This document shows, piece after piece, positions 1 through 34,929 of a stretch of 34,929 bases of DNA (the first letter of the stretch is position 1; each line of letters starts with the position of its first letter). The notes below the pieces were generated by a model. That model had not been told where the DNA came from, did not search any database, and was given only the letters and a program-made list of their open reading frames with translations. The position numbers and the translations under genes were made by a program. The stretch is taken from assembly GCF_025210435.1 (NCBI RefSeq), contig NZ_JAOART010000118.1, positions 1 through 34,929 on the forward strand, read 5' to 3'. The stretch is from Anaeromicrobium sp. (GTDB lineage: Bacteria > Bacillota > Clostridia > Peptostreptococcales > Thermotaleaceae).

Positions 1-199
1 TTTCAGGAAAATATATTGAAAATTTTTTCCACCCAAGTCCTTGTCACAAGCAAAAGTGTGAATCTTCGTAGATAGGTTCATGAGTCATGTTTAGATAGCA
101 TAGGATGTTGTGACGTTCCAGGGTTCCAAAAATTTTCAATATATTTTCCCTTATAGGCAAGTTACTGTATAAAGAAAGCTTAGTGTTAATAAATCTATA
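1..199 (+). repeat. Element A copy 1 (left arm cut by window edge)
   Basis: Intergenic repeat. Left inner arm GGAAAATATATTGAAAATTT (from about 6) is the reverse complement of the right inner arm ending about 151, giving a 22-bp perfect stem. Between them lies a GC-richer core that is nearly identical in all full copies, followed by the right outer arm (TTATAGGCAAGTTACTGTATA) and the tip AAATCTATA at 191-199. The left outer arm lies outside the window. No coding potential or transposase is visible. Confidence 0.85.
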
Positions 200-434
200 T
201 AGATTTCTGGTGTATAAACTTGCTTTATGTGAGCCTATTTCAGGAAACTATTGAAAATCTTTTCCACCCAAGTCCTTGTCACAAGCGAAAGTGTGAATCT
301 TCGTATATAGGTTCATGTGTCATGTTGGAGTAGCATAAGATGTTGTGACGTTCCAGGGTTCCAAAAATTTTCAATATATTTCCCCTTATAGGTAAGTTAG
401 TGTATGGGGAAGTTTTGGCATGATAAATCTATAG
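198..434 (+). repeat. Element A copy 2, in tandem with copy 1
   Basis: Full copy. It starts with TATAGATTTCTGG, has the left outer arm (AACTTGC...GCCTAT), the inner arm and the conserved core, and ends ...AAATCTATAG. It shares its tip with copy 1 at the palindrome AAATCTATATAGATTT (191-206). Its left inner arm (GGAAACTATTGAAAATC) does not pair fully with its own right arm but matches the right arm of copy 3 (6381-6618), which suggests exchange between copies. It ends just before the promoter of the first operon. Confidence 0.85.
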
Positions 435-440
435 GGGAAT

Positions 441-468
441 TTGTTTAAAAATTTTATTTTGTTATAAT
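441..468 (+). promoter_or_regulatory. Sigma-A-type promoter of the mazG-like/gdpP operon
   Basis: TTGTTT (441-446), a 16-bp spacer and a perfect TATAAT (463-468), 24 bp ahead of the GTG start at 492. It sits just after element A copy 2, so the element is probably not part of this transcript. Inferred from consensus only. Confidence 0.6.
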
Positions 469-491
469 GTATATTAAAGGGGGATGAGCCC

Positions 492-818
492 GTGTTTAAA
501 GATGGGAATAATATAGACATAACTAGGAACATAAGGCTTATAGAATGGCTTAAAAGTGAATTGTTAACTACTATGGCCTCACTGTTTGAGATTCTTCTTA
601 AAGTAGAAAAAGCGTCCCAAGAAACATTAGTGGATATTTTGGCTAATATAATATTAGTTACTTATGTCCTAGGGAAAAGACTTGGTATAAATTTTTCTAG
701 AGTTGATATGAAAATAGAGGATAAATTACGTTTAGGAATTTTAGAAAAGCATAAAATAGAAGAATGGAATGGAGATTTGTCTGCACTGAAGCAACATTTG
801 AGCAGAAAAGGAAGTTAG
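492..818 (+). CDS. MazG-like family protein
   Basis: 108-aa protein resembling the short clostridial MazG-like family, a distant relative of all-alpha NTP pyrophosphohydrolases, found at the head of the yybS/gdpP/rplI/dnaB block. I see the typical opening (IRLIEWLKSEL), the helical segment LVDILANIILVTYVLGKRLGI and a charged C-terminus. The acidic EExxE metal-binding pattern of active MazG enzymes is not obvious, so catalytic activity is doubtful and its role is unknown. The GTG start follows AGGGGG at 8 nt spacing. It is followed 12 bp later by the DUF2232 gene, consistent with an operon. Family assignment rests on remembered similarity plus synteny. Confidence 0.7.
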   Translation: MFKDGNNIDITRNIRLIEWLKSELLTTMASLFEILLKVEKASQETLVDILANIILVTYVLGKRLGINFSRVDMKIEDKLRLGILEKHKIEEWNGDLSALKQHLSRKGS

Positions 819-830
819 GAGTGATATTAG

Positions 831-1784
831 TTGAATACGGAAAATAAAACTAGAGGTATGATAGAAGCAGCAATGATGGTGACCTTAACCTCAGTTTTTG
901 CAGTGATGGGCACGTACATACCATTACTAACATTTATACTGTTGTTGATACCTGTACCATTTATTATCCTTGCTAAGAGAAGGGGCCTTAGCTTTACCAT
1001 ATTAGGTTTAGTTGTGGCATCATTAATAATCAGTATGATAACAGGACCTGCGTCTGCCTTTTTTACAATGTTAACTCCAGGAGTAATAGCAATTGTGGTG
1101 GGGTATATGTTAAGTAAAAATTATTCTCCAGGTAAGATTTTAATAGGTGGAAGTATAGGTGCAATAGTAGCTACCACAGTGCTTATTCAAATAACCACTA
1201 GCATAATGGGAACTACTATAACAGATATGATAACAGACATGATGAAACAATCTGTTGATATGCAACTTAGTATATATAAGAATTTAAAATATGATGGAAC
1301 TCAAATTAAAGAAATGAGTAGCCAGTGGGAACAGATGTCTAAGATGAGTATGATGATGATACCTAGTATGGTTATTATAATGTCTACTTTATTTTCATAT
1401 ATAAATTACTTAGTGGCAATTAAAATATTAAAGAGAGTAAGTAAAGAGGAAGTGTCAGAATTACCTCCTCTTAGATATGTAACACTACCTAAAAACATTG
1501 TTATGGGAAGTTTCTTGATTTTGGCCTTGACCTATATAAGCGGATATTTTAATGTAGTAAATTATAGTACATTAGTTGTAAATGTCCTAATAATATTTCA
1601 AGTAGTTTTTTCTATACAAGGACTAGCCCTAGTAAGTTTCTTTATGCATAGATTTAAATTAAGTAAACCAGTGAGAATAATAATATACATATTTGTGTTA
1701 TTTAATGGATCCTTTATAGCTATATTATCCACACTAGGTTTTGTAGATGCAATTATGAATGTGAGAAGGCTTAAAAGAAGTTAG
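831..1784 (+). CDS. DUF2232 (YybS-like) polytopic membrane protein
   Basis: 317-aa integral membrane protein. Hydrophobic segments lie near residues 10-35, 40-62, 70-90, 98-120, 180-200, 222-245, 250-275 and 280-305, a YybS/DUF2232 arrangement, with an ECF-transporter-S-component-like feel in the N-terminal half. The loop at about 125-165 is methionine-rich. In Firmicutes this family sits directly upstream of gdpP and rplI, as here, but its biochemical role is not established. The start is TTG, with AGGAGTGAT 7-8 nt upstream. Its TAG stop overlaps the ribosome site of the next gene, so it is probably translationally coupled to gdpP. Confidence 0.8.
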   Translation: MNTENKTRGMIEAAMMVTLTSVFAVMGTYIPLLTFILLLIPVPFIILAKRRGLSFTILGLVVASLIISMITGPASAFFTMLTPGVIAIVVGYMLSKNYSPGKILIGGSIGAIVATTVLIQITTSIMGTTITDMITDMMKQSVDMQLSIYKNLKYDGTQIKEMSSQWEQMSKMSMMMIPSMVIIMSTLFSYINYLVAIKILKRVSKEEVSELPPLRYVTLPKNIVMGSFLILALTYISGYFNVVNYSTLVVNVLIIFQVVFSIQGLALVSFFMHRFKLSKPVRIIIYIFVLFNGSFIAILSTLGFVDAIMNVRRLKRS

Positions 1785-1798
1785 GAGTGTCTAGTATT

Positions 1799-3793
1799 AT
1801 GAGAAAAAACTTGTTAATGAAGATTTTGACTCCAGATACAAAACTTCACTTATGGATCATATCTTTCCTTGTAATAGTAATAGCCTATTATAATCGTGTG
1901 ATAGGAGTAGTTGGTTTATTATTAGTGGCATATTTAATATACCATAATATAAAAATTCAATATGATAGAAAAGAATTATGGACAAAGTATGTGGAAGATT
2001 TATCTTCTGATATGGACTCTGTAACTAGACATGCCATACTAAATTCTCCTACTCCCCTTACAGTAGTGGAATTTGATGGAGAAATAATATGGTATAATAA
2101 GAATTTTTCAAATATGTTTCAATGTAATGATTTATTAGAAAAGAATATTGAAAATATAATACCAGATTTTAAATTAGATTGTATATTGAGAGATAAAGAA
2201 AAATATAATAAGGTAATAATTGAAGATAGATGCTATAATCTATTATATAATATTGTAAAAACTGATAAAAAACACGATAGAAGATATATTATAATGCTCT
2301 ATTGGGTAGATATTACAGATTATAACAATCTATTAGAAGTTTATTATAATGAAAAGCCTAGTGTATTAATCATAGAAGTAGATAACTATGATGATGTACT
2401 TAAAAATGTAAGCGAAGAAAATAAACCGCTCATGATAGCAGAAATAGATAGAAGAATAAACCTTTGGTGTTCAAAGATGAATGGAATTGTTCAGAAGTAC
2501 CAAAAGGATAAATATATAGTCTTTATTGAAAGGCAAAATGTGGATACACTAGAGGCCAGAAAGTTTACCATACTAGATGAAATAAGAGAAATAGAGGCAG
2601 GAAATACAATACCTGTAACTTTAAGCATAGGAGTGGGCCTTAGGGGAAAGACTTTTACTGAAACTAGAGAATATGCCAGGGCTGCCCTTGACTTAGCCTT
2701 AGGTCGTGGTGGTGATCAGGCCGTTGTAAAAAGAGACGACTTAATAGAATTTTATGGTGGTAAAACTAAGGCTGTGGAAAAGAGAAATAAGGTAAAGGCC
2801 CGTGTAATAGCCCATGCCTTAAGACAGCTTATAGATGAAGCAAAGGAAGTAATTATCATGGGGCATAAGTTTCCAGATATGGATAGTTTAGGAGCTGCCA
2901 TAGGTGTATATAGGGCTGCTAAGAACAGAGGAAAAGATGCTTATATAGTATTTAATAAAAGTAATGCAGGTATTAAAATATTACATGATGAGTTAGTAAA
3001 TAGTAATAATTATGATTTTATTACAAACGACCAATTTCTAGATATAGTATCTAAGGATACATTAATTGTGGTGGTAGATACCCATAGACCAAGTTTCACC
3101 CAATGTCCAGAGGCATTACTTAAATCTAATAAAATAGTTTTGATAGATCATCACAGAAGGGGAGCTGAGTTTATAGACAATACGGTTTTAAAGTATTTAG
3201 AACCCTATGCTTCATCCACATGTGAATTGGTAACTGAAATTCTTCAATATATGAATGATAAAATAAATATAGGTAAATTAGATGCAGAAAGTTTGCTTGC
3301 AGGAATAACTGTTGATACGAAGAATTTCACATTTAAAACGGGAGTACGAACCTTTGAAGCGGCTTCTTATTTAAGACGTGCAGGGGCAGATACTACAAAT
3401 GTAAAGCAATTTTTCCAAGATGATTTAAATACTTTTGTGGCAAGGGCTGAGGTAGTAAAGAATGCAAGGGATATAGGAAGACAAATTGCATTATCCATTT
3501 GCCCAAGGGGTATACAAAATCCAGCATTGGTAGCTGCACAAGCTGCTGATGAACTCTTAAATATAAAGGGCATAATAGCATCCTTTGTATTAGGCTATAG
3601 AGGGGATGATGAAATAATAATAAGTGGAAGGTCCCTTGGAGATATAAATGTGCAGGTAATACTAGAAAAACTAGGGGGTGGAGGTCACCTTACAGTTGCA
3701 GGGGCACAGCTTTCACAGGTGAATTTAGAAGGAGCAATAGAAAAGCTCGAAGAATCTATAGATGAATATTTTAAGGAAGGTGAAGATCAATGA
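1799..3793 (+). CDS. gdpP: Cyclic-di-AMP phosphodiesterase GdpP (DHH family)
   Basis: 664-aa membrane-anchored phosphodiesterase that hydrolyses c-di-AMP to pApA, affecting potassium/osmotic homeostasis and cell-wall stress responses. Two N-terminal membrane segments (about 18-55) are followed by a PAS-like domain (about 80-170), a degenerate GGDEF domain (about 180-310, no GGDEF signature) and the catalytic DHH/DHHA1 part. Metal ligands are visible: H356-x-x-P-D-x-D, VDTH, D450-H451-H452 and VDTK, with the DHHA1 motif GGGGH at about 626-630. I chose ATG 1799 because AGGAGTG (1783-1789) lies 9 nt upstream; the in-frame GTG at 1787 falls inside that ribosome site. The stop overlaps the rplI start (ATGA). 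Confidence 0.93.
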
Positions 3794-4236
3794 AAGTAAT
3801 TTTATTAAAGGATATAAAGGGAACAGGTAAAAAGGGTCAAGTAATAAATGCTAGTGATGGTCATGCGAGAAACTATTTAATTCCAAGGGGGTTGGCCAAG
3901 GAAGCTACTAGTGGAAATATGAAGATATTAGAAAAACAAAATGCTGCTGAAGATAGAAAGAGAGAAGAAGAATTTCAAGAAGCTAAGGAATTGGCAGCTA
4001 AAATAGAGGAACTAAAAATTGTTTTAAAATCTAAGGCTGGAAATGGTGGAAAACTATTTGGTTCTATAACTGCAAAGGATATTGCCACAGAGTTAAATAA
4101 AAACCACGGAATTAAAGTTGATAAGAGAAAGATAAAGCTAGATGATCCTATTAGAACACTTGGTGTAACTATTGTTGAAGTAAAGTTACATCCTAAGGTA
4201 GTAGGAAAGCTTAGTGTGCAGGTTTTAGAAGCTTAA
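3790..4236 (+). CDS. rplI: 50S ribosomal protein L9
   Basis: 148 aa, the usual L9 length. The N-terminal rRNA-binding domain begins [18 protein letters not shown] and has the signature [10 protein letters not shown] long connecting helix rich in Glu/Lys (about 45-75) leads to the C-terminal domain starting around [14 protein letters not shown]9 binds 23S rRNA at the L1-stalk base and helps maintain reading frame. The ATG overlaps the gdpP stop by 4 bp, so the two are translationally coupled, and dnaB follows. The space before dnaB holds a repeat element and a strong hairpin, which could uncouple L9 from DnaB expression. Confidence 0.98.
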
Positions 4237-4240
4237 TAGA

Positions 4241-4402
4241 TTAGGCATATTCAAAAAATAAATTAGTCATTTCACTGGTTATTTGAATTATTTTCTTTGT
4301 TATGGAATCGCTTACATATGTTTAATATGCTCGCTCACCATGCCTTGAAAATAATCCAAATTTCTCAGAGAACTGGCTAGTTTATTTCTTTCATATGTCC
4401 TA
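4241..4402 (+). repeat. Element B copy 1 (between rplI and dnaB)
   Basis: About 160-bp imperfect inverted repeat. Left arm TTAGGCATATTCAAAAAATA... pairs with a right arm ending ...TTTCTTTCATATGTCCTA across roughly 55 bp. The central part contains GGAATCGCTTACATATG and CTCGCTCACCATGCC. It starts 5 bp after the rplI stop and is nearly identical to 17897-18059; copies at 23739-23900 and 28737-28898 are inverted. No ORF or transposase: a MITE-like or RNA-hairpin element. Confidence 0.85.
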
Positions 4403-4423
4403 TAGAAAAAGTTTAATTGAATG

Positions 4424-4460
4424 GGGATGGTTTAGGAAATGTGTTTTCCAAAACCGTCCC
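4424..4460 (+). promoter_or_regulatory. Strong hairpin in the dnaB leader
   Basis: GGGATGGTTTAGGAAA (from 4424) pairs with TTTTCCAAAACCGTCCC (4444-4460), leaving two internal mismatches and a short loop. No T-run follows, so it is not a standard terminator. It ends 21 bp before the dnaB start and may affect mRNA processing or attenuation. Structure is seen directly; function is inferred. Confidence 0.5.
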
Positions 4461-4481
4461 TATTATAGAAAGGGGAAGTAA

Positions 4482-5807
4482 ATGGAAAGCTTAGGAAGAA
4501 TACCACCACATAATATGGATGCAGAACAGTCTGTATTAGGTTCTATGATACTAGATAAGGAAGCCATAATTACAGTAGCAGAAATTTTGAGATGGGACGA
4601 TTTTTATAGGGAGTCTCATGGTCAAATCTATGGAGCTATACTAGAACTTTATAAAAAGGATGAACCAGTAGATCTAGTTACCCTATCAGAGGCTCTTATT
4701 CAAAGGAATATGTTAGATGCAATTGGTGGAATAACCTATTTAACTAGTCTTTCTGATGCGGTACCTACTACTACTAATGTGAAATATTATGCACAAATAG
4801 TAGAAGAAAAATCTATTTTGAGAAGACTTATAAAAGCTTCTTCTGAAATCCTAGATAAGGGATATAGTGCAGATGAAGATGTTATGCAAATTTTAGATGG
4901 GGCAGAAAAAAGCATATTTGACATATCTCAAAAGAGAAATCAAGATGGATTTAGTGTTATAAAGGATATATTATTAGATACTTTCAACCAGATAGAAGAA
5001 TTGTATGAAAACAAAGGTGGAATTACAGGTCTTACTTCTGGATTTACAGATATAGATAGAAAGACTTCTGGCCTTCAAAAATCTGATTTAATACTAATTG
5101 CAGCGAGACCAAGTATGGGGAAAACGGCATTTTCACTAAATGTGGCACAAAATGCTGCCATAAAAGGTGGAGCTTCTGTTGCTGTATTCAGTCTAGAGAT
5201 GGCAAAGGACCAATTGGTTCAGCGTATGCTTAGTGCTGAATCATTAATAGAGATACAAAAGATAAGAACTGGTGATTTAACAGAAGATGAATGGCCAAGA
5301 TTAGCTCGTGCCATGGGACCCCTATCTGAGGCCAAGGTCTTTATAGATGATACTCCAGGAATCAGTGTAATGGAGATGAAAGCTAAGTGTAGAAGACTTA
5401 AGATGGAGCAGGGGTTAGACTTAGTACTAATAGATTATCTTCAACTTATGACTGGTGAAGGGGAAAGTAGACAACAGGAAATTTCTAATATATCTAGGGC
5501 ATTAAAGGGATTAGCAAGGGAAATGGACTGTCCTGTTATAGCCTTGTCCCAGTTATCTCGTGCACCTGAATTAAGAGCAGATCATAGACCTATACTTTCG
5601 GATTTAAGAGAATCTGGAGCCATAGAACAGGATGCGGATATAGTAATGTTTTTATATAGGGATGAATATTATCATGCAGATTCGGAGAAAAAAAATATAG
5701 GTGAAGTTATCATAGCAAAACAACGTAATGGTTCTACAGGAACGGTAGAGTTAGCTTGGTTGGGTCAGTTCACAAAGTTTGCTGATTTAGACAGATATCA
5801 TGAATAA
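4482..5807 (+). CDS. dnaB: Replicative DNA helicase DnaB
   Basis: 441-aa hexameric 5'-3' helicase (DnaC in Bacillus naming) that unwinds DNA at the fork and contacts primase. The N-terminal domain starts RIPPHNMDAEQSVLGSMI, a hallmark of the family. The RecA-like domain carries Walker A ARPSMGKTAF with K214, the SLEMAKDQLVQRM segment, Walker B VLIDYLQLM with D318, and the arginine/Q region ALSQLSRAPELR, followed by the C-terminal SDLRESGAIEQDADIVMFLYR block. Length is typical and no intein is present. AAAGGGGAAG precedes the ATG at about 6 nt. The position after rplI is the common Firmicutes order. Confidence 0.98.
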   Translation: MESLGRIPPHNMDAEQSVLGSMILDKEAIITVAEILRWDDFYRESHGQIYGAILELYKKDEPVDLVTLSEALIQRNMLDAIGGITYLTSLSDAVPTTTNVKYYAQIVEEKSILRRLIKASSEILDKGYSADEDVMQILDGAEKSIFDISQKRNQDGFSVIKDILLDTFNQIEELYENKGGITGLTSGFTDIDRKTSGLQKSDLILIAARPSMGKTAFSLNVAQNAAIKGGASVAVFSLEMAKDQLVQRMLSAESLIEIQKIRTGDLTEDEWPRLARAMGPLSEAKVFIDDTPGISVMEMKAKCRRLKMEQGLDLVLIDYLQLMTGEGESRQQEISNISRALKGLAREMDCPVIALSQLSRAPELRADHRPILSDLRESGAIEQDADIVMFLYRDEYYHADSEKKNIGEVIIAKQRNGSTGTVELAWLGQFTKFADLDRYHE

Positions 5808-5824
5808 ATGGGGGAGGAATGACA

Positions 5825-6319
5825 ATGATTTTTTCTAATTTAAATGAGTTAGAGGTTTTAAAAATAGCAAAGGGAATTGAAGAAACAGGATACAATTTTT
5901 ATAAAAGTGCAGCAGAAAAATTTAAGGATTTAGAAGTTAAAGAAATGCTTGAACAGTTAGCAGATGAGGAAATGGAGCATATGATAACTTTCCAAAGAAT
6001 ATATGAGAGAGTTAAAGAGAAGTCTTTAAACGAGGATGTTAATTCTTTTGATGAAGAAACAACGGCTTATCTAAAGGCCATTAGTGAGACTTCCGTATTT
6101 AACGTAAATAATGTTACAGGAGGAGCTATTTCCTTAGTAAGAACTCCTGCAGATGTGATAAGAATGGGAATGCAGGCAGAGAAGGATTCCATATTATTTT
6201 ATGAAACGGTTTTAAAGCATACTAAAGAGGAATTAACTCAAAAGACCTTAAGAAGACTTATAAAAGAAGAGATTAAGCATCTTCATGAATTTAGAAATTT
6301 ATTAGAAGAAGTAAAGTAG
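5825..6319 (+). CDS. Ferritin-like / rubrerythrin-type diiron protein
   Basis: 164-aa four-helix protein with two repeats of the ferritin-like carboxylate pattern: EETGYNFY...DEEMEHM in the first half and MQAEKDSILFYE...IKEEIKHLHEF in the second. These are the Glu/His ligands of a diiron site. The C-terminal rubredoxin domain of classical rubrerythrin is absent. Such proteins are linked to peroxide or oxygen detoxification or iron handling in anaerobes, but the substrate here cannot be read from sequence. I chose ATG 5825 because GGGGAGG lies 8 nt upstream; an in-frame ATG at 5819 is too close to it. A strong terminator follows. Confidence 0.8.
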   Translation: MIFSNLNELEVLKIAKGIEETGYNFYKSAAEKFKDLEVKEMLEQLADEEMEHMITFQRIYERVKEKSLNEDVNSFDEETTAYLKAISETSVFNVNNVTGGAISLVRTPADVIRMGMQAEKDSILFYETVLKHTKEELTQKTLRRLIKEEIKHLHEFRNLLEEVK

Positions 6320-6347
6320 AAAAAGCCCATATTTATGGGCTTTTTTT
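6320..6347 (+). terminator. Rho-independent terminator after the ferritin-like gene
   Basis: AAAAGCCCATA / TATGGGCTTTTTTT hairpin with a small loop and a T-run, starting immediately after the stop codon. It closes the dnaB/ferritin-like transcript. Confidence 0.9.
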
Positions 6348-6359
6348 CATTTTAAAGAA

Positions 6360-6375
6360 CGTTTCACGTGAAACA
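6360..6375. other. parS: parS site (ParB/Spo0J binding)
   Basis: CGTTTCACGTGAAACA contains the 14-bp perfect palindrome GTTTCACGTGAAAC. It matches the Bacillus parS consensus TGTTNCACGTGAAACA at all specified positions except the first. ParB loads here and nucleates chromosome partition complexes and SMC recruitment. It is intergenic and supports an origin-proximal location. It lies 5 bp left of element A copy 3. Confidence 0.85.
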
Positions 6376-6380
6376 TTAAA

Positions 6381-6618
6381 TATGGATTTGTTATTTATAA
6401 ACTTACTTTAGGTGTGCCTACTTCAGGAAAAGAGATTGAAAATTTTTCCCACCCCAGTCCTTGTTACAAGCGAAAGTGTGAATCTTCGTAGATAGGTTCA
6501 TGAGTCATGTTGGAGTAGCATAGGATGTTGTGACGTTCCAGGGTTCCAAAAATTTTCAATAGTTTCCCTTATAGGCAAGTTACTGTATAAAGAAATTTTA
6601 AAACCATGAAATCTGTAG
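6381..6618 (+). repeat. Element A copy 3
   Basis: Full copy from TATGGATTTG to AAATCTGTAG, in the same orientation as the other copies. The core differs at a few positions. GTTACAA replaces GTCACAA, which keeps pairing with the downstream TTGTGAC through a G-U wobble. The left arm (GGAAAAGAGATTG) and right arm (CAATAGTTTCCC) do not fully match each other; the right arm matches the left arm of copy 2. Confidence 0.85.
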
Positions 6619-6722
6619 AAGGGATTTTTGGGAGAAAATAAGAATATAAAAGATAAAAGGGTGTATTTTTTTATTTAAAAGGGCATACAATCAGAATAGG
6701 AGTGGTATCAAGGGGGGACAAT

Positions 6723-7334
6723 ATGGATAAGATAGTTTACATAAGGAGTATGACGAGGGAAGATGTAAGTGCAATGGTTAAGTGGACAAAGCATGAAAAC
6801 CCTCTTTTTTTTCACTACAATTTTCCTCAGATGAGTGAAAGGGATTGTGATAGATGGTTTTATGAAAGAACGAAGAGAATGGGAAGAAGAAATTTTATTA
6901 TAGAAAATAAAGAAAGGGAAATAGTAGGGTATATGTCCATAAGAAACATTAAATTATTTGGGAGAAGTAGTGAATTGGGCATAGTTATGAATCCTGCTCA
7001 AATGAATAAGAAATATGGAAGAAGTGCCATATTAAAGTTTATGGAGTATTATTTTTATAATATGAATATGAAAAAATTAAAACTCCGGGTAGCTGAATAT
7101 AATGAAAGGGCTTTAAAATGTTATGAAAGCTGTGGATTTAAAAACCTTGGGCAAAGGTATGAACTATTTGAAGATCAAGACTCGGAAGTATTTACTAATG
7201 ATAAGTATAAAGAGTATAAAAAATATTTCAGGTATAAAAGGGATCGTAAGTTGTTAAAATACATTCATATGGAAATAACTAAGGAAAAATATGAGGAAAT
7301 AAAAATATCTCAAGAAAATATGGTATTAGAATGA
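6723..7334 (+). CDS. GNAT-family N-acetyltransferase
   Basis: 203-aa acetyltransferase of the RimJ/RimL-like GNAT type. The N-terminal IRSMTREDVSAMVKW motif leads to the acetyl-CoA-binding region (about 80-110; LGIVMNPAQMNKKYGRSA) and the diagnostic C-terminal LRVAEYNERALKCYESCGFKNLG segment. The substrate (small molecule, antibiotic or protein N-terminus) cannot be predicted. A charged tail of about 40 residues follows the fold. ATG 6723 is preferred because AGGGGGG sits 6 nt upstream; an in-frame GTG at 6702 has no such site. It stands alone between element A copy 3 and the DUF1858 gene. Confidence 0.85.
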   Translation: MDKIVYIRSMTREDVSAMVKWTKHENPLFFHYNFPQMSERDCDRWFYERTKRMGRRNFIIENKEREIVGYMSIRNIKLFGRSSELGIVMNPAQMNKKYGRSAILKFMEYYFYNMNMKKLKLRVAEYNERALKCYESCGFKNLGQRYELFEDQDSEVFTNDKYKEYKKYFRYKRDRKLLKYIHMEITKEKYEEIKISQENMVLE

Positions 7335-7344
7335 GATTAAAGTC

Positions 7345-7372
7345 TTTGATTTATACAAAAAAATGGTATAAT
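7345..7372 (+). promoter_or_regulatory. Promoter of the DUF1858 gene
   Basis: TTTGAT (7345-7350), 16-bp spacer, perfect TATAAT (7367-7372), 38 bp before the start codon. Assigned from consensus alone. Confidence 0.55.
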
Positions 7373-7409
7373 TAAATGTAAAATCATATACATTAAAGGA
7401 GGAAATACT

Positions 7410-7619
7410 ATGGCAAAGGTAACTAAAGATATGAGGGTTGCTCAAGTTTTACAAATGGATAGAGAAACTGCGCCAATTTTCATGAAGTTTGGTCTTCACT
7501 GCTTAGGATGCCCAGGGGCTACAATGGAGAGCATCAGTGATGCTGCTAATGTTCACGGAATAAGTGCAGATGAATTAGTAGAGCAATTAAATAAGCACTT
7601 TGAAGCTAAAGGTGAATAA
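7410..7619 (+). CDS. DUF1858 domain protein (CxxC, hybrid-cluster-associated type)
   Basis: 69-aa protein that is essentially one DUF1858 domain: VTKDMRVAQVLQMDRETAPIF, the cysteine pair HCLGCPGA and a helical tail (SADELVEQLNKHF). Stand-alone DUF1858 proteins are common in strict anaerobes and the domain is also fused to hybrid-cluster or sulfur-relay proteins. The two cysteines suggest a redox or metal/sulfur role, which remains inferred. A consensus AAAGGAGG site precedes the ATG and the gene has its own promoter and terminator, so it is monocistronic. Confidence 0.85.
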   Translation: MAKVTKDMRVAQVLQMDRETAPIFMKFGLHCLGCPGATMESISDAANVHGISADELVEQLNKHFEAKGE

Positions 7620-7648
7620 TAAAAGGGATGCTTAAGCATCTCTTTTTT
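7620..7648 (+). terminator. Terminator after the DUF1858 gene
   Basis: AAAAGGGATGC TTAA GCATCTCTTTTTT: a stem with one mismatch, a four-base loop and a T-run. Confidence 0.85.
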
Positions 7649-7685
7649 ACTTACGAATAAAAATGTGGAATTTCACAAAATATAT

Positions 7686-7725
7686 TTGACTATACACATA
7701 CAATTTGATAACATGTTATGTGTAT
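7686..7725 (+). promoter_or_regulatory. purA promoter with overlapping inverted repeat
   Basis: TTGACT (7686-7691), 17-bp spacer and TAACAT (7709-7714). A perfect 9-bp inverted repeat (ATACACATA 7692-7700, TATGTGTAT 7717-7725) fills the spacer and straddles the predicted start, with AACATGTT in the middle. This is the geometry of a repressor operator. It does not match PurR boxes or purine riboswitches that I know. Confidence 0.5.
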
Positions 7726-7762
7726 GTTCGTATTAAAAAAACTACAAAGGTAGGTGGAGTAC

Positions 7763-9049
7763 ATGTCAACAGTAGTAATTGTTGGTGCTCAATGGGGAGA
7801 CGAAGGAAAAGGAAAAATTATAGATTATTTAGCAGGAGAATCTGATGTGGTAGTTAGAGCTCAGGGTGGAAACAATGCAGGTCATACTGTAGTTGTTGGA
7901 GACCAAAAATATGCTCTTCGTTTAATACCATCAGGAATTTTATATAAAGATTGTATAAACATAATAGGTAATGGAGTTGTATTTGATCCAGAAGGTTTCT
8001 TAAAGGAAGTAGCAACTTTAGAAGGTCAAGGGGTAAGTGCAGATAACATTAAGATCAGTGATAGGGCTCATGTAATATTCCCTTATCATAAGAAACTTGA
8101 TGAATTAGCTGAAAACAAAAGGGGTAAAAGCAAGATTGGAACTACTAAGAATGGAATCGGACCATGTTACATGGATAAGGTTGAGAGAAGTGGTTTAAGA
8201 ATCTGCGACATGATGGATACCCATACTTTTGAAGATAAATTAAGAGCTCAAATTGAAAAGAAAAATGAGATAATAGAGAAAATCTATGATGAAGAAAAGC
8301 TAGATGCGGATAAAATAGTAGGAGATTATTTAGCATATGCAGAGAAGATAAGAAAGTACGTAGATGATACTACTGTAACTGTATATGATGCAGTTAAAGC
8401 AGATAAAAAAGTATTATTTGAAGGTGCTCAAGGGACTCTATTAGATATAGATCTAGGAACGTACCCATACGTAACTAGTTCTCACCCTACTTCAGGAGGA
8501 TTCCCAATAGGAGCTGGAATTGGACCTAATATGATTGAAGAAGTATTAGGAATTGTAAAGGCTTATACTACAAGGGTAGGAAAGGGACCTTGTGTAACAG
8601 AAGAGGACAATGAAACGGGAGAAAAGATCAGAGTAGCAGGAAATGAATTTGGAACTGTTACAGGTAGACCTAGAAGATGTGGTTGGTTCGATGCTGTTAT
8701 GGTTAAATATGCAGCTAGAGTTAACGGTCTTACTGCCATTTCTATCATGTTATTAGATGTTTTAACTGGATTTGATAAGGTTAAAATATGTACAGGATAT
8801 AAAATGGGAGATAAGGTTATTAAACATTTCCCAGCAAGTTTAGATGTACTTGGAAAGTGTGAACCTGTATATGAGGAGTTAGATGGTTGGCATGAAGATA
8901 TTACTAAGTGTGAAACATTTGATGAATTACCAGAGGCTGCAAAGAACTATATAAGAAGAATAGAAGAAATTCTAGAAGTTCCAGTTAAGATCGTTTCTGT
9001 AGGTCCAAAGAGAAAGCAAACTATCATAAGAGAAAAAATATTTAGATAA
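7763..9049 (+). CDS. purA: Adenylosuccinate synthetase
   Basis: 428-aa enzyme catalysing GTP-dependent condensation of IMP with aspartate, the first committed step to AMP. With ATG 7763 as start, the catalytic Asp13 (in WGDEGKGK) and His41 (in GNNAGHTVV) fall exactly at the E. coli numbering, which fixes the start; GGTGGAG lies about 5 nt upstream. Other hallmarks are GTTKNGIGPCYMDK, LFEGAQGTLLDID, SSHPTSGGFPIGAG, TGRPRRCGWFDAV and the GPKRKQTI tail. It is a single gene with its own promoter and terminator, and is commonly origin-proximal in Firmicutes. Confidence 0.98.
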   Translation: MSTVVIVGAQWGDEGKGKIIDYLAGESDVVVRAQGGNNAGHTVVVGDQKYALRLIPSGILYKDCINIIGNGVVFDPEGFLKEVATLEGQGVSADNIKISDRAHVIFPYHKKLDELAENKRGKSKIGTTKNGIGPCYMDKVERSGLRICDMMDTHTFEDKLRAQIEKKNEIIEKIYDEEKLDADKIVGDYLAYAEKIRKYVDDTTVTVYDAVKADKKVLFEGAQGTLLDIDLGTYPYVTSSHPTSGGFPIGAGIGPNMIEEVLGIVKAYTTRVGKGPCVTEEDNETGEKIRVAGNEFGTVTGRPRRCGWFDAVMVKYAARVNGLTAISIMLLDVLTGFDKVKICTGYKMGDKVIKHFPASLDVLGKCEPVYEELDGWHEDITKCETFDELPEAAKNYIRRIEEILEVPVKIVSVGPKRKQTIIREKIFR

Positions 9050-9057
9050 AAATAAAG

Positions 9058-9092
9058 GGTACTATCAAAGTAAATTTGGTAGTACCTTATTT
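9058..9092. terminator. Terminator after purA
   Basis: GGTACTATCAAA (9058-9069) pairs with TTTGGTAGTACC (9075-9086), followed by TTATTT. It lies between purA and the convergent response-regulator gene and may act in both directions. Confidence 0.8.
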
Positions 9093-9173
9093 AAATTATT
9101 TATTGCTCTAATTTAAATATAATAATTTCACGGAAAATTTGGCATAATTAAAATAAAAATTATACAATTTCTT

Positions 9174-10667
9174 TTAAGAAGACTTTTCTTTAAATTCCCT
9201 TGGAGTCATGTTGGTTATTTTTTTAAATATGCGAAAAAAATAGTGGGGATCAGTATAACCTATAAAAGAAGCTATCTGATTCATTTTTAAATCTTTATTT
9301 TCTTTCATAATAATCTTAGCATAATCTATTCTCAATTTATGCATATATTGATTAAAGGTCATATTTGTAGATTTTTTAATCAGTTGACCTATATAGATAG
9401 GATTCAAATGCAAATCCTTTCCCATAGAGTTCAGAGTTAAAGATCTAGTAAAATTATTATTAATATATTTTAATACAAGAGCATTTGTATTTTCATTATT
9501 AGCTTTATCTTTTATAAGGGTGATTATTTTTGAAATTAATTCTTCTAAAGTAAGAAAAATTTCTTCTAGATTATTAAATTGAAGTAAATAATTATCCCAA
9601 TGAAAATTATAATCTCTTAAATCCACATTTAAATCATGTGATGAAATTATGGAAACTATAATAGCTGTAACTGTATTGAATGTGGATTTAAGATAAATGA
9701 AATTAGAGGGATCTCTTAGTAACTCCTTGGCTATTTTACAAGAATCATTAAGGACACCCAATTCAATGGCAGTTTGTAAATTTCCGTTTGTATAAACTCT
9801 AGTTTCAACAAGTGATTTTTCATTTATAAACCTTTTGTATAAATCTTTAATACTTTCTTCATACATAGATTTGAAACAATTTGAATTGGAATATATATGG
9901 GATTGGCCCATATACATTTTAGAGGAATCATTGGTATGAGAAAAAATATTAGATATATGGTCTTGAATTTTACTGATGGTAATTTCGTCTATAAAGTTCT
10001 TATTTAAAATAACAAAAAATAAATGATTATGAAAAGATACCACAAATTTCATTGAATTAATGCCATGGAGTAGAATAACATCTTTCACCTGCTTTAAATA
10101 AAATTTATAATTTAAGTAATCTGTAATGTGAGTAGGGTTAAAGGATAAAATGACAAATTTATTGTATAAAAATTTGAAGTTTCTAGATTCAAGGGATTTT
10201 ATAAGGGAATCATTATTTAATTTGTTTTGAAAAAGGCATGAAAAAGTATCTTCAATGAAGTTGTTTTCTTCATGTATTTTTTTTTCGTAATAATTTTCTA
10301 TATTCTCTTTGGCCTTACACAATGCATTAATCAGTTCAGTCGTATTAATAGGTTTTAAAATATAATTAACTACTTTATTTAAAAGGGCTTTTTTTGTATA
10401 AACAAAATCATCATAACCGCTTATGATAATGTATTCCATATAGGCATATTGGGTTTTAGAATTTTGTATTAAGTAAAAGCCGTCTTCAAGAGGCATTTTT
10501 ATATCAGTTATAACTATATGAGGAGTTAGATCATGAATTAGATTTAAGGCATCTTTACCATTAGAACTTTCACCAACAACTTTAAGATTTAAACTTTCCC
10601 AATCCACTCGCTTGATTAAAGCTTTTCTAATGAGTTTATTGTCATCTACTATTAAAACTTTATACAT
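9174..10667 (-). CDS. YesN-type response regulator with AraC-family DNA-binding domain
   Basis: 497-aa cytoplasmic regulator. The receiver domain (1-120) shows acidic pair D8/D9, phosphoacceptor D55 (ITDIKMP), S83 and K105 (LKP). A poorly conserved linker of about 270 residues follows. The C-terminal AraC double helix-turn-helix (about 395-495) includes the signatures LRIDYAKIIMKE, QIASFIGYTDPHYFFRIFKK and TPREFK. This architecture pairs with YesM kinases to control carbohydrate uptake genes. AGGAGG precedes the ATG, and the gene lies 21 bp downstream of its kinase, in one operon. The likely target is the divergent solute-binding-protein locus starting at 12648. Confidence 0.93.
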   Translation of the reverse strand: MYKVLIVDDNKLIRKALIKRVDWESLNLKVVGESSNGKDALNLIHDLTPHIVITDIKMPLEDGFYLIQNSKTQYAYMEYIIISGYDDFVYTKKALLNKVVNYILKPINTTELINALCKAKENIENYYEKKIHEENNFIEDTFSCLFQNKLNNDSLIKSLESRNFKFLYNKFVILSFNPTHITDYLNYKFYLKQVKDVILLHGINSMKFVVSFHNHLFFVILNKNFIDEITISKIQDHISNIFSHTNDSSKMYMGQSHIYSNSNCFKSMYEESIKDLYKRFINEKSLVETRVYTNGNLQTAIELGVLNDSCKIAKELLRDPSNFIYLKSTFNTVTAIIVSIISSHDLNVDLRDYNFHWDNYLLQFNNLEEIFLTLEELISKIITLIKDKANNENTNALVLKYINNNFTRSLTLNSMGKDLHLNPIYIGQLIKKSTNMTFNQYMHKLRIDYAKIIMKENKDLKMNQIASFIGYTDPHYFFRIFKKITNMTPREFKEKSS

Positions 10668-10688
10668 AGCCCATCCTCCTTTGTATAT

Positions 10689-12437
10689 TTATATTGGAAA
10701 AGTCAATTTAATAGAAGTTCCATTATATAAACTACTTTTTATATAAAGACTTTGATTTATTTTATATAAGAGACATAGTCTAGAGTTTACATTTCTAAGG
10801 CCTATATGTTCATTTCTATTTACAAATGAATGGAAATTATCCATATCATCATGGAGTGATTTGTTTAATGTATCTATCTTATTTTGGTCCATTCCAACAC
10901 CATTATCTTTAATCAATATAACTATATTATTATTATCTTCATATGCCTCTATAGTAATTGTATTTTGCATATGACCTAAATCATTGAAACCATATTTGAT
11001 AGAATTTTCAACTAAAGGCTGTAGCGTTAATTTAGGTATTTTATAGTTACGCATTTTCTCATTTAGGGTAATAATTACATTTAGCTCTTCATCAAAACGG
11101 ATTTTTTGCAAAAATAAATAATCTCTAATATAATCAAATTCCTTTTCTATGGTTACTATATCCGATTGCTTTAGATTGTATCTAAAGAGATTTCCTAGCT
11201 TTTGAATCATTAAACTAGTATTAGGAGAATCTTCTAAGATGGCATAACTATTAATTAATTCTAAGGTGTTAAAAAGAAAATGAGGATTGATCTTTTGTTG
11301 TAGAGCATTTAATTGGGATTCAATTCTCAGTAAATTAATTTTATGATTTTTTTCAATAAGATTTTGTATTTCATTCATTAATTTTTCATATGACTGTTCT
11401 AACTCTCTAATTTCTATTAAATTAGAATTAGATTGATTGTAGGAATCTAATTTTTGAGTATCAGCCTTTTTTATAGATGAAATTAAATCTTTTATGGGTT
11501 TAACTATAGTATTTGCGTTTCTAAAAGCTATGGATATGTTAATGAGTATTAAAAGAATGATGGCAAAGAAAAGTATTTGACCAAATAATTCTATTTCCTT
11601 TAATTCATCATCTATGGACATTAGGGATATAACCTGCCAATTGGTATATGTAGAGGTATTAACACTTATCAAGTATTTTTTTTTATGAACATTAATATAG
11701 TTATTAAAATTATGAGAATCAACTTTTAGTAAAAAATTTTCTAAGTTTCCATTGGACAAGGAAGAATATACTTTATTATTAAATTTGTCTAGAACTAAAA
11801 CTTTAGTAGAAGGATTAATTTCCTTATTAAAAAAGGATTTAAATTGGTAATAGTCGAAATTAAATTTAGTAAAACCTATTAATTTACTTTCTGTAAAGTT
11901 ATAAAGGCCTACAATATATGTTAAAGTAGGTGTATGTTCAAATTCATAAAAATAGATGTGATTAGTGAGGCTTTTGTTAACAAAGTCCTCATACCAAAAT
12001 TCATTAATAGTGGGAGTACTTTTCATTTTAGTATCAGTTATGATTCTTTTATTTAAGTCAAACAATTCTAATTGATAAAATTCATTAGGTGAAAATATAT
12101 AACTTAATTTACTTATTTGTTCTGTATCCAAATTGGATTTCTTATTATATCCTAATCTGTTCTCAGATACTAAGAAACGTCTAAGTTCTTGATTTGAATT
12201 TAAAATGTCATATGAATTAATGGCTATTTGAAAATAATTGTCAATTTCCTTGTTTATGCGTAAGGCGTTTTCATCTAGATATTGAGTATTTTTATTTATG
12301 GATATATAGTAAATTAAAGAATAAGAACAAAGATATACAAAAATTATAGGAAGTGTGGATAATATAAGTTGACTTTTTATGATCTGGCTGTATATGGAAT
12401 GTTTCTTTTTATAAAACTTATTAAATAAATTATTCAA
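10689..12437 (-). CDS. YesM-type sensor histidine kinase
   Basis: 582-aa membrane kinase. TM1 is at about 18-42, an extracytoplasmic sensor region of dCache type at about 45-280, and TM2 at about 283-305. A HAMP domain and coiled coil lead to the His_kinase motif NPHFLFNTLE with H386. The ATPase domain has an N box (LQPLVENSIKYGF), G1 (IKDNGVGM) and a GLRNVNSRL motif. It should phosphorylate the adjacent YesN regulator. The start is TTG, with AAGGGGGAG about 9 nt upstream. It is divergent from the solute-binding protein gene, suggesting that protein and kinase sense the same ligand, though no direct evidence is visible. Confidence 0.93.
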   Translation of the reverse strand: MNNLFNKFYKKKHSIYSQIIKSQLILSTLPIIFVYLCSYSLIYYISINKNTQYLDENALRINKEIDNYFQIAINSYDILNSNQELRRFLVSENRLGYNKKSNLDTEQISKLSYIFSPNEFYQLELFDLNKRIITDTKMKSTPTINEFWYEDFVNKSLTNHIYFYEFEHTPTLTYIVGLYNFTESKLIGFTKFNFDYYQFKSFFNKEINPSTKVLVLDKFNNKVYSSLSNGNLENFLLKVDSHNFNNYINVHKKKYLISVNTSTYTNWQVISLMSIDDELKEIELFGQILFFAIILLILINISIAFRNANTIVKPIKDLISSIKKADTQKLDSYNQSNSNLIEIRELEQSYEKLMNEIQNLIEKNHKINLLRIESQLNALQQKINPHFLFNTLELINSYAILEDSPNTSLMIQKLGNLFRYNLKQSDIVTIEKEFDYIRDYLFLQKIRFDEELNVIITLNEKMRNYKIPKLTLQPLVENSIKYGFNDLGHMQNTITIEAYEDNNNIVILIKDNGVGMDQNKIDTLNKSLHDDMDNFHSFVNRNEHIGLRNVNSRLCLLYKINQSLYIKSSLYNGTSIKLTFPI

Positions 12438-12548
12438 TTAATAAAACTCCCCCTTAAAAGATTAAAGTAAAATATTTACAATTACAGGATTATTTTAGCA
12501 TTATAATACAATGTAGGCAATAGATTATATTATAAGAATTGTTAGATG

Positions 12549-12620
12549 AAAATCTATTATAGATTTTCCCTTATAGGCAAGTTAATATATAAAATAATTT
12601 TAAAACCACGAAATCTATAG
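12549..12620 (+). repeat. Element A deletion derivative (copy 5)
   Basis: Only the right outer arm survives: TTTTCCCTTATAGGCAAGTTA through AAAACCACGAAATCTATAG. The left tip TATAGATTTT is joined directly to it, so core and left arm are missing. The preceding bases complete the palindrome AAAATCTATTATAGATTTT (12549-12567), like the shared tip between copies 1 and 2. It ends 27 bp before the solute-binding-protein start, within its leader. Confidence 0.75.
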
Positions 12621-12647
12621 GAAGAAATAAGGAGCGAAGCTGTTTTT

Positions 12648-13967
12648 ATGGATAGAAAAGTCATAAAATTAGGAATAATATTTATTATAATTTTATTAAT
12701 AATAACTGTCCCTAGAGGGACAGGTAGTTCAAGTGAAAATACTATAAAAATAAAAGCTTTTACCTTTGGAGCTGAAAATACTAGGATAGATAATTTAGTA
12801 AAGGCCAGTGAACAATTAAATAAAAAATTTAAAGCTAAAGGACAAGATAAAAGGATCTTTGTAGAATCAGAAAATCACATAGGTTCATGGGAAAAATATA
12901 AAAAAGAGTTTATAGATCGCTATAATAAAGACCAAGAACCGGATATATATATAACAGGCCATGAAAATATAGCATGGCTAGCTAAGGATGGATATATATA
13001 TAATTTAAATGAGCTAAAAGAAGCTAGTGAATATAAGGATGTATTCACCACTCTGTGGAAATCAGTAAAATGGCAAGACAATATTTGGGCAGCCATTCAA
13101 GATGTAGATGTGGAGCTTATATTTTATAATAAAGATAAACTAAGAAAACTAGGATGGTCTAATGAAGAGATTCATGACTTACCAGAAAGGGTCCTTCGTG
13201 GAGAATTTATATTAGAAGATATGACTAATTTAGCTAAAAGAGCTATAAATGAAAAAATATGTACATGGGGTATTTTACACAGGCCCACTAATGGACAATT
13301 CTTTTACATGATGGCTAAAAATTTTGACTCATATTCAATAGAGGATAAGCAGGTTATTTTTAATGAAAATAATCTTAAAAAAAGTTTAGAATATTTTTAT
13401 GATAATGCTCAAAATAAAAAAATAACTCCCATGGATAATAGTTATAAAAGTTGGAATGAAATATATGATATGGTTTTAAATGATGAAGTGTTATTTTGGT
13501 ATGGCGGGTCCTATGGCATGTTTGATTTAATAAATGATGGAGGTGCTTCTTACGATGAGATCATGGACAAATTCGGAGTTATGTTAATCCCATCTACAAA
13601 AAAAGGAGAAAAACCCATAACTATTTCTCATCCTATTGTATATACCATATCTAATAAAAGCAAATATAAAAATGAGATTATACAATTGTTAAAGGAAGTT
13701 TCAAAACCTAAATATCAAGTTAATCACGATATAAAAACATATCATTTGCCCATTAATAAAAGGAGTGCAAAGGATAAATCTATAAAAAATAATGAATTTT
13801 TAAATTCTATATTATATATGCTTGATTATACCACTTTCCTTCCTAACAATAATAAATATTATGATTATTCCCATATATATTTTAAATGTGTACAAAAGGT
13901 GGAACAGGGAGAGTATACTCCTAAAGAAGCTTTAAAACACATAAAAATAGAACTAAATAAACAGTGA
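12648..13967 (+). CDS. Extracellular solute-binding protein (family 1, sugar type)
   Basis: 439-aa protein with an N-terminal hydrophobic segment (about 6-24) and a periplasmic-binding-protein fold. The N-lobe reads IKIKAFTFGAENTR and the hinge region DVDVELIFYNKDKLRKLGW is typical of sugar-binding SBPs; FWYGGSYGMFDL and KFGVMLIPSTKKG lie further on. No lipobox cysteine follows the signal region, so it may stay anchored by the uncleaved segment. No ABC permease or ATPase genes are near. With a divergent YesM/YesN system beside it, the protein may act as a co-receptor for sensing, but use of a distant permease is possible. AAGGAG lies 13 nt before the ATG. Confidence 0.85.
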   Translation: MDRKVIKLGIIFIIILLIITVPRGTGSSSENTIKIKAFTFGAENTRIDNLVKASEQLNKKFKAKGQDKRIFVESENHIGSWEKYKKEFIDRYNKDQEPDIYITGHENIAWLAKDGYIYNLNELKEASEYKDVFTTLWKSVKWQDNIWAAIQDVDVELIFYNKDKLRKLGWSNEEIHDLPERVLRGEFILEDMTNLAKRAINEKICTWGILHRPTNGQFFYMMAKNFDSYSIEDKQVIFNENNLKKSLEYFYDNAQNKKITPMDNSYKSWNEIYDMVLNDEVLFWYGGSYGMFDLINDGGASYDEIMDKFGVMLIPSTKKGEKPITISHPIVYTISNKSKYKNEIIQLLKEVSKPKYQVNHDIKTYHLPINKRSAKDKSIKNNEFLNSILYMLDYTTFLPNNNKYYDYSHIYFKCVQKVEQGEYTPKEALKHIKIELNKQ

Positions 13968-13998
13968 AGCTAAGGTAAGAACTTAGCTTTATTTTTTT
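13967..13998 (+). terminator. Terminator after the solute-binding protein gene
   Basis: AAGCTAAG (13967-13974) and CTTAGCTT (13982-13989) form an 8-bp stem followed by TATTTTTTT. Read-through or a separate promoter must serve the next gene. Confidence 0.85.
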
Positions 13999-14102
13999 AC
14001 ACAAAATTACTTTAATTTATCCATTAAAAAAAATCAATGGATGCTTTAGTATATATATTAGGAAATCGATTTCTTGATTTCATTAAAAGAGGAGGGGAAA
14101 AT

Positions 14103-15035
14103 ATGATTGCTTTTGCTACAGATTATAAGGGAGAAGAACCTAATATATCACATTTAGAAGATGTATTAAAAAATATTTCCAATGCAGGATTTAATTTTAT
14201 ACATTGGGTTCATGAATGGCAAGGTAACTATATTTATTCAAAAGAGGAAATGCTTCAAATAAAAGACTTAATAGATAAGTATAACTTAAAAGTGAAGGGA
14301 ATTCATGGTTCAGAAGGAGGTGTAAGACTTGATATAGAGGGCAGATATAAACATCGAAATGAACATGATAATAGAAAGGATTATACATCTGTTAATGAGT
14401 ACAATAGGAAAGCTGGAGTAGAACTTATTAAAAATAGAGTAGATTTAGCATCTATTATAGGAGCTAAAGAAGTGGTAATACACATGCAATTACCCTGGAA
14501 ATCTATGGAGGAATCCCAGGAATTTAAAGATATCTACTATAGTCAAGTGTTTAAATCTTTAGATGAGTTGAAGGACTATTGCATAAATATGGGAGTGAAA
14601 ATAGGAATAGAAAATTTAATAGGAACCCCTAACAAGTGGCAGATAGAACAATTTGATATGTTATTTAGTAGATATGATAAGGAGTTTTTAGGTTTTTGTT
14701 TTGATTCAGGCCATGGCCTTATTATGAATGGAGAAGACCCATTCCAACTAGTGAGAAGATATTTAGATAGATTAATAGGTCTTCATTTAAATGATAATAG
14801 GGGCGCTACAAAGGAAGAATTAGAAAATGACTTATCCACAGTAAAAAATGACCTTCATATGATTCCCTTTGAAGGAGATATTAATTGGCATGAACTTATT
14901 AAAATAATAAAAGATTCACCCTATAAATTACCCCTTACAATGGAATTATCCCTTAGAGAGAAGGATGAAAAAGCTTTTTTAGATAGGGCTTATAAGGCAG
15001 GGATGAGACTATTAGATATATATGAGAAGGCATAA
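14103..15035 (+). CDS. Sugar phosphate isomerase/epimerase (xylose-isomerase-like TIM barrel)
   Basis: 310-aa member of the AP-endonuclease-2/xylose-isomerase-like TIM-barrel family. Barrel-strand motifs with likely metal ligands include KGIHGSEGG, EVVIHMQLPW, KIGIENLIG, GFCFDSGHG, LIGLHLNDNRG and PLTMELS, supplying Glu, Asp and His ligands for a divalent metal. It probably isomerises or epimerises a keto sugar or hydroxy acid; the substrate is unknown. ATG 14103 follows AGAGGAGGGG at about 6 nt; an in-frame ATG at 14037 has no ribosome site. It is directly followed by the MFS permease gene (27 bp), so it probably acts on that permease's cargo. Confidence 0.85.
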   Translation: MIAFATDYKGEEPNISHLEDVLKNISNAGFNFIHWVHEWQGNYIYSKEEMLQIKDLIDKYNLKVKGIHGSEGGVRLDIEGRYKHRNEHDNRKDYTSVNEYNRKAGVELIKNRVDLASIIGAKEVVIHMQLPWKSMEESQEFKDIYYSQVFKSLDELKDYCINMGVKIGIENLIGTPNKWQIEQFDMLFSRYDKEFLGFCFDSGHGLIMNGEDPFQLVRRYLDRLIGLHLNDNRGATKEELENDLSTVKNDLHMIPFEGDINWHELIKIIKDSPYKLPLTMELSLREKDEKAFLDRAYKAGMRLLDIYEKA

Positions 15036-15062
15036 AGGAAAAATATAAAAGGAGTGTATCTA

Positions 15063-16340
15063 ATGAATATAATTAGAAAGCTAAACTTTGATAAGAAAAC
15101 CTTATTGCACTTTATGGTAGTAGCAGTTGGAAGTCAGCTAATGTATGCTATAAATTCTATTAGGAGTGTGTTGTACGAACCATTTAAAGAAGCATTGGGA
15201 GTAAATAATGCTCAACTTGGATTTTTACTTAGTCTAATAGGTATTGTATCTACTATTATGTATGTTCCTGGTGGATGGTTTCAAGATAGATTTTCAAATA
15301 GAAAGCTATTATCTATCAATTTATTTATAACAGGAATTTGTGGATTTTATCTTGCAATAGCTCCTTCATACAATGGAGCACTCATGGTGTTTGCCTTATT
15401 TGGATTGACTCAAGAAGCCTTTTACTGGGCAGCTGTGTTAAAGAGTATTAGAACTATAGCACCTGATGACAAACAGGGAACAGCCTTTGGTGCATTAGAA
15501 CTAGTTCGTGGTGGTACTGAATTTGCAACTAATGGTCTGGCCATACTGATTTTTTCAGTAGTGGGTCAAAGTGTACTAGGGGTAAAAGTGGCATTAGGTG
15601 TTGATTCAGCATTAATAATTATAATGGCCATAATAACTTGGGTTATATTACCAGAAGAGATATATATAAAGGCAGAAACGGCAAAAGAAAAAAATAAACT
15701 AGCATTAAAAGGATTGATCAAAGTTTTATCAATGCCAGAAGTTTGGTTTGTAGGAATTACAGCCGGTGGGATTTATACTATATATATAGGATTAACATAT
15801 TTTTTACCATTTTTACAAAATGTATATCATATACCCGTGGGCATGGTTGCCATATTCGGTCTTGTTAACACATCTGTAACAAGGATGATATCCAGTCCAT
15901 TAGCAGGTCTTATTGGGGATAATAAGTTTAAATCATCTACTCATTTTATGAGATTAGCTCTAGGTGTTACAATTATATTTTTAGGAATGATAATAATTGT
16001 ACCAAAAAAAGAGGCATTCATGATACCAGCATTAATTATACTTATGGGTATAACCATATTATGCTATATGTTAAGGGGTGTATATTATGCTCCCATAGGA
16101 GAATTAAATATGCCAAAGGCAGTGAGTGGTTCAGCCATGTCTGTGGCAGCATTTTTAGGATATTCACCTATGTTTTGGGCCTATGCTACTTATGGTTCTA
16201 TGATAGATAAATATGATCCTTCCATAGCTTACAATAGGATATATATGATCCAATTATGTTTTGCGGTTACAGGATTTATAATTAGTCACCTATTATGTAA
16301 GAGAATTGAAAAAAAGCAAGCAGAGAATAAAACTGCATAA
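15063..16340 (+). CDS. MFS transporter (probable sugar or organic acid permease)
   Basis: 425-aa protein with about 12 predicted transmembrane helices. The loop-2 motif PGGWFQDRFSNRKL resembles MFS motif A, and a second half starts after the cytoplasmic loop near KAETAKEKNKLALKG (about 205-220). Cargo is unknown; co-location with the TIM-barrel isomerase points to a carbohydrate or sugar acid. The in-frame GTG at 15054 overlaps the ribosome site AAAGGAG, so ATG 15063 is preferred. The gene ends at a strong terminator. Confidence 0.88.
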   Translation: MNIIRKLNFDKKTLLHFMVVAVGSQLMYAINSIRSVLYEPFKEALGVNNAQLGFLLSLIGIVSTIMYVPGGWFQDRFSNRKLLSINLFITGICGFYLAIAPSYNGALMVFALFGLTQEAFYWAAVLKSIRTIAPDDKQGTAFGALELVRGGTEFATNGLAILIFSVVGQSVLGVKVALGVDSALIIIMAIITWVILPEEIYIKAETAKEKNKLALKGLIKVLSMPEVWFVGITAGGIYTIYIGLTYFLPFLQNVYHIPVGMVAIFGLVNTSVTRMISSPLAGLIGDNKFKSSTHFMRLALGVTIIFLGMIIIVPKKEAFMIPALIILMGITILCYMLRGVYYAPIGELNMPKAVSGSAMSVAAFLGYSPMFWAYATYGSMIDKYDPSIAYNRIYMIQLCFAVTGFIISHLLCKRIEKKQAENKTA

Positions 16341-16349
16341 ATTTAATAA

Positions 16350-16376
16350 AAAAAGCACTGATATCAGTGCTTTTTT
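16350..16376 (+). terminator. Terminator after the MFS gene
   Basis: AAAAAGCACTGATATCAGTGCTTTTTT: near-perfect palindromic hairpin with flanking A and T runs, probably bidirectional. Confidence 0.9.
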
Positions 16377-16414
16377 ATAGTTTATAAATCTTTAATCTTT
16401 CTATATAAGGTCCT

Positions 16415-16653
16415 TATAGATTTCTGGTGTATAAACTTGCTTTATGCGGGCCTATTTCAGGAAAATATATTGAAAATCTTTTCCACCCCAGTCCTTGTCA
16501 CAAGCGAAAGTGTGAATCTTCGTATATAGGTTCATGTGTCATGTTGAAGTAGCATAGGATGTTGTGACGTTCCAGGGTTCCAAAGATTTTCAATATATTT
16601 TCCCTTATAGGCAAGTTACTGTATAAAACAAATTTAAAACCAATAAATCTATA
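16415..16653 (+). repeat. Element A copy 4
   Basis: Full copy. Inner arms GGAAAATATATTGAAAATC.. and ..GATTTTCAATATATTTTCC pair perfectly over 22 bp. Relative to copy 1, a T-to-C change in the left arm is matched by A-to-G in the right arm, a compensatory pair. The core is intact. Its right end abuts a truncated coding fragment (16655-16952, minus strand). Confidence 0.88.
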
Positions 16654-16654
16654 A

Positions 16655-16952
16655 TCCTATGTGTAGCTCTTTGAAGGCAGCAGTTTTCTTTAAATCTATA
16701 ACCTATACAATGTTTCATTGAACCAGGAGTATTGACTAATATTTTGCCTTTAGATAAAACTTCTTCAATAAAGGAAGCATGAACTGTTTCGCCTTTATGC
16801 TTTAGATAAGAGTCTGTACATGTGATTAATTTACTATTTACATCAAAAATGGTTATGGAATTGACAGAATATAATGACCAATTGGCAAATGGAAAACAAT
16901 ATGGAAAAAATATAAGTAATAAATAAAATATTATAATAGCATATTTAAAGAC
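16655..16952 (-). pseudogene. Possible truncated sensory domain of a sigma-54 activator
   Basis: On the minus strand about 99 codons are open. The convincing part reads SITIFDVNSKLITCTDSYL, then KHKGETVHASFIEEVLSKGK, then ILVNTPGSMKHCIGYRFKENC. It reads as real protein, and the spaced His/Cys (KHCIGYRFKENC) recalls the N-terminal sensory domains of clostridial sigma-54 activators. No start codon with a ribosome site is seen. The frame runs into element A copy 4, where the AAA+ and helix-turn-helix parts should be. The sigma-54 promoter 45 bp away, on the other strand, fits a divergent activator that has decayed. Assignment is inferential. Confidence 0.4.
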
Positions 16953-16996
16953 TTAGCCACATAAAAATAGTAGACAAGATAAACACAGAAAGTAAT

Positions 16997-17012
16997 TGGC
17001 ACAAAAAATGCT
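16997..17012 (+). promoter_or_regulatory. Sigma-54 (RpoN) promoter of the SDR/P-protein operon
   Basis: TGGCACAAAAAATGCT has the -24 GG (16998-16999) and -12 GC (17010-17011) separated by exactly 10 bp, matching the TGGCAC-N5-TTGC consensus closely. The predicted start lies near 17022, about 70 bp before the SDR gene. Such promoters need an AAA+ activator; no intact one is in the window. Confidence 0.75.
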
Positions 17013-17091
17013 TAATATAAATGGCAAGGGAAGAAAAGTTAAATCTTTATAAAATAGAAAAATTCATTTTTATGAACAGGGGGCAAAGGCT

Positions 17092-17886
17092 ATGGAAAAG
17101 AAAATGGATAAGTTATCTTTAGAGGGAAAAGTTGCTGTCATATCTGGAGCTACATCTGGAATAGGTCTAGGAACAGTAAAGCTATTATCAGAACATGGAG
17201 CAAAAATAGCTATGATTGATGTGAATGAAAAGGGGAAAGAAGAAGCAGAAAAAATTAATAGTGGTGGTGGATGTGCAGAATTTTTTAAATGTGATGTAAC
17301 AAGCCAGGAAAATGTAAAAAATACTGTAAATAAAATAAAAGAGAAGTTTGGAAAAATAGATATATTATTTAATAATGCAGGGGTAACTGTTAGAAAGAAT
17401 GTGGTTGAATTAGAAGAACACGAATGGGACTTCGTAATTAATGTAGGTCTTAAGGGTACATATTTGTTATCTAAATTTATTATCCCTATAATGGCACAAA
17501 ATGGTGGTGGAAGTATTATAAATACAGGATCTGGATGGGGTCTAAAAGGTGGAGACGATGCTGCTGCCTACTGCGCTGTTAAAGGGGGCATTGTAAATTT
17601 AACTAGAGCTATGGCAATAGACCATGGTAAGGACAAAATCAGGGTAAATAGTGTTAATCCAGGAGATACAGATACGGCCATGTTAAGGGATGAGGGAGTG
17701 CAAACGGGATTTGTGAAAGATGCAGAGAGTGAAGAAAGCTACTTAAAAGATTGTGGAACAGATAGACCATTGGCAAGGATAGGTATGCCTGAAGATATAG
17801 CTAATGCAGTGTTGTTCTTATGTAGTGATTTATCTAGTTGGGTAACGGGAAGTGCATTAGTTGTAGATGGTGGAGGAATTGCTTAG
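17092..17886 (+). CDS. Short-chain dehydrogenase/reductase (SDR)
   Basis: 264-aa classical SDR. The Rossmann nucleotide motif GATSGIGLG is at about 19-27, D39 after strand 2 (IDVNEKG) suggests NAD preference, and NNAG occurs near 93. The catalytic triad is S147 (TGSGWG), Y160 and K164 (YCAVK), and NSVNPGDTDTAM and VDGGG complete the fold. It oxidises or reduces a hydroxy/keto substrate, exact identity unknown. It is the first gene after the sigma-54 promoter. The ATG follows AGGGGGC at about 8 nt. Separation from the next gene is taken up by element B copy 2. Confidence 0.93.
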   Translation: MEKKMDKLSLEGKVAVISGATSGIGLGTVKLLSEHGAKIAMIDVNEKGKEEAEKINSGGGCAEFFKCDVTSQENVKNTVNKIKEKFGKIDILFNNAGVTVRKNVVELEEHEWDFVINVGLKGTYLLSKFIIPIMAQNGGGSIINTGSGWGLKGGDDAAAYCAVKGGIVNLTRAMAIDHGKDKIRVNSVNPGDTDTAMLRDEGVQTGFVKDAESEESYLKDCGTDRPLARIGMPEDIANAVLFLCSDLSSWVTGSALVVDGGGIA

Positions 17887-17896
17887 ATTATAAGGT

Positions 17897-18059
17897 TTAG
17901 GCATATTCAAAAAAATAAATTAGTCATTTCACTGGTTATTTGAATTATTTTCTTCGTTATGGAATCGCTTACATATGTTTAATATGGTCGCTCACCATGC
18001 CTTGAAAATAATCCAAATCCCTCAGAGAACTGACTAGTTTATTTCTTTCATATGCCTTA
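17897..18059 (+). repeat. Element B copy 2 (inside the P-protein operon)
   Basis: TTAGGCATATTC... to ...CATATGCCTTA, nearly identical to copy 1 and in the same orientation. It starts 10 bp after the SDR stop and ends 19 bp before the gcvPA-like start. When transcribed it would form a long imperfect hairpin between two cistrons. Confidence 0.88.
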
Positions 18060-18078
18060 CATATAAGGAGGAGGGCTT

Positions 18079-19485
18079 ATGGCAATGAAAGGTTTTAAAA
18101 ATCATCCATATATTCCAAATTCAGATTTGGAAATTCAAAATGAAATGTTAAAGGAAATTGGACTAAATAGTTTAGAAGAGTTACATGATGAAGTACCAGA
18201 GAGTTTAAAGTTAAAAGAGAATATGAAATTACCAAAGCCATTTAAATCAGAGTATGAATTAAAGAGACATGTGGAGAGAATATTAAAGAAAAATAAAAGT
18301 TGTAATGATTATCTAAACTTTATAGGAGCTGGGTGTGCTCAACACTATGTTCCTGCCATATGTGATGAAATAAACTCTAGGGGAGAATTTTTAACTGCCT
18401 ATGGTGGAGAACCATATAATGATCATGGTAGATTCCAATCATTATTTGAATATGAAAGCATGGTGGGAGAATTAGTAGATATGGATGTGGTAAACGTACC
18501 TACTATGGATGGTCCTCAGGCCAGTGCCACATCCATAAGAATGGCTAGTAGAATGAGTGGAAGAAAGGAAGTTTTAATTCCTAAAGTATTAGATAAGGAA
18601 AAATTCCTAATCATTAAAAACTATTGTTCACCAGATATAAACCTTATAGAGGTGGACTATGATAGAGAAACAGGATACATGAACCTAGAGGATTTAAAGA
18701 ATAAAGTTTCAGATAATACGGCTGCTGTATACTTTGAAAATCCCACATTCTTAGGAGTAATAGAACCAAATGGAGATGAAATATCAAAGATAGCCCATGG
18801 TGTAGGTGCTATTAGTGTAGTTGGAGTAGACCCAAGTTCCTTAGGACTATTAATACCTCCATCTAAGTATGGAGCAGATATAGTTTGTGGAGATCTACAA
18901 CCCTTAGGAATACATATGAATTATGGTGGTGGCCAGTCTGGATTCATGGCAACTAGGGATGAAGAAAAATATGTAATGGAATTTCCATCTAGATTATTTG
19001 GTATAGCACCTACTAATGTTGAAGGTGAATATGGATTTGGTGATGTGGCCTATGATAGAACTTCCTTTGGTCACCATAGGGAACATGGAAAAGAATATGT
19101 AGGAACTCAATCGGCCCTATGGGGTATTACAGCTGGTGTATATTTAGCCACAATGGGACCTGTGGGTATGAGAGAACTAGGAGAAGGCATACTACAAAGG
19201 AGTCAATATGCCATAGAAAAAATAAATGAAATAAAAGGTGTAAAAGGATCTTACTTTAACTCCATATCATTTAAAGAATTTGTAGTAGACTTTAATGGAA
19301 CGGGTAAAACTGTAGATGAAATAAATAGGGAATTATTAAAGAAAGAAATCTTTGGTGGTAAGGATTTATCTAAAGACTTTAAAGAATTAGGTGAATGTGC
19401 CCTTTATTGTGTGACAGAAATCCATACTAAAGAAGATATAGATAGATTGGTAAATGGAATAAAAGAAATTGTTGAAGGATGCTAA
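18079..19485 (+). CDS. Glycine dehydrogenase (decarboxylating) subunit 1-like protein
   Basis: 468-aa homologue of the alpha (N-terminal half) subunit of two-subunit glycine decarboxylase P-protein, a PLP fold-type I scaffold. Recognisable segments are NHPYIPNSDLEIQNEMLKEIG, FIGAGCAQHYVPAICDEI, FQSLFEYESMVGELVDMDVVNV and GIAPTNVEGEYGF. Several normally conserved stretches differ: GAGAYDHYIP is GAGCAQHYVP, and YTPYQPE is replaced by YGGEPYN. This is therefore a divergent paralogue whose substrate may not be glycine. No gcvT or gcvH is near. A strong AGGAGGAGGG site precedes the ATG. The partner subunit follows after 25 bp. Confidence 0.85.
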   Translation: MAMKGFKNHPYIPNSDLEIQNEMLKEIGLNSLEELHDEVPESLKLKENMKLPKPFKSEYELKRHVERILKKNKSCNDYLNFIGAGCAQHYVPAICDEINSRGEFLTAYGGEPYNDHGRFQSLFEYESMVGELVDMDVVNVPTMDGPQASATSIRMASRMSGRKEVLIPKVLDKEKFLIIKNYCSPDINLIEVDYDRETGYMNLEDLKNKVSDNTAAVYFENPTFLGVIEPNGDEISKIAHGVGAISVVGVDPSSLGLLIPPSKYGADIVCGDLQPLGIHMNYGGGQSGFMATRDEEKYVMEFPSRLFGIAPTNVEGEYGFGDVAYDRTSFGHHREHGKEYVGTQSALWGITAGVYLATMGPVGMRELGEGILQRSQYAIEKINEIKGVKGSYFNSISFKEFVVDFNGTGKTVDEINRELLKKEIFGGKDLSKDFKELGECALYCVTEIHTKEDIDRLVNGIKEIVEGC

Positions 19486-19510
19486 GACAAAATAAGAGAG
19501 GTGAATATGA

Positions 19511-21082
19511 ATGAAGAGAATAGATAGAAACTATAAGGTTAGGAACTTCCATCAAGCAAAATGGGATGAGCCAATAATATATGAGTTAAGTAAAAAAGGT
19601 GAAAGGGGTATTTTAGTTCCAGAAGTTTCTGATGAAATAAAAGATAGGGTGGGAGAGTGTACTTCAAAATTACCTAAGGGTATGTTAAGAAAGGAGCCAG
19701 TTAACTTACCTGAAATATCTCAATCTAGAGTACTAAGACATTACATGAGATTATCGCAGCAAACTTTAGGTGCAGATGTGAATATAGAAATAGGTCAAGG
19801 AACTTGTACGGTAAAGTATAGTCCTAAAATAAATGAACAATTTGCAAGAATGCCTCAAATAACAGAACTACATCCTCTTCAAGATGAATCTACTGTACAG
19901 GGAATGTTAGAGATTATCCATAGTACAGATGAATACATGAGAGAAATATCTGGCATGAGTAGATTCACATTTCAACCAGGAGGAGGAAGTCAAGGGATAC
20001 TAGCCATGGCTTCTATCATTAGAAAGTATCATGAAGATAAGGGTAATCATAAGACAAAGGATGAAATAATAACTACCATATATTCTCATCCATCTGATGC
20101 AGCAGCACCAGCTGTTAAGGGATATAAGATAATATATATTCATCCAGATGAAAATGGATATCCAGACTTTGAGGCATTTAGGGCTGCCGTAAATGAAAGA
20201 ACGGCAGGATTTATAGTGGCAAATCCAGAGGATACGGGAGTATATAATCCAAGGGTTAAAGAGTTCACGTCCTTAGTTCATGAATACGATGGCCTTTGTG
20301 GATATGATCAGGCTAATGCAAATGGATTATTAGGTGTAACGAGGGCTAAAGAAGCAGGATTTGATATGTGTTTCTTTAATCTACATAAGACCTTCTCAAC
20401 ACCACATGGTTGTGGTGGACCTGCATCAGGAGCCACAGGAGTAGTGGAGAAATTAGTAAAATATTTACCAGGACCTTTAGTAGAAAAGAGTGAAGGTAAA
20501 TATAAGTTGAGCTATGATCTTTTAGATGAGGAATATAGTATAGGGAAGGTGAGAATGTTCTTAGGTGTGGCCCCTGTAATACTTAAAGCTTATTCATGGA
20601 TAAGAAGCCTTGGAGCAGAAGGATTATATGAAGTTGCTAAGATAGCCGTACTTAATAATAACTATCTATTTAGTAAGTTAATGAATATTGATTGTGTAGA
20701 TGCTCCTTATATTAGAGGAAAGCAAAGAATTGAACAGGTTAGATATACTATTGAAAAATTAACTAAGGATACGGGTGTTACTACAGGGGATATTCAACGT
20801 AGAATGATGGACTTTGGAATGCACTACTGGACTAGTCACCATCCTTATCATATTCCAGAGCCAATAACATTAGAGCCTACAGAAACTCCATCTAAGGAAG
20901 ATTTAGATGAGTATATTGCCACATTAGAACACATATTTAAAGAGTGTTACGAAAATCCTGAAATAGTAAAAACTGCACCCCATAGTAGTGTGTGTCACCA
21001 AGTGGATGAATCTAGTTTAGATGATCCTAGTGAATGGGCATTATCTTGGAGAACTTATCTAAGAAAGACTTCAAATGAGTAA
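19511..21082 (+). CDS. Glycine dehydrogenase (decarboxylating) subunit 2-like protein
   Basis: 523-aa homologue of the beta (C-terminal half) subunit of P-protein. It carries the PLP-binding lysine K293 in FFNLHKTFSTPHGCGGP, so it should be catalytically competent. FTFQPGGGSQGILAM and YDQANANGLLG are further P-protein hallmarks. After the lysine motif it reads ASGATGVVEKLVKYLPGPL rather than the usual GSGPVGV...FLP.P, and it is somewhat longer than the usual 480-500 aa. With the 468-aa subunit it should form an alpha2beta2 PLP-dependent decarboxylase or lyase. Downstream, 12 bp away, is the kinase-like gene. Confidence 0.87.
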   Translation: MKRIDRNYKVRNFHQAKWDEPIIYELSKKGERGILVPEVSDEIKDRVGECTSKLPKGMLRKEPVNLPEISQSRVLRHYMRLSQQTLGADVNIEIGQGTCTVKYSPKINEQFARMPQITELHPLQDESTVQGMLEIIHSTDEYMREISGMSRFTFQPGGGSQGILAMASIIRKYHEDKGNHKTKDEIITTIYSHPSDAAAPAVKGYKIIYIHPDENGYPDFEAFRAAVNERTAGFIVANPEDTGVYNPRVKEFTSLVHEYDGLCGYDQANANGLLGVTRAKEAGFDMCFFNLHKTFSTPHGCGGPASGATGVVEKLVKYLPGPLVEKSEGKYKLSYDLLDEEYSIGKVRMFLGVAPVILKAYSWIRSLGAEGLYEVAKIAVLNNNYLFSKLMNIDCVDAPYIRGKQRIEQVRYTIEKLTKDTGVTTGDIQRRMMDFGMHYWTSHHPYHIPEPITLEPTETPSKEDLDEYIATLEHIFKECYENPEIVKTAPHSSVCHQVDESSLDDPSEWALSWRTYLRKTSNE

Positions 21083-21094
21083 GGGATAGAAAAA

Positions 21095-22204
21095 TTGAAA
21101 AAGATAGGATTAATAATAAATCCCATTGCAGGTATGGGTGGGAGAGTTGGATTAAAAGGTACTGACGGGATGGTACAAAGGGCCATAGAGCTTGGGGCCA
21201 TCCCCCAGGCACCTAAAAGGGCAAAAAAAGCCCTAATAGAGTTAGTTCATATGAAAGATAGTATCCAATTAGTGACGGCTTATGGTGAAATGGGAGAAAG
21301 TGTAGGAAAGGAATTTGGATTTAATACTAAAACTGTTTATAGGAGTTCAAAGTTAAACACATCTTCTGAAGATACAATAAAAGCAGCTAGGGAAATTATG
21401 AAGGAAAATATAGATATACTAATATTTGCCGGTGGAGATGGAACGGCTAGGGACATATTCAATGGTGTTGGACTCCATTGTGTGACCATAGGTATTCCTG
21501 CAGGAGTAAAGATACATTCTCCTGTATATGCAAAGAATCCTAAAAAAGCTGGTGAATTAGTAAGGAAATATATAAATGGAAAAATAAAAGAAGTAAATGA
21601 AGTGGAAGTTTTAGATATTGATGAGGATGCTTATCGAAGGGGCATAGTGAATACCCAATTATATGGATATCTTAATATACCTTATGAAAAGAACTTCACA
21701 CAAAATAGAAAGGCACCATCACCCCTTAGTGAAAGGGCAAATCAAAATCTAATAGGATTAGAAATTATAGATAATATGGAAGAAGATATATTGTACATAA
21801 TAGGTCCAGGAACTACCACAAGGGCAATCATGGAGAATTTAAATCTGCCTAATTCCCTATTAGGGGTAGATTTGGTAATGAATAAAAATATAGTAAAGAA
21901 TGATGTTACAGAAAAAGAAATACTAAAAGAAATAAAGGGTAGGAAGTGCAAGTTAATATTAACTCCAACGGGAGGCCAAGGATACATATTAGGAAGGGGA
22001 AACCATCAAATAAGTCCTTCTGTTATTGAGTATGTGGGGAAAAATAATATTATAGTAGTGAGCACACGGGAGAAGATAAAGTCTTTACAAGGACGTCCCT
22101 TGATGGTGGACATGGGGAATGAAGAAGTAGATAAAAGTTTAAGTGGATATATGAGAATAACTATTGGATATGGTGAATACACCATGTATCTAGTAAAATT
22201 TTAA
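21095..22204 (+). CDS. ATP-NAD kinase family (AcoX-like) protein
   Basis: 369-aa protein of the NAD-kinase/diacylglycerol-kinase superfamily. The N-terminus GLIINPIAGMGGRVGLKGTD and nucleotide motif GGDGT (113-117, in FAGGDGTARD) are clear, as is a C-terminal domain with IGPGTTTRAIMENL, LLGVDLV and PTGGQGYILGRGNHQ. This long form resembles AcoX-type proteins in catabolic operons, whose substrate is not settled; it is distinct from housekeeping NadK. The start is TTG, with AAGGGAT about 8 nt upstream, 12 bp after the P-protein beta gene, so it is tightly coupled to it. Confidence 0.85.
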   Translation: MKKIGLIINPIAGMGGRVGLKGTDGMVQRAIELGAIPQAPKRAKKALIELVHMKDSIQLVTAYGEMGESVGKEFGFNTKTVYRSSKLNTSSEDTIKAAREIMKENIDILIFAGGDGTARDIFNGVGLHCVTIGIPAGVKIHSPVYAKNPKKAGELVRKYINGKIKEVNEVEVLDIDEDAYRRGIVNTQLYGYLNIPYEKNFTQNRKAPSPLSERANQNLIGLEIIDNMEEDILYIIGPGTTTRAIMENLNLPNSLLGVDLVMNKNIVKNDVTEKEILKEIKGRKCKLILTPTGGQGYILGRGNHQISPSVIEYVGKNNIIVVSTREKIKSLQGRPLMVDMGNEEVDKSLSGYMRITIGYGEYTMYLVKF

Positions 22205-22283
22205 AAGTGGTATTTAGGAGATGTAAATGTGTCATATATGCTATAGGTTATTTATATATATAAATAAAAAGGGAGGATGAATT

Positions 22284-23741
22284 ATGGCATTATTAAAGAT
22301 ATCACCTATATTTGTACTGGCAGGACTTATGATAAGTGGAATGGACGTATTATTGGCAGCACCAATGGCCACTATAGTTGCTGTTTTAATTGCAATGGCC
22401 ACGGAAAAGTATTCTTTTAAGAAAATATTGGATTTGGCTTTAAACAATGTGAGAGAAATCGTAATTGTATTTTTTATTCTTATGTTTGCTTATGGTTTGG
22501 CAGAGTCCTTTATGGCTACAGGTGTTGGAGCTTCCATCATTATCATGTCTTTAAAGATGGGAGTAACAGCAAAGAGTGTGGCAGTAGTTGGATTTATAGT
22601 TACATGTATATTATCAATTGCAACGGGAACTAGTTGGGGAACCTTTGCAGCCTGTGCTCCTGTATTTTTATGGTTAAACCATATAGTAGGTGGAGATATA
22701 TTATTAACAGTGGCATCCATAGCTGGTGGAGCATGTTTTGGAGATAATATTGGTCTTATATCTGATACAACCGTGTTAAGTTCTGGATTACAACAAGTAG
22801 AGATTATACACAGAGTTAGACATCAAGGTCCTTGGTCTGGTTTATGTTTAATATTAACAGCCATTGTAATATTCATAACAGGAAATATTATGGGTCTTCC
22901 TTCAACAGTGGGAAATGCCACAGAAGCAATAAATCAAATTCCTCCAGAAGCATGGGCTTCATTAGCAGAACAAAGGGCATCAGCAGTAACTTTACTAGAG
23001 CAAGTTCAGGCAGGTGTACCATTTTATATGATAATACCTCTTATCATAGTTATAGGTATGGCTGTTAAAGGATTCCAAACTATGATTTGTTTAGGAGCTG
23101 GAATAGTATCATCCCTAATATTAGGAACAGTTGCTGGAACAGTGGAATCTTTAAATGGATTTTTAGAACTAATATATACAGGTTTTTCAGATGCAGGTAG
23201 TTGGTCCATAGTAATGATGATGTGGGTAGCTGCATTTGGAGGAATAATGAATAGCATGAAGGCCTTTGAACCTATATCTAAGACAATAGTATCTATGGCT
23301 AGAAATGTGAGACAGTTAATGTGCTGTAATGCACTATTATGTTTAATAGGTAATGCTGCATTAGGAGATGAAACGGCAGAAATAGTAACAATAAGTCCTA
23401 TTATGAAAACCATAACTGATGAAAACGTGGAAGCTAGTGAAGAAGACATGTATAATTTAAGACTTAGAAATGCAACCTTTGCCGATGCAATGGGAGTTTA
23501 TGGATCACAACTTATTCCTTGGCACTGTTTCGTATTATTCTATGTGGCCATAGCAAAAGCGGTATATCCTCTTCATAGTTTTGTTCCAACGGATATTATA
23601 AGATACAACTTTATGGCCTACATAGCAGTAGGGTCCATGTTAATATTAACCTTCACTGGTTGGGATAGATTCATACCATTATTCGGCCTACCACGTGAGC
23701 CAAAGGTTAAGTTAAGAAAGAGAACTTCTTTAGTTAAATAA
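22284..23741 (+). CDS. NhaC-family Na+/H+ antiporter-type transporter
   Basis: 485-aa polytopic membrane protein with about 11-13 hydrophobic helices and the NhaC signature segments ATGTSWGTFAACAPVFLWL and GGACFGDNIGLISDTTVLSS. A further conserved region includes ALGDETAEIVTISPIM and YGSQLIPWH. Members exchange Na+ for H+ or for organic acids (MleN type), so in this operon it may exchange a product or substrate. GGGAGG precedes the ATG by 7 nt. Its TAA stop is formed by the first bases of element B copy 3. A 97-bp stretch (23419-23515) recurs at 25523-25619. Confidence 0.92.
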   Translation: MALLKISPIFVLAGLMISGMDVLLAAPMATIVAVLIAMATEKYSFKKILDLALNNVREIVIVFFILMFAYGLAESFMATGVGASIIIMSLKMGVTAKSVAVVGFIVTCILSIATGTSWGTFAACAPVFLWLNHIVGGDILLTVASIAGGACFGDNIGLISDTTVLSSGLQQVEIIHRVRHQGPWSGLCLILTAIVIFITGNIMGLPSTVGNATEAINQIPPEAWASLAEQRASAVTLLEQVQAGVPFYMIIPLIIVIGMAVKGFQTMICLGAGIVSSLILGTVAGTVESLNGFLELIYTGFSDAGSWSIVMMMWVAAFGGIMNSMKAFEPISKTIVSMARNVRQLMCCNALLCLIGNAALGDETAEIVTISPIMKTITDENVEASEEDMYNLRLRNATFADAMGVYGSQLIPWHCFVLFYVAIAKAVYPLHSFVPTDIIRYNFMAYIAVGSMLILTFTGWDRFIPLFGLPREPKVKLRKRTSLVK

Positions 23742-23900
23742 GGCATATGAAAAAAATAAACTAGTCAATTTTCTGAGGGATTTGGATTATTTTCAAGGCA
23801 TGGTGAGCGAGCATATTGAACATATGTAAGCGATTCCATAACGAAGAAAATATTTTAAATAACCAGTGAAATGACTAATTTATTTTTTGAATATGCCTAA
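23739..23900 (-). repeat. Element B copy 3 (inverted)
   Basis: TAAGGCATATGAAAAAAATA... to ...GAATATGCCTAA, the reverse complement of copies 1 and 2. It begins at the nhaC stop codon, supplying the TAA, and is followed by a terminator at 23909-23945. Confidence 0.88.
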
Positions 23901-23908
23901 TATAAAAG

Positions 23909-23945
23909 AAATAATCCTGGGTGAGAATTTTACCCAGGATTATTT
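23909..23945 (+). terminator. Terminator of the P-protein/nhaC operon
   Basis: AAATAATCCTGGGT (23909-23922) pairs perfectly with ACCCAGGATTATTT (23932-23945). The T-run is short, so it could also act as a 3' stabiliser. Related hairpins occur at 25620-25645 and 33860-33900. Confidence 0.7.
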
Positions 23946-24029
23946 CAGTTTGTTGAGAAATATTTTGTCAGTACATATTATACAAGGAATAATATATTTA
24001 AATAGAAACATATTTTAAATGTTAACTTG

Positions 24030-24167
24030 ATGAAGTTTGGTGGAATTTATAAAGAAGACAAAATCAATAGAATTGGAGACACTGTATTTATTAAATGTAT
24101 GGTAGAGAGCAAGATAGGGTTAATAGCAGTAATCCCCTTGCCTAATTATTTAAATTTAACTTTATAA
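24030..24167 (+). CDS. Possible small ORF, 45 aa, or gene remnant
   Basis: An ATG-to-TAA frame encodes a 45-aa peptide (MKFGGIYKEDKINRIGDTVF...) with a faint NfeD/OB-fold-like GDTVFIK pattern. No ribosome site precedes the ATG, and it overlaps the 3' end of the convergent membrane gene by 6 bp. I regard it as a remnant or a chance frame. The rest of the gap between element B copy 3 and this frame holds only the terminator and AT-rich DNA. Confidence 0.2.
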   Translation: MKFGGIYKEDKINRIGDTVFIKCMVESKIGLIAVIPLPNYLNLTL

Positions 24168-24809
24168 TTCATTGATTAGTATATTATTTTTCATATGGTA
24201 CCAAGTTTTTAAAGAGTAAAATATAATCATACTAGTGGACACAAGCATTAATGTAACTCCATATATATTTTCTTTATAATCTATACCAATATAACTACAT
24301 AATAATATTATAGGCAGATTTGCTATGATTATAGTGAACATATATTTTATATAATTTCTTTCTGCCGAAGCCGATAAAAAGCAGATAACATCAGTTGGAG
24401 CTATAGGACAAAGTATTCCTAAAGCTAAAAATCCGTAATTATATTTTTTTATTAAGAGAGAGAGTTCTTGATATTTATTATTAATCATATCCTTTACCTT
24501 TGAATTGAAAACTGTCTTTGCAAACAGATATACTATAGTTTCACTTAAAATCATTCCTGCCATAGATACTAAGAATCCTTTCATGGGGCCTAGAAATAAT
24601 CCCCCTAGAATCATAAGAGTTACCCCTGGTATAAGGAACAATAGTCTAATTACCCATAGTGCCATAAATAATAATATTTGTTTTTTTTCATTTATACTTA
24701 TATATTTTTTTAGTATTTCTGTATCTAATGATATTATATTATTTTTTTTAATAAAATAAATTACTACAATCCATATAATAACAATAAAATATTTCTTATT
24801 AATCTTCAT
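24162..24809 (-). CDS. TVP38/TMEM64 (DedA-like, VTT domain) membrane protein
   Basis: 215-aa membrane protein with about 5-6 hydrophobic segments. The VTT-domain signature appears as RLLFLIPGVTLMILGGLFLGP followed by a Gly-rich re-entrant region, and LGILCPIAPTDVICFLSASA further on. Family members are DedA relatives proposed as lipid scramblases or transporters; the exact cargo is unknown. It lies 18 bp downstream of the methyltransferase gene on the same strand and is probably co-transcribed, which suggests a shared membrane-lipid theme. Confidence 0.85.
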   Translation of the reverse strand: MKINKKYFIVIIWIVVIYFIKKNNIISLDTEILKKYISINEKKQILLFMALWVIRLLFLIPGVTLMILGGLFLGPMKGFLVSMAGMILSETIVYLFAKTVFNSKVKDMINNKYQELSLLIKKYNYGFLALGILCPIAPTDVICFLSASAERNYIKYMFTIIIANLPIILLCSYIGIDYKENIYGVTLMLVSTSMIIFYSLKTWYHMKNNILINEL

Positions 24810-24827
24810 AAAATTATTCCTCCTCTC

Positions 24828-25385
24828 TTAATGTTTACAAATAAATACATAGGCTGGTGGCATATTTATTAATTCCCTTTCAATGTGTATATTTTTAAAA
24901 AACATACTTATAAAATCCTTCTTAAATAGAGTGTACTGAAAAGTAGTAAACTTTCCGCCCTTTCTTAGTACTAATTTTGTTTTGGCTAAAATTTCAGATG
25001 ATACCTTCTCTGGTAAACTAGCAAAGGGTAGTCCTGAGATTACATAGTCTACATAAGGAATATCATGTTTTTTTAGGTGTATATCTATATTTTCAGCCGA
25101 ATCATTTATAATATATAGATTTTCTTCATTCTTATATTTTTCTTTTAATGTAAGATAAAATTCATGGTTATATTCTAAGAGTATAATTAAAGTATCTTTT
25201 GTTCTTCTTTTAAGTAATTTATCTGTAAAGACCCCTGTCCCTGGCCCATATTCTACAATATATCTAGCATTATGAAAGTCTATACCTTCCATCATTCTAT
25301 TTGCCAAATAGGTAGAACTTGGAAGTATGGCTCCTACAGTCTTAGGTTTTAATATATATTGTAAAATGAATGATAATCTTTTCAT
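24828..25385 (-). CDS. Class I SAM methyltransferase, phospholipid N-methyltransferase-like
   Basis: 185-aa methyltransferase. The opening LQYILKPKTVGAILPSSTYLAN is characteristic of PmtA-like/rRNA-dimethylase-like enzymes. SAM motif I is IVEYGPGTGVFTD (GPGTG at 47-51), the acidic end of strand 2 is LLEYN, and motif IV is VISGLPFASLP. It may methylate a phospholipid headgroup, with other small-molecule targets possible. The start at 25385 follows GGAGG by 7 nt; a longer frame to 25448 adds 21 unlikely residues without a ribosome site. It forms an operon with the TVP38-like gene. Confidence 0.78.
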   Translation of the reverse strand: MKRLSFILQYILKPKTVGAILPSSTYLANRMMEGIDFHNARYIVEYGPGTGVFTDKLLKRRTKDTLIILLEYNHEFYLTLKEKYKNEENLYIINDSAENIDIHLKKHDIPYVDYVISGLPFASLPEKVSSEILAKTKLVLRKGGKFTTFQYTLFKKDFISMFFKNIHIERELINMPPAYVFICKH

Positions 25386-25522
25386 GTTCAATCCTCCATA
25401 GCTTTTATTTAATATAATATTAAATGAAAAATATAAAGAAATAGGCATTGAAATTCTTAAGATTTATTAACATTTTTTATAATAACTTTTAGATAAAAAG
25501 AGTGTATATTCATATACAACAA

Positions 25523-25619
25523 ATGAAAACGTGGAAGCTAGTGAAGAAGACATGTGTAAGTTAAGACTTAGAAATACAATCTTTGACGATGAAATGGGAG
25601 TTTATGGATCACAACTTAT
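25523..25619 (+). pseudogene. Duplicated nhaC fragment
   Basis: 97 bp matching nhaC positions 23419-23515 with 6 differences by eye (about 94% identity). It then passes directly into a sequence matching the operon terminator (AATCCTGGGTGAG, like 23912-23924). About 395 bp between those two points, including the nhaC 3' end and element B copy 3, are missing. The frame is still open over the fragment, but no upstream gene body remains, so it is a decayed remnant. Confidence 0.85.
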
Positions 25620-25645
25620 AATCCTGGGTGAGTTTTTCACCAGGC
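25620..25645 (+). terminator. Hairpin after the nhaC fragment
   Basis: CCTGGGTGA and TCACCAGG pair with a one-base bulge. It is homologous to the terminator at 23909-23945 but degraded, with no T-run; probably vestigial. Confidence 0.4.
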
Positions 25646-25686
25646 CCCTAATTTAAGTATCATAGGTCAAAGGTCATTCGGTTTAG

Positions 25687-25726
25687 TTTAGAGTCTTTGT
25701 TATATATAAAGAATTTAGACTCTAAA
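25687..25726. terminator. Inverted repeat downstream of the DUF2442 gene
   Basis: TTTAGAGTCT (25687-25696) and AGACTCTAAA (25717-25726) form a perfect 10-bp stem with a 20-base AT-rich loop. It could terminate the minus-strand DUF4160/DUF2442 transcript; no long T-run is seen. The remaining DNA between 25386 and 25810 shows nothing else I can name. Confidence 0.4.
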
Positions 25727-25810
25727 AATAACATGTGTTTATTATATTTGGATAAATAAAATAGTAGTTTATTTGATAGGAATAAAATTTTTAATCCTAA
25801 AATTGCTTAT

Positions 25811-26014
25811 CTATAAATCAACTTCATCATTCCAACTAATGCCATAACCACCAACATCAACTTGAACCATATTAAATATGATTTTATCTTTCAAAATTTT
25901 AAAGTTTTTATGATTAAACCAATTTTTCATATCATATTTTTTGATTTTAGTATCAAAAGTTACTAGAAGAATATAGTTCTCTAAAGGTTTTACATCTTTT
26001 ATTCTCGGATGCAT
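25811..26014 (-). CDS. DUF2442 domain protein
   Basis: 67-aa protein matching the DUF2442 pattern from end to end: HPRIKDVKPLENYILLVTFD at the start, a KKYDM segment, and the C-terminal GGYGISWNDEVDL. DUF2442 genes are frequently paired with DUF4160 genes and suspected to form a toxin-antitoxin-like unit; a molecular role is not established. AGGAGTGATCTA precedes the ATG. It lies 46 bp downstream of the frameshifted DUF4160 gene on the same strand. Confidence 0.85.
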   Translation of the reverse strand: MHPRIKDVKPLENYILLVTFDTKIKKYDMKNWFNHKNFKILKDKIIFNMVQVDVGGYGISWNDEVDL

Positions 26015-26060
26015 TAGATCACTCCTATTGTAATCCTTCTATTTTTTAAAATTCTTGTGT

Positions 26061-26272
26061 TTACCACATTTCTTTTAACTCTTTTTCGTGGAACTTAGCC
26101 CATTCTTGTATCAATTTATGAGCTCTATTAGGAAGATCTCCTTCTAACATTTCTAAAGTATTTAAGTCAAATAGTCCATTGTATTCTCCATATATAGCAT
26201 GAAAATGTGGTGGAAGATGATCATTAAAATACATTTTATGAGAATCCCATAAAACCTTGTTATTACTGGCAT
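26061..26272 (-). pseudogene. DUF4160 gene with a one-base frameshift
   Basis: From the ATG at 26272 (GAGGT ribosome site, 6-nt spacing) the frame gives MPVITRFYGILIK, then breaks. After a -1 shift in the A-run (26234-26237 on the plus strand) it continues MYFNDHLPPHFHAIYGEYNG, then LFDLNTLEMLEGDLP, and ends EKELKEMW. The total is 212 bp, one short of the 213 needed for a 70-aa DUF4160 protein with all hallmark motifs (NDHxPPHFHA). Either a recent pseudogene, a sequencing error, or an internal start yielding a 57-aa product. It is the natural partner of the DUF2442 gene downstream. Confidence 0.85.
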
Positions 26273-26461
26273 AAGATTACCTCATTTATTAATTATTATA
26301 TCAATAAATACAAATAAAAATCTATTTTTAATAGAATATTTTATTGTCTACTCTATATGGTACATTTTAATACCATTCAGGTTTTTTATTATTTTATAAA
26401 TAGAATTATCATTGTGTTTCATGTTCTTTGAGGGGCAGGTATATAAAGATAATAGGTTTTA

Positions 26462-26550
26462 ATATCAAAAAATGATATAAATCATAATATATATCAACAA
26501 AAATATGAAACTAGAAGTTTTGATTGTATATAAGTATCATAAAATGATAC
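26462..26550 (+). promoter_or_regulatory. Two operator-like palindromes upstream of the XRE gene
   Basis: ATATCAAAAAATGATAT (26462-26478) and GTATCATAAAATGATAC (26534-26550) are perfect inverted repeats sharing the half-site ATCA/TGAT. The second lies 26 bp before the XRE start, where autorepression would occur. Binding by the XRE protein is inferred. The rest of the region from 26273 shows no gene. Confidence 0.6.
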
Positions 26551-26575
26551 AATATAAATGAGAGGAGATGTTTTT

Positions 26576-26968
26576 ATGAATAATTTTGTTAAAAATGTTA
26601 ATAAATATATAAAATATCATGGAATTAAGCAAAGTTTTATTTCTTTGAAATCCAATATAGAAAAAAATAAACTTTCACGATTATTAAATGGAAAACAAGA
26701 TATTTTACAAGAAGATATGAAAAAAATTGCATTGGCTTTAGATAAAAATATAATTGATTTCTTAAATGATGATATAGTAGTAAATACCGTTGAGTATGAA
26801 GAATCAACGTCCATTGCATTTTATATGGGGACACCAACTAGGGAAAAGGAGAATTTTGCAAATCTCATATTTGATTTTATAGAACATATAGATGCTGTTT
26901 TAGGTGTTAAAGACAAACTTAATAAGAATGCTCTTGACATATCAGAGGTATTAGATAATGGAATTTAG
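26576..26968 (+). CDS. XRE-family helix-turn-helix regulator
   Basis: 130-aa protein. Residues 1-60 form an XRE-type DNA-binding domain (VNKYIKYHGIKQSFISLKSN, KNKLSRLLNGKQD, MKKIALALDK). The acidic C-terminus (about 75-130) probably contacts partners. Start ATG 26576 follows AGAGGAG at 8 nt; an in-frame ATG at 26558 lies just before the ribosome site. Its 3' end overlaps the metallopeptidase gene by 11 bp, so they are translationally coupled, as in XRE/ImmA pairs of toxin-antitoxin and mobile-element regulators. It probably represses its own operon through the palindromes upstream. Confidence 0.85.
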   Translation: MNNFVKNVNKYIKYHGIKQSFISLKSNIEKNKLSRLLNGKQDILQEDMKKIALALDKNIIDFLNDDIVVNTVEYEESTSIAFYMGTPTREKENFANLIFDFIEHIDAVLGVKDKLNKNALDISEVLDNGI

Positions 26969-27761
26969 AAAATTTAAAGAAATAGTTATTAATAATAGAT
27001 TGCACTATACAGACGTTGAAGAAACTTTAGATGAATTCTATGATACAGTTAATTGTAAGGGAGATATTCCTAAATTGATGAAAGAAATAGGAAGAAAATT
27101 AAATGTTATGATTATAGAAATTCCAATGAAATATGATGATTTTGGAGCGGTTTTTTTAAATACTACGTATAGTAATTATTTGCTTCTTAATTCTAATCAA
27201 CCTAGAAATAAAATGTATTTTGCCTTTTGTCATGATATTTATCATGTTTTAAAAGGGTCTACCAATTATATTAATGAAAAAAGAGAAGTATATTTTAATA
27301 ATGATTATACAACTGATGAAAATGAGCGTAAGGCTAATTTGTTTGCTGCAAATTTATTAATGCCAAAGGTGGAATTTAATAAAATATATAGATTATATAA
27401 ATCAGAAGATTTATCTACAGAAGATATTGTTTTAAAGCTAATGAATTATTTTGATTCTACTTTTGTATCCGTGTTAATAAGGTTATTTGAATTAGACATT
27501 CTTAAAGATATAAATGAAGTTAAACCTTTATTGGAAATAAAAAAAGATGATTTGAAAAAGAAATTAGAAAAACTATGGATTAACACCGAAATAATTACCC
27601 CTACCCTAAATGATGAGATGAGCCATGTTTTTAATATGATTGAGAAGGAAGGAAAAGATTTAATAAAAAATCAATTCATGTCTGAATATAATTATTACAA
27701 AATAGTTGAGAGATTAAAAAAAATGTATGAGGAAATACGAATAATAGATGAAAACATATAA
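26958..27761 (+). CDS. ImmA/IrrE-family metallopeptidase-like protein (HDxxH variant)
   Basis: 267-aa COG2856-type protein. The expected zinc motif HExxH reads HDIYH (H92, D93, H96), with aspartate in place of the catalytic glutamate; the downstream segment ENERKANLFAANLLMP keeps the third-ligand glutamate (E123 or nearby). ImmA/IrrE proteins cleave or antagonise XRE repressors in response to damage. The E-to-D change may lower or alter activity while keeping metal binding. The C-terminal half (about 165-267) is helical and unassigned. It overlaps the XRE gene by 11 bp and the PIN-like gene by 14 bp. Confidence 0.82.
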   Translation: MEFRKFKEIVINNRLHYTDVEETLDEFYDTVNCKGDIPKLMKEIGRKLNVMIIEIPMKYDDFGAVFLNTTYSNYLLLNSNQPRNKMYFAFCHDIYHVLKGSTNYINEKREVYFNNDYTTDENERKANLFAANLLMPKVEFNKIYRLYKSEDLSTEDIVLKLMNYFDSTFVSVLIRLFELDILKDINEVKPLLEIKKDDLKKKLEKLWINTEIITPTLNDEMSHVFNMIEKEGKDLIKNQFMSEYNYYKIVERLKKMYEEIRIIDENI

Positions 27762-28671
27762 AGAAATACCAATAAATTTTTATGAAATACAGGACTATTT
27801 TGTAACAGAAAAACAGGATATCATTAATCATTTTATTACTGGTGAAAAGTACTTCTTTTATGATACATGTTCTTTAATAACCCATTCAGATACTCTAAAT
27901 AGAAATTATATTATAAACTTTTTGAAGAACAAACATGCTACTATCATATTAACTAGAACTGTCCTAATGGAATTAAGTTCCTCAGAAGATAATAAAATTC
28001 ACACTGTACAACTAAATTATTTAAAAGAATTACATGATTCTAATATAAAAATTATTTTATTAGATGAAGAATTCATACTACATTGTTTAAATGCAGTTAT
28101 TAATATTAATAATGAAAATGCAAATAAACTATTAGGTTTTGCTATTAATGAGATTAGTAAATTTAAAGGAACAATATATGAAATAAAAAAGCTTATTCAA
28201 GAAAATCATTTGAAAAAATTAATAGGAAAAAATCCAGGGCATAAAGAACTTTATAGTGATTTTTTCACATTTGCTAGATCTATGAAAGAGTCAAAAGATA
28301 ATTTAGGTGAGGAATTAATGTTTATATGTTTTATTATTTTAACTAAAATACCTATAGGTAAGTGTATTTTCTTTAGTAATGATTTAAATTCAAGAACAAA
28401 TATTATTAGTTTAAATGATTACATATATAAACATCATGATAAAAAAGAGCCCTATCAATTAACAACAGCTACTTTATTGTATAAAATGTATATTGAAAAT
28501 ATACTAACTGATAGAACAAAAATGATAGATATTTTAAATAGCTCAACTGAAGGGAATATAAAAGTTTACTACACAGGAGAATCAGATATTAAATTACAAT
28601 TTGATTCGTTTAGTAAAGAAGATTTAGTTGATAGAATTATGATAGATTCATATTTTAAAATTATATACTAG
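27748..28671 (+). CDS. PIN-like domain protein, probable ribonuclease effector
   Basis: 307-aa protein with spaced acidic residues like a PIN nuclease: D39 in FFYDTCSLI, E75 in LTRTVLMELSS, E188/E189 in LGEELMFICF and D212 in IFFSNDLNSR. This matches the D-E-D-D order of metal ligands, but the protein is about twice the length of VapC toxins, with extra helical insertions and a C-terminal region I do not recognise. It overlaps the metallopeptidase gene by 14 bp, so the three genes form one coupled unit. I read it as the effector of an XRE/ImmA-regulated toxin or defence module; this is inference. Confidence 0.65.
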   Translation: MKTYKEIPINFYEIQDYFVTEKQDIINHFITGEKYFFYDTCSLITHSDTLNRNYIINFLKNKHATIILTRTVLMELSSSEDNKIHTVQLNYLKELHDSNIKIILLDEEFILHCLNAVININNENANKLLGFAINEISKFKGTIYEIKKLIQENHLKKLIGKNPGHKELYSDFFTFARSMKESKDNLGEELMFICFIILTKIPIGKCIFFSNDLNSRTNIISLNDYIYKHHDKKEPYQLTTATLLYKMYIENILTDRTKMIDILNSSTEGNIKVYYTGESDIKLQFDSFSKEDLVDRIMIDSYFKIIY

Positions 28672-28736
28672 GGATAGTACTACCCCATGGATTAGAGTGG
28701 GTAAAGTATTATATATGAAAGATTAAAGTATTTGCA

Positions 28737-28898
28737 TTAGGCATATGAAAGAAATAAATTAGTCAGTTCTCTGAGAAATTCCAATTATTTTCAAGGCATG
28801 GTGAGTGAGCATATTAAACATATGTAAGGGATCCATAACGAAGAAAATAATTCAAATAACCAGTAAAATGACTAATTTATTTTTTGAATATGCCTTAG
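28737..28898 (-). repeat. Element B copy 4 (inverted)
   Basis: TTAGGCATATGAAAGAAATA... to ...GAATATGCCTTA, in the same orientation as copy 3, 65 bp after the PIN-like stop. It is more diverged in the centre (GTAAGGGATCCATAAC for GTAAGCGATTCCATAAC). The rest of the gap up to 29078 is AT-rich. A minus-strand frame ending NKEYMELIFKEH (about 28918-28980) may be a gene remnant; otherwise I see nothing. Confidence 0.85.
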
Positions 28899-29078
28899 TC
28901 CAGATACTTTTTTTAATGTTCTTTAAAGATTAATTCCATGTACTCTTTGTTGAGAAATATTTTATGAGCCTTAACATAACATTAAAAAAAGTTTAGAATC
29001 ATACATTTTATTAAAAAATATGGTAAAATAATCCTGATATTAAATTCTGTAATATCTAAATTAGAAAGGAGACAGAGG

Positions 29079-32000
29079 ATGAAAGACCAAAAGGATCACC
29101 ATAGTTATATACCAGAACTTCATGATGAAAAAAATATTCTCGGTAAATGGGCCTGTTTATTTATAGAGAGACCAAGGATTATGCTTCTCCTAATCATTCT
29201 TGTTATGTACTTAGGATGGCTATCTTTTTCTCAAATGCCTAAAGAAATCAATCCAGAGATAAGACTTCCTTATATTAATATAACTACAACATATACAGGG
29301 GCATCTCCGGAGGAAATAGAAAACTTAGTTACGGATGAATTAGAAAGTAGAATCAGTGAGATAGAAGGTATAAAGAGTTTAAAATCCACATCAGCATTAG
29401 GTTATTCTAGCATTGACATAAGCTTTGATATGGGTGTGGACATGGAAAAGATGAAAAATGAAGTAAAGGATAAGGTATCAGAAGCAAAATCTAGTATTCC
29501 TGACGATGCAGATGATTCCTATATAAGTGAAATGGAAACGGGTAATGAATATGTACTTATTCTTAATTTAACAGGAATAGATGATTATGTAGAACTTAAA
29601 AATTCTGCTGATAGAATAAAAGATGAAATAAAAAAGATTAAAGACGTATCTAATGTGGATGTATATGGTGGACTAGAGAGGGAGATAAAGGTAATTATAG
29701 ACCCCCATAAGCTAGCAGCATATAACATGAGAGTAGAGCAGATAGGAGATGCACTCAAGACTAGCAATACGACTATACCAGGAGGAAATATATATCTAGA
29801 TAATAAAAAGTATAACGTAAGAACAATAGGTAAGTTTAAGCGCGTAGAAGATATGGAAAATGTAGTTGTCTCATACACGGGAACTGGACCCTTATATATA
29901 AAGGACATAGGCATGGTAGTAGATGGATACAAAGAAATACAATCTGATGCTAGAACGTCTGTTGGAGTAGGAACAGATAATCCTACTGTAAAAAAATCAG
30001 TAACTATAGTAGTCAAAAGAAAAGAAGGATCTGATGCAGTAAAGATAGGACAAGAGGTGCGAAGGATATTAAAGGATGGCAAAGGATCTGTTTATCCAAA
30101 GGAGATGGAGACACATATAACTATGGATTTAGCAGAAGAAATAGAACGAAATCTGGGAGATGTATTTGATAATGCTAAATCAGGATTGTTTCTAGTTATA
30201 ATCGTTTTATATATATTTATAGGATTATCAGAATCTTTGGTAGTAGCTACAGTTATTCCATTAGCACTTTTAGGATCTACAATAGTACTTAAAAATTCGG
30301 GAGCTTCCATCAATACTATGGTACTCTTTTCTATGATACTAGCAGTAGGGATGCTTGTGGATAATGGTATTGTAGTTATGGAAAATATAGATAGGCTTAA
30401 GATGAAGGGAGCAAGCCCTAAGGATGCAGCAAAGGCTGCTACAAACCAAGTAGCACCAGCAATACTATCAGCAACACTTACTACATTAGCTGCATTTTTA
30501 CCTATGGCAATAACTTCAGGACTGTATGGATATTGGCTTAAATGGATTCCTATAACAGTTATATCCGCATTAGCTGCATCATTTTTTATTGCCATAACCG
30601 TAACACCAGCTTTAAGTTCTGTATTTTTAAAAAACCATGTAAAAGAGGGTAGAAAAAATAAACCTATAATAGATATGGCCATAAAAGGAATATCTATTAT
30701 ATCCGTATTTGTTCTTTCTATGCTTTCATTTAAAGATAAGCATGAGGGAATTATAAATACAAATATACTTGCTTGGACATTTGCCATTATCTTTACAGGA
30801 GCAATTTCCTATAAATTAATTAAGGGAAAAGAAAATCCCCTTGATAATCCATTTATAAAAAAGTATGGAAATATGTTATATTCCATAATCACAAGCAAAA
30901 AGAAAAAATTTGCAGTTCTAGGAGTAGTTATCTTACTACTAGGAGGAAGTATAATGCTACCTGCATCAGGCATATTAAAGATTACCGTATTTGGAGATAT
31001 GGATGCAGAAGAATTTAATGTAAATATAAAAATGCCCGTTGGAACAGAACTAGAAACCACATCAAATATAACATCAAAAGTTGAAAAAATATTATTTGAT
31101 TATGCTGAAATGGAGAGCTTTTCAACGACGATTAGAAGTCCTGAGAAGGCAAGAATAAAAGTAAAACTAGTGGAAAAAGAAAAAAGAAAAAGAACCAGTA
31201 TGGAAATAGCTGATCATTGTAGAAAACAAATAAATGATATTCCAGGAGCGGACATAACTGTAGGAGAGATGAAAGGTGGAATAGATTTTGGAAATAAGGA
31301 TATAGAGGTAATGATTTATGGAAAGAACTTTGATACGTTAAAAGCCATAGCAGGTGATTTTACTCAAATACTAAAGGAGATAGACGGTACCTTTGACTCA
31401 GGAAATAACTTTGAAAATGGTCTTAGTGAAATTCAGATCATAATAAATAAAGAAAAGGCAGCCCTACTAGGACTAGATAATAGAAGCATATCTATGAGCA
31501 TAAGAAATGCAGTAAATGGTCTAAAGGCAACCACATTTAAAATTAACCAAGATGAGATAGATGTAATGATACGTACAAGTAAAGAAAAACTAAAGCATAA
31601 AGAAGATTTTAACAATATATTTTTTTATGGTAGAAATAATCAACCTATACCATTTTCATATGTAGCCACTGTAAAAGAGGAAGAAGGTTATTCAGCCATA
31701 TTTCATCATAGTGAAAAAAGATATGGAAAGGTTGGAGCAAATGTAAGAAATCAAGAAGAAAAGATGGCTATACAAGAAAAATTCATGGGAAAAATTGAAG
31801 AATATAATATGCCAAAGGGTTATTCTATAGGCTTTGATAGAGAACAAGAAGAAATTAATGAGTATTTTATGAATATGGCAAAAAATATGTTTATAGCCAT
31901 GATATTAGTATATCTAGTACTTTCAATACAATTTAACTCTTTATCTCAACCATTTGTCATATTGTTTTCAGTACCCCTAGCGGTCATTGGAGTATTTATG

Positions 32001-32390
32001 GGACTTACAATAGTGGGTAGCTATTTAGGACTAACATCCCTAATAGGAATGGTGTCTTTAGTGGGTATAGCAGTAAATGATGCTATCGTATTAGTTGATT
32101 ATATAAATTATTTAAGAAAAAATGGATATGAGATGAATGAAGCCATAAAAGAAACTGCCATGACCAGGTTTATACCTGTTATGTCAACAACTATAACTAC
32201 TGTAGGCGGTATACTTCCCCTTACTTTAAAAAATGACTTTTATGCACCTATGGGATATGCAATCATATTCGGACTAAGCTTTGCAACTTTATTGACCCTT
32301 GTGATTGTACCTATACTATACTCTTTGGTAGAGACTATGAAGGAGTATTTTAAGAATAGAAGATTAAGAAAAAAGACAATAAATGTATAG
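29079..32390 (+). CDS. RND-family efflux pump inner-membrane subunit (AcrB-like)
   Basis: 1103-aa proton-driven transporter. The family order is complete: TM1 (about 33-50), the porter domain with YTGASPEEIENLVTDELE, TM2-6 with the motif GMLVDNGIVVMENIDR (D428, a proton-relay residue), TM7 (about 609-628), a second porter domain and TM8-12 with VGIAVNDAIVLVDYINYL, which has N-D where AcrB has K940-N. It is longer than the usual 1000-1050 aa. Two extra hydrophobic stretches lie at about 535-553 and 563-580 between TM6 and TM7, suggesting 14 helices. GAAAGGAGA precedes the ATG. The adaptor gene is downstream, the reverse of the common order. Confidence 0.95.
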   Translation: MKDQKDHHSYIPELHDEKNILGKWACLFIERPRIMLLLIILVMYLGWLSFSQMPKEINPEIRLPYINITTTYTGASPEEIENLVTDELESRISEIEGIKSLKSTSALGYSSIDISFDMGVDMEKMKNEVKDKVSEAKSSIPDDADDSYISEMETGNEYVLILNLTGIDDYVELKNSADRIKDEIKKIKDVSNVDVYGGLEREIKVIIDPHKLAAYNMRVEQIGDALKTSNTTIPGGNIYLDNKKYNVRTIGKFKRVEDMENVVVSYTGTGPLYIKDIGMVVDGYKEIQSDARTSVGVGTDNPTVKKSVTIVVKRKEGSDAVKIGQEVRRILKDGKGSVYPKEMETHITMDLAEEIERNLGDVFDNAKSGLFLVIIVLYIFIGLSESLVVATVIPLALLGSTIVLKNSGASINTMVLFSMILAVGMLVDNGIVVMENIDRLKMKGASPKDAAKAATNQVAPAILSATLTTLAAFLPMAITSGLYGYWLKWIPITVISALAASFFIAITVTPALSSVFLKNHVKEGRKNKPIIDMAIKGISIISVFVLSMLSFKDKHEGIINTNILAWTFAIIFTGAISYKLIKGKENPLDNPFIKKYGNMLYSIITSKKKKFAVLGVVILLLGGSIMLPASGILKITVFGDMDAEEFNVNIKMPVGTELETTSNITSKVEKILFDYAEMESFSTTIRSPEKARIKVKLVEKEKRKRTSMEIADHCRKQINDIPGADITVGEMKGGIDFGNKDIEVMIYGKNFDTLKAIAGDFTQILKEIDGTFDSGNNFENGLSEIQIIINKEKAALLGLDNRSISMSIRNAVNGLKATTFKINQDEIDVMIRTSKEKLKHKEDFNNIFFYGRNNQPIPFSYVATVKEEEGYSAIFHHSEKRYGKVGANVRNQEEKMAIQEKFMGKIEEYNMPKGYSIGFDREQEEINEYFMNMAKNMFIAMILVYLVLSIQFNSLSQPFVILFSVPLAVIGVFMGLTIVGSYLGLTSLIGMVSLVGIAVNDAIVLVDYINYLRKNGYEMNEAIKETAMTRFIPVMSTTITTVGGILPLTLKNDFYAPMGYAIIFGLSFATLLTLVIVPILYSLVETMKEYFKNRRLRKKTINV

Positions 32391-32412
32391 TTTATGAAGG
32401 GAAGTGCCTATG

Positions 32413-32431
32413 AAAGATATGTATCTTTTTT
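32413..32431 (+). terminator. Weak hairpin between the RND and adaptor genes
   Basis: AAAGAT ATGT ATCTTT followed by further Ts: a 6-bp stem that may cause partial termination, setting a lower level of the downstream adaptor. Confidence 0.35.
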
Positions 32432-32501
32432 AATGACAGTTTATATAAGCACGAAGCGATTTTGTTAAAAAGTATTAAAAGAAATAGGGAGGAGAACAGT
32501 A

Positions 32502-33599
32502 TTGAGGAAGCTATTAGTTATACTAGGATGGATATTAGTAATAAATAGTTTTTTACTTTCAGGTTGTGGAAAAGATCAGGTGAAAGAAACGGATGGACAA
32601 AATGTAGAAGCACAAATAGAAGAAGAGGTTATATATGTGGAAACTAAACCTGTTATGATTATGGATTTCACAAATAAATTATCTGTACCTGGAAATCTAA
32701 AACCTAAAGAAGAGGCAATAGTTACAGGAGAAGTAAATGGAAAAGTAAAAGAAATTTATGGAGATTTAGGAAGCAAGGTTAATAAAGGGGATTGTCTTTG
32801 TAAATTAGATGATACAACTTATAGGTTAGAATATGAAAATAAAAGTAAAGATTTTTCCATAGCTAATATAGACTATAAGAATTTAATAAATGATTATGAA
32901 AGAGGAAAGATTCTTTATGAAAATAAAGTAAAATCAAAGGTAGAGTTTGATGAAATTCAAAAAAATTATGAAAAACAAAAAGAGGCACTAAGTATTAAGG
33001 AAAATGATTTAGTACTGGCAAAGAAAAATATAGATGACACAAACATAAAAGCACCTATTTCAGGAATAGTAAGCAATAAGAACGTCTTGAAGGGTCAAAT
33101 GGTATCAGGGGGGACTGAGCTATTTAAGATTGTAAATATAGATGAAATGTATGTGGAAGTGGGAATAGCTGAAAAAGATATGCCCTTTATAAAAAAAGGC
33201 CAAGAGTGTATGGTGAAAGTAGATATATTCTCTGATATATTCATGGGTAAAATAACAAGTATAGGACCAGAGCCTAGTGATCAAACTAAGACTTATCCGG
33301 TTAAGATTTTGATAAACAATTCAGAGGGAAAATTAAAATCTGGAATGTTTTCAACAGTAGAAATAATATTAGATAATCACAAAGGTGCATTAGGAGTACC
33401 TAAAAAAGCTATTATAAAAGAGAAGGATAAATATTATATTTTCCTGGAGGTAAGTAAAAAGGCCATTAAAAGAGAAGTAAAGCTAGGCTTTTGGAGTGAT
33501 AAATACTATGAAATCCTAGAAGGTATTAAAAAAGGTGATCAGGTTATTGTAGTTGGAAAGGACAATTTAGAGGATGGTAAATTAGTTGAGGTAAAATAG
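32502..33599 (+). CDS. Efflux RND periplasmic-adaptor-type lipoprotein (MFP/HlyD family)
   Basis: 365-aa membrane fusion protein. A lipoprotein signal peptide ends in the lipobox LSGC (C22). A beta-barrel/lipoyl half motif follows (VTGEVNGKVKEIYGDLGSKV), then a helical hairpin (about 105-180, Lys/Glu-rich coiled coil), the second lipoyl half (IKAPISGIVSNKNVLKGQMV), a barrel (VEVGIAEKDMPFIKKGQ) and a membrane-proximal domain with GVPKKAIIKEKDKYYIFL. It should link the RND pump to the wall side of the membrane. In a monoderm there is no outer-membrane TolC, so substrate delivery differs from Gram-negative pumps. The TTG start follows GGGAGGAG at about 8 nt. Confidence 0.93.
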   Translation: MRKLLVILGWILVINSFLLSGCGKDQVKETDGQNVEAQIEEEVIYVETKPVMIMDFTNKLSVPGNLKPKEEAIVTGEVNGKVKEIYGDLGSKVNKGDCLCKLDDTTYRLEYENKSKDFSIANIDYKNLINDYERGKILYENKVKSKVEFDEIQKNYEKQKEALSIKENDLVLAKKNIDDTNIKAPISGIVSNKNVLKGQMVSGGTELFKIVNIDEMYVEVGIAEKDMPFIKKGQECMVKVDIFSDIFMGKITSIGPEPSDQTKTYPVKILINNSEGKLKSGMFSTVEIILDNHKGALGVPKKAIIKEKDKYYIFLEVSKKAIKREVKLGFWSDKYYEILEGIKKGDQVIVVGKDNLEDGKLVEVK

Positions 33600-33756
33600 A
33601 GGTATATGGGTAAATCAGTCAACTTACTTGTTCTTTTGTCTACTCTATTAATGACGTAAACCCTTACATGTACTCATATGGTTAGACTTCTGTAAGCAAT
33701 AAACTGAATAAAATTAATGCACAATGTGACTACTTAGAAATTATTAAATAGAATGT

Positions 33757-33802
33757 AAAATAGTCAAGCTCCTAGTTATTTCACTAGGAGCTTGACTATT
33801 TT
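33757..33802. terminator. Perfect 19-bp stem terminator after the efflux genes
   Basis: AAAATAGTCAAGCTCCTAG and CTAGGAGCTTGACTATTTT pair perfectly around an 8-base loop. It lies 158 bp after the adaptor stop and should work in both directions. Confidence 0.85.
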
Positions 33803-33859
33803 ACTGAATATTTAAATCATAGTTCAATGATATACATTTTAAATGAATGATGTAAAAGA

Positions 33860-33900
33860 AATAATCCAGGGTGAAATATTTGCTCAGGATTATTTTTTTT
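33860..33900 (+). terminator. Second terminator, related to the nhaC terminator
   Basis: AATAATCC and GGATTATT form the stem, followed by eight or more Ts. The sequence GAAATAATCCAGGGTGA strongly resembles the terminator at 23909-23945 (GAAATAATCCTGGGTGA), so this terminator type recurs in the genome. Confidence 0.7.
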
Positions 33901-34230
33901 CGTGATTTAAGTAGTTTTTTAAGATTTTTTGTCAAATTATTTATATTTTGTCTATCTATATAAGTGAGAAGATTAATTAATTTTTTTCAGAACCTAGGTG
34001 AATATTTTAAGTATAGATTTTGTTTGTACAAAAGGAAAAATAAATAATTGATTAGATATTTTTAACATAAGGAAATTATATTGTAGATTAAAGAGATTTT
34101 ACTTTAATAGAAGCTAAGAAACATATTATTATAAAAATTTTATACTTATAGAGTTAAAGATTATGAAATTTTATGATTTAAAGAAAAAATTTTTGGTTTA
34201 CTTTTGAGCATTATATATCTTTTTAATTAG

Positions 34231-34285
34231 TGTAAGATAAATAACCGGTTATAGCTTACAACAAACACGGAACGTAGGGTACGTT
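34231..34285. promoter_or_regulatory. Palindromes upstream of the LysM gene
   Basis: TGTAAG...ATAACCGGTTAT...CTTACA (34231-34260) is a 30-bp dyad with a perfect 12-bp centre. AACGTAGGGTACGTT (34271-34285) is a 6-bp hairpin with a GGG loop. They lie 29-83 bp before the LysM start and could be an operator or a leader structure; no known riboswitch is recognised. Confidence 0.45.
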
Positions 34286-34313
34286 AATATTTCCTTTAAT
34301 GGAGGTTAGGAGC

Positions 34314-34472
34314 ATGGTATTTGGAAAGTTTGATACTTATACCGTTAAGTCTGGAGTTACTCTGTGGTCTATAGGAACATATTGTAACATCACAGTCTTA
34401 GAGTTGATTAAACTCAATGGATTAACAGGTAGTTTAATTTATCAAAATCAAACATTAAAAATAAGGAAATGA
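34314..34472 (+). CDS. LysM-domain mini-protein
   Basis: 52-aa protein that is almost exactly one LysM domain: DTYTVKSGVTLWSIG (the usual YTVxxGDTLWxIA pattern), TVLELIKLNGL and LIYQNQTLKI. LysM binds peptidoglycan or related N-acetylglucosamine polymers. It has no signal peptide or partner domain, which suggests a role inside the cell, in the spore or in a phage-tail-like structure rather than as a secreted hydrolase. A GGAGGTTAGGAG ribosome site precedes the ATG. The next gene starts 16 bp later, so the two form an operon. Confidence 0.85.
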   Translation: MVFGKFDTYTVKSGVTLWSIGTYCNITVLELIKLNGLTGSLIYQNQTLKIRK

Positions 34473-34488
34473 AAAGGGAGGTTTTAAA

Positions 34489-34929
34489 ATGATACAAGTT
34501 AGAACTAAAGAAGATCTGAAGAATGTAAAAACTAATCTTAGTGGAAGTTATAAGTTAATGAATGACATTGACTTGCAAGGAGAAAATTGGGAGCCAATAG
34601 GCGCAGAAAAAAATCCATTTAAAGGAACGCTTGATGGGAATGGGTTTGTTATTAAGAATTTGACAATAAATAAAAGTGAGCAAAAAGGTGTAGGTCTATT
34701 TTCATATGTAGAAGATGCAAAAATAATAAATATTACATTAGAAAATCCTCGAGTAAAAGGACATGAGAGGACAGCAGGACTTATAGGATCAGGAAAAGGA
34801 TCGTCTATTGAAAACAGTCATATAAAGAAAAAAGGACAAATAACAGGAAACAATTATATAGGTGGTATCATAGGTTTAGGCGAGAATATAAGGATAATTG
34901 GATGCTCAGCAACAGATTCAATCATAAAA
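34489..34929 (+). CDS. GLUG-motif repeat protein, N-terminal part (continues past window)
   Basis: The first 147 codons are open to the window edge. After MIQVRTKEDLKNVKTNLSGS comes YKLMNDIDLQGENWEPIG and the repeat motif FKGTLDGNGFVIKNLTI, followed by GLFSYVEDAKIINITLENPR and a further GGIIGLGENIRIIGCSA unit. These are the right-handed beta-helix/GLUG repeats of surface or adhesin-like proteins. No signal peptide is present at the N-terminus, which is odd for a surface protein and matches the signal-less LysM neighbour. GGGAGG precedes the ATG. The C-terminal architecture cannot be seen. Confidence 0.85.
   Translation, partial: MIQVRTKEDLKNVKTNLSGSYKLMNDIDLQGENWEPIGAEKNPFKGTLDGNGFVIKNLTINKSEQKGVGLFSYVEDAKIINITLENPRVKGHERTAGLIGSGKGSSIENSHIKKKGQITGNNYIGGIIGLGENIRIIGCSATDSIIK

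Follow-up and report, generated by a model that had tools for sequence, protein, structure and literature searches.

The window, the whole 34,929-nucleotide stretch of Anaeromicrobium sp. DNA analysed here, carries an operon for a two-subunit enzyme that is, judged by its sequence, a separate family and not a copy of glycine decarboxylase. We see an even chance that the conserved module around this P-protein-like (P-like) pair is a dedicated catabolic route for 5-hydroxylysine. More tentatively, this branch of the glycine-decarboxylase family, found in bacteria and Asgard MAGs, could be a lipoyl-free alpha-aminoketone C-C hydrolase that, together with the SDR dehydrogenase, would convert 5-hydroxylysine to glutamate and methylamine, with Bacilli importing the intact collagen conjugate through an importer and glycosidases; we hold this full version possible, if somewhat doubtful.

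If true, the genes by which bacteria degrade the signature amino acid of collagen, and its conjugate with sugar, would be in hand, and an old enzyme family would have a new PLP reaction. Neither a description of the module nor a bacterial pathway for hydroxylysine and its sugar conjugate was found in the literature searched, which lay outside most subscription journals. Annotation models file the P-like proteins as glycine dehydrogenase, which makes a partial glycine cleavage system appear in genomes that have none.

The operon and its genes

Profile searches found all five genes that the preliminary description had named: an SDR, two P-like subunits, an AcoX/NAD-kinase-like protein and an NhaC transporter. 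The features are as follows.

16385-16853, minus strand: decayed remnant of a divergent sigma-54 activator gene (pieces 16853-16680 and 16420-16385)
16996-17011, plus strand: -24/-12 (sigma-54 type) promoter site, exact TTGGCAC-N6-TGC
17092-17886, plus strand: SDR dehydrogenase, SDR1 (PF13561, 220 bits; PF00106)
17910-18059: 150-bp repeat copy between SDR and PA, 95% complementary to 23739-23888
18079-19485, plus strand: P-protein-like subunit PA, GcvPA-like (PF02347, 205 bits; PRK00451, 484 bits)
19511-21082, plus strand: P-protein-like subunit PB, GcvPB-like, with PLP lysine K293 (NCBIfam PRK04366, 564 bits)
21095-22204, plus strand: AcoX/NAD-kinase-like protein, TTG start (PF01513/PF20143)
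22284-23741, plus strand: NhaC-family transporter, presumed substrate importer (PF03553, 87 bits)
23739-23888: inverted copy of the 150-bp repeat, 3' of the NhaC gene and the operon

As described earlier, no gcvT, gcvH or lpd is linked to the operon: none was seen among the window's ORFs of at least 100 aa, read by eye. The transporter scored 60 bits against the 370-bit NhaC equivalog cut-off of TIGR00931 and met the wider PF03553; none of the models searched marks it as lysine-specific. The 150-bp repeat is missing between SDR and PA in genome G001. The AcoX-like protein has both the NAD_kinase domains and a GGDGT motif, which was invariant in 19 aligned rows. NADP supply was not adopted as its role, because the SDR shows, by eye, the Asp that marks NAD-type SDRs.

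The P-like pair stands apart from glycine decarboxylase

In a tree of PB, a single branch split 56 P-like rows from 29 canonical rows (SH-aLRT 100, quick method), and the window's PB fell outside the canonical clade, in agreement with its description as a divergent P-protein. The tree took 85 of 146 PB rows; from clade A, which has about 100, 39 were picked by hand, and the Thermus, Deinococcus and Natrinema rows were long-branched. The PB set contained neither the partial PB of L054 nor L065, a short second PB in G001, and loci L148-L177 were omitted from the comparison set. PB identity to the 29 canonical rows was 33-41%. Full-length hits fell into identity bands of 69-92, 52-57 and 37-42%, with partial matches outside these bands at 47% (G068) and 31% (G001).

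The earlier claim that conserved P-protein stretches are altered held up: with gap columns counted and relatedness unweighted, 25 PA and 39 PB columns were fixed differently in P-like and canonical rows. The canonical PA loop TPYQPExSQG is rebuilt as GG-EPYNDHG in P-like rows, and its Tyr is missing in the majority of clade A and throughout clades B and C. The PLP lysine K293, in an HKTF motif, is conserved in P-like and canonical rows alike, as expected from the preliminary description, and several active-site residues (K293, H193, D266, H292) are shared with the P-protein of Thermus thermophilus. The PB structure model had a pLDDT of 63 and was set aside. An Arg, R411, is invariant in P-like PB rows; it aligns with a canonical Glu in one alignment and differently in another, and no weight was put on it.

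An ordinary second glycine decarboxylase is nonetheless what annotation models call PA and PB, and both pass the curated GcvPA/GcvPB cut-offs (364 bits for PRK00451 and 441 bits for PRK04366). The tree, the PA loop, the neighbourhood and carriers without the partner proteins contradict this reading, which we consider very improbable. Three findings had been named in advance as speaking against a divergent enzyme, namely a place in the canonical clade, identical active-site residues and the lack of a conserved neighbourhood; none of them was found.

Carriers without H- and T-protein

On contig C44 of the window's genome lie a canonical PA/PB, distinct from the P-like pair, and T and H, which answers the earlier call to look for an H-protein elsewhere in the genome. 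Of 42 carrier rows, 31, this genome's among them, gave a strong H match as well as a T match, and 11 (10 genomes, 8 rechecked) gave neither; some genomes are doubled among the rows (G036/G106 and G068/G109). In the 8 rechecked carriers canonical P, T and H protein are all absent.

The 31 rows would suit a lipoyl-linked variant of the reaction, in which the C1 unit passes to H- and T-protein, or to another acceptor if these are absent, and no methylamine is released. The 11 rows with neither protein argue against it, as does the failure to recognise any T or H gene next to the clade A and B modules in the neighbourhoods read; we regard this variant as improbable.

A conserved module with varied neighbours

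The SDR-PA-PB module is kept across Clostridia, Bacilli, Desulfobacterota and Asgard MAGs. For comparison, 80 of 349 relatives were kept; in L035-L053 and L068-L147 several genomes are present twice (e.g. L050/L096, L036/L132). In a set of 80 loci from named genomes, PA precedes PB in 79, SDR lies directly before PA in 67 and the AcoX-like gene comes next in 54. An NhaC-type gene was near the module in 25 of the 60 non-Bacilli loci of this set, and the transporters beside it vary widely (NhaC, TRAP, sugar ABC, amino-acid ABC, LysP, APC). On clade C1 plasmids an acyl-CoA synthetase accompanies the module; a primary-amine oxidase does so in Gemmobacter alone. No methylamine-using gene was recognised beside clade A loci.

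Together with the tree and the active-site changes, this conserved neighbourhood supports the earlier proposal that the route is dedicated to a substrate resembling an amino acid, which may be other than glycine. The 'acetoin-like' option of that proposal was dropped: no acetoin dehydrogenase genes were recognised among the neighbours read.

Beta-galactosidases and lysine permeases beside the module

In Bacilli the module keeps company with a beta-galactosidase of the LacZ type and an ABC importer for sugars. GH2 was found near the module in 16 of the 20 Bacilli loci of the 80-locus set and in 26 of 30 in a second Bacilli set, which overlaps the first by 5 loci; all GH2 matches (43/43) lay on the operon strand, with several gene orders. 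Among 18 Bacilli genomes chosen from 36 carriers, related species unweighted, 16 have the LacZ small-chain domain, in every case with a copy no further than about 12 kb from the module, and where a genome has a single LacZ, that gene adjoins the module (8/8). The two Bacilli without LacZ, L231 and L232, have a lysine permease LysP (9eyd, 628 bits) near the module, and L103 has a LysP-family permease between activator and SDR; LysP was nearby in these 3 loci only, two of them 97% identical. L134 and L224 had neither GH2 nor LysP within the stretch read. For the binding proteins of the amino-acid ABC carriers in L143 and L231, lysine/arginine/ornithine models fit no better than cystine models, nor the reverse, and neither cut-off was passed; a GH63-like hydrolase reached 61 of the 550 bits of its best NCBIfam model. 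GH2 was near the module in 0 of the 60 non-Bacilli loci of the 80-locus set, so it is by orthology alone (PB 64-66% identical, 80 relatives kept of 349) that the sugar link extends to the window.

Hydroxylysine is the sugar-carrying amino acid of collagen. A lysine-like carrier and a beta-galactosidase suggest collagen's (glucosyl)galactosyl-5-hydroxylysine as the substrate source, the sugar link being seen only in Bacilli. The amino-acid-like substrate proposed earlier can be specified further, as one that resembles lysine and also exists in beta-galactoside form. Lactose Amadori compounds such as lactulosyl-lysine were set aside by reasoning (secondary amine); lactulosyl-lysine breakdown needs other enzymes.

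The same alpha-aminoketone chemistry might act on another amino alcohol, either another beta-galactoside aglycone or clade-specific ones. The wide variation in transporters and the acyl-CoA synthetase that clade C has instead would fit this, which we nevertheless think unlikely: clade A modules adjoin both lysine permease and beta-galactosidase, and apart from hydroxylysine we know of no common amino acid that fits both. Rather unlikely, in our estimate, is a route for beta-hydroxy-alpha-amino acids, in which the dehydrogenase would yield a beta-keto amino acid (as from threonine) that PA/PB would split to glycine and acyl-CoA, KBL-like with CoA. At L058, a locus of clade B, a Zn-ADH serves as the dehydrogenase, with threonine 3-dehydrogenase as best model (260 bits vs a cut-off of 380), and glycine-reductase-like genes were seen by eye some kb downstream at L039 and L040. 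However, such a route leaves the beta-galactosidase link and LysP unexplained, and the threonine-type clue comes from clade B, whose substrate may differ from that of clade A.

A proposed route from 5-hydroxylysine

For 5-hydroxylysine, we infer the substrate, the order of steps, the products and the use of the same substrate in the window's lineage as in Bacilli. NhaC, or in relatives LysP, TRAP or amino-acid ABC carriers, would import the amino acid; in Bacilli the sugar importer and beta-galactosidase would first release it from collagen's (glucosyl)galactosyl-hydroxylysine. The SDR would oxidise the side-chain hydroxyl to a ketone; the resulting 2,6-diamino-5-oxohexanoate is an alpha-aminoketone with a glycine-like end, H2N-CH2-C(=O)-. 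PA/PB would then form a PLP aldimine on this end and cut next to the ketone, needing neither T-protein nor lipoyl H-protein, the products being, most simply, glutamate and methylamine. The clade C1 acyl-CoA synthetase and the Gemmobacter primary-amine oxidase favour products of this kind, an acid and methylamine.

Sigma-54 control in the family and in the window

The -24/-12 site lies ahead of the operon as described. With at most one mismatch allowed it is the sole match in the window vs 0.58 expected, and 43 of 100 shuffles have one; taken alone, the site is therefore weak. It is better supported by relatives: among 61 loci with a divergent activator gene, 21 have a strict site 5' of the operon and 40 have none, vs 1 with a site among 67 loci that lack the activator, several genomes being counted twice, and the summed chance expectation for these sites is ~0.07 (mononucleotide shuffling). 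An activator match lay within 9 kb of the module in 36 of the 60 non-Bacilli loci.

Only a remnant of the activator gene is left in the window. In tblastn with the intact activator of G001 (L035), one match covered residues 30-87 (79% identity, E 1e-24) and another, weak alone, residues 564-575 (E 0.45); the remaining residues were not found in the window. The earlier term 'sigma-54-driven' thus stands for the family, and not for an intact adjacent activator here. The genome does have rpoN, on contig C136, and 18 activator-like genes were matched elsewhere in it. Since the adjacent activator has decayed, the operon here may be silent or run by one of these 18.

Comparison with known systems

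Among the closest known systems is the two-subunit glycine-cleavage P-protein of Thermus thermophilus (1wyt/1wyu/1wyv), which has the same fold family, two subunits and the PLP lysine. The P-like pair differs from it in PB identity, its own clade, an altered PA loop and its gene neighbourhood, and some of its carriers lack T and H. Kynureninase and 2-amino-3-ketobutyrate CoA ligase use PLP to split a C-C bond next to a ketone, and the PLP enzyme of the ornithine fermentation operon also cleaves beside a ketone. Kynureninase and the ligase belong to other families, and their likeness to the proposed PA/PB reaction is one of description. The AcoX protein of acetoin operons, in the ATP-NAD kinase family, is likened to the window protein by family membership, through the NAD_kinase domains and GGDGT; the window gene stands beside P-like enzymes, unlike AcoX, which accompanies acetoin dehydrogenase. 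The nearest parallel in layout is the ornithine operon ord-ortBA-oraSEF-orr-nhaC under OrdR and sigma-54, as outlined in PMC6615313: it combines a sigma-54 activator, a dehydrogenase and NhaC as here, with other enzymes, and the likeness is one of layout and not of OrtAB sequence.

The operon, its promoter and a decayed activator

The window is contig C73 of a 3.96-Mb genome that is 93% complete in 148 contigs, and it carries the operon and its promoter as follows:

16996-17011, ahead of the operon: exact -24/-12 site
17092-23741, on a single strand: five genes, encoding an SDR, PA, PB, an AcoX/NAD-kinase-like protein and an NhaC-family transporter

The -24/-12 site is weak on its own, with 0.58 matches expected in the window at one mismatch allowed. 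Among relatives, strict sites were found upstream of the operon at 21 of 61 loci with a divergent sigma-54 activator and at 1 of 67 without one (~0.07 expected from shuffling), and rpoN was found on contig C136 of the window's genome. A 150-bp repeat element flanks PA-PB-AcoX-NhaC in two inverted copies (95%; 17910-18059 and 23739-23888); the first copy is not in G001, a genome of the same genus, where the matching ends overlap by ~8 bases, a pattern like a target-site duplication.

G001 encodes a 578-residue activator with a Sigma54_activat domain, facing the operon, and activator matches occur close to the module at 36 of 60 non-Bacilli loci in the named set (a second, unnamed set shares five Bacilli loci with it). 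The window keeps a remnant of this activator, with residues 30-87 at 16853-16680 (79% identity to G001) and a brief C-terminal vestige (16420-16385); operon expression in this organism may be poor. An inverted-repeat element (16460-16603; arms 29 nt, 90%) lies between the two surviving pieces. The closest other homologue in the genome, on contig C135, is 39% identical (374 bits), and the locus-linked activators, aligned end to end with a different program, give 411-624 bits at 40-54% identity. Being only slightly more distant than these, the C135 protein could still serve the operon, as judged from the 93% complete assembly.

The P-like pair differs in sequence from glycine decarboxylase

A separate, canonical PA/PB pair is encoded on contig C44 of the same genome, along with T and H. 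Full-length PB matches among 99 relatives fell into three identity bands (69-92%, 52-57% and 37-42%), and in a PB tree, built by a quick method and with three long-branched canonical rows, 29 canonical and 56 P-like rows were divided by a branch of SH-aLRT 100. The P-like rows comprise clade A, the window's group; B, other Clostridia, which is not one clade in this tree; and C, found on plasmids of Rhodococcus, Gemmobacter, Sphingomonas, Paracoccus, Roseicitreum, Antarctobacter and a haloarchaeon. Between clade A and the canonical rows, 25 PA and 39 PB columns are fixed differently, the clearest difference being the canonical PA loop TPYQPExSQG, which is replaced by GG-EPYNDHG. By these sequence criteria, the window's PA/PB is very unlikely to be an ordinary glycine decarboxylase.

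Two further pairs were noted. In G001, a divergent P-protein pair (L065, C23:4805-7113; PA 286 bits; a PB-like piece sharing 31% identity with PB of the window) lies immediately upstream of canonical glycine cleavage genes. A long-branched pair on a Deinococcus sp. QL22 plasmid (L188) groups with the canonical rows and adjoins a class III aminotransferase; the 7.4 kb shown contain neither T nor H.

Some carriers lack the glycine cleavage partners

Of the 42 carrier rows, 31 matched T, and all of these also gave a strong H match; 11 had neither. Canonical P was also absent in all eight genomes rechecked, namely G009, G010, G014, G036 (Proteocatella sphenisci), G038, G043, G100 (Clostridium cadaveris) and G103 (Clostridium symbiosum). 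The other two genomes without T and H matches, G004 and G075, are just 75-76% complete. Of those rechecked, G100 is a finished chromosome and G009 is 98% complete in a single contig. Lipoyl-H transfer therefore cannot be what the reaction relies on in every carrier.

Conservation of the module

A species-genome scan yielded 349 relatives, and neighbours were counted in the best 80 of these (Bacillota, Desulfobacterota, Spirochaetia, one Sumerlaeota and Asgard MAGs). There, PA precedes PB in 79 of 80, SDR lies directly before PA in 67 and AcoX-like comes next in 54. AcoX-like was near 56/60 non-Bacilli named loci, 6/9 clade B loci and 0/45 distinct Bacilli loci, and stands directly ahead of PA on 7/8 clade C plasmids (six from annotation, RHA1 by eye). 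Transporters differ between loci, with NhaC types near 25/60 and TRAP near 3/60 of the non-Bacilli loci; amino-acid ABC carriers and LysP occur at isolated loci.

Other neighbours included an Amidohydro_3-type amidohydrolase, often with a second SDR, in gut and soil Clostridia (L087, L098, L101, L105, L128); in a Bacilli carrier, a second APC permease together with a formamidase-like protein (L231:15668-16612; 86 of 500 bits); and, several kb downstream of the operon at L039 and L040, genes read by eye as thioredoxin reductase, thioredoxin and glycine-reductase-like.

Neighbouring genes suggest hydroxylysine as a possible substrate

In Bacilli, a sugar ABC importer accompanies the module, as does a GH2 beta-galactosidase, the latter at 16/20 named and 26/30 unnamed loci (5 shared). 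All 43 GH2 matches are on the operon strand, with gene order varying between loci, and a GH63-like hydrolase lies within 9 kb at 21 of 45 distinct loci. The LacZ small-chain domain was present in 16 of the 18 Bacilli carriers searched, always with a copy within ~12 kb of the module, which in 8 of the 16 is the genome's only one. The two carriers without it, G350 and G390, each show a LysP gene within the stretch read; that of one such locus, L231, matches the solved lysine-specific permease 9eyd with 628 bits. In Clostridium sp. OS1-26 (L103), the activator and SDR genes are separated by a third LysP-family gene. Against the sugar reading, GH2 was not found near any of the 60 non-Bacilli loci, and against the lysine/beta-galactoside reading, L134 and L224 have neither GH2 nor LysP in the stretch read.

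Among common amino acids, the one known to be both lysine-like and found as a beta-galactoside is the 5-hydroxylysine of collagen. As the neighbours suggest both a lysine-like compound and a beta-galactoside, we infer that 5-hydroxylysine may be the module's substrate. In collagen, 5-hydroxylysine bears Gal or Glc-Gal on its hydroxyl (PMC6602307, PMC3510199). Oxidation of that hydroxyl would give H2N-CH2-C(=O)-R. This ketone shares its aminomethyl-carbonyl unit with glycine and would offer a P-protein-like enzyme a ready point of attachment. The bond beside the ketone would then be cut to yield glutamate and, where no lipoyl acceptor takes part, methylamine.

Clade C1 neighbours comprise a dehydrogenase and an acyl-CoA synthetase, with a primary-amine oxidase in Gemmobacter only. 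With the synthetase acting on the acid, clade C1 would be compatible with the same chemistry on other R groups. On the clade C2 plasmids (L182, L183, L184), AcoX-like-PA-PB has nearby genes of the dihydrodipicolinate synthase family as well as FAD oxidoreductase and SDR genes, reminiscent of hydroxyproline catabolism.

Comparison with known systems

A literature search, whose coverage excluded most subscription journals so that earlier work is possible, returned neither a description of this gene cluster nor a bacterial pathway for hydroxylysine. The fold family and the style of operon are already known; the branch, its partners and the substrate appear to be new.
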